Made by a program: the position numbers and the translations under genes. A stretch of DNA of 64,000 nt, from NCBI GenBank assembly GCA_021234155.1, contig JAJEKV010000003.1, positions 21,188,386-21,252,385 of the forward strand, given 5' to 3'. The stretch's first letter is position 1, and each line of letters opens with the position of its first letter. This document shows, piece by piece, positions 1 to 64,000 of the stretch. Below the pieces are notes generated by a model. The model was not told the DNA's origin and did no database searches. It saw nothing but the letters and a program-made list of their open reading frames with translations. The stretch comes from Isoetes taiwanensis (Eukaryota; Streptophyta; Lycopodiopsida; Isoetales; Isoetaceae).

Positions 1-1459
1 AACCCACAAACACCCAATGGTTTTATGGAATGGTTTTCTAGTCATAACCAAGAAAAAAACCATGTAGTTTTTTAATTTTGGGTGCCTTGTGAAGACAACA
101 GCAAGAAACAACAGAAAAGGCCCCTTAAAGTCGTACAAAAACCGCACCCATAGAGAAGGCTTGAGGAGTCAGATGCGCCTACTATCTACGAAAACTTCCA
201 GACTCAATGGTTCTTTACAAGGGGTACTTCTGGAAAGTACAGCACCCTGACTTTCCTACATGTCTGTCGGAGCCCTGGAACCAAAAGGTACGATGACAGG
301 GAATTTGTCTGCATGGGCACCATCCAGGCCGTCAGTGAGGTAGCTGGGGAGTCTGGTCAGGGAGGGAGACTGTCTTTTCAGACATCCCAAGGCTTTATTC
401 ATGTTGATGAATCCTACCTTAGAGTTGTGAAAGTAAATCCACATCCTCTTTATAAGTATGTTTCTCACTACCTGAACAAGAAGTCTATGTGTGCCATCAT
501 TAACTACGTTCGAAGCACAACGAGCGAGGACTTCCCCTACAGCGAGTCAGAACTAGGGAAGAGGATAACCAGAGAGCCAGAGTGGTGCATCATCACCATC
601 TGGGAGTCCATCAGAGTCCGAAGAAAGGCCACCGTCACCACCACCAAAGCGGCAAAGGCAAACCGTTGCCGCTAAAGAGCCTAAAAAAAAGCAAACGACT
701 TTGATTGCAAAAGAAGATGCTCCTGAGGAACCTAAGAAGAAGAAGGAGAAGGGCAAAGCACCTGGTGTTGCTATCAAAGAAAAAAAAGTTGATAAAACAT
801 CTGAGAAAATGGAGGAGATTAACCTGCACAAGTTTGTGCAAGGTGTCATTTATTTGCCAGTCACTTGTATGAAGCTTCCACCGAAAAATGAAGCTGGTGA
901 AAGGCCACTTCAGATTCGCAAAATTTACGCCGATCACTTGAGGAACCTGAAAGACAGAATAAGGAGCAATCCAAATGCTCATGTGGCCCCAATAGTTGTC
1001 CTTGTTGATAGGGAGCAGTGCAAAACCCCCCAGGACTATGACAGAGAAAACGCAGACACCTACACTCACTACGTCTTGGGAGGCAATCACAGCTTCAAGG
1101 CAAGAAGGCAACTTTATAAAGAGAAGAAGAACCCGAGGTACCTCTCTATCCTCTGCGCTGTCTACTGTGGTCTTACCGATGAAGAAGCGAAAATCGTTGC
1201 CAACACCCACAATGCTGACAACGAATATAAACTAAAGATGAGCTTCGTCGACAAGATCCGGTTCATGCACAGGGAGTACATAATTTTCAAGGAAAAGTAT
1301 GGTGAGGACCTGAAGAAGCCAGCGTTTTCCTTGGAGCTTAAGGAGGCGTGTGCCATTGAATGCTGCCTAAAATATGACGAGGCCAATAAAAGGCAGTCTC
1401 TCATTGGCCACGATAACTGGTTCCAATTAGCTTTTAGAGATGGCAAGGTAAGCACAAAA

Positions 1460-1475
1460 TGTATTCCAGAATAAC
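1460..1475. repeat. Same palindrome in upstream intron
   Basis: TGTATTCCAGAATAAC lies inside the 63-bp intron 1448-1510 and differs from the array consensus at the last positions and the centre. Confidence 0.9.
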
Positions 1476-1805
1476 AAATCAACTATCTCACGTGAAATCT
1501 TTTTGAATAGATTTGGGAACTCCAGGACGAGATATTTTCAATGTTCGAACGAGGGGAGTTAAAGAGCAAGGGCAAGGAGACAGCCAAGAAAAAATCGTCT
1601 GACGTGCCCAAAAAAGAAATGACCATTACCGTCTGGCGAGAAATGCAGGGCTTCTCCGACACAGAGATTCTGGAGCGGCTTCTCCAAAAAGTTGTTGATA
1701 AGGAGTTTAGCCTAGAAGAAATGTCAAAGGAATTGCACAAGTAAGATCTCTGCCATAAACTTTACTCTTTAGACGTTAGAGTCCCAAAAACATCGGGGTA
1801 GATAG

Positions 1806-2085
1806 TGTATTCCAGAATACACATACCTTTCTTCACATGGGCACTGTGTATTCCGGAATACACAATGCTTTTCTAGAGACAAGCAATGTGTATTCCGGAA
1901 TACACATTGCCCATGTAAAGGAAGGCATGTGTATTCTAAAATACACATGTCCTCTTCTAAAAAAGTATTGTGTATTCCAGAATACACATTGCTTCCTTCA
2001 GAGAAGCAAAATGTATTCCGGAATACACAATGCATTTTGTTTCGAGGTAGCATTACCAGTTAACCAGTTTGTATTCCAGAATACA
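1806..2085. repeat. Array of seven 16-bp palindromes in methyltransferase intron, 41-bp period
   Basis: Copies of TGTATTCCGGAATACA (or centre CAG/TAA variants) start at 1806, 1847, 1889, 1930, 1971, 2012 and 2070. The first six are spaced 41, 42, 41, 41 and 41 bp. Spacers of about 25 bp differ, though some are partly complementary to each other. All lie inside the intron 1741-2167. Confidence 0.95.
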
Positions 2086-2822
2086 TTTAGCTTGACTTTT
2101 ATTTGTTTTTCTTCTACTTTGCCTTGTTTCTTACTTTTTAACTCAGTGTTTCCTTAACGTCTTGCAGCCACAAGAACGTCATAACATGTCAAACATGTTT
2201 GATGGAGCAGCTAAACGTAGAGACATGGGAAAGGTGCAAGGAACTCTACCCAATAGCCACTTCTGACGAGCGCATTGTGCAATATGCACCAAATTTTGAG
2301 GGCTGGGTAAGTACTCTCAACATTCCTCGTCTTTGCACACACGATCTCCTTACAGTTGTTGTTATGTTTTTCCTCGGAGCAAAATGAAAAACAAAGACCT
2401 TCCCGAGGGCTTTATGCATTTGGTTAGAACAGCACGGGAAGAGAGGTCGTTAGCTGAAAGAAGAACTGTTGAGCCAGAACCATCCGACTACGAGAGATTT
2501 TGCATGTTTGATCAAAACTATTCAATCATTCATGGTGATTGCACGAACCTTGTCGGAACGGTTAAGCCACAGGACTTCACTTTGGTTATTGCTGATCTTC
2601 CCTACGGGTTTAAGCTTAAAGACAGCAGATACGACGACCAGCCCTTTAAATTTTCAGAGTTTAATGCTTTTATTGATGGAATCAAGCAGATCACAACGAC
2701 TAAACATTGGCGTTTAGTTACTTTCCATTCGAGCATGCAGTCTGGCTTGGTAGAATCAGCTTTCAAAAACCACTTTGGTTCTCCAGTTCAGGCAGGATAT
2801 GAAAACCTTGTCTGGTAAGTCT

Positions 2823-2877
2823 TATTCCAGAATACAGTTACTTTTCTCTTTGATTACGTAGTGTATTCCGGAATAGT
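2823..2877. repeat. Two further palindrome copies in downstream intron
   Basis: TATTCCAGAATACA at 2823-2836 and TGTATTCCGGAATAGT at 2862-2877 lie in the intron 2815-2944. The equivalent points of the two copies are again 41 bp apart. Confidence 0.9.
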
Positions 2878-3199
2878 ATTTCCTGTTTCTGGTTTTCGAA
2901 GTGTTTTCTTGTTTTTTCTAACATCACTTTAAATGTTTCACTAGGTACAAAACGAACATCAACTACCATGGTGGAGGACCAAGGTTGCTTAGCAAGGTAG
3001 AGTACCTTCATGTAGCTTATTGGAGTTTTGATGGGAAGAGGACCATGGAACACTTCCACATTGCCGTCTGTTAAAACTTTTCAAACGTCCTTGAGTTTCC
3101 AAAGATCTTTACGAAAATTGGGACCCAACCGCACAAAAGCCCGGATTGTGAATCACTACGAAACCACAAAAGCTCATCAACCATCTCCGGACATGTTCG

Positions 3200-4769
3200 T
3201 GTGGCGTTCCGGCCAAGATTATCACGCTCGGGGGGTGTACATTGTATCTTTGCCCGTCACAGACACGCCACCCGATTGGCGGTATGCCAACGGATAACCC
3301 GGTGTAAGTAGCCCTAGGGGGCAACTTGCTAGGAGTGTTCATATATTATTAATGTGCACATGTGCACATTAATGAGGGCACACCTTTCCATGTTGGCATA
3401 TTTTGCCACCTAGCCACTAAAGGCAAGTGGGCCCTTCCAATTATCCCACATGCCAAATTGGGTAATTGGAAACCCTAGCCTAAACCCCATGTCTATTTAG
3501 GGTAGGAAAACCCTAGCTTGCTAGTTTTTTAGATCCTTAGGGTTTTAGAGCTCGGTTTGGCTGCCCCAGAGCCAAAACCGCCTCCCGAGACGCCGCTTAA
3601 GTTTAATTGCGCCATCGGTTTCCACTTTGAATTACGATCATCACCAAAGAGGATGGTTGAACTGGTCGGGGAGGAGCCACTCAAGGATCAGGTATTTGGT
3701 CAATTTAATAGCTTAAACCGTCTTCTAGTCATAGAATCAGTAGGTTTAGACTATTAAATTGCCCATAGTAGTTATCTAGATCTTAGATCTCGGACACTAA
3801 CTAAAGAACCTAACTCTATGATTGGATCTAGTTCTTTAGTTCTTCTGTGATATATTTGGATGATGTATTTCTGTGAACTCCTTGTATTGGGAAGGGGGGT
3901 AGAGGCCCTAAAGCTTGTAGTTGATGCTCCTAGAGTAGCCTCTCTAGCACACTGTAGATTCGGCCTGTGTACAAGAACCACACCTGGTTGTGGGTGAAGG
4001 GGCCAGACTGGCTAAGAAGGAGGTTCGTGTTCTGACTCTTGAACGATCCCTCTGGTGTGTAAGGCCTACCGGGGATCATTGTGACTAGGTCTAATGGCTT
4101 ACCACTGAGTGTGGGTAAGGCATGGGCTCGACACCCGTGAAGTGGTGTTCATGACTTTCCAGTGGGTTCAGTCGAATACGGGCAGTGGCCCTCTAGTCAC
4201 CTTGAGTCAGCATGTAGATCTCTGGAGGGAGTGATCCCTACCTGCCCCATCGGAACTGGGATGATGACCCCAGGAGTAGCCCTTTTGGCTATGCATCCGT
4301 GGGCTCTGGCCAGTCCCGACACTTTTCAGCCTACTTACGCAAAGTGTATGTGAGGGGCGGATGGAGTGGATAACCCTATGCCATGTTCTTATGCCCCAAA
4401 TCCATTGCCATGAATGCATGCGCGAACTCACGGGAGACCCAAGCCGTCAGTCATCCTTTGAGTCTGAGCCTTGGGTAGGATCCCCTATGTGATGTGCTGA
4501 TCTTTGTCTATGCAGATATGAGGGGACCATCCTTCGAGATGGTCACAGGATGTTGATGTATGTGCTACTGACATGTATGTTTACGCTTCCGCAGCTAGGT
4601 AGGCCCCGGGGGGAGGGGTAGAATGACACCTTCACTCTCCCCACCGAGACTCGCATGCAAAGTGCGGTGATATGTGGAGGGCCTGTATCGGCGATGGATT
4701 TGGTGTGGGGAAGAACTCCACATTTTGTATACGGTGAGTGCACCGTATAACAGTAGGGGACGTCCGCGG
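3200..4769 (+). repeat. 5' LTR
   Basis: Starts TGTGGCGTTCC and aligns along its length to the 3' LTR, with many small indels. The boundary with the internal region is set by the loss of similarity near 4765 and the primer-binding-like site at 4770. Confidence 0.8.
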
Positions 4770-4781
4770 TGGTATGAGCAA
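4770..4781 (+). other. Probable primer binding site
   Basis: TGGTATGAGC directly after the 5' LTR resembles the initiator-Met tRNA primer site TGGTATCAGAGC used by most plant Ty3 elements, with a small deletion. Confidence 0.5.
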
Positions 4782-4969
4782 TGTTCTTGGAGACCAAGAG
4801 CAAAGCACCGACCATGTTCCCAAGTAGTACTAACTTGATAGGATCCTCAAGCCTCGAAAAAGTGGGAAAAATTTTTCTCACCTTTGTAGTTATGCTAAGC
4901 TAGTAACAATTAAGTGAATTGGAATTTAACAAGATTAAAAAGAACGAGCCAAAATTTTCCAGTGAGGTG

Positions 4970-5338
4970 GTCTCCGCATTTCGGCGCTCGTCGCCAAAAC
5001 TAACTTTTTGTTTTGAAGCGAGGCTAAGCTATGAGACATCGAGCCAAGAACACCAAAACATGATGAATTTGAGATAAATAATGTGGTAAGGCTAATTCTA
5101 AGGTAGGAATTAGTTAGAATAGCATGTTTTAATTACCTAAAACCCTAGAAATGTATGAGATCTCACATTTCGCTCTGGTCGTAAAACTAAACATTAGTAT
5201 TGGAACGAGGCGCAAGCCGTGAGACCAATAGGTAGAAAAAAGTCACGAAATAAGTATAAGTTTTAGATAAATTGGTGCCTTAGCATGTTAAACGCGAGCA
5301 ACTTGAGTTTTGACCTAAAATTCCCCAAGCTATAAATA
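4970..5338 (+). promoter_or_regulatory. Promoter-like module 1: two imperfect hairpins then TATA box
   Basis: Two imperfect inverted repeats (4970-5037 and 5159-5225) have arms of GTCTC...GAGAC type and share an AAAACTAA-like loop. They are followed by TATAAATA at 5331-5338. The same arrangement recurs at 6848-7303 in this element. Confidence 0.55.
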
Positions 5339-5445
5339 GATGTAGAACCCACTCATTTTTTCGGCCCAAGCCCTAGAACCGGGCTTCTTCCCAACTTAGG
5401 CGCATCTTTTCGGCGCTTTTATCCGATTGACGATCCAGAAAAAAC

Positions 5446-6391
5446 ATGGCCCCAACCAAACAGACCAAGAAGGAAGCGCCGCCCAGCGAAACCACCAGCC
5501 ACCCAGGCGTAGATCATTCGAAGATGCTTCGCGGAGAGGCTCGCAAGAGGGGGTCGCTCGGCCGGACGAAGAGGAAGACACCTCCGATTTGATCGATGTC
5601 TTCAACCGCCAGTGGAGGAGGACGAGGCCACATCACCAACTCCATGGACGAAGAGACGAGGGAGGTGTACGAAGAAATAGAGCGGAGATCCAAAGAAGCA
5701 GAACAAGGTATTCATTCAGTGACGCGACTCCACGGAAATCCTCGAAAGGTGATGAGCAGTGATTGGTCCGAGCCGGAGGTAGCGCATCTTAGAAGATTCA
5801 TCAGAAGTACGAAATGCGCAGAAGAGAAGGGAAGACAAAAAGAGGAAAAGGGAGGAAGAGGAACAAAAGGCAGCAGAAGAAAAGAAGAAAAAGAAAGGGA
5901 AGTTCGCGGGCCTAAGATAAGGAGAACGAAGGACCGCCTCCTCACGAGGAAGAGGCCAAACCCAAATATTATCATTAAGGAGCGCAACCGACTAACCCCC
6001 AAAACCCTTCCCGACGACTCTTCGATGAAGACTTCAACCCTAACGCTGCAGGTGGAAGCTCTTCCAAGCACCCAGCGACGAAAGGTGAAGCACCGAGCAA
6101 CCGCACCCGAAAGCAACCCCACCAAGACCAAGTGCGTAAGCCCCCCTCAATACCCGCATGGGATAGAAAGAAGCAACCACGACCGCCCGGAAGCCTACGC
6201 CACCGACTGTGGTGAAGATTTATGAGAGGAAGATGAGAGAGCACGAGGCCTACATGAAGAAATGGGAGGCCTATAACAAATATTATGAGGAAAACAGGTT
6301 AAGTTCATCGAGGGAGGGCGACCAACGGCGGCAAAGAAACCCTAAGGGCCGCCACCACCGAAGCCCAAGGTTCCCAAGCCGCCACCCGTGA
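5446..6391 (+). CDS. Lys/Glu-rich extra ORF of the retrotransposon (broken)
   Basis: An ATG at 5446 lies about 110 bp after a TATA box. It opens a frame starting MAPTKQTKKEAPPSE that soon breaks. Across several frames to 6391 the coding sense remains very rich in Lys, Arg and Glu, with a coiled-coil-like stretch near 6209-6300 (KIYERKMREHEAYMKKWEAY). It lies upstream of gag, where Ty3 elements usually have no gene. I do not recognise the product. It could be a decayed first gag-like ORF or a captured host fragment. Confidence 0.4.
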
Positions 6392-6847
6392 AGAAAGCGG
6401 ATAGGAAGGAGGTGGAGAGAAGAGCTGTTAAGGGAGATTAGACACTTCAACAAGCAGCTTCTGGTCTCCTAATCCCCGCGGCCCCCCGGCTTCGGTTGGT
6501 GCGTGAAGTTATGCGTGCCTATAGAACGTAACTTTAGAGTCACGCATTTAGGCGGCCGGCAATGCAAGAGGCGGTTGAGGCAAAGATAGTGCAACATTTT
6601 GAAGATTCAACAGCCTGCACTATCCACTTAAAAGCGGTAACCTTAACGCGACAAGACATGAGTCTTGCGACCCGCATTAAGGGGGAGAACGCCTTTAGAA
6701 ACTTTTTTGTTGTAAATAATTAAAAATTTTGTAATATAGAGCAATTTTGTGTACCTTGATGACATAAACTTGAGTAATTAGAGCAAATTAATAAGTTTTA
6801 GCTTTTATTTCAGTGAAATAGGACATTTGGGAGCCGAGAGACATGAT

Positions 6848-7303
6848 GTCTCACCGCTACCGTCGCAAAACAAAAAGTTAGGATTGAAGCGAGGCAAAGT
6901 GTGAGACCTACCAAACTTGACCAAAACAGCTCCAAATTGACCAAATAAGGGGTCGATTCTCGCTAATTTGGTGAGCCCATCACCCTTACACCATTAGTTT
7001 ACCCAAATTGGACACCTTTAATCGAAATGGGACTGATGTCTCACAGCTCGCGCCTCGTCGCGAAACAAAAAGTTAGGATTGAAGCGAGGCGCAAGCTGTG
7101 AGACCTCTTACCAATTCTTCACCAGGACTTGTTAAAGTCACCTTCAACCCATCTTGATAGCATCTTTTAGGTAACCTAGCCTTGTTCAAGCATCTCCTAT
7201 AGTCCTCAAACTCCTATTTTGACCTCGGATAGGCTAGAATTACCCAACCCTAGGAAATTTTCAAGTCATCCAAAAATTAGGGTTTTCCCCTTTTCTATAA
7301 ATA
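6848..7303 (+). promoter_or_regulatory. Promoter-like module 2: two hairpins then TATA box
   Basis: Hairpins at 6848-6907 and 7038-7104 are followed by TATAAATA at 7296-7303. The second has arms GTCTCACAGCTCGCGCCTCG and its near reverse complement. Both share the loop ACAAAAAGTTAGGATTGAAG. The module precedes an ATG at 7420. Confidence 0.55.
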
Positions 7304-7419
7304 GACCCTCACTTCTCGTGTAGGAAAGCACCCTACAAATCTGCTCCTGCCCTTCTAGCCGATTTCCTAACTCCCCGAGGCTCTTGCAACCATTTGTTAC
7401 CTTCTTACGCAATTAATCA

Positions 7420-10400
7420 ATGGCAACTTCGATTTCGGAGATGGTGCAGGCAAATGGCCAGCTCATCTTCGAGGTCGACGTCGACCAAATCTTCCAGATT
7501 TTTAGGGAAGGAGGTAGACGTCCCAAGCAACCTTGCACGCGACCCGGCTTATAGTAGAGTCTTGATCGAAGTTCCAAGCTAGGGTAGAACCAGCAGCTAG
7601 TGCAACTCCCTCCTTGTATAGGATATTTTGTTCCTAGAGCGGTCCCCCGCAGCGACATTAGGCGATGTCCCGAACATCGCCAAATACCTCACAAACAAAG
7701 CACCGCACACCCGAGCCAATGGTCCTAATCCCAGCGGGACCAAGTACTTCTCTTTCAACACCGCCACGGCAATCTTTCTCACCCACCGCGTCGGAGAACA
7801 TTGTGGGGAAACCTCTATTCCCCATGGACGCGGATCCATTAGTCAGCAGTTAGTAACAACGGGCTCCACACAAGATGAACAGGAGCAGGAAGGGAAGGAA
7901 GAAGACTCGATGAACAGAACTGAGGAGGAGGAAGACGATGTTGAGCTCGACCTGCCAGAGGAGCAAACACAAGCAGAGCGGGAGTGGCAAGACTTCGAAG
8001 AAGCCGGCAGACTCTGGTGAGTCGCCACCACCCGGGTTAGGCATCACAAGCCCGGCTCCCATTATCGCCTAAGGTGAGGAGTTTCTACTCCGAGCGACAT
8101 TCAAAACCCCCGGGAGTGCGTGGAAAGGGAATACCGACCTGAAGAGTTGCTGCACCAACTCCGGCGAAACGTGACTTGGACGACTTCATCGTCCGAGGAG
8201 AGTCCGACTTCCCCCTCCAAGTAAGGGAAGCCGACACTACACGGGAGAGTTTACCTCAGGACATCCAAGCCTAAAAAGAAACATCGCAGATCATGGAGGC
8301 GCATAAGGCCGGAGAACAAGCTACCGACGGAGGAAGAGTTCCTTGCTCTCCAGAACAGATGGGGATCCGCGAGCGACCTCAAACATCCTAACGCAAGCTC
8401 GTCCCGCAAAGACCTCCCCCGATAGACAGCGACTCGACCTCGTGAGGGCTTCAAAGAACGATCAATGACTACAGGAGCTCACCACGGTGGAGGTTGATGA
8501 TTTGAAGCGCATTAATCGAAAGCTGGATACTCAGTAGCCGAGGACCCATCTCGCAACGGCATGTGTCATTACGCTTCATTACCCGCCATTGCCGATGGAT
8601 GGAAGAATAGCGCTATCCACCGCAAAGTTCACCCCCGAGGCGCAGGGAAGGAGTAGCGTTGCCGATTGCACTCGGGATTCGCCGCATGCACGGCTACCCC
8701 TTAACAATCGTAGTATGCAATCCTGGTGAAAAGAGCGGTAGCACTCGACGCCTTCGACTTCTCGCCATACCTTACGCGGCAAGACTGCCGCTGATGGCAG
8801 CGGCCTTACACCTCCCAACCGCGAGAATAGAAGATTTAGCAAGAGCATTACAGGGTGGATCTCCAGCCAATGTTCTAGGAACTTGGGCCATTCAAAGGGG
8901 GAACAGCCCAAGTGAAAAAGTTCTTGGAGGATAATCCATCTTACCCAAGATCAACGTAAGTGATTAGCAAAAGAGTTGCAAGTTCTTGTATTAGTGTAAT
9001 ATAAAATATAAATATAACATTCTCTTGCACTATAAATGTTTTGTTGATACATTTTGTGTCCCCTCAACCATGCCAACAAACATAAATAATGCAAGAAAGC
9101 AAGGAAAACTAACCATGTAGATATGAACCACTTGTGTATGCGCAGCTAGAGGCCCTGAGCGCCAGAGAGAGCGATTAACTTGGAACTTCTGAGGGAATGT
9201 AGAGCCCCGCCAGTGCCACGCCCGCAAGAAACCCGCTTGAAGAATTTGGACAAATGACCCTTAAGAAGAAATATCGCAAATGAGGACGGACCTCGAGCGG
9301 ATAAAGGCTTTGCTAGCCGCACGCTGTGAGCAGGTTCGGTGGTAACGCCAACCGCCGCAAGCATCAGCTCGAGAAACGGTAGAGACAAGAAGAGGAGCAA
9401 GAGAGGAAGGTCCCCCAGCTCGGACTCCTCCGACTCAAGCTTCGATTCAGACCGATTCCGAGGAAGAAGAAGAGCGTAACCAAGTCCGAAAGCGCATCGA
9501 AAGGCGAGGAACCACCCTGAGGGACGACATAAAGGGACACAAGAACCTCGACTACCGTAAGAAAGTAGACTTCTGATTGGGAAATGTTTGAAGGCCAGAA
9601 GCTCGAGCAATTCTCAAAGCGAGAACAGGTCGTGCATGGAAGCAGAGGCTTGGCTTGACGAGATGAGCTTAATACGGCAATGCCTATGGTATGAAGGATA
9701 AGGATAAAGGCGTGGTGGCAACAAATAACCCTGAAGGGAGCAAAGACGCATTTGGTGGAAGGGCTATGCCAAGGCTCATGGCTTAAGCGGGGATGCTTGT
9801 GTTCAAGAAGTTTGCTAAAGCCTTCAAAGCGCCATTACGCTCCAAGAGAGCACAAGTCCAAGATGATGCAAAGCAGCTTCACAGTTGCAAGCAAGGCAAC
9901 AAGTCGCATTTAAATACACGAGGAATTTATGAGGCTAAGGTCAGATAAATGCCAAAGTTAGGTGAGAAGCATGCAAAGGGAAAGCTACATTGAAGGTCCG
10001 AATGAGGAGATCCTTAAGTTTGTAAGGGCAATAAACCCTAGAACGGTATCGGAAGCGGAGTCCAAGGCAATAAGCTTGCAAGGGACAGGACCTCAGAATA
10101 GCGGGCAGAGGCAACAGTATTACCAAGATAAAGGCAAGGCAGCAGGCAGTTTTAGCCCGAAGGCCAAAATTTCAGACCAGCTAGAGCCCCATATAGTGGC
10201 AATCAAGGGAAACAAGCAGGAGAAGAAGCGTGTGTCCTTCAAAGACAAACAGAAGGGTCAAACTACTCCAAAGCAAAGTCGCGATCCTTTCTGCGGAGGC
10301 CATGCCCAAGGAAAAGAGACAGAGTGCATAGAAAAGCGGCTTTGCTTGTGTGTTTCCAGCCAGGCCATAGGACAAAGAACCGCCCATATGTCATGAGTGC

Positions 10401-10440
10401 AAACGCTAGCAGAAGTTGGGGAGATTGGGACACTCGTTCT
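7420..10440 (+). pseudogene. gag region of the chromovirus, degenerate
   Basis: No long frame survives. An ATG at 7420 begins MATSISEMVQANGQLIFEVD, and 7628-8020 is a 130-codon frame ending in an acidic Glu/Asp stretch. Capsid-like sense is visible around 9820-10100 (QLQARQQVAFKYTRNL, then GPNEEILKFVRAINPRTVSE, typical of the end of a plant Retrotrans_gag domain). A Cys/His remnant near 10290-10420 may be the nucleocapsid zinc knuckle. Stops and shifts are frequent, so the product is not made from this copy. Confidence 0.55.
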
Positions 10441-10547
10441 GACGACGGACGGGCGAGGAGGCCCGCGACTACATTCAGGGTGAGTGTCATATCTTTGCCG
10501 CAATAGATACAGAGCAAGCAGAGAGCCAGTATAAAGTAATTTCCACA

Positions 10548-11186
10548 GTGGGAAAGGCCAAGGCCAAGTCATTTATAGTCCTAATAGATTCGGGAAGTAG
10601 CCATAACTTTGCATCTCCCAGAATGGTTCAAATGTTGAAGTTGAAACCATTAAAGTCAAAGCCAAGGCCCGTTGTCTTAGCAAGTGGAGCAGTAAGGCAG
10701 ACGGCAGGTAAAAGAATCAACTTTGACATCGACTTGCCGGGGATTAAGATCCAGATGGGGGCAGAGGTAATGGGCATTGGCAAGTACGACTTGATAATAG
10801 GTATGGAGTACCTTGGACCAGCAGGGGCCATTATTGATTGTGGAAAGCGGAAGGTGACCTTCCCAACACCCGACGGCAAGATCATTGAGATAACAGGTAA
10901 AGAAGTTGTCCCCATCATGCAGTGTATGTCTTCTAAACGGCTGTTCAAGTGCATCAAGAGTGAGCAGGTAGCATACATCTTCAAGCTTGAGATTAGTGAG
11001 CCGGAATTGGAAGGAAGCAAAGAAGACAAGATGCTCAGCAAGTTGCCGAGGCAAATAGCTAAGTTGATCACGGAGTTCCACGATCTCTTTCCAGATGAGA
11101 TCAAGCAGCTCCCTCCTTATAGGGGAGTCGAAAAAGCAGATAGCTTTTCGAACGGGAACAAAACCGACAAGCAAGGCTCCATATAG
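10548..11186 (+). CDS. Retropepsin-like aspartic protease domain of pol
   Basis: A 212-codon open frame. FIVLIDSGSSHNFASPRM near its start is the active-site region of plant Ty3 proteases (DSGS in place of DTGA/DSGA). YDLIIGMEYLG further on matches the conserved I-I-G-M-x-x-L of the retropepsin fold. The end (ELPDEIKQLPPYRG region) is the usual linker into reverse transcriptase, LP-P-RG. The downstream reverse transcriptase is in another frame after a break near 11150-11250. Part of the 3200-16358 element. Confidence 0.85.
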   Translation: MGKAKAKSFIVLIDSGSSHNFASPRMVQMLKLKPLKSKPRPVVLASGAVRQTAGKRINFDIDLPGIKIQMGAEVMGIGKYDLIIGMEYLGPAGAIIDCGKRKVTFPTPDGKIIEITGKEVVPIMQCMSSKRLFKCIKSEQVAYIFKLEISEPELEGSKEDKMLSKLPRQIAKLITEFHDLFPDEIKQLPPYRGVEKADSFSNGNKTDKQGSI

Positions 11187-11994
11187 AATGACAACGCAGA
11201 GTTGCCTGAGCTAAAGAAGCGATTAGGAGGAGCTTTCGACCTAGGTTTCATTAGACCTAGTGTCTCGCCGCTTGGGAGCCCATTCTTTTGTCAAGAAGAA
11301 GGATGGATCTTTGAGAATGTGCATAGACTATAGACAGTTGAATAAGCACACCATTAAGAACAAGTATGCGCTTCCAAGATCAGACGACTTGATGGATCAG
11401 CTTCAAGGAGCAAAGATCTTCTCCAAAATCGACTTAAGGTCAGGTTATCATCAGATACGGATAAAGGAGGAGGATATCCACAAGACCGCCTTCAGGACGC
11501 GGTATGGGCATTATGAGTTCACAGTGATGCCTTTCGGCTTATCAAATGCCCCCGCAACGTTCATGAGGCTCATGAACGATATCTTCAGGGAGTTCCTGGA
11601 CACCTTTGTGATTGTTTTCTTTGATGACATTTTGGTGTATAGCAGATCCCTTGAAGAGCACGTGCAACACTTGAGAAGGGTGCTAGAGAAGTTGAGGAGG
11701 CACCAGTTGTACGCCAAGTTGTCGAAGTGCCACTTCGCAACAGAGAAGGTGGAATACCTTGGTCATGTGATCTCGGCAGAAGGCATCTCGACGGACCCCG
11801 CCAAGATTGAAGCAGTGATTCAAGGTCGGCCAAGAAGAATGCACGAGGTCGAAGTTTTCTGGCCTAGCAGGGTACTACAGAAGTTCGTGAAGAACTTTAT
11901 TAAGATAGCAGCCCCGCTAATGCACTCCGACGAGGGGCGAGAAGGTGAAAGATTGGGTAGAGCATTGGCACAAGAAAGCCCAAAAGGGATTTGA
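11187..11994 (+). CDS. Reverse transcriptase domain of pol (frameshifted)
   Basis: Frame 11260-11994 contains the RT blocks in order: [47 protein letters not shown], and the catalytic FFDDILVYS. These are typical of Ty3/gypsy. The start of the domain ([20 protein letters not shown] and SPLGSPF) lies just upstream in another frame. The shift falls at a T-run near 11290. The C-terminal end loses similarity after [16 protein letters not shown]. Confidence 0.9.
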
Positions 11995-12420
11995 ATTGTT
12001 GAAGGAAGCTTTAACAACAGCCCCAGTCTTAACCCTGCCGGACCCGGAGAAAGATAAGCTTGTAGCAACGGATGCGAGTAAGATAGCTACAAAAGTGCAA
12101 AGGCTTATGCAAGAAGAGCGGTGGTAGCGTATGATTCCAGGAAGATGAACGACGCCGTGACGCCGCCACCCAACACACGCATCGTGAATTGCTTGCGCTT
12201 GTCGTATGCTAAGAATATGGAGGCACTACCTCTTGGGAAGGAAGTTCCAATTGGATACCGACCATCGAGCCTCCAATATGTATTCACGCGAACCACACCC
12301 TCAATCTGAGGCCGGAGATGGATGGAGTTCCTCGAGGAATACGACTTTGATATAGTCTACAAGCCGGGGAAACTCAATGTGGTAGCAGATGCTTTCAAGG
12401 CATCCCCGACAACTAGAGTG
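11945..12420 (+). pseudogene. RNase H region of pol, degenerate
   Basis: [20 protein letters not shown] and LTLPDPEKDKLVATDAS match the connection and start of the Ty3 RNase H domain (the catalytic D of TDAS is present). LEEYDFDIVYKPGKLNVVAD near 12328-12390 matches its end (PGKxNxVADALSR). The middle is broken by stops and shifts. Confidence 0.7.
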
Positions 12421-12639
12421 CATTGCAACGCAATTTCGGACGCTCTCCAAATGACTTTGGTAAGAGGATTGAAGAGTCCTTGCCAACGGATGTGGATTTC
12501 GTGGAAGTATGGGCAAGCCTCTCTAAGGAGGCTAGAACAGATAAAGAGCGGGAGGCCTTCAAGCATTATAAGAAGGAAGGCAACCTGTTATACCATAAGA
12601 ACAAGTTGTGCGTACCGAATCATCAGGTGTAAGGAAGTT

Positions 12640-13590
12640 GATCCTCCATGACACGCATTCAACACCCAATAGCTGGCCATGCGGATTCATGAAAACATAT
12701 TTCAAAGCGCAAAGCTATTATTGGCCAAATGAATGAAGAAGCAAATAGCTCGCTACATCAAGGAATGTCGGGCTAATGAAGACGGCGAAAGGCGAAATAG
12801 CCTTCGGAATTCCAGGGCATTAGAGCCATTAGCAGTGCCAAATGCTAAGTGGGAGGTAATCAGCATGGATTTCATCACAGGACTCCCAAGAACAGCGAGA
12901 GGCAAGGATGCCTTGATGGTAGTGGTCGACAAGTTGTCAAAGATGGCACATTTTGTGCCTTGCAGGACCACAGATACAGCTATGGATACAGCAAAGCTCT
13001 TCACCAAAGAGATCTTCAGGCTTCATGGCATGCCAAGGGAGATTATCTCCGACAGAGATCCGAAGTTCATGAGTGCCTTTTGGCAAGACCTCTTTGCGAC
13101 AATTCAGACCAAGCTATCCATGAGCACGGCGTATCATCCTCAGACGGATGGCCAGACGGAGCGGACCAACAGGATCTTAGAAGACATGCTACGAAACTAT
13201 GTCTGGAATAAGCAAAGTATGTGGGAAGAATTTATTCACTTGGTGGAGTTTGCATACAATAGCACCAAGCAGGAATCGTCCCAAATGTCGCCATTTATGA
13301 TCAATTATGGCTATCAGTGCCTAACTCCAGACACTTGGCACAAACCCCGTCAAAGTAGAAGTTTCGCAGCAGATGTTGGCCGATATGCAGCAGCTCGTGG
13401 AAGAGGTTCGAGGGTATCTGCTAGCAGCAAGAAGTCGACAAAAGAGCATCGCCGATAAGCATCGAACGGTAAGAGAGTTCAAAGTTGGAGATGATGTATG
13501 GCTCAAGATAAAGGTGAAGCGTAAGGCGGCTTCGGGGATTGGCAATTGCAAGAAGCTTGCTCCAAGGTGGGCTGGACCCTTCGAATAATC
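12640..13590 (+). CDS. Integrase domain of pol (frameshifted)
   Basis: The zinc-finger region is decayed: HDTHSTP and YYWPN are seen but the CxxC end has drifted (CRANEDGE). The catalytic core in 12733-13458 is well kept. WEVISMDFITGLPR carries the first Asp, REIISDRDPKFMSAFW the second, and AYHPQTDGQTERTNRILEDML the Glu, a complete D,D-E set. A frame change near 13330 precedes the C-terminal part (13373-13588), which reads through a GPF/WAGPFE-type end. Belongs to the chromovirus at 3200-16358. Confidence 0.85.
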
Positions 13591-13665
13591 AAGAGAGTAG
13601 GTAATCAATCCTACAAGTTAGAATTGCCAAAGACACCTAAAGATTCATAAGGTCTTCCACGGAGT

Positions 13666-13869
13666 TTGTTGAAGAAGCATACCCAAATCCGCGAAGTTTT
13701 GGACACTCCAACGTTGTTGGAAATGACGGAGGAGCAGCTGGAAATAGTTCCAGAAATGATTCTTGATAGAGCTTTTAAGAAGACAAGGAGGTCCGAATTC
13801 CTCCAGTATTTGGTCAAGTGGAAACACTTACCGATGGAAGACGCCACGTGGTACTTAAGAAAGATTTAG
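13666..13869 (+). CDS. Integrase C-terminal chromodomain
   Basis: EFLQYLVKWKHLPMEDATWY matches the chromodomain core (YLVKWKGLPxxEATWE) found at the end of plant chromovirus integrases, where it is thought to direct insertion to particular chromatin. The frame ends at 13869. About 920 bp of non-coding sequence follow before the polypurine tract, with nothing recognisable. Confidence 0.8.
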   Translation: MLKKHTQIREVLDTPTLLEMTEEQLEIVPEMILDRAFKKTRRSEFLQYLVKWKHLPMEDATWYLRKI

Positions 13870-14792
13870 TAAAGCGTTACCCACGGTTTTATGGAGCAAT
13901 GGGGACGGCAAGGTCATCTCTAGAAGAAATCGAGGGCATGTCGATTTATGAGGTTAATTCTTGTATAGATTAATCTACGCATGCAACCTATGCTTGGTAT
14001 GGTCGATGCGCCAGTTATCGATGATGAGACCACTACGGTGATCTCTAGGGCGTGGTGTAATGTCAATGTAGGCATGACCGCGTTTCGCCATGGCAGTGGA
14101 AGGTAGATTAGAAAGTCTACTGCCCCACGGAAGGAGACGGCCTCGTGAGAAAAGAGGTCATTAAGGAATGCATTGATAGGGAAAGCACCTTTAGCCCCAT
14201 ATATGCTTTTGATAGAGGAATCCATCCTTCACGCCCCCACGCGAGAAGGATATCCTCCACTGGGCAACTAGAGGTGTAGGCATGAGCTGCATATAGGCAT
14301 ATAGGTATTTGTCTCCCGCCATTATGGAAGATTCATCCTCTTCCCTACGGAGATTAGCCATGCATTCATGTAGATAGGTGGGGTGGTCACCATATAACCA
14401 AAATTTATTAAACAATTAAAAGCGGTACTAACGAGTGTCGACCTGCAGCCAAAAGAGAAGCCCTGAGGGCAAGGAGGTCGATATAAGACTTGCAACACAA
14501 GTTTTGTTGGAATGTGTTGCAAGGAATGAAGAGTACCTCGGACAAGAAGAATTATAGATATGAAATGCTGAAATTTTGTCTAACTTAACATAGTGAATAA
14601 CTTGTTAATGGTGTTATGAATTGATAAGTATTCCATAATATAATAACGTAATAATGTTCTAAAAGTAATTACCTTAGAGTAATCGCGATAAAATGTATAA
14701 AGATTATATTGTAGGTATCACGTTGATTGCGGGTTGCCGGTTAGGAAGATCCCAAGGTGGGGAGACCCACGATCTTTGGGACAAAGATCATT

Positions 14793-14807
14793 TCAAGGTG
14801 GGGAGAA
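14793..14807 (+). other. Polypurine tract
   Basis: AAGGTGGGGAGAA directly before the 3' LTR start, as expected for priming plus-strand synthesis. Weak copies of the GGTGGGGAG string also occur at 14754-14765. Confidence 0.75.
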
Positions 14808-16358
14808 TGTGACGTTCCAAAGACGAGATACGCCTCCTGTGGGGCGTATTGTACTGCCACGTCACGCGTACACGCCACCCCGATTGACGGTACGCCCAAC
14901 CGGATAGCCGGTAAGTAGCCCTAGGGGCAACTTGCTAGGAGTGTTCATATATTATTAATGTGCACATGTGCACATTAATGAGGGCACACCTTCCATGTTG
15001 GCATATTTTGCCACCTAGCCACTAAAGGCAAGTGGGGCCTTTCCAATTATCCCACATGCCAAATTGGGTAATTGGAAACCCTAGCCTAAACCCCATGTCT
15101 ATTTAGGGTAGGAAAACCCTAGCTTGCTAGTTTTTCGCCCTTAGGGTTTTAGAGCTCGGTTTTGGCTGCCCTGTGAGCCAAAACCGCCTCCCCTGACGCC
15201 TTCAAGGCGAATAATTGCGCATCGGGTTTCCCGAATTGATCACTCGGCGGGATGGTTGAACTCAGTCGAGGAGCCACTCAAGGATCAGATTTGGTCAATT
15301 TAATAGCTTAAACCGCCTTCTAGTCATAGAATCGGAGGGTTTAGACTATTAAATTGCCCATAGTAGTTATCTAGATCTTAGATCTAGGACACTAACTAAA
15401 GAACCTAACTCTATGATTGGATCTAGTTCTTTAGTTCTTACGTGATATATTTGGATGATGTATTTTCGTGAACTCCTTGTATTGGGAAGGGGGTAGAGGC
15501 CCTAAAGCTTGTAGTTGATGCTCCTAGAGTAGCCCTCTCTAGCACACTTGTAGATTCGCCCACGTGTACAAGAACCACACCCGGTTGTGGGTGAAGGGGG
15601 ATGGCTAAGAAGGAGGTTCGTGTTCGACTCTTGAACGATCCCTCCGGTGTGTAAGGCCTACAGGGGATCATTGTGACTAGGTCTAATGGCTTACCACCGA
15701 AAGTGTGGGTAAGGCATGGGCTCACACCGTGAAGTGGTGTTCATGACTTTCCGGTGGGTTCGGTCGAATACGGGCAAGGCCCTCTAGTCACCTTGAGTGA
15801 CATGTAGATCTCGGAGGGAGTGATCCCTACCGCCCCATCGAATGGGATGATGACCCTGGAGTAGCCCTTTGGCTATGCATCCGTGAACTCTGATCCAGTC
15901 CCGACACTTTTCAGCCTACTCGCAAAGTGCACGGGGAGGGGCGGATGGAGTGGACAACCCTATGCCATGTTCTTATGCCGGCCCAAATCCATTGCCATGA
16001 ATTCCGCATCCAAGAACGAACTGAGACCCAAGCCGGTCAGTCATCCTTTGAGTGAGCCTTGGTAGGATCCCCTATGTGATGTCGATCTTTGTCTATGCAC
16101 GAGATATGAGGGGACCATCCTTCGAGATGGTCACGGGGATGTTGATGTATATTAATCGACATGTATGTTTACGCCCGCAGCCTAGGTAGGCCCCGAGGGA
16201 GGCGGGGTAGAATGACACCTTCACTCTCCCCTAATCGGGACTCGTTCACGGGTGCGTTGATATGTGGAGGGCCCTCAGATCAAAGATGGAGCTGGTGTGG
16301 GGAAGAACTCCTGTTTGTATACGGTGAGTGCACCGTTATCACAGTAGGGGACGTCACA
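14808..16358 (+). repeat. 3' LTR
   Basis: Begins TGTGACGTTCC and ends CGTCACA, a 7-bp terminal inverted repeat. It aligns to the 5' LTR; the differences include many 1-5 bp indels, often at CG-rich spots. Confidence 0.85.
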
Positions 16359-16775
16359 TCCTGCGTCCAGGAGTTTGGGTGCTTGATGCTTTCTCTAGTT
16401 CTGGTACTACTATCGCGTGTGCACTTAAGAAGGGCCGCAAGCGTAGCCGTGGATATTGATAAGGATGTCATTAATTTTGTGAAGATGAGATAGGGCTGCC
16501 TTTTACCTACTTTACCCGGATGAACATCAAGAGCTAGGGGCCAAGTCTTCATCTGATTATGCTAAACTAACATCCTCAGAGATACAACCTCCATTCTCCA
16601 GCTCACTAGACGATGAGGCAACCTTTGCAGAGCTTAAAGAAGTAGCTTTAGCTACCATTCCAGAGGACAAGGAGGATACAAAACTTAAGTCTCCAGCAAA
16701 GGAGCAGACGCACGTATGATCTAGACGGCAGAGAGCAGCAAAAAAAATGATGAGGACTATGATGTAGATCTTTGA
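16359..16775 (+). pseudogene. ParB/DNA-methyltransferase gene, 3' part (motif I and C-terminus)
   Basis: Immediately after the 3' LTR an ORF reads LRPGVWVLDAFSSSGTT, the S-adenosylmethionine-binding motif I (VLDxFxxSGTT) of amino DNA methyltransferases. It continues as ACALKKGRK and then, after a one-base shift near 16440, as VAVDIDKDVINFVKMR (motif II-like acidic VDID). A second shift near 16495 leads to a hydrophilic acidic/Ser-rich tail ending at TGA 16717-16719. If an A-run at 16740 lost one base, the tail would end at 16773-16775. Because motif IV lies at 2591 and motif I lies here, the two flanks of the retrotransposon are the halves of one permuted methyltransferase. The 5' flank just before the LTR also reads like the segment that normally precedes motif I (NVLEFPKIF). 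Confidence 0.8.
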
Positions 16776-17100
16776 CTACTGCATATTAAAATTATCATTA
16801 TTTATTACAATGAATCTTCCATATTGATGTACGAAAATTTATTAAAAACATATTACTTTTTTTTCCTCTCTATTCTGGTGCTTGTTTTTTTTTCATGCTT
16901 TCAGTCTCTTCAAGTCTCTGCCTAAATTTCGCTATTCGTATGATTTCTGTTTCATAAGTACAAAGTTATCGCCTAATAATGGCCCAAAATGACACGAAAA
17001 AAAAGCGAACCTCTAGAAATTCTCAACAACTTTCAAAAAAGGCTTATTTTAGAAACATGGTGTTTTTTAAAAGGGAATCTTTGAAACGGGAGTGATGCAA
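16776..17100. other. Intergenic, AT-rich
   Basis: 3' flank of the methyltransferase gene. It contains T-runs and no coding sense that I can support. Confidence 0.5.
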
Positions 17101-17149
17101 CACTCCTGTTTAATTTGCAATCGTGTTATGTAAAGTTCTTCCACGAACC

Positions 17150-17900
17150 TCTCACCTGCAGCAGTGGAATAGTACTAGAGATGCAACAAATGGTACGGCT
17201 TCTATTTTTTGAGCAGGTCAATGCTGTTTGTTAAATCCTAAGTCTTATGTTGTGGCACTATTTATGCAAGTGAATCACCGGAATGTGGACTGCCCAGATC
17301 GGAATGAGCATATCTTTGAATCCAAACTTGATTCAGATCTAGTTATAAGAAATACACTCGTTGATACATATGCCAAATGTATGAAATCTATGAACAAATG
17401 CAACAGAATGGCATAAAGCCAAATAAAGTCACATTTTTGGGTATTCTGAAAGCATGTAGCATTATAGGTATTCTAGATGTGGGCAGGCTTATCCATTACC
17501 ATATTATTAACAAGAGACTGATGCAAGAAAATGATGTTAAGCCAAATAAAGTTACATGGGTAAGGCCACTGGAATTATGAGCTTATGTCTGAATTTCAAG
17601 GTATACCACAAACCATTCCTCAGACTAATTGCATGGTTGACCTCCTAGCTCGGGCAGGTTGGCTCACAGGCTTCATGCTACCTTTGAATTCAACATCATT
17701 GGATGGATGACTCTGCTTGGAGCTTGTAAAATCCATGGAGGTGTAGAGTTGGCAAGGCGATGGTTATCCAACATTGGCATTGTAGTTATGTGCTTATGGA
17801 AAACATTTATGTAAATGCTCACATGCAGAAGGATGCATTGGAAATAGAGAAAATGAGGATATACAGCTGTAAAGAAGAGGCATGGGAAGACATGTTTTAA
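17150..17900 (+). pseudogene. PPR protein pseudogene (PLS class, E-domain end)
   Basis: Translation in shifting frames gives SDLVIRNTLVDTYAKC, then MQQNGIKPNKVTFLGILKAC, then CMVDLLARAGWL, then WMTLLGACKIHGGVELAR, then YVLMENIYVNAHMQKDALEI. This is the order of the last pentatricopeptide repeats and the E motifs of plant organelle RNA-editing factors. Frames change every 100-200 bp and stops interrupt the sense, so it is a relic without a start. Such proteins normally act in mitochondria or plastids. No DYW end is visible. It follows the methyltransferase gene in the same orientation, probably by chance. Confidence 0.8.
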
Positions 17901-17924
17901 GAACTGATGGTACATGTCTTTTAG

Positions 17925-17995
17925 AAAATATTTTCTAGTGAGTTGGCAATAACTCATAATGATAACTCAGAAAATATTTTCTAGTAAGTTGGCCT
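17925..17995. repeat. Short direct duplication
   Basis: AAAATATTTTCTAGT followed by GAGTTGGC or AAGTTGGC occurs at about 17927 and about 17972. Confidence 0.7.
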
Positions 17996-18859
17996 TTAGA
18001 TATGGTTAGAACTATAGAAATGAAAATATAAGAAAAACGTAATGGACTGGGAACATTGAATCCAACAATCAAGATGGATAAATCTTAGGGTCGTGTATTT
18101 TTTAGGAGCTGAATACTGTGATGAAAAAGAGGTGCAATGGAACATTGAAAAAGTCTTATTGGGATTAATAGCTTGACACAAGTGGATAGAACAAAATCCC
18201 CATACAAAATCCCTGTTTAGAACATGCTGAAGGCAAAAACTCAATAAAAAATCAGAGACATGCTCAACCTCTTGCATAGCAATGCATCAACCAAGACGAC
18301 ATGCCCTATCTAGAAAAGCACAGAACTGCCAAGAATAAAGCACAAAAAGTGATTAACAAGCCTCGGGGTAAGAAGGTAAACAATGACTGCTGTTTCGCTT
18401 CTAGTGTGGAGAACTTGGATGGCCAACCAAGTTTTTTGCGATTTTCTTCATACTTTTTAACATAAGCTTGGGAGGTGATATGTTTTATTGCCGAAACTAT
18501 AATATCACCTGTCATACAATTAATCATGTAAGAAGAAGAAGAAAAAGAGTGCAATCGAATAAAGACATCGAATTTGGCTTCATCACCATGACCAGGGATG
18601 GAAACAGTTTACCGCTAGGTGGAATAGTTTCAGAACCCTTGAATAAATATCACAATTGATAAGAATCCTCTTAAGATTGTTGTAGTCTCCAACAGAAGGG
18701 GTGTACGGTGAGAATGACGTGCCATTTTTTCTTGACCATTTCGCAAGCTCACATTCTTGCGCCCTTGAACTTGTTTCTTATTTGCTTTCAATACAATTCG
18801 CGTTCATCTGCGTAGAAAATAATTAGCAGGTAGTTAGGGAATACAAGACTCTGGAGTAA

Positions 18860-19203
18860 AACATCAGAAATCCAAAAGTACAAACCTGGCCCAAGTTTTT
18901 CATTAGCATGGTTCACCTTCACTCTAGCGAAATATTTATCCAAATGGGCCTTGGTAATGCGAGGCAAAAAAGTTGTACCATATATCTTCATTGCCTGCCC
19001 CATATTCACTGTTACATTCATGGCAATAGATCTTGAACTTGGTTTTACCATCCTCATCACATGAGGTGAGCTCAAATTCATCATGCTTGTTGATTGCCAA
19101 AGCTTGCTCTTCATTTTTTCTAAATGTCGTTTATACACTGCCACTTCTCCAGGCTTTGCAAGCTTTGATTGCATCATGATGGCTTGTTTGGAACCTTCTC
19201 CTT
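18860..19203 (-). CDS. Possible 3' exon with zinc-binding CxxC, associated with DUF7869-like gene
   Basis: On the minus strand an exon-like open stretch starts after an AG near 19203 and runs GEGSKQAIMMQSKLAKPGE. After a one-base shift in an A-run it reads KHDEFELTSCDEDGKTKFKI and then YCHECNSEYGAGNEDIWYNF. The C...CxxC pattern suggests a small zinc-binding module. It lies downstream of, and collinear with, the DUF7869-like gene at 19486-21480, so it may be its last exon or a separate decayed gene. No function can be named. Confidence 0.4.
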
Positions 19204-19485
19204 CACCTTCACTAGAAGTTCAAATATAACAATATGAAGGATTGATACCACGATGAAAAAATACAGAAAATATTTGTAGCAGAAGTAAAAAGTCGCATTT
19301 TATTAAAGTGAATCAAATCTCGAATTTTGGGACTCAGACTGAAAATGGGACTCATACTATAGAAAACAAAATTCTGAATTGAATGCTTGAATAGAATTAC
19401 ACATCACACACAAAGAACTGGGAAACTTGTTTTTCTCATAAATTTTACAAACCACTAGTTGAGAAATCTTTCAAGCTTCTCAATA

Positions 19486-21480
19486 TTATCTACCCTCATA
19501 CAATGATATAGTATGCAGGTTGCTCATGGCTTTGTCCATCTCCCTTTTTGGGATCTTGTGTGTCTTATCCTTTGCAATGTGACAAGTTGGATATGACCAT
19601 ACCACACACTCCACCAATTCCCTCCTTTGAGGATCATCATGATTTGCCCTCCATTTCTTCTCCCAGCAGTCGGTGTATTGCTCCTTCAAGTTGCCCTTCT
19701 TGTGTCTTCCAATGGGCTCCCAAAATTGAACTTGGAATCCAGGATGCAACTCCTCTCCATCAGCCATAGTGGTGGTTACATCAGAGAGTGCCACCCCTAA
19801 CCATATTGAACAATCCTCATCATCAGGCCTTACTAACACAAAGTATCCTTCCTTGATGTCCTCAAACGAATCCCACCAGGAAGATCAAACCACTTCGGCT
19901 TTGAGGCCTTACTTCCCACAAACCACTTGGAACCATTGTTAGGACCCAAGTGAACTTTCTTAGATGTGCTTGCTCCTTGAGAACTCTCCCATCTGAACTC
20001 TGGCAAGAACCCGTCTCTCAGCTCCCCCCCACATGGTTGTTCAGTTTCTAAGCAAGTCACAACTTTCTCCCAGTAATTGATTAGAGAGTCCATGCGATTT
20101 TTCTTAAGAGTGGAGGTGTGCTTTCCATTTCGAACATCATCCCAGTGCGTTATATAATCCTTGATGCCCTTCACTAGTTGGCTAGAGTCTTTAACAGGCT
20201 TCAAGGGAGGTAGTGGTTTTGGCTGCCCTTTAGGAATAAGAACTTCACCTGTAGCACCCCGTTGCCACAACTCGATTCCTTGTACAGGCATCCACAACTT
20301 GTCACCTGAGAAAGTTCCGAAGAATGCATCTATATCATCGTGCGTATGCCCAACCATCATGAACCCCACTTTCACAACTTTGAATACTCCCACTGCTATC
20401 AAGTATGACATTGCCCCAAACATCCATCTATTCTTGTTTTCTTTCCAGCAGTTGTCCAATTGAACACATAGCTCCTCTAACAGTTGTTTCTCAAGTAAGG
20501 GGAAATCATCCCAAGTCCTCCTTGATTCTTTCGACACCTTGGATGTGAGCTCTTTTATCTGCCTTTGGTAACAGAACGATTGATCATCCATCAAAGCCTC
20601 AAAAATGGGGGCTGATGGAGAATACCTCCTTCCTTCTATCGATCCTTTCTCTAGTGTTCTCAAACACTTGAAAATAGAGCTCACATGGAAGTTTGGATCA
20701 TCCCTCCATAGATCAAGCACAAAATGACCATAGGTTCAAGTTCCATGCCCATGTGTTAAGACACCTACCAGACTTACTTTCATCTGAAAAGCGTTTTGAC
20801 AACGCTTGGGCAAAGGATCTAGCTTTGGCAAGAAAGTCTTGTGTTGGTCCATCTTATCATGAATTATACACAAAAATCTGTCAGGCTGCATCTGGGAAAA
20901 TGTTCTCCACTGCTAATACAACTGTCTACATGATATTTGGTCCCTTTGGTGATTTGCAAATTGCTCCCTAATTGCCATTCTTTCTTTCTCTATTGCAGTT
21001 TGATGCAAGTGTATCCTTGAGTTGAATGCAAGTGTTGCACTTTGAGAATGGCATGTGTTGCAGGACACTCACGTCTGAGAAGTGAGTGCTCCATAACTTG
21101 CTGAAATGTGATTGAGAAAGAGGCCGATCTCCAGTAGTTTCTAGGATGGACTTGACCTCTTTAAGGCACTCTTTTTGGATGTAATGTTGTGGCAACACCC
21201 TTTGGACCACTCGCACACCGTGCTCGTTCACCTTCGACTTTGTGGGGCATAGATTGAGACATGTATCTCACAAAGCTCTCGAAGACTGCAATGGCCCTCA
21301 AAGTGTTTGCCCTAGGTTTCAAAGTCAGTGCATTGCCATGTTGGAACAACCTGTGCCCTTTTTTGACCTGCTCCCAATATCTATAAAACGAAGACTTGCT
21401 CATGCCAAGAATCCATCTCAATGCTCTCATACATACCTTCAGGCACTTCTAATTGGGCCTTCTCTCATAATACTTGCAGT
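19486..21480 (-). pseudogene. DUF7869-like protein gene, copy 1 (frameshifted)
   Basis: The main frame 19833-20720 is preceded by frames 20968-21231 and 21161-21430 and followed by 19486-19839. It carries MSKSSFYRYWEQVKKG, ending in a zinc-like KCNTC. CIIHDKMDQHKTFLP follows, then LCVQLDNCWKENKNRWMFGA, then FMMVGHTHDDIDAFFGTFSG. Together, HDKMD, QLDN and GHTHxDxD look like the spaced acidic residues of an RNase H-like fold, as in DUF7869 proteins of plants and animals. This family has no settled function; a transposase origin is inference. Frames change near 20720-20970 and 21200. The homologue at 56530-59273 has the same order of parts. Confidence 0.65.
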
Positions 21481-21654
21481 CGCACAAATGTTGAAGGGAG
21501 TTTTTAAGAGGTTCTACATTAGGATGCTTGTTTGCGCTAATGAGGATATTTAGTGAGCATTAATTTCTCATATACTTCAAATGGTAGTGATAATTCTGAA
21601 ATCAAGATGGCAAATTATTTTTGGGATTATACTGTAGATTCATGTATTTAGTGT

Positions 21655-22000
21655 TTGTTGAACTACTAAATGTATTAATGTTAGAATTGCCAGTTGCAGA
21701 TAAGGATTTCTACTACCTACTCTTCAAATGCTCTTGCCAGTGCGATAAACTCAACTTGGCCTCATATGTGCTAGGTTACCGGCCGGATTGAGGGGTTTCC
21801 GGCGGACAAATCGGCAGACGGCAACGTCTGGAGCGGCGTAGTATTTGTAGTGTTGAACTACTAAATGTATTAATGTTAGAGTTGCCAGTTGCAGATAAGG
21901 ATTTCTACTACCTACTCTTCAAATGCTCTTGCCAGTGCGATAAACTCAACTTGGCCTCATATGTGCTAGATAACCGGCCGGATTTCGAGGTTTCCGGCCG
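21655..22000. repeat. 195-bp tandem duplication
   Basis: A block beginning at about 21655 (GTTGAACTACTAAATG) is repeated from about 21850 with only a few differences over some 145 bp. It ends in a GC-rich part (GGCCGGATT) that differs more. Nothing coding is evident. Confidence 0.85.
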
Positions 22001-22670
22001 GTAAACCGGCAGGCGGCGGCGTCGCTCACGGGGCGTTTGGTGGAAATTCCGGCCTTGTTTTTCGGCTGTGATTCTTGCTTCAATCTGCCTTAATCGCTTC
22101 AATCTACCTCAAATGCAGCCCATCCCTTCTTTGAAATCTGCTAAGACAATTTATGAATGTCTCCAGAATGTTGGCTTCCAGATACCCATAAAGGTAGAGG
22201 AGATATCAACTTGCAATATTCCAAAGCAGCCCGAGCTAGCAAAGTTGACAATAGAGACTAGCATGATAATATGAGATGACACCCCAATGATGCACAAGCA
22301 TGTTTTATGAAGCACTGGATATAACTGTCATGTGACAAATTATTTAGGGGACTCATTGTTATTTTGGGAGGAGATTTTTGCCTCCTTGAAGTACAGATAT
22401 ATATAGGATCATGTTGAGGTCACAATAAATATGCGAGTGATGAACCACAATTATAAAAGTAAACTAACCCATACCTTATTTTTTTGCTAAACCATTGGAT
22501 TATAAACCATTGGATTTGTTAAATACGAATAAACACATAAATACGTGCAAATACGAGCAAATGGCCCAGAGCTTCAACTTGAAAAGCTCCGGTGAAGCAA
22601 CAAAGATCCGGAGGTAGAATGAACAACGGAATGGGCTGTACACAAATTCAGAACAAAATCTGAAAATAAG
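22001..22670. other. Intergenic stretch
   Basis: No gene that I can support. Includes short repeats such as AAACCATTGGATT at about 22490 and about 22506. Confidence 0.5.
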
Positions 22671-22673
22671 AAA

Positions 22674-23158
22674 CTACAGCAGACTAGCGTACATATAGCG
22701 CAAATCCGGCTGCAGCTTCCTGCCTCCGCCATACCTGGCTATTGCCGTGCTTAGTCCCTTTGCTTCCAGCTCACACTTTTCTTGCCCCGATTTGGATCCG
22801 GCTTTCTTTATCTTTGATTTGTTCCAAAGTCCAAAATATCTAGCTGCTTGTTTTTTCTGTTCTATATAAGAAGTTTTAGGAATAATCTCTTCTGATAAGT
22901 ACAACCATAGCTATACAGAAGATTTACTGGATGGGGAGTCGAACCCCAGTAATACCAACCAGTTACATATAGGAAGCATGCTAACGTCTCATTTAATGAC
23001 AAGAAACCGCGACCGAATCGCCCCCATGGCACAACCATCACAACCCTGATATGCTCCTCAAGAAAGCCCTGTTCCATTCCGTTCTGCAAGAAAATCAGCT
23101 TCGCAATAGAAGCCCATGTGCCACTGAACTCTCTAAAAATAAACGTCTGAAACTGCAA
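22674..23158 (-). other. Weak minus-strand ORFs with a tRNA-like T-arm
   Basis: Two short overlapping minus-strand frames (22674-22904 and 22862-23158) have no recognisable domain. On the minus strand at about 22925-22950 the string GGTTCGACTCC matches a Pol III B box and forms a 5-bp T-arm. The rest of a cloverleaf cannot be completed. It may be a SINE-type or tRNA-derived relic. Confidence 0.25.
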
Positions 23159-23391
23159 TAAACAAACCCCAAAAAATAAAAACCCAGCTCAACCTTTAAG
23201 AGAAAGATGAAAAGATTTCTTGTGGACCTTAATTCGTTCTTGCGCGCATCAACGTGTAGTATTGTGAGAAGTTACACAAAATGGATGTTAAAAGGCCAGG
23301 TAACAACACAAATTCCCGAGGGATTTTCCCGGGCCATTTTCCCGGGGAAATTTCTCACGGTTCTATTCTTTCATGTCCATTCCGTATAGGG

Positions 23392-23491
23392 GAATGGCCC
23401 GGAGGGCCATTTTCTGGGCTTGGAAAAGGGCCCGACGCCGTTAGGCGGAGGGCTCTTTGACAAGCCCAGAAAATGGTCCTCCGGGCCATTC
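23392..23491. repeat. 100-nt hairpin (foldback)
   Basis: Arms 23392-23422 and 23461-23491 are complementary over 31 bp with a single G-T position. Pairing continues inward with a few mismatches to a loop near 23441. It could be a very short foldback element or a small-RNA precursor. Confidence 0.9.
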
Positions 23492-23499
23492 GCCCAACG

Positions 23500-25280
23500 T
23501 GAAATTCGGGCGGGCCACTTTCTGCCACGTCCATTTTTTTTTCCTCTCCTCCTCTTTTGGCCGGCCAGAGCTCCAGCCATGGCGCTAGGGCTTCATTTGC
23601 TTCGTTTTTGTTGGCGCCAGGGTGTATCCGGCGGCTTTTGAGAGTGTCGCGATCTTAGCGCTAGGTTGCAAAGCTTCCCGAACGAGTTTGTGGTGTTTTT
23701 TCCCTCTTTTCTTCTTGTTTATTGTGCGTGCAAAGAAGCCTTCTTATGACGTTCCAACGACTTCTTTTTGTAATCTTGAAGTACTTTTGGTTAGTTCTTG
23801 TTCTTGCAGAGTCCTATGTTTCTAGGTAAGATGATATTTAACTGGAAACCTTGTTTTTAGCTTTGTTTCGTTTCTTTCTTGCAGAGCCCTTTGATCTTTG
23901 AGGGTTGTAAAACTAAAAGCTCTTTGATCTTCTCATTACTCGCTTTTGCGTTGAACTTGAAATGCGATGAATATCAACAAAGGGGATAAATAGACAGAGC
24001 TATCGCCCAAACAGGCAATCTTCGAGGCGGCAGGGAAAACGTTCAATGTCAATTTCTCGGATGGGAAGCCTGGATCTCATGCTTTAAGCTCTGTGAACAG
24101 AGTGCATGGCCCTTTTTTGTTGAGATGGTCCTGGCCTCCTTGCAAGCCCCTTTATTTTAAAAACCTGTGGTAAGAAATCGATAGTAAAAAAACCTTACCC
24201 CACATTCCGAAAAATATTCTGCAAAAAATTCTGAAACCTTACTCTACATTCCCGAAAAAGAATTTGATGCCACGTGTCATCACGTGAGTGGATACGGGAG
24301 CAGAAAGTGGCCCACCCGGATTTTACTATTCCTTTGGTGTCCACTCTTCTCTGTGAAACCGCAGCGCTGCTTGCCGTAATGATCCTGAGTGTCATTATTT
24401 ATGAGAATAAAGTGATCGAGTTCAAATCCTGCCTTAAACCTTACCCTAAATTGGTGCAGGAGTGGGTGCAGAGTCTGGGTTTTTAATTCTTTTCGGGGTT
24501 TTTGTGGGTTAATTGGCTATGGCAAAGCAGAGGTCGCTGAAGCATTCTTTCTGGGTTTATTTGGGTTAATCGACTGTGGCAAAGCAGAGGTCCTTATAAA
24601 AATTCTGGCAGGTGCGTTGCTTCTGGATTTGCATTGTTCTTCAGCTCTAAATCTTATGTTTTTGTGTTCTGTATTTGCAGTTGAAGCATAGGAGTCGTTG
24701 AAGCATAGGAATCAGTTCAAGGAGTCGCTGAAGCATTGTTTTCTTCCAATATTTCAGAAACGGCCAGTCCATCGTCGTGGGCTTTTATTTTTGAACGACA
24801 GATTTTTGGCTTAACACCTGAGTATTTACAGTGCCTTATTTACACATTACCACTGCAAAAACCTGAATTATTCCTTGTATTCTACTGTGTTGATAAGATA
24901 GTAGCTTATTTGATTTCTAGAATGTTCACATCACAGACGGAGAGGGGTTACAATTTCAGAGTGATTCATAGTCATCCACATGAACAATTTAACAGAGGGG
25001 ATGCAATTTCAGAGCCATACCAACAACGAAACGAGTGATTCTGACATAGTTATCTACATGAACACTAAATAGAGTGATTCTGAGAAGCAAAATCATATGA
25101 AAAATGTGTCTTATAAGAGCATAATATATTAATATTGCTAGACTAGAGAGCAAATAGGTACATATGAGAGTGGAGGATCACGGTGGAAAGGAAAGGATTT
25201 TTACCACAACCAACCGGAGCGCCATATATATCGGATGCCGTCATGTTATAGCCATGGGCATATCCGTGTCTTTGACATGT
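23500..25280. other. Gene-poor stretch
   Basis: An ATG at 23579 opens a short frame of no known family. At about 24510-24592 a roughly 60-bp unit (GGCAAAGCAGAGGTC) is repeated twice, and GAAGCATAGGA/GTCGTTGAAGCAT repeats occur at 24680-24740. I see no convincing gene. Confidence 0.45.
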
Positions 25281-25384
25281 TATAGCCACACCCCAAAAAA
25301 CATTACACTGCGTTTTTGTGGACATAGCGGATTTTTTGCCATTTGAGACTGGCTATAACATGCCCACGTCCGACATTTACCGTG

Positions 25385-25649
25385 ATTGCAACCATCACCA
25401 CTATCCTCCTCCACCAAAATGATGGCCTCCATCAACATGATGGCCTCCAACATGATGGCCTCCATCAACATGATGGCCTCCAAAATGATGGCCATGAGAT
25501 TGATGGACGGGGGCATGCCCCGCCCCACCATCACCCACCCCACCATCACCATCACCATGGTGATCAAAATGAGGGTGATGGTGGGGATGGGAAGGGGGGC
25601 CGTGGTGATGGTGGTGCCTGAAGCATGGAAAGTAGCGTGGTAGACACAT
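25385..25649 (-). CDS. His/Gly-rich ORF over a minisatellite
   Basis: Minus-strand frame 25401-25649 reads a run of His/Pro then HGDGDGGVGDGGAGH, then repeated GGHHVDGG blocks. The underlying DNA at about 25417-25495 is a 15-18 bp minisatellite (ATGATGGCCTCCA variants). The reverse strand is also open and Met-rich, as expected of low-complexity DNA. It could encode a metal-binding His/Gly-rich protein. No signal peptide or flanking exon can be shown, so coding status is uncertain. Confidence 0.3.
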
Positions 25650-25669
25650 AATTTATGCACCCAACGCAA

Positions 25670-27280
25670 ATCCTTGATCCAAACTCTAGCTTCTTTGCTC
25701 TGCTACAAACTTGATGATGCTTTTGCTCGATCTAATCTTCGCCCAACCCAAAGACGATGTTATTTTGGTTGAAGATGGAGCTCTGAATTTAAAGGAAGTG
25801 CATTTCCTGCTCGAACTAGCTTCCATCTTCCTACAAGCGCGTCATCACGTGAACACGCATTTGTCTCATTTGCCATGTCACCCGATTCTAGACGCCAACA
25901 AGCAGAAAGTTCCTCCCATTGTGAACGCAGTGACGTGAAGACTAGCAAAACTATATCTGCTAAATTGCCACTGGCATGGGGCCTATGATTTTCTAATGGT
26001 TTGGCTGCCAAGAATTCAACATGTTTAATGGCCTCTTGTATTCTAAAATATCCTAGCCCCTTCATGTTTTGCTTGTGTTGTCATTTAAATGTGCCTCTTT
26101 TATTCCTGGCCCACTTCAAGAAATAAAAAACACCCACGTGGCCATTGCGAACAATTCTCAATGGTTCCAATTTAAACGACAAGATAATTATCACGGCAGG
26201 CAAACATTTCTTTGGTTCCAAACCTACTTAGTAATAGATTTTTATAAGTTTTGAATGATCTGGAAGGGGTTCTTGTCCAAGCCTTAAATTTGAAATGTTC
26301 GGTACCATTCTTGGGGGTCTTACCCATGCAGAGAACGGCTAAAGTTTTTTAGACATTCTTAAGAACGGCAAGGGAAAAAAATTACCGTTCAATAGAAAAG
26401 CTTAGGAAAAAGTTGCCGTTCAATAGAATGGCCATGCTTATGAAAAAAATTATTGCTTACATTATATATTTTTCTTTTATATTTACACTTTTATTTGTTA
26501 TTATTCTCGACCAAAACAAACAACATTTGATATTCAAATTTTTTAACAATTTCCTCCTCAACAAATGCATTTATTAAAATTGACTAATTCGCGAGACAAG
26601 TAAATGCAAAAAAAAAAAAAAAACCGGAAAGATTTTCTCTTTTCTCATTTCCTTTTCTTTCCCCCCTAGCGTCGAGCTTCTTCATCTGCATGCAATTTGA
26701 TATGCAGTTTGATCTGAATCCGACCAACTCGGCTAATCAGCTTCAGAGCCCACTCAACACAGAGGAATTTCGAGGCACGTCATCTCTTGAACATATTTAC
26801 TTTCATTTTTGAATGGACAACTCTGTTTTTTTGCAAAAATATTTTTGATTTTCAATGGCAGATCGCATATAATGTTTTTTCCCTTATTTCTTGCATTGTC
26901 AATGGCAATATGTCAATGTGAAATATATTAATATTACTAAGACTATGAGTTATTTTGGATCCTTTTTTTTAGTTATATTTATTAAAAGTTAAATATATTA
27001 TCCATAATTTCGATGTTTTTTCCTTTTCTTCGTTTGGGCCCATAGGCACTGCAATTGATCTTCTAGAACACATTCTAAAAAATCATTCTCATTCTATTCT
27101 ATTTTATTCTTATAATTTTTATAGTTTAAGCTTTGAATATCTTTCAAAAACTTGGACATGCAAAAGAATGGAAGGCCAAAAATCTGCCCTTCAAATTGAA
27201 TGGCAAGTTAAAAAATTGCCCTTAAAAAAATACTAGGGGTTTCATTCAAATTTAAGGCTTCTTGATGTTCTAGTCTACTT
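25670..27280. other. AT-rich intergenic stretch
   Basis: Short open frames only. A direct repeat around 26360-26425 (CCGTTCAATAGAA) is visible, along with A-runs at 26609-26625. Confidence 0.5.
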
Positions 27281-30190
27281 ATTTAAAATGTTTTTGGATG
27301 TGGGTGTCCTCTTTTTTCCGGCAGCCGGTAACGCCGGTAACACTCCATTTTCCGGCCAAAAGCGTGATTTTGGCACCGGAAATGTTTTGTTGCTTGATAA
27401 AAAATTTTGGTGGACGTTGCAGTGGAGATATGCGTTACAGGGACCTTGGCGGTGCATTCGTCTGCGCCGTTACACCCTTTTGTAGCCATCATGGCTCCAG
27501 AATGATAGAAACCAAGAAGCAGAACTTTAATCGGCAACCTCAAGTTTTCCCTGACCTCTTTGCAAATAGGGCGCTGATCTTCCAGTGTCTTTTCTTTGCT
27601 ACTGTAGTTCTGGTATCTGGAGAAGGCCTCTAACTTGATTTTATTGTTTGCTTGCAGTTTTTAGAGCTCACATACTTAGCAACCTCTGGAGCTTCAACGG
27701 GCTAAAGTTTCAGGTAAAATAATTTCTGCAACCGCATACTCTAGCTTTACATTGTCGCAATAGTCTATCTGTGAAAATCAACTGGGGCAGTCTTTGTGGG
27801 CCTCTGTTACATTGCATTGGAGATGATATCTGTGTTGTCTTATCCCAGGCTATTGTAAAGAATCGATTCCAGTCTGCTTTCCTTCCTGCATCTAAGGCAA
27901 GTAATAGCGGAGATTTGGACTTTTGCAGGAGAGGTTTGGGTTTATGCTTGCAAAACAGGGGCTTGCTTGCTCAGATTGTATCGTTTTTTGGCAGATTGTT
28001 CCTAAAGACTTTAGGCATCTCAGACTGCTTCAGGTAACAAATTCTCCATTTTCTTTTCTTGCATGGATTGATTGCTCCAGGAAATGCCAGATCAAGTTTG
28101 ATTGCAGTTGCTCTAGCTCCAACAGAGAGCCATCACTCTCGACATATGGAAGAGGCTATAGGGCGGGCTTCTCTTCCACTGCTGTTTTAGCAAGAAATGG
28201 AGGAAGCAGGTGAACTCCTTAGGTTACGAATAATTTGTTATGATGCAGATTAACCCAGCTCTTGCAATCCCCCCAGCTCTGCAATCCACTATGGAAATAT
28301 AACTGCAGATTGGTTATTTTGTTTTGATTTTTCTATTTCCTTTTGCTGATACTCCCATTTTTCCTTTTTCTTTTGCAGATCTATAATTTAAATATAGGAA
28401 TGTTGGCAGGAGTTGCTAAATGAGAGGCTGATCAAAGAGACGACTAAAAGAGGCCTATGATGCTGGATATATTAGAAAAATGCATGTGGATCTGATTATA
28501 TTTTTGATATTCATATTCATTTGGCGCAGGAAGTTGAGAGGTAAGTTAAAGCAATGGGAAACGCAAACTTAAGGTGTGGTTTTGTTTGGCAGGAAGTAGA
28601 GTTATGATTATACTTGATGCTTAGATCTGCGCCAAGAGATTCTTGAGGCCTTTGTGGCTCATTTTTCAGGTGAAAATTATTGTTGGAGATCTGGACAACT
28701 TTGAAAAATTCTTATCATTTGCAGAGCAAAGCAAAGAATTCTTCTGAAGTAAGGCTAATGCATTTCTTACAATCGTCTTCTCTTTAAAATAAATACTCCA
28801 TTAAACATTTTAATCTGATTTTCCTTTCTTCTGTCTTCTATTAATGGACGTAAATGTAAAGATTTTGATGTGTGATGCTTATTGGTGGGGTTTCTAAGTT
28901 ACAAATACCTCTGGCATTGGCATGTGATGGCAATTTGCTTGCCACAATATACAGATGTTGTTGGTTGATATTTGTAAACTTGCATTGTAAGAGTTAAAAT
29001 CTAATGTTTAACCATGCATATAATAAAACAAAGCACAACCAATAGATTCTAGAAAAGTCTGTTTGTTGCATCTGCAAACTGCGCATGAAGTCATGGCTGC
29101 ACCTATATTTGTATGTTATCATTACTTTTGGATCCGTTCATTGTTTTTACATCATTCTTTGTCTTTTCAAAGTAGATGTGTTGTCAAATATATGGTATCA
29201 TAGCTGGATGTTGTTTATCTTAGAATGAAGCACTTCAAATCACAAAGTTGCTCAGCATTAAGCTTAGAGATGGACATTTTTGGATGGGTTGATTCATGCT
29301 GCCCTAGGCATTGAATTTTGAATGAAGTAAACTTCAGCCATGAAACTGTTGGAACAGAGCAGTCATCACTTGGAACAGAGCAGTGCATCAAATATATGGC
29401 AATCAGGCAATTTGCAATTTTATTTTTCTTGCGATGGTTTAGTGCATTTGACTGACTCACATTTAATAATCACAGATTGCTTGGTGGTGCTTCAAACTTC
29501 GATTTCTTTTAATGGTAATAGTTCTTTGTTTGTTCTGCAGCCTTTTGATTCATCATCCGTTAAGAATATGCTTCATCATCAACATTAGAGGTTTGGTGGA
29601 GTCTATTAACGCCCTTGTAAGCCATTCCCAAATTTGGATTTTAGTTGGTACCCGAACCTGCAGGTATGGGCAAAAAGCCCCCACGAACCTCAACCGAACC
29701 TCAGCCCTGGAGCAACCGAACCTGGTAAACGTCATTATTACTTGTTGTTTTACTCATTACGCCTAAATCCCTCCTCCCCCCACCTTCCCACCGAACTGAA
29801 GCTACAAGGAGTAGCTTCGAGCGGGACGCCTCAAGAATGCCTCAATTGGGCGCCAAAGCTTTGGAGGGCATTTCGAATTTAGTTTTGATGTCAATCCTCG
29901 CCCAAATCCGAAGGAATTCTCTAGTTTTCCTTCGTATTTTGGCGAAGAATTGCATCAATTTGGTCGCCGGACTGTGGAGCTCGGAAAGCGATCACGCGAC
30001 TCTGAATTCGATCTATGGCAGAGGTAACTGTTCTATTAATTTCGGCCAATGACAATGAGTAATTCTTTTTTGAATACAGAAACTGAAAGGCCAATTCCGG
30101 GTGGAGGTGCCCAAGAACTGCTTGCCCTACAAAAATCAATATAATCGGAGGGAGCAGTGTCGATGAGAATGCTCTTCGAGCTTCGGTGCA
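27281..30190. other. Non-coding stretch with splice-like sites
   Basis: Several TTGCAG-type acceptors (27655, 27930, 28375) and scattered short frames occur. They could belong to an untranslated or long non-coding transcript. Nothing is recognisable as protein. Confidence 0.35.
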
Positions 30191-31506
30191 ATGAATATTG
30201 ATCTCGGGCGGCGTGGGGAATCAGATCCCATCGATCCGATCACCGAAGACATCCTGAATTTCATTCTCCATGGGGGCTTATTCATTTTGCCTCGTAAGGG
30301 TAATCAAGGTCCGCGGCTATTGCAATAATATTTCAAGTAATTCCGATGTGCATTTGAGAACAATGTACAATCAATTGTGTGGAGTGCATTGCAATATGGT
30401 AGCACATTGTAATTACCTCCAACAGTGTAACTATTTCTTAACCAACAGGTCTAAGAATACAGAAGAACTGCAAGCTTCCAATCAAAGGTTGCTTATGGAG
30501 GTGGAGTCACTTAAACAAGGATTGAAGAGATGCTCTGAGGACAATGACAAACTGGAGAGGAAGTTAAAAAGACTGAAAATGACACCACTGGGCATGAGGG
30601 AGAGGAAAAAAGAACCGAAGGCCCTAAATATACTTGCCCCTAGTGGTGGGGGCTCTCGAAGAAGGATCCACGCTATTAAAAATCTGGTGGATCCTATTAT
30701 GGCTGAAAAGAAGAAGAGAAAACCTTGTAATATGGCTAGTTTGTTGAAAAAGCTTGTAACTAAAGATGATGTTATAGATATGTTGAAGCTTCCTGGAGCT
30801 AACCATTTAAGAAAAGCTGTTGCTAAACAGGTGCTTACTGAATTGGGAAAGAGTCAAAGTGCTGATAACATGCAAGAATTATGTGACAATGTGGGTATCA
30901 GTCGACAAGCTTACATTGCTCTCTTTAGATGTTTGCAGGATGGTATCAAGCAACAGGGTATTACGAAGACCATACTGCCGGGTATAAGGACTTGCTGGAA
31001 GCAGAAGATGACCGTACTTCACGTGGGAGGGCAAAACTAAAGAAAATTAAAGCGTGGCAGAATCTGAGCAGTCTGGTAACTTTGATGGCAGAGAAGAAAA
31101 TGGTGGTTGGAAAGTTAGATGAATTCAGAGTAGCAGTAACTGAATTCACGAAGTCGTTTATACAAGCATGGGGAGAATGCAATGTCACACATTACATTCA
31201 TATACTTCACGCCCATGGCTTGTGGTTTGCCAAAGAGTACGGGAGCTTGGGAATATGGAATACGCAGGGAATGGAGAAGTCACATAAGCAAGCCAAGAAT
31301 GCTTTTTTCAGGTTCACACAACATCGAGGTTCGTGTGGTAACTCATTGCAACAGATGTGCCAATGGTTCTATAGAAGGATTATCTGCAAGCTAGAGAAAA
31401 AAGATAAAGCTAAACAAGACACGACGTTGGCTAGAATATTGAGGAGAAAAGTTGAGCAGGAAAAAAAAGAAAGATATGGTGTAGCTCTAGTGCAGCAGAC
31501 AAGTTA
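30191..31506 (+). pseudogene. Coiled-coil protein with transposase-like QGMEKSH region (unknown family)
   Basis: A tentative first exon begins at ATG 30191 (MNIDLGRRGESDP). The main coding part begins after the AG at 30447-30448. A heptad-like coiled coil (EELQASNQRLLMEVESLKQG) is followed by a basic stretch and AVAKQVLTELGKSQSADNMQ. After a one-base shift near 30990 it reads YIHILHAHGLWFAKEYGSLG, then WNTQGMEKSHKQAKNAFFRF, ending in a basic coiled tail at TAA 31504-31506. The His/Gln/Glu/His pattern resembles C-terminal parts of transposase-derived proteins in several eukaryotes. This is an impression; I cannot name the family. Confidence 0.55.
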
Positions 31507-31636
31507 AGGCAGTGGCGATCCACAAAGATCAGACAGGGTAGAAGATATACTTCTGGGGAATCAATTGTATGAATAAATTCATATTAATGTATAACTATTG
31601 ACCATGATGTGCAACTATAATGTTTCAAATATGTTA

Positions 31637-31846
31637 GGTTGGCGGCGGGCACGCGCAGTGCGAACTTAGTTGGTATTCAATTGCTGAATGACAAGTATTC
31701 CGCACCGTACAATCTTGCGTAATGAAGTTGGGAATTAGTTATAGATTAAGCGCTATTCGCACCGTAGCCCGCGGTCGCGAAAAGCATTTGGTTTCGTGGC
31801 TATCTTTTGCCGTTTTCGCACGGTAGCAACGGTACTCTTTATATAA
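31637..31846 (+). promoter_or_regulatory. Palindrome array (family 2) plus TATA box upstream of H3-like gene
   Basis: Diverged copies of the TTCGCACCGTGGCCAC-type palindrome start at about 31640, 31698, 31756 and 31815, a step of about 58 bp. TTTATATAATTA follows at about 31835-31846, and an ATG occurs at 31954. Confidence 0.65.
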
Positions 31847-31953
31847 TTATCTTTGTTATCAATGTTGTCTGCTTTTGATATTTGTTCTAAGTCATTACAT
31901 TGCATATTTATCAATCTTGTCCACTCATTTGTTGCATTACTGATTCGAGAGAC

Positions 31954-33253
31954 AATGGCTGAGAATAGCGGTAATGCCGGATCTAACAATCCCAACAACC
32001 AAAGAATGTATACCGTGCGGGCGCACACATCATGGTGAAGGCGAGGGCAGCGCCACTAGCTATGTCGGTGCTTCTAACATCGAACGAGCAGCACCGCCTT
32101 CCCGGCGAGAAAACATCCATCAAGGTGTGCGGACGCTGTAGTTCAGAATGTTGCCAATGACGCAGAGGAGATTTTTAGAGACATACCTTCCGAGCCAAGG
32201 CGTGTTTACCTGTTCTCTTCTGGCCATTTAGTCGGGAGAAGGAACCTTCGCGCGGCGGTATCACGTCATGGAGTTCGTGCTCGATGATTGCATCGCCGTT
32301 AACGCCGATGATGTGGTAGTTACACCGCATACCACGGCGTTGCTGTTCGCCGATGGGAGCCGACACCTTGCTTGAGGCACTCCATTCCTTCGTCGTGTGG
32401 CCCGGGTTGATGGCTTCTTTGGCGCCAACTCCTAACACATTCTCTGTCTTTGGTTAATGAGATAGATTACATAACAGGACTTCCTCGTGCGGTGCCGGAA
32501 GTTGGATTGGTGGGGATAAACCAGGGGCCAGACTTGCTTGGAGCCGACAATGAGAATGCTAAGCCCCATGAGGATGACCATCAGGATGTGCATGTCCAGG
32601 ATGTTCCTGTTGGTGATGTGCCTGTGCAGAACGTTCCTATTGCTGTTCAGGCAGTTTTTGAACCCCTGAATATTATGTACAAGGATGTCCCTTTCCAGGT
32701 CCCTGTGACAGCTCAAATAGAAGAAAATATCGTTCTACAAGAGCCGGTGCGATTACACTGCGGGCGGTTGTGCCTGAAACCGTTGTACCAGATGCAGTAG
32801 TGGTTCCTGTTGATGAGCATCCTGTAGTCGCGGAATCCAGTAGACGTAAGAGGAAGACTAAGCCTAAGCAGCTGCAGAAGAAACATGTTCTCTGCAAAGG
32901 CCCTCCTAAGCTGAATAAGAAGGGCCAGCCGTTTAATCAAAAGTTAAGATGGATGCGCGAAATCCGGCACTTCCAGAACCACGTGGAGTGGGTGCTTCCG
33001 AAGCTCACAATGGCTAGAATATGTAAGGAGGTGGTTCGGGAGAGATCTGATAAGATGAAGAGGGATGGTGCAAGGTGCTTGGAGGAGAGCTGGTTCTGAT
33101 TTTCCAATGCCGGAAAGGTGACTCGATTCACTGCAGATGCCCTTGATGCTCAAGACGAGGCCGAGAATCACATGGTCGTTCTTCAAGACTGCGGTGAAAT
33201 GTCTTTGTGCATTCAAGAGAGTGACAATAATGAGGCGAGGATATTGCCTTGAC
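31954..33253 (+). pseudogene. Divergent histone H3-like protein with long N-terminal region (frameshifted)
   Basis: The ATG at 31954 opens MAENSGNAGSNNPNNQ, then frames shift. 32450-32800 encodes a hydrophilic region with repeated DVPV units, and 32770-33253 holds a basic stretch (RRKRKTKPKQL). WMREIRHFQNHVEWVLPKL then matches the H3 alpha-N/alpha-1 signature LREIRRYQKSTELLIRKL. After an in-frame TGA at 33097, in the same frame, RFTADALDAQDEAENHMVVL and QDCGEMSLCI match H3 alpha-2 (RFQSSAVMALQEAxEAYLVGLFED). ARILP matches the IMP before alpha-3. Loop 1 is longer than in H3 and the end is short. Known H3-fold proteins pack DNA; whether this one does is inference. Confidence 0.55.
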
Positions 33254-33375
33254 AAATTACTTCGAGGCATGTAAAGTGTTTTATATTAATGAAACGATCT
33301 TTGTTGTATATTTTGTTTGCTTGCTAAGTATTTTGATTGTATCTATTCTCTATATATACTTACAATGCCTTTGTT

Positions 33376-33508
33376 GCCCACGGTGCGAAATGGGTATAAA
33401 TTACTTTGTGAGGGAGGTATTTTTTCGCACGTAGGCCCACGGTGCGAAATTCCGTAAGTTCTTGTGTGTAGGGCAATTTCAAGACCGCACCGTGGCCCTT
33501 TGGCGAAA
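33376..33508. repeat. Palindrome array (family 2), three copies
   Basis: Half or full copies of the CACCGTGGCCACGGTG palindrome at 33376-33390, 33424-33449 and 33484-33508, with a step of about 58 bp, lie between the H3-like gene and the next gene. Confidence 0.8.
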
Positions 33509-33913
33509 TTGAAGCATTCCATAGAAGGTGAACCACAAGATCAAAGTGAGCATATTAACATGTTAGAGAATATATTAACATATTAGAGAACATTTAGAGA
33601 ACGGCAAGTGCGGAATTATGTCCAAGTAACCTTCCCCTAGGTTTCTAACCCCTTCCCCTTCCCTGCGAGGTCTAACCCATGCATCCGGGTTAGGAGTCAA
33701 GAGCTCACGCTCCTCCCGGCTGATTCTTCCCACCATATGGGGTACCTAGTCATTAGAAAAAGTAATTCCACGGGATGATACTCACGGAAGAAGAGCGGAC
33801 CCAACTCCACAAAACCGTTGTACTCGTTGTAGTACACCCTAATAAGGCCATACATACATCCCCCCGGTTAATTTCATGAACGAACTCGATATGTATGCAT
33901 CCGAGAGAGTGTG

Positions 33914-34294
33914 CTAAATATCCAAAGACGAAGAAGAGGCCTCAATTCTTTGTAGCATCTCGCCCGGATAAGGAGGGGGTTCAAGAAGTCCCCTCATTGC
34001 AAGTCTCCTATAACATTCAGATGGATTAATTTCCATGAGTGGCTCATGACCACAATCAAATCGCTCCAGAATGAAGTTGATCAACTCCATTGTAAGCTCC
34101 TTGGTGGGACTGTGGCGCAACCTCCACTCCAAGAAATGGTCCCATAGCTCATCCATTCCAGGCGCGCCTGAGAATGCCTTGGGCATGCTTGCTTGAGCCT
34201 TCCGAGTGGCCCTGGGGAGGATTCGTCCAATCATTTGCAAAGAGCCGCTAAGATTAAGTATCAAAGAACAAGGAGCACGAAGATCAAGTAGCAA
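33914..34294 (-). CDS. Unknown protein, tandem paralogue A
   Basis: 126-codon minus-strand frame. The C-terminal two thirds (ELWDHFLEWRLRHSPTKELT, then INFILERFDCGHEPLMEINP, then RRLAMRGLLEPPPYPGEML) align clearly with the next minus-strand gene at 34764-35309. So this is a gene family, not a chance frame. No known domain is recognised; it is predicted mostly helical. The N-terminal start is uncertain because upstream is a purine-rich tract. Array 33376-33508 lies downstream of its 3' end. Confidence 0.6.
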   Translation of the reverse strand: MLLDLRAPCSLILNLSGSLQMIGRILPRATRKAQASMPKAFSGAPGMDELWDHFLEWRLRHSPTKELTMELINFILERFDCGHEPLMEINPSECYRRLAMRGLLEPPPYPGEMLQRIEASSSSLDI

Positions 34295-34505
34295 GGAGCA
34301 TCAAGATCAAGTAGCAAGAAGCAAGGATCAAGGACGATCAAGGAGCAAGAAGTTCAAAAAAGAAGGAAGATCATGGAGCAAGAAAGCAAGGAACAAGATC
34401 AAGTAGCAAGATCAAGAGCAAGGAACAAGATGAAGTAGCGAAGAACAAACATCAAGATCAAGTGGCAAGGAACAAGGAAGACCAAAGACCAAAGGTGAGA
34501 AGTGA
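34257..34505. repeat. Purine-rich low-complexity tract upstream of paralogue A
   Basis: Irregular repeats of AAGGAGCAAGAAG and GATCAAGTAGC. In the sense of the minus-strand gene it is a CT-rich leader. The second paralogue has an equivalent tract at 35310-35485. Confidence 0.85.
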
Positions 34506-34539
34506 AAGCAAGCTGAAAGAATTTATAGCTACGAATCCA

Positions 34540-34680
34540 ATAATGTTGAAGTATAATACTAATACTGTTGAAGTATAATACCAAGAATGATACTGTAGAA
34601 GATATTACTTAATTACTTAATTGCACGAAAATCACTTAATTACACGAAGATGTAACTTAATTACACGAAACTCACTTGCT
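34540..34680. repeat. Short tandem repeats
   Basis: TGTTGAAGTATAATA units at 34545-34600 and CACTTAATTACACGAA units at 34609-34675. Confidence 0.8.
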
Positions 34681-34763
34681 TCTATACTTAATTTCTATGA
34701 AAATCTAGTTTATACACATATTCCAATGGAGTATCTTCACCTGTGATATGTACGTATTATGTG

Positions 34764-35309
34764 CTATGTGCTATGTAGCCATAGGTCACGTGTATCCCAA
34801 GGAATTGTATCCCAGGTGGGGAATCTAGACAGTAACCACAGGATGTTGAAGTCAAGGGAACGGAATAGGAGCTTACCAATATCCACAAAAGATTTGTAAT
34901 GGAAGTTGTAAAGTTCAATGAGGATATAAATCCTATTCTTCTCACTAGTAGGAATGACCAGAGGCGCATACTGATCCAGAGAGTAGGCCATGAAACCATG
35001 GAAAAGCATGTCCTTCAACTGTTCTAGCCTATCTTCTAAATCTGAGGGGGGTTCAAGAAGTCCCAAAGCACTTAGATTGAACCTTGCCTGACTCGAATTG
35101 ATCTCCTCCAGTGGAGGGAGATGACGAGTATAGCGATCGATAATGAAGTTGCTCAGCTGCCTTGCAAGCTCTGTGGTTGGACCGTGACGCCATCGATGCT
35201 CCCAAAAGTTGCTAAAAAAATCATCAAAAGTGCACGTATTTCTGCCGCACGCTTGCAGGTATTCCGGATCAGCCCAGCGAGGATGTTCTTGCAAGGTTAC
35301 CATTTGCAA
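34764..35309 (-). CDS. Unknown protein, tandem paralogue B
   Basis: 181-codon minus-strand frame, intact. FDDFFSNFWEHRWRHGPTTE, then LSNFIIDRYTRHLPPLEEIN and LSALGLLEPPSDLEDRLEQL match paralogue A at 33914-34294. The C-terminal extension (IYILIELYNFHYKSFVDIGK) is not seen in A. The shared pattern F-W-E-x-R-x-R-H-x-P-T-x-E-L followed by GLLEPP marks the family. No homologue with known function comes to mind. The start is chosen at the longest frame, just inside the CT-rich leader. Confidence 0.65.
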   Translation of the reverse strand: MQMVTLQEHPRWADPEYLQACGRNTCTFDDFFSNFWEHRWRHGPTTELARQLSNFIIDRYTRHLPPLEEINSSQARFNLSALGLLEPPSDLEDRLEQLKDMLFHGFMAYSLDQYAPLVIPTSEKNRIYILIELYNFHYKSFVDIGKLLFRSLDFNILWLLSRFPTWDTIPWDTRDLWLHST

Positions 35310-35485
35310 GAAATTAGTGGAGCAGAAGAGAAATTAGTGGAGCAGACAGGGAGGCAAGGAGCAGACAAGAAATTAGTGGATCAGACAAGAAATTAGTGAA
35401 GCAGACAAGAGGGGACAAGAGGGGGAAAGAGGCAAAGAAGCAGACAAGAAGCAGACAAGAGGCAAGGAGCAAACAAGAAGCAAAG
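35310..35485. repeat. Purine-rich tract upstream of paralogue B
   Basis: AAATTAGTGGAGCAGA and GACAAGAGGCAAGGAGC units, CT-rich in the sense of the minus-strand gene. Confidence 0.85.
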
Positions 35486-35661
35486 ACAATGATAGACAGT
35501 GAAGGCATAGATGCCTATTTAAAGAGAAATCAGGTATATATGCCATTATACTAGTACCATACAAGTATGTATATAATCCAATAATTTCTATGTATATACG
35601 ATCAATAATTTTGGTGCGTACATACCATCAATAATTTTGGTGGGTATAAATATACATCAAA

Positions 35662-35934
35662 TTGCCGAGTGCAGCAACATTGGCCATGTGGCCTCCTCAC
35701 AGTCTGAGCATTGATTCCATCACCTGCAAGATGAATCACGAAAACTTCAAGCAGTGTCGCGAGCGAGAAATACCAATGGAAGACTGGATGACCACTGCCG
35801 CTCTCAATCCTCGCTATTATCCTGATCCCTTCGATGTTATCATCCATCTAATATGGAATAGAGAGCATCAAATGTACATGATAGAAAAGATCACTGGGGT
35901 GCCTGGTGACAATGACTCAGAAGAGTCCCCCTAA
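35662..35934 (+). CDS. Unknown small protein, tandem paralogue C1
   Basis: 90-codon frame. SLSIDSITCKMNHENFKQCR and PFDVIIHLIWNREHQMYMIE, followed by KITGVPGDNDSEESP, recur in changed form in the next plus-strand locus (36029-36374). This shows that a protein family is being read. The acidic end and conserved IDSITC are its only marks. A family with known function is not recognised. It lies head to head with paralogue B on the other strand, so 35490-35660 may be a shared promoter region. Confidence 0.55.
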   Translation: MPSAATLAMWPPHSLSIDSITCKMNHENFKQCREREIPMEDWMTTAALNPRYYPDPFDVIIHLIWNREHQMYMIEKITGVPGDNDSEESP

Positions 35935-36028
35935 ATCAATACTTGTCATCTGGATCATATTGTCAATACTTATTTGAAGAGTTCATAATCGTGTATTTTG
36001 TACATTATGCTCGTATATATAACCAATA

Positions 36029-36374
36029 ATGCTGCTACAGTGCATGTCAATAATTTTGTTCGATATAAGTACAGCTCCATTCATTCAATGGAGAAGGCAT
36101 CCATTTGCTATGTCTCGCCTGGTTATTCTTATTCTTAGGGGGTCTACCTTCCCTATAGACTCCATTACTTGCACTATGAAATATAATGATCTTTATAGAT
36201 GTTCTCGAGGGTATCCCCTTGATTCTGGCTGGAAGGGGTAGCGAGGGGTGAAATCATTCTTCCAATGGGGTTTATCGTGTTGTTATCCACCTTCATCGGG
36301 TTCCAGAGCGTCACGTCTATGAGATTAATCGCATCACTCAACTTGCTGCTCATGATGATCCCGATTGCGAATGA
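36029..36374 (+). pseudogene. Paralogue C2 of the preceding gene (frameshifted)
   Basis: The first frame reads STFPIDSITCTMKYNDLYRC and stops at 36241. After a shift the sense continues RVVIHLHRVPERHVYEINRI and TQLAAHDDPDCE with a stop at about 36374. This parallels C1 residue by residue (IIHLIWNREHQMYMIEKITG). It is therefore a diverged tandem copy with one or two frame breaks. Confidence 0.6.
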
Positions 36375-36637
36375 TCTTCTGCATTTATGTATGCTATGCC
36401 TCTTATATGAGTTCTAAATTCTGTTACTAGAATATTTCAGACATTCTCTAGTTATAAGTATGTAACCATAAGAGATAGAAACATATGATCCATCTATTTA
36501 CCGCACATTTTCAATTTGAAAAGCTCTTGGCCATTTTCCTTATATGTAGATTCTAAATTCAGATAAGCATTCTCTTCCAGATTGTGTGTAGTCGTCGCAT
36601 GTAAATTGCACACTCCAAAGACGTTGGAATTGCTATT

Positions 36638-36775
36638 TTCACACCGTGGCGACGGTGCGAAATAGACCTTTCCACATAATGTGGAACAGTCATTTTCGCA
36701 CCGTGGCCACGGTGCGAATATTTGTTAGTTGTAAGCACGGACAACACGGTCTTCGCACCGTGGCCACGGTGCAAG
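36638..36775. repeat. Palindrome array (family 2), three near-perfect copies, 57-bp period
   Basis: Copies start at 36638, 36695 and 36752, exactly 57 bp apart. The middle copy is a perfect 24-bp palindrome built on CACCGTGGCCACGGTG flanked by TTCG and CGAA. It lies just beyond the 3' end of the minus-strand gene 36876-38470. Confidence 0.95.
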
Positions 36776-36875
36776 TAAAATAGAAGCGTAAAACAAATTA
36801 AAATGAAACTGAAGTTTATGTTCGATATAACAAGAATAGAGATTTCAAACAAGTCTTTGCATTAATTGACAATGG

Positions 36876-38470
36876 TTACAACTTCATTTTCTTAGAAACA
36901 TGTAAGTCATCGGACACTTCGACTTCTTCCAATTCGGACTCCTGCAGACCAGCATCCAACAGGTACATAAGGCGAGGAATCTGGGGCTCCCTCTCTTCCC
37001 AAGTCAGTCGAATGGTAGCCTTATCCACGCCGGACAAGGCCAATGCAGCTCTACTGGCAGCCATAGAATACATATTAAAGCCACCAAAAATATGCGTGGC
37101 GATATCTCTCCTAACAGCCACTACTCGATCAGAATTGGCAGATAATGGGATGTGATTACCAATCAACGAGAGGGCCTTGAGTTTCAAGACCTCTTCTGGT
37201 CCATATGGGCTGTATTAGAATGGAACACAACGATCTCTCCCTTATAAAGGTAGCCCATATAGTGGGCGATACTTGCATCTCTGCCAAGGGTAACTCTGTC
37301 ATGTCTGGCGCAAAAATCATCCACAAAAATCTCCTGCGCAATAAACAATCGTTCTTAGGCACTTAACAAAATAAGCAAACTTATGGTAGCTTACCTCCAC
37401 TTCATCAGATGCAATAACCTCTTTGGTAGAAATGTTGATGGACGACCTTGAAGAGCTTGATTCGCTCTTTGATACTTGTTTTGCACTATCCTTTTTAGCT
37501 TCTGATGTACTCGCCTCGAACTTTACTTCTGAGACTTCCTTCAAGCCCATTTCTGCCATCTCCGAACTCTATCAAAAGCATTCTCGGGAGCTATTGAAGT
37601 TCCATCATAAGTTAAGAGATCGTGCAGGTCCCTAGGCACTTCGGGCCAAGTCAATGAAGTCGTCTAGACCAACAACGAAAAGCATAGATTTGTCCAAGGA
37701 CCTCATCTTCCCTCAAACCCGTAATGGAAGATATATCGTGGGAGAAGAAGATAGTCCTTCCCTCCTATATTAACTGGCAAGGCTTCCGTGACACCCCATC
37801 TATCAAGATTCTCTTCATGCTCGTCTACGTCTTCATCCTCGTCCTCGTCGAGCTTTTCCACCAGTTCCTTCTCTTTCTCTTGCATCAAATACCTCCTCTA
37901 CTGGTGGTGAGGTTTACGCAATAGCCTTCACCGTGGTTCTTCCCTATCTGTTGGTGGAACCGTATATATATCATGTAAGTAGCAAACATGATGTCAATCG
38001 GATATAAATTATCCTTCCCATCCTTCTCACATAAGTTTGGCCGGTCTCTTGAATGACCTTCGAACCTTATCTTGGTCACCTTTGGGAAAAAGCTTCAGAA
38101 AGGACTTTAGACTCAATACAATCTTCCCAGTCGAGGGAGAAGGACGCGCTTCAGTTTCTGCCACGGCCATGAAACCATGAATGTACTGACCATACACGTC
38201 ACTGTGTTTGTTAGCCTCAGAGATTATATCTACCGTTAGGCAGAAGTTATTGTAGACTACAAATTGGCGCTCTACCGGGTTTCGGCCGTTGAGCTTAACT
38301 CATCCGGGGTGTGACAGCCGATACCTCTCCTTCCTTCGACGATCTGGTCATACCATGTCCGGGCTGTTCCCAAGCTTTCTCTCGACTGCCGTTTGACATT
38401 GCGGAATTGTAGCGCCTCCTTTAGTGCAATAAAAACTTGATCGCCTAAAAGTAAGTGCCTCGGTGAGCCG
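36876..38470 (-). pseudogene. Unknown multi-part gene with acidic stretch (frameshifted)
   Basis: Minus-strand sense is continuous over several frames: ESLGTARTWYDQIVEGRRG, YGQYIHGFMAVAETEARPS, LYPIDIMFATYMIYIRFHQQ, an acidic run (LDEDEDEDVDEHEENLDRW), YDGTSIAPENAFDRVRRW and MGLKEVSEVKFEASTSEAKK. An intron of 61 bp with GT-AG borders follows (37334-37394), then VDDFCARHDRVTLGRDASIA, and finally a frame of about 100 codons ending at 36876. I recognise no domain. Frame breaks occur near 37190, 37550, 37700 and 37890. A palindrome array and a TATATAT string (38504-38510) lie directly upstream. Confidence 0.5.
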
Positions 38471-38503
38471 TATGAAAACTAAAATGTCTTAAGTGTCGAC
38501 GAG

Positions 38504-38726
38504 AATATATACGCACCGTGTACGGGCTTGTGGCGAAACAAATGTAAACCCCAAAGACAAGAATAAGGTATTCGCACCGTGGCCACGGTGCGATATTTTG
38601 CCGAAAAGAAGGCCAAATTTATGTTAACTGCAAAACATACTACACCGCGGGCCCACGGTCGCGAAACTACACAACACGACTACTACACGAACTCCACATA
38701 TTTCGCGACCGTAATGTACGGTGCTA
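38504..38726 (-). promoter_or_regulatory. TATA-like site and palindrome array (family 2) upstream of the minus-strand gene
   Basis: Copies start near 38510, 38571, 38641 and 38702 (steps about 60-70). The one at 38571 is closest to consensus. TATATAT at 38504-38510 lies between the array and the gene. Confidence 0.65.
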
Positions 38727-38978
38727 TCTTTGCAAAAGGATATAAGTTATTGGCAAACAACACTGGGATTTGAACCCGGTAACACCATTGTTATTTATTT
38801 GTTTAAGCTGTTTTCACTTAAAGAAAGTACAACAGGGAGGCATCTGAGCTTTGTTGTATACAATTCTTCCCTACGTTTTCCTACCTTGACACCATCCACC
38901 AAAAATGGAAGACGTTTAAGTCACATTCGATTCCAAAATAATTCTTACATCAAATAAAGACCATGCTTCTTCGACTTT

Positions 38979-40026
38979 TTAAAGTTTTAAATAATTGACC
39001 ACTTTTGAAGATAGCAATGTCAATGACCCATGAGAATGGGTACCATCAAGATCGTCTTGTTCCACTTTGGAACCCACGCCCATCTGCTCCCTTCTTTTAC
39101 TTCCCTCCATCTTACGTATTTGAAGGTAATGTAAAACTGTTTGCTTTCGAATACAATACCCGATTCGAACGCTTTCTTTCTTTATCCCGCGACTTTGTAC
39201 CTTCTCAACTCCTTCATGCGAGCCGGGATGACCATTCATCACATAAAATGTCATCCAGAAACAACTGACAATCACTTACAGTAAACATTTTTGAAGTCTT
39301 CTTGACATTCTCGACATTCTTAAACAAGGTAATAAACATATCGATGGGTACATTTACTTTCACGTGTCCACAGACTCCACCTTTCTCCTTCAAAGCACTG
39401 AAAATTTCCTGTGACAATTTCAGCTTGGCAAGAAACAGAGAACTGGAATCCATTGGGCAGGAACTAAGCTGTGATAATGGGGGCAATGGTAAGTCCACAA
39501 TTTTGCCTTTCCGAGGATAATACTCATATTTTAAGAACCAAATCCCCTTTCCATGGCACTGCACCATTTTGACCTTCAAAAAGCAAGGATCCAATATCAT
39601 AATAGAAAGCACGGAAGATGCTTGTGATAGAACTCGATGGTTCCAGGTCCAGCACATCGGAAATACAGAGCCCTGAGATACCAGAAACCCAATTAGTTGA
39701 TTTCTTCAAAATATAATGAATGACGGATTAGGACAGATATAATGAAACTCACAATTCGCACGAAGCTCAGGGAAATTACGTCGAGATCTTATCTTTTCTT
39801 TTCTCATGTCTGTCGGTGTGTATAGGTGTCTGACCTTGATATATACTTCCCCTCTCACCTCGAACCCGACAACAATAGCCTTTCAATGGCTTGAAATAAC
39901 ATTTCTCCTGCCTTTGATCACCCGATGAGGACCTCTCGAGTGGCGGGCCGGATTGTCACTTAAGCTCCCAAGAAATATATTGAAGCAGCCGAAATCGTTC
40001 TCAGCTGTGACAGAGGTAATCGCCAT
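38979..40026 (-). pseudogene. Unknown gene starting MAITSVTAENDFGCF (frameshifted)
   Basis: The start codon at 40024-40026 immediately follows a perfect intron acceptor (TTCATTTCAG on the minus strand), giving an intron in the 5' leader. Sense then runs NDFGCFNIFLGSLSDN, VGFEVRGEVYIKVRHLYTPT, ISDVLDLEPSSSITSIFRAF, LKYEYYPRKGKIVDLPLPPL and VKVNVPIDMFITLFKNVENV. At least three frame changes fall between 39214 and 39900. No domain is recognised. The promoter region is described separately at 40161-40231. Confidence 0.5.
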
Positions 40027-40160
40027 CTGAAATGAACCGGCAAATTAATTAGATCAAACAGTCTGAATCAGATGAGCTCGCAGAACTAGAAGGATTGAAA
40101 GCATTAGCAAACCTGGATTGAGAGACGCGAAAAGACGAGCCGTTGAGGAAGGAGAGGGGG

Positions 40161-40231
40161 TACTTATAGACACCCCAACATTTGGGCGGTAATTCAGGGC
40201 GGGAATAATTTGTAATTATTACTTCCCGCCC
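40161..40231 (-). promoter_or_regulatory. Promoter: TATA-like box and GGCGGGAA palindrome
   Basis: TCTATAAGTA (minus strand, 40161-40170) lies about 135 bp upstream of the ATG. Behind it is a 35-bp palindrome (40197-40231) whose outer arms are GGGCGGGAA and TTCCCGCCC. TTCCCGCC resembles the plant E2F site (TTTSSCGC). Confidence 0.6.
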
Positions 40232-40424
40232 ACCGAACCTCCAGGGCAGGTAGGTAAGGATAATGCCGAACCTGCATCTTGACGACACCTGGCATGGGAA
40301 GGGAGGCATGGATGATGAAAAGCCTGTACCCCCCCGAATTCCCATTGGCCGCGCGATTTCCATGCTGGCATCGAGCTTGGGACGATAAGTGAACCCAAAA
40401 AAACTCTAATGATAGATTTGTGTC

Positions 40425-40830
40425 GAAATAGCAGACAAGGATGCATATCCTAAATTGTATGAGTTGGTCAACCGTAATATGATGCATGGGCCATGTGGTA
40501 TTGGATATCCGAATAGTCTGTGCATGTAGGATGGTAAATGTACAAAACGTTATCCACGTGCATTTTCAGATGAGACGACAGTTGATGATGGATATCCATT
40601 GTACCGAAGAAGGGATGATGACCGAAAGGTGAAAAAAGGGGAGGGATATAGATTTAGACAATAGATGGTGCATGCCATACAATCCGTGGTTGACATCATA
40701 CTTCAAGTCCATATCAATGTTGAGGTATGTGCTGCTGTAAAGGCCGTTAAATATCTGTATAAATATGTCTATAACGGGCCGGATATGATCAATGTGAACC
40801 TAGACGCGGCGAGTGATGGTGCAACTACTA
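40425..40830 (+). mobile_element. Helitron Rep/helicase fragment
   Basis: Sense MMHGPCGIGYPNSLCM, GKCTKRYPRAFSDETTVDDG, YPLYRRRDDDR, MPYNPWLTSYFKSHINVEVC and AVKYLYKYVYNGPD matches the helitron-like N domain and Rep region of plant Helitrons (HGPCGxxNPxxxCM...GKCSKxFPKxF). Two stops and a shift break it. No helicase motifs follow, so it is a fragment of about 400 bp. Confidence 0.85.
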
Positions 40831-40888
40831 GCAGAGCACCCACCATAAACCATGAGCAATTCTTGAATACTACAAGGGCTAATGGGGG

Positions 40889-41161
40889 TTTGTAACAAAT
40901 TGATTTGTAACGCATATTACTTTGCAACGCAATTTTAGAGTTGTCACACGTGATAGAAAACATTGTATTTTGTAACGTGTGGGACACCTTGTGTAGTTGT
41001 AACGTGTTACTAAAATTTCTATGGAATTGTTTATAACATGTGGCAAATAGTAAATTGTGTAATGGGTTACAAATTAAATTTGTAACCTGTGACAAGCATT
41101 AAAATTTGTAACGCATTACAAGCATGTGACAAAAATTACTATTTCTGTAACATGTTACAAA
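40889..41161. repeat. Palindrome cluster (family 4, TTGTAAC...GTTACAA)
   Basis: About nine imperfect copies occur, among them TTGTAACGTGTTACTA (about 40998), TTGTAACGCATTACAA (about 41106) and CTGTAACATGTTACAA (41146), spaced about 25-35 bp. The cluster ends about 100 bp before an ATG at 41263. Two more copies lie at about 44684 and about 44735. Confidence 0.85.
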
Positions 41162-41619
41162 GATTTTTTGTAAATATAGCGGTTGGAAACTTGCCATTTG
41201 AGTTCTTCTAGGCGCCCATTTGAGTTCTTCTAGGCGCTTAAGGCATTGATCTTTCCTCGCACCATGGATGATCTATTTGCAGATTTGCCAGCAACCACTA
41301 GGAGAAGAAGATTGAAAGAGCAGATTGACGCATGTATGCTAGATCCTAGCTAGTGCAATATCACGAGCTTCTAGAGGACATTGTGTTGATGAGTTTGAAG
41401 TATGTTAGTGTGCATCTTGTGTGGGCCAACATAATCAATTGTGTACGACGATTGAGCGGCATCTTAAGTCATTTGGTACCTATTGAAAAACTCCTGAGAA
41501 CTTTTGTAGTCATTTTGGTATACCTTACAATTCGGCTCCACCAGAGGGACAGGTTAGTAATCCCCTCTTGTTTGGTTTATTGGTGCGTTGGATTATTTGG
41601 CATGGTGCGCTGCGCTCTC

Positions 41620-41755
41620 GATTCGTCGACGGTCGGTCGGTTCGGTCATTCTGTCGTGCGTGCGTACGTCTATTCGTCTCTGCATGCGTGCCGTCGTCCG
41701 TCCGTCCCGTCCTGTCCCATGGCCTACCCGCTCCGTCCGTCCGTCCGCCATTAGA
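41620..41755. repeat. (TCCG)n-rich low-complexity tract
   Basis: CGTCCGTCCGTC-type repeats and GGTCGGTCGGTTCGG in an otherwise AT-rich stretch between CACTA exons. Confidence 0.8.
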
Positions 41756-41834
41756 ATATGGATATTACTTCTTGTTTGTATCATAAAATATATCTATTGG
41801 TATTCTAACAAGCTTCAACACAACAAGCTACAAT

Positions 41835-42561
41835 TAATTTTTCAAGGGGAGTTTGGAGGCACATATAGGTTGATGATGAGATGGATTCTGCATAGACTAA
41901 TTCTCGTTATAGGACTCGCAAGAAGTTGCATATAGATGTTATTAGTGGAAGTAGAAACTATGCTATAGGTTGTGATATACCCGATCTTGTTATGCCTCAT
42001 GACATTGGGAAATTAATAAGGCATGTTGACCGTAGAAGATTGGATCTGTTTATTGGTCCACTACCGAGTTTAGCTGAGGAATTCAGTTATTGAGGTCGTC
42101 GATATATAATAAAATAGTCAACAATCCCAGATGTCAGAAGAGGGTTATTCATTGCCCAAGATGTTCAAGTTCGCTTTGGTACAATTATTTTTTTGATGAT
42201 CTATGGAGGCCCAAAATATAATGCATTAGAGTGGAAGGCACTAATTATTCGTTCCGCATGATGGTTTATGCCTGCAATAGCAATGCATGCACCATGGAGA
42301 CGAGGTTGGACCGTAGCGAGGATAATAGAACCTTCATCGATGGTCGTGTTGAAGAACATGGCAATATAGCAGGGTTGATAAATAGTTGTGGTAGTAATCA
42401 ATTGTATATTTGAGGAAAGAAGTAATGATCGTGAGGAGTTCATGGCAAAGGCATCTAAGCATTTTGTCATGGTAATGGCCATAAGAACACTCAAAGCGGG
42501 TGATGAGTTGATTTTGGACTATGAATTGCCATCCAATGTACCCGATCATTTTCTATATTAA
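41835..42561 (+). pseudogene. SET-domain protein relic inside the CACTA unit
   Basis: In-frame sense with stops reads HIDVISGSRNYAIGCDIPDL, PDVRRGLFIAQDVQ and FGTIIF. In a shifted frame it reads RTFIDGRVEEHGNIAGLINS and CGSNQ, and finally HFVMVMAIRTLKAGDELILD followed by YELPSNVPDHF. These match the SET fold of protein lysine methyltransferases: the GLFA-type start, the GNxARxINHSC knot (here GNIAGLINSCGSN) and the GEELxxDY end. The catalytic knot is altered and the frame broken, so it is not functional here. Its position between CACTA blocks suggests capture or nested insertion. Confidence 0.65.
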
Positions 42562-43689
42562 TCAATATCCATTATTTCAACTTATGTTGAAATGCATATT
42601 ATGTTTGTCCCCCCATTATTGTTTATCTTCTTTCGTCTCTCCTTTGATTTTCAATTTAAATTGTATGGTGCATTTGTTCTGAACTTGTATGCTTTATATT
42701 AGAAAATGATACTTTAATAAGTTGCAAGTTCCACCTTATATAAGCACTCTTTTTTTTTGAAAGAAATGGTTTTGGTTCGAAGTTTAGCTTAATTTGTATT
42801 TATGTTGGTTTGTATTTCACGTATTATTATTATGACGTAGGCTAAAGGAGCTCCTCGCATGTCACAGTTCCATCTTCAAGATATGGATTATGAGATGACT
42901 CGCAGTTTGCTATATGAGCACGCACAATTTGAATGTCTTATGGAAGATATTGATAATGAGGTAGATGCACAGCATATGAATGGCTCAGAAGATGGTGGGG
43001 TAGCTTTTGAGGTAGATCCGGCTCAGTACTTTGATGAGCATATAATCCATGATGCTAAAACAAAATTATATGAGGGTTGCAAGATATCGAGATTGACATT
43101 CAATCTATGTATTCTCAACTTACAAGGACAATATATGATATCAAACGTGGCAATGGATGCAATATTGAGGTTTGTCTCTCCCTCTATAACTCCTAATTTT
43201 GTTTGCAATTCATATGATCTCTTACTTTGTACATCAATTTTTTTGTTAGCAGATAAAGGCACTTGGTTTTGAGTATGAAAGTATTCATGTATGTCCAAAT
43301 GAGTGTGCCTTGTATTACAAGGACACTAAAGACATGGTAAAATGCCCTAAATGCAATGAATCGAGGTATTGCAGTGATGTCCAAAGCTATGCCATTCCAA
43401 GCAAGGTATTGTGCTATTTTCCTAAAATTCCTAGACTTTTCCATATCTTTCGAACAAAGGAAAATGCTACCTTAATGGGATGGCATGCGAGTAAACGTAG
43501 TTCAGATGGCTGATTATGAGGCTTGGAGATTTATTCATGAAATATGGCCAGCATTTGAAAAGGAACATAAACATGTTCACTTTGGTCTTGCAACAGATGG
43601 TTTTAATCCTTTTTCACAATGGGCTGCTTCATGGTCTACTTGGCCAGTCATGCTTGTAAATTACAATATATCTCTAGAGGAATCTATTA

Positions 43690-44215
43690 AAGAATAGAAT
43701 AGAATAGAATATGATTTTATCGTCCACGGAGACCAACTGGCCTATGGGACCCAAGTACAAAGAGAGAGCAGCAGGCGTATTACTACCAGGATTAAAAAAC
43801 CCCCGCCCCGAAGGGTTTTCGGGGGAAAAACCTTAGTAGCAATAAGGATGCTGATATACTGCACAGTTATATACATAATCACAAGTACAGCTGAGGTTAA
43901 TGTCGGACAGGGGGGCATAACTGAGTCCGCGTATCCATTACCTCCTGGAGGTACGATCCCAACAAGCCTACAGAGGCCGTGCTCAGTAGCTAATGCAAGG
44001 CCTGATGGGGCACAACTAACCGAGCATACCGAGCCCGATATGCTCGTACGCCGGACAGGCCTGGAGGGCGTGACTTTCATCCTCAATGGCGCCCTGTTGA
44101 CAGCATTGACAGACTCTGTCCTCACGCGGCTCCCGAATCCATCTCCCTATCTCAATGCGGAGGTGGTGTGCACCTGTGCGAATGGAAGCAATCACCCTGC
44201 GCATAATTATTCCAG
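43690..44215 (-). mobile_element. LINE 3' end fragment
   Basis: Minus-strand frame 44016-44204 reads RTGAHHLRIEIGRWIREPRE, then VCQCCQQGAIEDESHALQAC and PAYEHI. This is the zinc-binding region near the end of many LINE ORF2 proteins. A run of AATAG repeats at 43694-43716 may be the element's simple-repeat tail. It cuts into the CACTA sequence. Confidence 0.65.
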
Positions 44216-45839
44216 GTTTTCACTTTTGCACTCATTAACAAATTTCTCATATATATGCATGTAATTTTCTAATGATTGAATAATGAACGTTGGTAATGCA
44301 GGTCCATCGCAACCAAAATAATTTGATGTCTATCTTTTGATATCATTGAAGGAGATCAACAAAAGTGACATCGAGAAATTACAAAATTACAGTTTCTAGT
44401 TCAAATTAGAAGCTCTCTAAGCGGTAGGGTAGCTACGATCATTTCTCTGATATCCCCTAGCATGGCACTGTACTTTGGAGATGCAGAAAGAAACTCCAAC
44501 ATTGGTGGCACAAAATAAGAGCATAAATTGTTTCAAAGACTAGCACTTAGAGCATGGATGGATAAGGTGTATTGGACAATATTGATAACACCTTAGAAAA
44601 TATTGATACAATTTTAGTTAAACAATGGGATGAGCAATATTTAATTCAATTCAATAGATAGTGCTAAATATGAATTACTATCTTGTAACGAGTCACAAAT
44701 GGCGAGGAATTGTCAAAAACATAATCTCAATTGTCTTGTAACGAGTCACAAGTAATTTCCGATGCGTCACAAATAACCTAAAATTGTTCAATCTTTCTTG
44801 ATTCCCGCCAATGTTGATCAATCTTGTTTACAGTGCGGACCTCAATCGATTGATGTAGACGCTCCTCATCTTTAATCTAGGTATTTTTTATCCCTCATAC
44901 CTAATTTAAAATTGATGCATCACGCATCTAAAGCCTCCAGAAAATTTTCTTGTAAAAGTTTTGATGAAATTTTGATGAAACCGGCTGGCTATGGCCCTTT
45001 ATTCGGCGGATTTGCTCTTCAAGTTGGGTCTTGCTTTTTAATTTGTAGAAAACTCTAGTTATGGCAGTGAGAGATGCAATGCAAGAGAGAAGGGCTGGAA
45101 GCCAAGAAAGGCTGCATTTTAATTTTGTGCTCTGGGCAACTACTATGACGATTACTCCCTCAAACACAAAGCACATAGAGACCCAGCAACTGATAGATCT
45201 CGTTCTTCGTGCTTCCGCTGATCATCACCTTCCGTTCCACCCGCTGATCAAATCTTGCTTGCTCCCTTGTCCACAAATCATGGTAGTATTTTAATTTTGT
45301 TGAGTTCATTACTTGAGCAACGGGCTTTTGATTCTCTTGGCCCTGTGTTGCCTGCCCCTTTTCAAAAGATTAATCAAGCTACTCAGCAATTCATTAGCAC
45401 TAGACATTATATTGGAAACAGAAGCGGAAAAGAAACCCAAGTTTCATCTGTTTAGGAAATGGAAATTGAGTGACATTTCTAGTATATGCTTCCATCATCT
45501 TTCCATAAGACACAATGGTGTCATATTCTTTAAAATTTTAGCAGTCTTATCTGACCAGCATATCTATAGTTCTTGTATTTCCTTGCTCGAAAGCTCGTTG
45601 GATGGCAATCATTTCCATAAAACACTTTGGCAAGGATTAAAGCTGGGTGAAAAAATTGATTGGAAGGGAAATTTCAAGCATGCTTATACAAAGGGATGAT
45701 ATCTGGGTATATATACACCGATTGTGCATAGGATTTCAGATGTAGATATGCTATATTGCAATATAGGGACTATGTTTGTTCAGGACACAATAAAGTAAGT
45801 GTTAATTTGCTGTCATACAGTATTCTTATTGCAGCGGTG
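44216..45839. other. Stretch with short frames of unknown meaning
   Basis: Two more family-4 palindromes lie at 44684 and 44735. Short frames at 44928-45176 (minus) and 45313-45699 (plus) have no recognisable domain. I cannot support a gene. Confidence 0.4.
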
Positions 45840-46175
45840 ATTTCTTGCATTTTTAGCATACGTCAAAATTTGCAGGATTCCTACCTAACATGAAATGTAG
45901 ATCTCGGGAAGTTCTTTCCAATGGCGTCCTTAGTTAAATAAACAAAGTAGTATCAAAAGAGTTATAGAGTATTTTGTAAGACTGTAATTTTTAGACAACA
46001 GAAGTTTTTGGGCATTTTTAGCATAGATAGGCTCAGAATCTGCAGAAATAGTGCCGAAGATGAAAGATAGATATTTGGACAGACTTTCCAATGGTATATT
46101 AATTTTGACAAATGGAGTAGTAGTAAGAAAGTTGGGGCTAATTTAGTGCGACTGTAATTCTATGACAGCAAAAAG
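45840..46175. repeat. Two diverged tandem units of about 165 bp
   Basis: TTTTTAGCATA begins both, at about 45853 and about 46016. Each continues with a CTTTCCAATGG string and an ACTGTAATT string at matching positions. Confidence 0.7.
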
Positions 46176-46468
46176 GCTCAATGTATTTTGCTAAGTACAA
46201 CTTATGGTTTGTCTTGCTAAATGGAAGTGTTGAATTGTAGGGGTTCTGATCTGAAAGGAATGGATACTAACCATGGTTATTTCCAATGGTTTCAATGCAG
46301 GTAACCGAGACTTCTTCTTCTTGAAGTAGTTCTAGTTTTGGAATCATGGAATAATTTAAGGGCTAAACTTAGCTGTTTGGCGATTTTTTAGCACATTTTC
46401 AAAAAAAATTGGCTAAAGTAAATGGAAAATATTGGGAAAAAAATTATAATTTTAGCTGAACTTTTTTC

Positions 46469-46947
46469 GGGACTACACCAATCCTGAAGCTCTTTAGCCA
46501 AACGCTAGAAAATAAGTGAGCGAAATTTTATACCGTTTAGCTAAACCATAGAAACTTTCAGAATGAATTTCGGGCTAGTTTAGCTAACTCATTCTAGTTT
46601 ATATGAAATATATGATTAGTAGTTTAGTTTTTAGCATTATTAATTAATTTGAATCCTAGACTTTGCTAGTTTGCATTATTTTAGAATGTTTTCACAAAGA
46701 AAATGACTAAAATAAGTGGAATATATTGAAAAAAAGTATAGTAATTTGATTTAATATTTTCTGTTGGCCACACCATAGAAATTTTTGGGATGATGTTTGG
46801 GTTAGTTTAGCTAAATGCTAGAAAGTATGAAAGGAAAAATGTGTAGAGTTTAGCTAAACCACAGAAAGTTTTGGGATTAATATCGAGCAAGTTTAGCTAA
46901 AGTCATTCTGGCTAATAAGAAATATGCGATTAGTAATTTATTCCCTG
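46469..46947. repeat. Left arm of a 479-bp inverted repeat
   Basis: Reverse complement of 63522-64000 with no indels and only a few substitutions seen. The inner edge is sharp (after CCCTG at 46947). The outer edge lies beyond what can be compared because the window ends. Inside the arm a unit of roughly 300 bp is itself repeated in diverged form (GTTTAGCTAAACCAYAGAAA at about 46540 and about 46850). Confidence 0.95.
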
Positions 46948-47814
46948 TTTGGAATATGAAATGGCATGAAGATATGGGATGCTATTAAAGATTGGTGAGA
47001 TCTACCTTGAATAGAAGAGAAAAACATGAAAAAGAGAATGGCTTATAAATGAAAGTGTAATTCTTACAATGATTATATAGTGTGGTCATTCTTAAAGATT
47101 AATACAAATTGCTTTCATAATTGTTATTTGATAAACTATGATGTGATTTACATCTAGTTAATTATAGAATGGAGTAATATGTTGAAGGATCATATGTTGT
47201 GCCTTGGGATAAAAACCAGGATAGATGTTAGTTAGTGTTTTTGCCCTTAATATATCATTCAATGAAATGTTAAATGTATAGGAGGTACCAATTGTCTCAA
47301 ACTCCTTATAAAATGGAGTAAAAAAAGACATGCAAGGATTACAAACAGTAAAATTAGCAGACCGAAAGGTAGAAAGGGAAGCCACATGTACTTCCACCAA
47401 AAGCCAAAGTACTCAACTGTAGGCAGCATTGTCAAAGCTGTACTCCCAAAGATATTGAGCATCTCATCAAGTTTTGTAGTACTGTAACTTGTGAAATCCA
47501 AGAGCATCAGAACCTGAGCCTCCCTTTTCTGTTGCCACTTATGGTACAGAGAGACAAAGAAAGGTTTCAGATTATTGTACCTCTAAATTTCAGGTTTATC
47601 CAATAGCTTTTTGATGGCACATGAGTGGATCATCTCTTGTTTGAGGAGGATAAGATGGTCTGACACGTCCATGTCTGAGAACCGAGATACATGCTCCTCA
47701 TCAAAGTTATCCTCCTATCGAGAGGGAGCTCCCATTCTATCAAGTCTCTTCTGCTGATCAGTTAAGCACACCATGGACATCAGTTAGAGTCATAACACAA
47801 AAGTTATATAAGCC
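46948..47814. other. Stretch between inverted-repeat arm and LINE
   Basis: No supported gene. It may contain the 3' untranslated part of the minus-strand LINE. Confidence 0.4.
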
Positions 47815-50800
47815 TTAGAACCTTCCAATTTGATTCCAGGCTTTATCATATTTATCCCCTTTATATAGCTTATGTGCAATAGCCATATCTTGAAGAGCAG
47901 CCAGGAAGCTAGCTTTCATCCAGAGGATGTTTACGTTTTTGTGTTGCAGAGCTACCAGATTTCGATGTTTCCGTACTATCCAGCAGCTCAAAGTTCGAGT
48001 AGAGTTAATCATCTTAGACCCCCCATTCAAAAATTCCAAGATATCAGTGGGAAATCCCAGATTTATTTGAGTTGTCCAAGTCCAAAATTCTGTAACCTTG
48101 GGGCATAGAAAGACATGGTTGAAAGTCTCTTCCCACCCACACCCCAAAGGACAAAATTTGGTAACCAAATTGTCATATTTTGCCCTGCAAGCATTAGTTT
48201 GAAGGGATTGGTGGAGAGCTAGCCATCTGAATGTCATCATTTTAGCAGCTCCATAAGTCTTCCATCCTTTTGCACAGATCTTGGCCATCCTTTCTTCATT
48301 ACATCCACATAATCTACTTCCTTTTGATGGAGTTGTATCTAATAATGCTGTATAAATGCCCCTGACCTTGTAAGATTCCTTATTGTTCAAGGTCCACTAA
48401 TTTGATACCAAAGCTAGCTCTGAATGTTGCATACAACCCCCATAATCTTATGATAAATTTCCTTATCAAGCTTTGATCCTTTGGTTTTGCTTTTAATGTG
48501 CTCCCAAGAAACCCCGCCTCCTATTTGTATCAAATCTTCAAACTTGCAGAGCCACGTTTGGGGGTGCTGAAGTGCAAGGCATCCTATTCCAGCAGGGGCC
48601 AAATCAGGGTGCCAAAAAAAATTAATGCTTCCACATCTGGCATCCAATATAGGTGGCCTGAAACATAAGGAAGCCTAATTCTAAGCCTCAAGGGTTCTTC
48701 TAAGAACAGGGGAGGTATCTGGGCTAGGGCTCAATTGGAAGAAAGCCGAGTCAGGTAGCAAATGAGTGAGTGTTTTACTACCAACAGGGTGGGAAGTCTC
48801 CGTCCAGTACCTAACAAGTTTGATGGCTGGGAAAGGATTGTTGCCATATATAGCTCTCCATATCAATTTAGCTGCTAGAGATTGAGCTTGTATATAGAGG
48901 GATTTACATTCCAATCCTCCCTCTGGGCTTAATTAGATCCCTCCACGCTACCTTATGTGCCCCCTGCCATAAAAACTTCCTAATGACGGCTTCAATCTTA
49001 CCATAAGAGGCTTTATCTGCTGCAATTGCAGATGAGAAGTACACGTGTGTGCTAGCTATGACAGCATTGGCTACCTCTATCCTTCCAGTCAAGGACAGAG
49101 TATGAGGATATAACTGTAGCTTCCTCTTAATTCTATTAAGCACAGACTCTCACAGCCCTTTGACTGTATTGTTTAGAGCTAGGGGGATCCCCAAAATTTT
49201 TATAGCTCCATTTTGACCAATGATCTTTATATTTGACAACATGGTCTGATCTAAGCCTAGAATAATTGCACATTTTGATTTATTCAACCTCGTACCTGAT
49301 ACTTGCCCGAACTTATCCATGGCTTCTAGAAAATTTGCAAGACTGGCATCTTTATCTTTCAAAAATAGCATCTGCATACTACATCATCAGGAAAGAATCA
49401 TCTTGGTGAGGGCTTAGGTGAGGCAGTTGTAGACAATTAATCAGCTTCTTTGTGTGTAGATAAACCACCAACCTTGTTACTATTTCTGCTACTATTAGGA
49501 AGAGGTAGGGGGCTAGAGGGCACCCCTATCTTACCCTTCTTCTATATTGGAATAGCTTGGTGGAGGATCCATTAATTAAAAGCGCAGAAGAGGCTGTATC
49601 ATTAAAGCTAAATACTTTTTGATACATTTCTTCCGAGAAACCCAAGTGCAGCACAACTTTTTGGAGGAATAGCCAGTTGATTGTATCATAAGCCCTTCTA
49701 AAATCTAATTTTAGCAGCATACATCTCTGGCCTGAGAGTTTGTTCCAATGGAGTCCTTCTGAGGCTCCTATATAGTTATCCAAGATGCTTCTGTTTAGTA
49801 GGAAAGCAGATTGACAAGGGTTGATCACCTGCTGAAGCACATCCTTAATTCTGTTTGCCAGTATCTTTGCAAGGATCTTTAGGCTTTCAGGGTGATCCAC
49901 CTTGGGGATTATAGCAAATGACCCACATTAATAGCCGGGTGTAGTTTGCTAGCTCTCAATTGCCCTTTGTATGAAAACAGTCAGATCAATTTTCATGATT
50001 TCCCAGAATTCAATGTAGAATTCAGGGGGAAAGCCATCCGAACCCGGGCTTTTCCCAGCAGCCATAGATTTTAAAGTTTCTCAGATTTCCTTTTCCAAGG
50101 GCACAACAAGAATCTCCTCATCCTTAATGGTTTGAGATACTAGAATGTCCTTAAAGAAATTTGCAATTCGACTGGATCAACCCTGCCTTCAGAGAAGTAA
50201 TCTGCATATTCCTTGTAGAAGTAATCTTCAATGTCCCTTTGCTTGTCCAGATGAGCACCTGCCCCTATTTTGACTTTATCAATACCATTATTCAAAACCC
50301 TATTCTTCCCTAAAGAAGAAAGAGGAATTTCCTCTATCCATAAAATTAATATATTTACTTCTGCTTTTGACTGACAGAGCTCTGGCTTCATTTTCTTCCA
50401 CCAATTTAACTTTTGTTTCTAATTCAGCCTCCTTCACTTGTAGGTCAAGATTCACTTGTTCATGAAAAGCTCACCTCTGACTTGTCTCATTTCCCTATAA
50501 ATTTCCATTTTTTCTTTCCTCCTATTTATGAACCAATTTCTGCCCCAGCTTTTAAACCAATCTTTAACTATTTTCATCTTCTCCACAAAACTAGATATTG
50601 AGCCTGTCTTAGTTATCTCACGTAGAAGGCAGTGCAAAAACACTTCATTTTAAGCAAGCTGGTGTTGAGTTTAAATGGAATGTTGGTTCCACCCTTTGTT
50701 GGTTCCTTCCTTCCTTTGTTGTGACTTCCAATTTCTGAAGAAACTGGGGGTAGTAATCCGAGATGGAATTGCTAGGATCACCAAAGGACACCAGATTATC

Positions 50801-51436
50801 CCAGGATGGCAGTGTCTTGTTACAGAGATAAAATTTATCCAAAAGACAATAAGTTCTTTGCTCTTCTTTCCTTGTATTACTCCAAGAATACATATTAGAT
50901 GAGGAAGGGGGGATGTAACAGAAAAAGGTCATTAACTGATCCTAGATATTCCTTTCCTTTTTAGACATGTTCAGAGTTTTCCCAAGCTTCTAATCCCATG
51001 TTGGTGTGTTGTTGAAGTCACCTGCTAACAAAAAGTTTCCTATAGATTGATGTGCTTTCAACCAATCCAGAATTTGTGCCCATTGTTCTTCCCTTTCAGA
51101 AGAGTCAGTTGAGGCATATACATTCATAACAACCAACTTTTTACCCTCAATCTCCAAAACAACCATTGTTCATCTGCCCAAGGGATGTTTGAATGTAGAT
51201 AATGTTTTCTGACCAATCCAAATTGTGCAAGTACCACCTCTAGTGCCATCAACTGCTGACCAAATTGAAGAACTACTCGGATGGATCCAGCCACCAAGTC
51301 TGGCTGGCTCAAACTCGGGTAGCCTATGTTCTTGCAAGAGAACAATATTAGCTATCATATCCTTGATTGCAATGAGAGCTCTTTTTCTTTTAATGGGCCC
51401 CTTAATACCCCTCATATTCCGGATAACAATCTTCAT
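47815..51436 (-). pseudogene. LINE ORF2: endonuclease, reverse transcriptase, zf-RVT
   Basis: The endonuclease starts KIVIRNMRGIKGPIKRKRAL with LLQEHRLPEF (conserved N and E), and near 51010 reads FLLAGDFNNTP. RT at about 50100-49140 has QSAFLLNRSILDNYIGASEG and LLKLDFRRAYDTINW, then a broken YADD (frame shift at about 49370), and LNKSKCAIILGLDQT. The C-terminal zinc-binding domain at 48390-47815 reads RWLALHQSLQTNACRAKYDN and CPLGCGWEETFNHVFLCPKV. At least six frame changes occur, so it is inactive. Confidence 0.85.
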
Positions 51437-51560
51437 TAAGCAGGATATTTCTTCCTCTCCTAAACCCTGAGATTCAGAGCAAGGCTATTAGTTGAAAATC
51501 ACACTTTTTTATATCCCTTTTTAACTGGAAGGGGAGTGAAAAATTGTTCTCCCTCCTCAT

Positions 51561-53342
51561 TCAATGAGGAGGGAATCCTGGTAATTTTGTGAAGAATTTG
51601 TATGGTGTGATACTCTGACCCACCATCTTTCCTGTTTTGGGAGTAGGATCTTTCACCCTATCAATTAAAGGAGTAATTTGCTTTTCTCCTTCTTCCATTA
51701 TATTCAATAAAACATTGAAAAGGTCCGTCTCTGCTGGCTGACTTGGAGTGGAGAGCTCCTTATCTGGAGCATCTGGAGAATTTACCACATGGGAGCTTTC
51801 ACCCCTTAGAAATTTTATTCCATCTACTGACCGATCTGAGACTAAGGATTCAAGATAATCATTGATGGGAGGCTTATCTGTTTCTTTGATTGTTAAGGTA
51901 TTACTCCTGATGAGGTGAGCAGACGTGATAGTGATGTCATTAGAAATGGCTGGCTCCTTGCCTTTATAAGAAACCAATACATTATCTTGGCCGCATGGAG
52001 TTACAGGGATTACCTTTTGGTTTTCCTGGCCATGTGGACTTACAAGCCTTTGTGATTGGCTCATTTGTCCAGCTGGGCTTAAAGGGGCAATGGCCTGATT
52101 GGTTAATAGATTCACTACCTGGCCAGCTCACCATAACCTTAAAACCATTGGCCAATTTATTATCTTGTATTTTTCTTTTACATTCCTGTCTTGTTTTCTT
52201 AGCTTCAATTACATTATGTTCCAGAGTCTCCTTCACAGCCCTTTCCTTCTGTTCCTTGGCTTTCCTCCTGGCACTACCATTCATATTCTTTTTCTTGTTT
52301 TTGGGATTCACAATGGTCCATCCTTCTGTAATATTATCTGAGATTTTGATACCCTCCTTACTAAAGCCCTGCTCAGGAATATGTTCTTGCACAGGTTGCC
52401 TTGGCTCCTATTTTTTCACCTATGTTCCTTTGCAGACCCCACCACCATGTAGTCTGAGGTCACAAATATTGCATGGGAGGTTCAGTTTTCGGGTTGTTCC
52501 AAAGAAATCAATGTATTCCAATTGTTTAGGTATGGGTTTTCAAAATATCCAGCTGGATCCAAACTCTCGGGGCCCTTTCAGCTACATTATCACAGCCAAT
52601 ATATTGATCAAGTTCTTGAAATAGCATTCTGAACAAATCCTCATGCCAGTACATAGGGTTCAGACCCTGCACAGAGTAAGATGCTTGATGAAATAATTCC
52701 TCTAAAGCTCGAGGATCGAATTTTGTGTTTCACTTTTGGAAATAGAATTGAGCGTTTGCCTTATAAATCGTCCTCTATTTTAATGAGAATTGAATCGAGC
52801 TGGAATCCCCACATTCGACCACAAAAAGGGGGAAATCAAGCCAATATACCCCTGAGATCGTGAGCTTTTTATCCATTTTCAATATTTCATTTTTTAGCAG
52901 ATTGAGTTTAACTCCTTCGTGTTTGATACACCCAATAACCACTTTTTCTTGGAGATCCTTTAGTCTATTTGGAATACAGATGTGATCAAGGGAAGGGATA
53001 CCTTTGAATTCTGGTCTGATCCCGAGCTCCTCCCGTTTGAGCATTCTCCTTTATTCCTTGTTTATTTGATCCAGCATAGGGCCGATCAGATTGCTCTTGC
53101 ATTTGAATTGGTGACAGCCCACTCTGCATTTTTATCTTCTGCTGAGGTCCATTCTCCTTAGGTCCATTCTCTTGCTTCTGCTGAGAAGTCGCCATTGGGA
53201 TCACCCAGTCTCCGATCACAAAGAAATTCCCTTGTTTGTAGTTGTCCCTGTCTTTCCCATGTATAATAGCTTTCACATTCTCAATCATTTCCTTTTGCAT
53301 TGGATATGACATATTGTTAAATAAGGACAACCATAGCCCCAC
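51561..53342 (-). pseudogene. LINE ORF1 (DUF4283-like) remnants
   Basis: Successive minus-strand frames run 53342 to 51561 and include PNRLKDLQEKVVIGCIKHEG and GVYWLDFPLFVVECGDSSSI. These resemble the DUF4283 nucleic-acid-binding region of plant LINE ORF1. A Lys/Glu-rich region (KKNMNGSARRKAKEQKERAV) and a Pro/Ser-rich tail follow. No CCHC knuckle is evident. Frame breaks at about 52390 and about 52000. Confidence 0.6.
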
Positions 53343-53989
53343 TAGATCTTCATTGGCCCAATGCCATTTCCTAATGATCCCTTTCCTTGACCCAGGACCT
53401 GTGGCCCACCAAGAGTCCTAACATCCACTAGTTCCCTACCTTTGTCACTGTAACACTCTCCCTAGGCCCACTGCCCGTAACTGCCATGTCACACTCTATG
53501 CTAAACCTTACCTGGGCGCTCCAAACCCTAGTGCCATCTCCAAAAGATCCCATAGAGCCGAAACCCAATGTATATATTATTGGTAAAAACATGTCGAAGA
53601 AGATAAATGTCCTACTTGTTTGCTTCTCGCAAGCTTTTCATTATGATATGGTGTTGCAGGTGGATTGGTTGAATAAGCTTGTTGCAGGCCTCTCGCTGTA
53701 CCTTCACAAGGCAACACATTTTCATTATGTATTTTGGTATGATAGAAAGAAGAATCTTGGAATTGTGATTTAAAACTTTCAAACTAACTTTTATTGGATT
53801 TTAGCCAAATACATGTTTTAAGTTTTGGCAATTTGCAAGATCAGTTCTGATGTTTTTAAATTACGTTCCAAAGTTCAAGTTGTGACCTTGTAAATTTGAG
53901 TGCCTAACACTAGGAACCTTACCTCCAACATTAGTAGGTATATCCATTTTGTTTAGTTATTTCAAGTTCTAACATATTTATCTTATACA

Positions 53990-55320
53990 CGATATGGAGT
54001 GTACTAGAGTATGGTCACAGTCTTGAAAGGAAACCGGGCGGTCTTATTGGTTTTGGCAACGAGGCTCATCAACTTGGTGTCAAAAGGTAATATGCAAATT
54101 CGTTTATTCTTTTAGAGCTTGAATAGATATTGTAACGGTTCTTGATTTCAAGAGTTCTTGAATTAAGATTTTTTATTTATTTTTCATATGCCAACTTGTT
54201 TAGTTCAAATGTAGATGGATGAAATTTTGTACATGACCCGTTTAGTGTTGCAGTGCGGATACTCTCAGAGATATACAAAGCGGCCGAGGGGATAGAGGAA
54301 CGGATTAATGGATGGATACAGGACACTACTGGTACTATCCAGTTTGCAAGGAAGTTGAACCTAAGGTTTGACCAGATTATGAGGGATCAGGAGCAGCCAG
54401 AGGAGCAGCGACGCAGCACGGGGATGATCACACATGTTGCCTATCGGACATCATTGCCATCCCCAGGGCATGACGCCACCCCTCCGTAGGTCCTACATTA
54501 ACGGATCCTAATAAATATATCTAGAAATTCAGCAGATCCTACACCTATGACTTCCACAGGTTCTAGAGGTAGAGGGAGGCCACGGCGCCCCCCACCTTCA
54601 TGCGAGGACCAGCCTGTGCAGGTATGCATAGATATTATACTTTTTTTATTTTGCTTCTTATTTCTTGTTCTTTTCTTATGATATTGCACGTTGATTGCTT
54701 TCTAGATTGGAATCTTTAAATATGAACCAGGCACGAAAGTTATAGAAGGTACAACAAAGCAATTTGGGGAAGCCAAAAAATGGGCAGTGGTCAAGGGTTT
54801 TTGCAAAATCCATAAAGACGGTGCAGATGATTTGTTTTGCTAGAAAGAACCACATAAGCACATGAACCAACAAAATAGATCACATATTGAAGAAGTAAGT
54901 TTGTAGCTAGATTTTTTTATTGTTATTTAATGGTATTCAAGATGTTTGTAACTAGATTTTTTGTACCTAGAGACTAGATTTTTTTTATTGTTATTTAATC
55001 GTAACTTAAATTTTCAACGATGTAGGGTATTGAGCACCATAAAGACTCAGCATGGTATTGATTTTGATAAATCTAAAGTGAAGCGCAAGATTTATGGCAT
55101 TTTGAGGTAATCATATAGAATTTTATAAAATAGAATACCAATGCATTACGTTTAAGATGATTTGATGTTTTGGAAGTGTTTATATGTTGTTAGAGTTGAA
55201 ACCCACATTTCAATTCTATGGTTTTGTAGAACGCGACGTTATAGAATGAAGCAAAAAGCTATGATGTCTTTGGAGAAGAATACTCCAAAGCCTAAACGAG
55301 CAAGCGATGAGTTTTAGGAA
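53990..55320 (+). pseudogene. Multi-exon gene fragment with AT-hook
   Basis: Exon-like pieces with splice sites. Frame 54253-54489 (IYKAAEGIEERINGWIQDTT) is followed in another frame by SRGRGRPRRPPPPSCEDQPV, an AT-hook (RGRPRR), ending at a GTATGC donor near 54620. A further piece at 54700-54890 reads IFKYEPGTKVIEGTTKQFGE, AKKWAVVKGFCKIHKDGADD and FC. More short pieces follow to 55320. The AT-hook points to DNA binding. The family is not recognised; a transposase remnant is possible. Confidence 0.4.
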
Positions 55321-55409
55321 TGATTAAAGAATCCCAATTGGATAAGGCAGGAGATCAGAGACATGCGCAACAAAAAGCAACTGCTGCGTAAGTCCTACAA
55401 TTACTTGAT

Positions 55410-56290
55410 GTTTTTTTTTTTTTTATGAACATGAACCTTTATTACTCAAAAGAATACAAACAGTACATGGGGGACTCAAAACCCAGTGGAGAAGATGTCC
55501 ACTAGAGCAACACTACCCACCACATACATAATACAGAAAAGCAGAGAATACATATCACCACGAGCACAACTGTTTGCTATGAGTAAGTCTGAATCTGAAG
55601 ATATCGCTCCCAAATGACACTCTTGACGTCATCCTTAAAGGAAGAACACGTGTACGCCTTTACGATGTGACTACGAGCATCGCTAAGCACTTGCGTATCT
55701 GAAAAGACCTGTCCCTTGAAGATGAGGAGATTTTGTCTCTTCCAAATGGACCAAATGATCCAAGCAGATGCTAAATGGAAAGCCCTCTTTGCCAACTTGT
55801 CCCAAGAACGAGGATAGACTGACAATAGGACCTGCTGACTATTCAAGTCACAATGGAAAAGGCTCAAAAGCCACTGCCAAGCAAGTAGAACATGGTGACA
55901 CAAGAAAAAGCAGTGCTCAATTGTCTCAGTCCTCTGCATGCAAAGAGGGTAGATCAGAGAGACTTCTGGACGAAATCTATGAACAACAGTGTTTACTCGC
56001 ACGCATCTATGAATCATCTGCCACTATAAGATAGATAGCTTAGGATGGAGCAATTTATCCCATACCCATCGCCAAACTGCTTTCCGATGAGGCTCAGGGA
56101 TAACTAAAGGCCACTTTGGCGATGGAGGCAACACTTCAGGATGAAGCAGGACCACATACATCAAGTTCACCAGGTGCTCCTCCTTAACACTGCCATGAAC
56201 CACCCAGAGCTGGGGAGCCACGTCTTGTGGATGTGGAGGAAGAGTAGCGGCTACTTTTTTCCCAAATGCCACGGTTCCAACGAAGGAGGA
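55410..56290 (-). mobile_element. 5'-truncated LINE with poly(A)
   Basis: Minus-strand frames 55577-56017 and 56024-56272 read RPEVSLIYPLCMQRTETIEH, CFFLCHHVLLAWQWLLSLF, and WIIWSIWKRQNLLIFKGQ. This is the zinc-binding C-terminus of a plant LINE ORF2 (C...E.H.F..C). A run of about 15 T at 55410-55425 on the plus strand is its poly(A) tail. It is a different family from the LINE at 47815-53560. Confidence 0.8.
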
Positions 56291-56529
56291 GGAACTTAAC
56301 CATCATTCAATAAATTGGGTTTATGTCTTAATTTTGGGACAAATTTCATATTGCATGTTTTTAGTAGCATATTCAAATTCACACATTTCACCTCAAAATT
56401 ATGAAAACGTAATATCATGTTATTTACAAAATAGTCAATATTTCACAATATAGCACCATATCATAAAAACGTGATAACAAAAATTTACATAGTTATTCAA
56501 CTTTCTTCAAGCACCCCCAATGATATCAT

Positions 56530-59273
56530 AGCCTTCTTCCTGACATCCTGAGGTATTGTAATTCTCGCATTTCTAGCTGGAATAGTGTTTGGAGTCCATG
56601 AGTACAAAACACTTTCATAGTCTAGCCAAAGATCAGGATCACTTTCGGATTTCTCCTCCATCTCTTTGTCCAACAATCGAGTACCTTTCTTTATCCGACA
56701 CGTTGGTCAAGCGATGCTTTGGACACCACCATTCCACCCGCACATGGTTGAAGTTAATATTACCTTCTTCTTTGCAAATATCAGAGATAGTGAACCCCAA
56801 CCACTTTGGATATGTATCTAAATCTGGCTGGCTTTACTACCACAAATTGGTGGCATTCGGTCGAGTGGAAGGTTCATAAGCATCCATGCCTAGAAACTTT
56901 GGCCTATTGTTCTTAGGACCAACATAGTGTTTGTCGAGGAAGGAGGAGGAGCATATTGCTTGCGAATGCTACTTACGGTGTCATCAAAATCCTCGGCACC
57001 GCTAAGGTCTTCCACCTAGTTTTAGGCAACCACCCTTCTTTCAATTCATCGAGGATGTGTCTATCTCCCCAACGGGTTAATCACCTTCTTTCAAGTAAGC
57101 CACCAAGGCGCGGTTGGTGTCATCACGGATTGGTTTGCCAATGCTTTATATAGTCTTGGATTCCTTCCTTAGTCAATCCCAATTGCTTCACTTCTTTAGT
57201 AGGTTTTAAAGCTTTTGGTTGACCTAGAGGTATCATAGGCTTGCCATTCTCATCTCTACGCCATATTTCCTCCCCTCCTCTCCACTCATCCTCTGAAGGT
57301 CTCATCTTCCATTGGAAGATTGGAATCCCATCTCTCACCCAAAAAGTGAACTGCAGAGGCCTGGAATGACCTTCAAGATCCAATGTATAACCATCCACAA
57401 AGCTCTTCCAATCGGGCACTTCTTCTATGAGAGAAGCTATAGGGTTTGGAGTAGTGCATTCATGCAAGATTTCCATTAGCCTAGGAAAGTTGGTCACTGT
57501 TTGTTGCTTCAGTATACAACTATATTTGCCAAATAATGCATCCACATCCTCATGGGTATGCCCGGGCATAAGAAACCCTAAATTAACTCTTTCAAATATC
57601 CCCACAGCTATTAAGTAGGATAGGAAAGAAAACATCCACCTGTTCTTATTTTGGCCAGCACAATTATCAAGTTGCAAGAGAAACCTTTTGGGTAGATCTT
57701 GAGGTTTAGCACATGAAGTTGAAGCTCCAACATGTTCATTAGACCCATGCTTCCTAAACCTTGCCTTGCTGAACTTTTCAATATTGTTAGGGTTTCCATC
57801 TAACAATGCTCTATGTAGTGCCTGGCTAGCTGTAAGGTCCTGGAGGTGACCATTGTATCCATTTTCATAGTTTCTCAAACACCTCATGATACTCCCAATA
57901 TGAAAATCTGGACCATCACTCCACAACTCCAAACTAAAATGGCCATAGTAGGTTTGATTACGCCCATGCAAGTTTGCCCCTGATCATTGAGATCTGTAAA
58001 GGGTATGATCTTCCACATGACTTTGGTATGTACTTGAATTGTGGAAGACAAATCTTTTGCTGGTCCATCTTGTCATGTATAATACATAAATAGTTATTGG
58101 GTTCCAATGCAGATAAAGTCCTCCACATCCAATAACATGATCTACATGATAGTTGGTCAGTCATATGGTCCTTCATATGCTCCCTTATCCTAGCCCTTTG
58201 ACTAGGTTGCACAGTCTTATCAAGAGTCTCCTTCAACTTAGCACATAAATTGCACTTTGCAAAGTTGTTTGAAGTTGCTATGGTGACATGATTGAAATGC
58301 TTCTTCCATAACCTACTAAAGCTAGGTTGGGATATTGGAAGAATTCCCAATTCTCGAAGTAGGGAATTCACTTCTTCCAAAATACTCTTTTGAGTACAAT
58401 GTGATGGCAACCTTTTCTCAACAACTGCTCTTCCCTTTTCATCCCTTCTACTTTTGTGTAGCATAGACTCTGCATTGAAATCAATATATTTTTCAAATAT
58501 CTCCCTGGCGACCAAGGTCCTATTTGTTGGTCTCAACAAACCATTATTTCCATGTAAAGCAATCCTGTTCCCCTCGCTTTTTTTTTTTGCCAATTATGCC
58601 ATGAAGAAGTTGGAATTGCATGGATACTCTGCCATGCTTTTGCACATATCCATTTGCCTAGCAAAGGGTATCTTTTTCTGTTTGGGTTTCTTTCATCTTG
58701 AAGTGCATGCTCGAAGATTGTGTACATGTAGGTCCTCCTCTCATCAACAGTGTACTCTTGAAAAGTGGCTCTTGCTTCCACCAATTGTTCTATTGTAAAG
58801 AATTGCATACAAGCACTCCAACAACAATCTGAGCCCCTAACCTTCACCATTGTCTCACGTTTGGTGTCACTATTCAACTTGGCTCTTTTGCTAGGATAAT
58901 GTCTGGCAACTGATACTTCTCCCCTTTTGCCTAGGTTTAGAGTTCCAACCGCCAATGGATCAATATCAAGACAATCATTGTCCCCAACAACCTCGGGCTC
59001 GGAAAAATATAATCCTCCACAAATTGAACACTACTTATAGGCCATGCCATGATGCAAGGAACCTCCAATTGCTTGACACAACCAAAACATTCCTTGTCAC
59101 TCAAACCTTTACCTTTCGGTTGTCTTCCAACATCGAAATTGCAATACCAATATTGTCTTCCCTAGCCTTTCATCATTAACAGGCTTGACCGGGATCACGC
59201 TAGCACAATGACTCCTTGGCCTACTATTTCCTTGTTGCACATGTGCATGATTCTCACCTTCTTGTTCCTCCAT
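56530..59273 (-). pseudogene. DUF7869-like protein gene, copy 2 (frameshifted, nearly complete)
   Basis: Start codon 59271-59273 (MEEQEGENHAHVQQGNSRPR). Long frames are 58533-58955, 57958-58593 and 57123-57971, then decayed sense to 56530. Features: TSSWHNWQKKK, KCNLCAKL (zinc-like CxxC), CIIHDKMDQQKICLPQF, LLQLDNCAGQNKNRWMFSFL and FLMPGHTHEDVDALFGKYSC. These are the DUF7869 marks; spaced acidic residues suggest an RNase H-like fold. The break at 58580 is in a run of ten T, so it may be a sequencing error. It shares order and motifs with copy 1 (19486-21480) but is clearly diverged. No surrounding terminal repeats tie it to a transposon. Confidence 0.7.
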
Positions 59274-59718
59274 TGCACCCTACTATAGAGGACTAATTGT
59301 TTTTCTTCAACATTCTTGCTAGGAGTTGATTTTTCATTGATATTGCTCTTTTCAATATGTTGCACACCATCTTGAGTTGGAGAGGCACCATTGACCTAGG
59401 CAAATTGCACCCTTTTTAGTTAATGAGTAGGAAAAAATTATTACACCATAAGATAAAAAAAGTACGTACATTTATGGAATATGTAGAGGTAAATCAAATT
59501 TTTTTAAAAGCAAGAAATTCCTTGGAAATAGGTTTAATATAATAATAACAATGGGCGTAAACGAAATCATTTAAAACAAGAATTTTCGTGGCAACAACAA
59601 GGAAATGATATTATCCTAATTTCAATTATCGAAAATTTGGATATATGATTACGAAAAGACATATAGCTGATGGACGTGAGAATTTATTATCCATAATAAT
59701 ATACCCCAGATGATATAG

Positions 59719-59801
59719 CTGGCGGGAATTTCGTACGCCTGGCGTGTTATTTGAGGCAATAAATTATTCACGCTAATTTCTAATTAACCCTATATAAATC
59801 C
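59719..59801 (+). promoter_or_regulatory. Promoter module 1: GGCGGGAA, ACGCCTGGCGT palindrome, TATA box
   Basis: GGCGGGAAT at 59721, palindrome GTACGCCTGGCGTGT at 59733-59747, AATTATTCACGCTAA, then CTATATAAATCC at about 59792. The same string of elements at the same spacing recurs at 60892-60965. Confidence 0.75.
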
Positions 59802-59854
59802 GGTTCACGCTCTCAAGACCTCCATTACGTCCAAATTTTTTTTTTCGCCCCGCC

Positions 59855-60286
59855 ATGAAGCGTTCAGCCTCGTATTTCGAACTTCATGAAGAACCCGAGG
59901 TCTCGTCAAAGAGACGTCGGGTTGAAGCACCCCCTCTATTCCCCCCCCCCCATAGATTTTCTTGCCCAATTCTCCTCTGATTCCTCCTCTGATGAAGAGG
60001 AGGAAGAGGAGGAATTGGACATGGAAGAGGAGGAGTTGAGCTCCTCTGATGAAGAGGAGGAAGAGGAGGAAGAGGAGGAGATGTTCTCTCAAGAGCACAC
60101 GACCGCTCTGCTTCAGGGTTGGCTTGACCCTGAAACAGAGAATGAAATCTCTGAAGAGGAGGAGGAGGCGGAGGAAGAAGATGAGGAGGAAGGTCGACAA
60201 TTCGACCAGTTTTTAGAATGGTTGAGAGATGAGCTAGGTTTGCATGTCTGCTTTTATTTTTTTTTTTCACCTTTCTTTCTTTTCTA
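59855..60286 (+). CDS. Acidic nuclear-type protein
   Basis: ATG 59855, about 55 bp after the TATA box, gives MKRSASYFELHEEPEVSSKR and RRVEAPPLFPPPP, with a nuclear-signal-like KRRR. After a one-base shift in a run of C (59941-59951) it continues IDFLAQFSSDSSSDEEEEEE. Two SSSDEEEE blocks and more Glu/Asp runs follow, ending QFDQFLEWLRDEL. Frame 59886-60287 is open to TAA, or is spliced at GTTTGC near 60239. Strongly acidic tracts with a basic nuclear signal are common in histone chaperones, but no fold is recognised and function is not assigned. Confidence 0.6.
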
Positions 60287-60289
60287 ACA

Positions 60290-60880
60290 CCTTTCTTTCT
60301 TCTTTGTTGGGGCGTGGAAGATCAATGATGCATCCCGGGTTTTTTTTTTTTTTTGGTTGCTTACAGAAGCTTTGGACACGCCTCCGGGCATTTTTTTTCC
60401 TGTAATTTTGTGAAAAGCCTTCGGGCATCTGTACATTCTCCTATGAATGAAATCAAACAGTTTTCGTCATAAAATTTTCTTCAAACAGTGTTCTTTGAAC
60501 AGTTTTTCTGTACATAAAATTATTTGAATTAAATCCAACTGTTTTCTCCAATTATTTTGTCTCCAAGCTGTTATCTCTAAAATTTTGTATCTGCAAATTT
60601 TGTCTCAACAAAGTCTCGGGAACACTATAAATCAACCACATGAGAAATCTCTGATTCATCACAGTAACCATAGAAAATTAACCTATACGACCTAAAACAA
60701 TTCCCCAACCTTACAAGTCATTTTTTAGCCTTGATAATTTTGCCTTAAAAATCATTTTTAATTTAGCCTATATAAAATTTCTAAATTCTATTTTTTCGAA
60801 TGCAATAAATGGAATAAAATGCCGTGAGAATTTATTGCATGAAATGCAATATTCTTCATATTTACCATATACATGTCATG
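60290..60880. other. AT-rich spacer
   Basis: T-runs, and a CTTACAG acceptor-like site at about 60361 followed by a short open piece that could be a last exon of the acidic gene. Otherwise nothing supported. Confidence 0.4.
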
Positions 60881-60891
60881 TCTGGCGGGAA

Positions 60892-60965
60892 GACCGTACG
60901 CCAGGCGTGTTAATTCAAGCAATCAATTATTCACGCTAACTTATTTCTAATTATGCCTATATAAA
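60892..60965 (+). promoter_or_regulatory. Promoter module 2, copy of module 1
   Basis: GGCGGGAAG at 60884-60892, palindrome GTACGCCAGGCGTGT at 60896-60910, AATTATTCACGCTAA, and CTATATAAATCC at about 60956. Palindrome and TATA box are about 57 bp apart, as in module 1. Confidence 0.75.
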
Positions 60966-61316
60966 TCCATTTCACGCTCTCAAAGTTCCTACATTTTCTT
61001 CCTTCCTTCATACGATTTGCGGTTCGCCTGCTTTGTTTTGGATCCGCCCTCACGAAATCTTCGTGAGCGATTTATATTCAAGCAATGTTAGATGTTTGGT
61101 TTGGCAATTCCTAACTTACTAAAAGACTCGCCTTTTGTTCAGTAGCATCTGTGCGAGAGAGGACATCGGAGGCTCGAATTAAAACCAAAAGGCGAGGACT
61201 AAGGTGCGAATTGAAAAGCCTCGAATTAAAACCACAAGCATAGTCCCTCTGTTCTTGAGTCCTTCCGACCTCGAGAACTCAAGGTTAGTTTTCATTTAGT
61301 TTTAAGTTTCATCTCA

Positions 61317-61409
61317 ATGGCAGGTTTAATCCAAGAAGACAAGCTTTTGCATTTGCTCGAGGAAGAGGAAGCAGATGATGTTTATGAAAACCAGAATAGT
61401 TTTTTATAA
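61317..61409 (+). CDS. Small acidic ORF of 30 codons after promoter module 2
   Basis: ATG 61317 to TAA 61407-61409 reads MAGLIQEDKLLHLLEEEEAD and then DVYENQNSFL. It may equally be an exon that starts after the AG at 61322, since AACTCAAGGTTAGTTTTC at about 61278 looks like a splice donor. The product is unknown. It is the only open frame of note behind promoter module 2. Confidence 0.35.
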   Translation: MAGLIQEDKLLHLLEEEEADDVYENQNSFL

Positions 61410-61568
61410 ACCTCATCTGCTTCTTTTTGTTTCGAGTAAATTCTTGAGTTTCTCTTCCTGAATTAATCATGCTATTGCATGCAAGTTTCTATTATGAATA
61501 AGTGTAGTAGAAAGCATTAGAAAAATCTGAAAGATAATATTTGAAACACGCGAAAGATAATATTTGAA

Positions 61569-61924
61569 ACACGCTAAGCGTGTTTTATGCTAACCTTAGC
61601 CTTCAACACGAATACGGCTCGTGCATTCAGATTGAGAGGGAGAAAAAAAACATGCGGATAGATAAGTAAATAGATAAGGGCGGGCAATTATTTTGCGAAA
61701 TAATTGCCGGCCTTTATCTATTTACTTATCTATCTCTGATGTTTTTTTTTCTCCCTCTCTGCTGAATGCACGCCGAGCGTGTATAGTTTTTCCTATATAG
61801 CAGTTTACACGCTGAGCGTGCAAACAATTTTATCCCTAGTTTCAACTTTTACGCTAAACACGCCGGGCGTGTCTCTTAGTTTCTAAGTTTATATAAATAA
61901 ATAAATATAACACGCCAGGCGTGA
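61569..61924. repeat. Palindrome array (family 3, ACACGCCNGGCGTGT)
   Basis: Copies at 61569-61583, 61768-61782, 61807-61821, 61858-61872 and 61910-61924, the last four 39, 51 and 52 bp apart, with a decayed one at about 61606. They run up to and past the TATA-like ATATAAATAAATAAATA at about 61890, 33 bp before the next ATG. Confidence 0.9.
61621..61771. mobile_element. 151-bp foldback (MITE-like) inside the array
   Basis: Arms 61621-61695 and 61698-61771 are complementary over about 73 bp, with few mismatches and a 2-bp loop. Outer ends GTGCATTCAG and CTGAATGCAC. It separates the first palindrome copies from the rest. Confidence 0.9.
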
Positions 61925-61956
61925 ATACTGATACTCCGCTCACTTCCTATTGATAG

Positions 61957-62596
61957 ATGCCAAGTTACATTAATCACCCGGTTGGTGACGAAGATGCATT
62001 GGAATTATATTTGGGCCAGCAATCACTGACCCGGCTCGGTTCGGCTCCAATCTCCAGTCCGGTTGAACCGGCACCCGAAAGCAAAGTCCGGTGGAGCACC
62101 GATCTTGCAACCCCGGAGTACTTGGATCAAGTAATGATGATGGCAGCAGAGAGCGAGGGCAATGATAGATCGGGCTCGGGGCCCTTGCAATCGCACGGAG
62201 GCTGGCCCTCTTATCTAATCACTTCAAGAATGCAGTACATGCAATTGATCGAGAGTGAATCTCACATCCGTCAGCTCGAGATTCAAAATGAGGAGCTGCG
62301 GTTCTTAGTGGTTAGCCTCTATGCCCGGATGCCCCAACACGAACCACTACCACAAAGCGGTATAACGATGCAATGGAGATGGCTCAACCAATGGAACCAC
62401 TACTGCAGGCGCTTATCACGATGCATTGGAGGTTCAACCAATGGAGCAGGAGGAGGAGCAAGAGGTGGAGGTGGAGCAGGCGGGGGAGGTGGAGCTAGAG
62501 CCTGGTGTTTTTGCTGGGGTTTTACCTGATCAGTTCACTATGCCCAGCTATAGAAATGGGAGTATCGATAGCCCGGCTACTCGATGGTGGGCTTGA
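61957..62596 (+). CDS. Unknown protein with coiled coil and acidic tail (one frameshift)
   Basis: ATG 61957, 33 bp after the last palindrome. MPSYINHPVGDEDALELYLG, then a Pro/Ser-rich stretch, then SHIRQLEIQNEELRFLVVSL, a short coiled coil. The open frame runs to 62529, but its Gly-rich end looks out of frame. After a shift near 62370 the sense is YHDALEVQPMEQEEEQEVEV, then DQFTMPSYRNGSIDSPATRW with TGA at 62594-62596. That end is acidic and echoes the MPSY start, so it is the likelier one. No domain is recognised. Confidence 0.55.
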
Positions 62597-62730
62597 AAAC
62601 GATAGTCCGGGATTTTGTGCGGTTTATCCGGTTTATCCAGATTATATACAATTGTAAACTTTTTCCAATGAATACAACAAATTTTGTCTACTTCTATATT
62701 TCTACAATGTAATACATGTTACATACCTTT

Positions 62731-62916
62731 TTAAGCGGTTTCTTGGCCATGCAACAAATGTTCCAACACTTTCTCCAACCGTATCCCCATCGGGGTGTCG
62801 TGAGGAGGTAAAGCTTCATCCATAGCGCAAAGATTAATCATCGTAACTTCGGACATACTTATCCCGGCGGAATTCCATGGCGGTTTCTGATCGGATCGAT
62901 GGAGTCGATCTTGCAT
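62731..62916 (-). CDS. Short unknown ORF, possibly a last exon
   Basis: A 61-codon minus-strand frame (MSEVTMINLCAMDEALPPHD, then MGIRLEKVLEHLLHGQETA) ends at 62731. Upstream on the same strand a TTTCTGCAG acceptor lies near 62975, so it may be the last exon of a small minus-strand gene. Two GGCGGGATA-type strings at 63175-63200 could be part of its promoter. No family is recognised. Confidence 0.35.
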   Translation of the reverse strand: MQDRLHRSDQKPPWNSAGISMSEVTMINLCAMDEALPPHDTPMGIRLEKVLEHLLHGQETA

Positions 62917-63340
62917 AATCCTACTTTCCTTTTACGGTTTTGTAGTTAACATGAAACATTCATCTTTGACACTGCAGAAAATTGCTATTCAGACACCTAC
63001 TATTGGAAATTAATGTTCAAGCTATTGGAATGAGATGAGTACCAGAATTCTGTAGCCATTCTTGAGAAGCTGATTTGAGTCTCTGAAGCTGATTTGAGAA
63101 GTTGAAGGCGCTATGGAAACTCTGGCGGCGGGGAAAAATTGAATTAGAAGAAAGATTAGGTTAACTACGTTTAGGCGGGATAAATTTGGCGGGATACTTT
63201 TTGGGTAGATTGGTTTTTAAAAACTTAATGAAAGAAGTCGGCGGACGGGTCTTCGTCATTATTATTTGTATGTGTCAAGAATATTTCGAAACTGCATTTT
63301 GTGTTTTCTTGAAATTCAAATTTCTCTATTTCTCGTACAG

Positions 63341-63531
63341 GTAGAAAAAGCTATTTCTTCGAGCAGCTCGAGCGCGTATCCGAGCGACCTTCCGACTCTG
63401 TTACTAGGCGACTCCAGAGATGTCTTCTAAAGCGAATTGAGGTCGAGGCGGACGGGGCAGAGGAAGCGGTGGAAGAGGAATCTCTAAACCCGGCTCTTCT
63501 CAAGTTTCAGAGGACGTTGATCAGGGAATAA
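63341..63531 (+). CDS. Terminal exon of an unknown gene, ending in the inverted repeat
   Basis: After an acceptor (TCTCGTACAG, to 63340) an open stretch reads RKSYFFEQLERVSERPSDSV, TRRLQRCLLKRIEVEADGAE and NPALLKFQRTLIRE with TAA at 63529-63531. It is charged and helical. The last few codons and the stop lie within the right arm of the inverted repeat (from 63522), so the repeat's insertion may have replaced the original end. Upstream exons are not identified. Confidence 0.4.
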
Positions 63532-64000
63532 ATTACTAATCGCATATTTCTTATTAGCCAGAATGACTTTAGCTAAACTTGCTCGATATTAATCCCAAAA
63601 CTTTCTGTGGTTTAGCTAAACTCTACACATTTTTCCTCTCATACTTTCTAGCATTTAGCTAAACTAACCCAAACATCATCCCAAAAATTTCTATGGTGTG
63701 GCCAACAGAAAATATTAAATCAAATTACTATACTTTTTTTCAATATATTCCACTTATTTTAGTCATTTTCTTTGTGAAAACATTCTAAAATAATGCAAAC
63801 TAGCAAAGTCTAGGACTCAAATTAATTAATAATGCTAAAAACTAAACTACTAATCATATATTTCATATAAACTAGAATGAGTTAGCTAAACTAGCCCGAA
63901 ATTCATTCTGAAAGTTTCTATGGTTTAGCTAAACGGTATAAAATTTCGCTCACTTATTTTCTAGCGTTTGGCTAAAGAGCTTCAGGATTGGTGTAGTCCC
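63522..64000. repeat. Right arm of the 479-bp inverted repeat (continues past window)
   Basis: Reverse complement of 46469-46947. Starts at CAGGGAATAAATTAC and is still matching at the last base. Confidence 0.95.

Follow-up and report, generated by a model that had tools for sequence, protein, structure and literature searches.

The window analysed here is a stretch of 64,000 nucleotides from Isoetes taiwanensis (contig JAJEKV010000003.1), and near its start lies a plus-strand gene, modelled in five exons, that joins a ParB-like region to a methyltransferase (MTase) motif. The ParB-like exon (569..1447) was delimited by its open frame and by its relatives, and its 5′ limit is uncertain, with a frame change near 570. 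Intron 1 (1448..1510, GTAAGC...TAG) is absent from relatives such as P0003 and P0004, which read through it. Exon 2 (1511..1740), likewise an open frame, is followed by intron 2 (1741..2167), which holds the main palindrome array and whose position is common to the family. Exon 3 (2168..2310) ends at 2306 or 2310, and exon 4 (2397..2814), of uncertain 5′ end, carries the MTase motif DLPYGF and has relatives with the N6_N4_Mtase domain (PF01555). Intron 4 spans 2815..2944, and exon 5 (2945..3074) runs to a stop at 3072-3074 that falls, in alignments made by eye, inside the MTase domain of relatives such as P0006. This stop and the frame change near 570 suggest that the window copy is probably decayed. 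Several kb downstream of the gene, at 10443-13458, open reading frames (ORFs) of Ty3/gypsy type (protease, reverse transcriptase and integrase) were recognised by eye.

The window protein gave a single Pfam match, to DUF6551 and below the cut-off (E 0.009-0.012). It has no Pfam MTase match, its coding sequence stopping ahead of the conserved FAGTGT part, and no helix-turn-helix family was found in it with Pfam or PHROGs. A GGNHS-type motif and the kinship of DUF6551 to ParB mark the domain as a putative ParB relative. Matches in PHROGs were weak (best E 0.002), two of the three being named DNA methyltransferase; a PDB sequence search returned just two chance-level matches (E 0.26 and 0.4), and the structure model of query A4 was poor (pLDDT 48.8). 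Successive protein searches yielded one match among 5683 candidates, four among 7002 and 28 among 7998 scored ones, the last at E 0.01 with the candidates sharing most words as the scored set. Sixteen of these 28 relatives are named, all from the ferns Adiantum capillus-veneris or A. nelumboides, the remaining 12 being unnamed entries from ENA or JGI; one of the named relatives, P0029, is doubtful, as it matches the window only within a retrotransposon ORF. PF01555 scored above its cut-off in five of the ten relatives scanned (P0006, P0007, P0021, P0026 and P0028). The donor site of intron 2 is the exact end point of eight of the 12 unnamed proteins, which suggests that the array-holding intron is old; intron 1 is lacking in these relatives. 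A viral origin was also considered and rejected, since three protein queries found no relatives in IMG/VR and the 16-mer, present there in 59 stretches, never occurred at two separate places in one of them.

The array is built from a 16-bp palindrome, TGTATTCCGGAATACA, which occurs with at most three mismatches at ten places in the window (1460, 1806, 1847, 1889, 1930, 1971, 2012, 2070, 2821 and 2862), compared with a mean of 0.21 and a maximum of 3 in 100 shuffles. The copies at 1847, 1889 and 2012 are exact, those at 1806, 1971 and 2070 have one mismatch and a CCAG centre, that at 2862 has two mismatches and those at 1460, 1930 and 2821 have three each. All ten fall in introns of the gene model, and the rest of the window holds no further site at this threshold. 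Seven are in intron 2, where six (1806..2027) are spaced by 41, 42, 41, 41 and 41 bp and a seventh (2070..2085) follows 58 bp beyond the sixth; one is in intron 1 (1460..1475), and a pair 41 bp apart is in intron 4 (2821..2877). The six regularly spaced palindromes in an intron of a methyltransferase gene had been described in an earlier note on this DNA, and this description is borne out, far above chance; the six sites are present as it listed them, and the copy at 1460 and the pair at 2821/2862 had been overlooked.

The intron 2 array is made up of one palindrome-spacer-palindrome module, repeated both directly and in inverted form. A pair of oppositely oriented modules makes an inverted repeat (1805..1946) whose 70-bp arms (1805-1874 and 1877-1946) are 89% complementary and lie 2 bp apart; in addition, 1967-2037 matches 1802-1872 at 83% identity. 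The spacers are themselves interrelated through this direct and inverted copying (aligned with spacer 3 in reverse complement, spacer 1 scores 21 over 25 bases), and a CRISPR-like array was rejected on this ground. The intron 4 spacer does not clearly resemble the intron 2 spacers (best z 2.8), but its length of 25 bp and the cores are identical. The strong predicted RNA fold of intron 2 (-167.5 kcal/mol, z -16, none of 100 shuffles this low) follows from the direct and inverted module copies; for intron 4 the fold is at z -2.3, with 3 of 200 shuffles this low.

The array belongs to a high-copy transposon family. Across the 1.66 Gb of the genome the exact 16-mer was counted 3392 times and its reversed control not once, and a search with the ParB-like exon, which gave 3496 candidates at first look, matched all 150 that were scored, at 80-100% identity. 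Four of the 3392 sites were followed to their loci; three of these encode the family and the fourth lies 2.7 kb from one of them. The 30 best copies, the window included, were compared with 1.5 kb covered on each side; as they are the ones nearest to the window copy, they are not a random sample. All 30 have palindromes upstream and/or in intron 2, with at least two sites upstream in 26 copies and at least two in intron 2 in 26 copies. Nine sites fall in intron 1 over the 30 copies, and the 639 bp of ParB exon compared in each of the 30 are free of them. The arrays differ in copy number among the 30. Upstream spacings are 42 bp (45 times), 41 bp (6) and 73 bp (10), and those of intron 2 are 41 bp (63), 42 bp (49) and 58 bp (6), of which 58 and 73 bp depart from whole helical turns. 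The main proposal of the earlier note, in which the array is part of this gene and a possible target of the encoded protein, is strengthened: the array is present in all 30 copies examined, the palindromes stay constant as the spacers drift, and relatives carry palindrome arrays of their own next to the gene. Its scope is wider, however, being a transposon family, with arrays upstream of the gene as well. The genome-wide scan which that note had called for found the 16-mer to be widespread; an unrelated satellite, the outcome the note had set against its own reading, was not seen, as each of the 30 copies examined has arrays.

Eight of the 30 copies share the exact intron 2 layout of the window and could be compared position by position. 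Their pairwise divergence is 2.1% in the palindromes and 8.4% in the spacers, and in codons it is 8.1% at third positions and 1.4% at first and second positions together. Variable columns number 8 of 96 in the palindromes and 33 of 126 in the spacers (Fisher p 0.0008), or 3 of 96 and 14 of 126 when the most divergent copy is left out (p 0.039). These conservation figures are guides, as the copies are related and the sites were picked by likeness, the limit of three mismatches favouring conserved palindromes. Over 372 sites, positions 3-7 and 10-14 (TATTC and GAATA) are 96.8-100% constant each, and bases 1, 2, 15 and 16, at 79, 79, 91 and 87%, are more relaxed than these arms, so that mismatches concentrate at the centre and the ends. 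The centre is CCGG in 160 sites, CCAG in 89, CTGG in 82 and other sequences in the remainder. The two CpG decay products CCAG and CTGG are thus nearly equal in number, which would fit a methylated central CpG at which either change is tolerated. With both of them this common, CCGG, which the earlier note had put forward as a possible methylation site, is not required at the centre. The palindromes are owned by the element and conserved in it, and would most simply be protein sites.

When prokaryote genomes were scanned with the family alignment, nine loci (L060-L068) were returned, all in one cyanobacterial metagenome-assembled genome (MAG) named Trichormus sp. Trichormus azollae is a symbiont of the fern Azolla, and the nine loci are probably Azolla DNA, a reading based on their intron-bearing gene and LTR-retrotransposon ORFs. 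For the same reason they were rejected as bacterial relatives, of which none were found with query A4. The MAG itself (CAKZGI01, uncultured Trichormus sp.) contains contigs resembling fern host DNA, an apparent contamination of the bin. In six of the nine loci, 2 to 15 sites of the type GTCGATGC-N3-GCATCGAC are present, all of them upstream of the ParB exon, and none were detected in the introns, so that arrays in introns are not common to the two lineages. The site-free loci are L063 and L068, with about 280 and 585 bp of upstream sequence, respectively, and L066, which is without its 5′ part. The exact GTCGATGC-N3-GCATCGAC has 37 occurrences in the MAG of 5.9 Mb (reversed control 0), and all 37 sites lie on eight contigs that each carry this element, six being the ParB-MTase loci and two (C299 and C326) a DUF7869 gene region with an array. 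Spacings below 130 bp (n = 43, L095 and L096 included) were 31 bp (2), 40-43 bp (13), 50-54 bp (24), 62-63 bp (2), 72 bp and 84 bp, with none at 32-39, 44-49 or 55-61 bp. Helical phasing over 41 Azolla-type spacings gave a Rayleigh R of 0.81 near 10.4 bp, a value to be read with the non-independence of tandem copies in mind and with R at 0.79-0.81 anywhere from 10 to 11 bp. In L061 adjacent palindromes alternate in orientation, like the modules of the window. In a separate lineage, then, the gene is accompanied by a different palindrome, arrayed at comparable spacing.

The Azolla-type loci also reveal a partner gene. L060 and L067 contain minus-strand ORFs of 873 and 888 amino acids with DUF7869 (E 3.7e-51 and 1.8e-52), and in both loci the array lies between the divergent DUF7869 and ParB-MTase ORFs. 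The same DUF7869 region was found by blastn in L061 and L062, and L064 and L065 begin inside the array. In L066, 34-bp terminal inverted repeats (94%) were found at 506-539 and 6516-6549, about 6 kb apart, and the corresponding search in L060 and L067 gave short matches only. Two parts of a Ty3/gypsy ORF appear to flank the Azolla-type element in L060 (1-720 and 8320-8772). The Azolla-type layout led to the prediction that a further array and a DUF7869 gene would lie to the left of the window, and an array and a gene fragment were then found in L097, the 10 kb that end just inside it. This array (4871-5103 of L097, some 4.4 kb before the window begins) comprises nine sites with at most three mismatches, with a chance mean of 0.04, and has spacings of 42, 42, 49, 42 and 42 bp. 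Beyond it lies a minus-strand fragment that corresponds to an N-terminal portion (residues 143-251) of the DUF7869 proteins from Azolla (E 1.4e-8 and 3.7e-8); L097 showed no DUF7869 domain as such, and the fragment adjoins a copia-type retrotransposon (ORFs by eye). The gene and array order of the Azolla-type element is thereby found in the window copy too. DUF7869 is probably a transposase.

Further DUF7869 genes and palindromes occur elsewhere in the window. A second DUF7869 gene (57123-59030, minus strand) has on its 5′ side the palindrome ACACGCCRGGCGTGT, at 59733, 60896, 61569, 61768, 61807, 61858 and 61910 (last spacings 39, 51 and 52 bp), and past these sites is a plus-strand ORF without Pfam match (61957-62529), which makes a third motif in a similar layout. 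No ParB-MTase was found beside this gene by tblastn with 29 family proteins. A DUF7869 ORF at 19833-21005 (minus strand) is related to the Azolla element protein, and no similar palindrome pair was detected on its 5′ side. At 36638-36775 a 24-bp palindrome, TTCGCACCGTGGCCACGGTGCGAA, is present in three copies at 57-bp spacing with one more copy at 38571, 1.8 kb on, and no DUF7869 ORF was seen nearby.

The class of accessory gene described here has precedents in algae, for which Iyer 2011 and Petroll 2025 are cited. Algal transposons such as Sola1-1_Ec32 of Ectocarpus carry genes for ParB-like and N4C/N6A methyltransferase proteins, green and red algal cases are cited in the same excerpted account, and self-binding of such ParB-MTase proteins has already been proposed there (PMC12477816). 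Features of the algal-type accessory class found here are PF01555 in the relatives and a transposon with a divergent DUF7869 gene; in contrast to the algal cases, ours are from fern-type land plants and have DUF7869 as partner, and a palindrome array is not mentioned in the excerpts of that account (PMC12477816). The closest functional precedent is anti-silencing by VANC in VANDAL transposons. In Arabidopsis, VANC21 binds motif arrays in introns of VANDAL elements, and as here these arrays consist of short family-specific motifs, tandemly duplicated, in introns and other noncoding parts, according to the portion of the study at hand (PMC5735166). Unlike the window palindromes, the VANC21 motif YAGTATTAY is non-palindromic, and VANC is not described as ParB-like or as a methyltransferase in that portion (PMC5735166); the noncoding motif arrays are a likeness in working, not a sign of membership. 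The closest geometry is that of the F plasmid parS (sopC), in which ten 16-bp inverted repeats, bound by the plasmid's ParB, lie within twelve 43-bp tandem repeats, as given in the excerpt consulted (PMC6238139), but which serves bacterial plasmid partition, the window domain being a putative ParB member. In Shigella the ParB-related VirB counters silencing through parS-like palindromes (virS); it is a bacterial regulator, with no methyltransferase or transposon described in the available extract (PMC10770331). The TGT...ACA ends that recall parS, to which the earlier note drew attention, carry little weight, since the Azolla-type palindrome does not share them and the outermost bases (1, 2, 15 and 16) are less constant than the arms.

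We consider it probable that the palindromes serve a two-gene DNA transposon as cis-acting recognition sites, read by a dimeric protein of the element, most likely the ParB-MTase, for self-regulation and/or methyl marking. That the arrays belong to the element is evident from the copies in both lineages; which protein binds, in what state and with what effect is proposed here from the sequence. The element would comprise a DUF7869 gene, probably for the transposase, and a gene for a ParB-like/N6-N4 DNA methyltransferase. A dimer is suggested by the two-fold symmetry of the sites and by spacings near whole helical turns. Points against this reading are the sub-cut-off score of the ParB-like domain, the failure to identify a DNA-reading domain, the site-free introns of the Azolla-type loci, the spacings of 58 and 73 bp, the decayed look of the window copy and the position of the L097 match outside the DUF7869 domain. 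Such a protein, the ParB-MTase being the first candidate and the DUF7869 protein the second, would load on one face of the helix, upstream and in introns, and thereby recognise the element's own copies, and this recognition could regulate the element's own expression and/or place a methyl mark, by which copies would stay active or transposition would be guided. One may tentatively go further and picture a ParB-type protein that loads on the phased palindromes and spreads, so that the fused methyltransferase might write 6mA/4mC on its own copies as a self mark and a shield against silencing, with address and reader rewritten together as lineages part; this fuller picture is possible, and we hold it with clearly less confidence.

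The transposase could equally bind, and the arrays would then be sites of the DUF7869 protein, comparable to the subterminal repeats of CACTA elements, while the ParB-MTase reads something else. The upstream array adjoins the DUF7869 gene, and the DUF7869 gene at 57123-59030 has different palindromes of its own with no ParB-MTase found beside it. However, the introns of the ParB-MTase gene also hold arrays in the host genome, and the Azolla-type array is situated between both genes, kilobases from the terminal inverted repeats of L066, so that this reading appears somewhat unlikely. The location upstream of genes and in introns would also suit binding of a host transcription factor that drives the element and is recruited by the core TTCNNGAA or the half-site GGAATA, which may resemble heat-shock (TTCnnGAA) and GARP/KANADI-type half-sites. 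Recruitment of a host factor is nevertheless improbable, as the related Azolla-type element and another element in the window have unrelated palindromes, and conservation extends past TTCNNGAA to TA on both sides.

A function in RNA, with intron hairpins feeding small RNAs or affecting splicing, could account for the fold of intron 2, which none of 100 shuffles equals at z -16. Any chain of palindromes folds on itself, however, the spacers, of which much of the stem consists, diverge as third codon positions do, and intron 4 reaches just z -2.3, all of which makes an RNA function quite improbable. That the arrays are a neutral satellite, spread within the element by tandem and inverted duplication, agrees with the plain inverted and direct duplicates and with the varying copy number, yet it is barely credible against a palindrome divergence four times below that of the spacers in between, the lack of sites in the examined exon, and relatives with unrelated palindromes at similar spacing.

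Recognition by an element-encoded dimeric protein, most likely the ParB-MTase, is hence the reading we favour. As far as searched, with subscription journals mostly outside the search, the arrays and their lineage-specific motif appear to be new, and the accessory gene class is already known in algae; neither the 16-mer nor DUF7869 was met in any paper found, and no case of a ParB-methyltransferase transposon from a land plant appeared among the titles and abstract openings listed. The palindromes offer a candidate physical target, in land plants, for the binding and modification of their own element that algal work suggested for ParB-MTase proteins, with conservation and lineage-specific motifs. 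The idea is directly testable, since two related proteins and two unrelated palindromes are at hand and each protein is predicted to match its own. If true, a prokaryote-type palindrome-reading system would join the known devices by which transposons recognise themselves and counter silencing.
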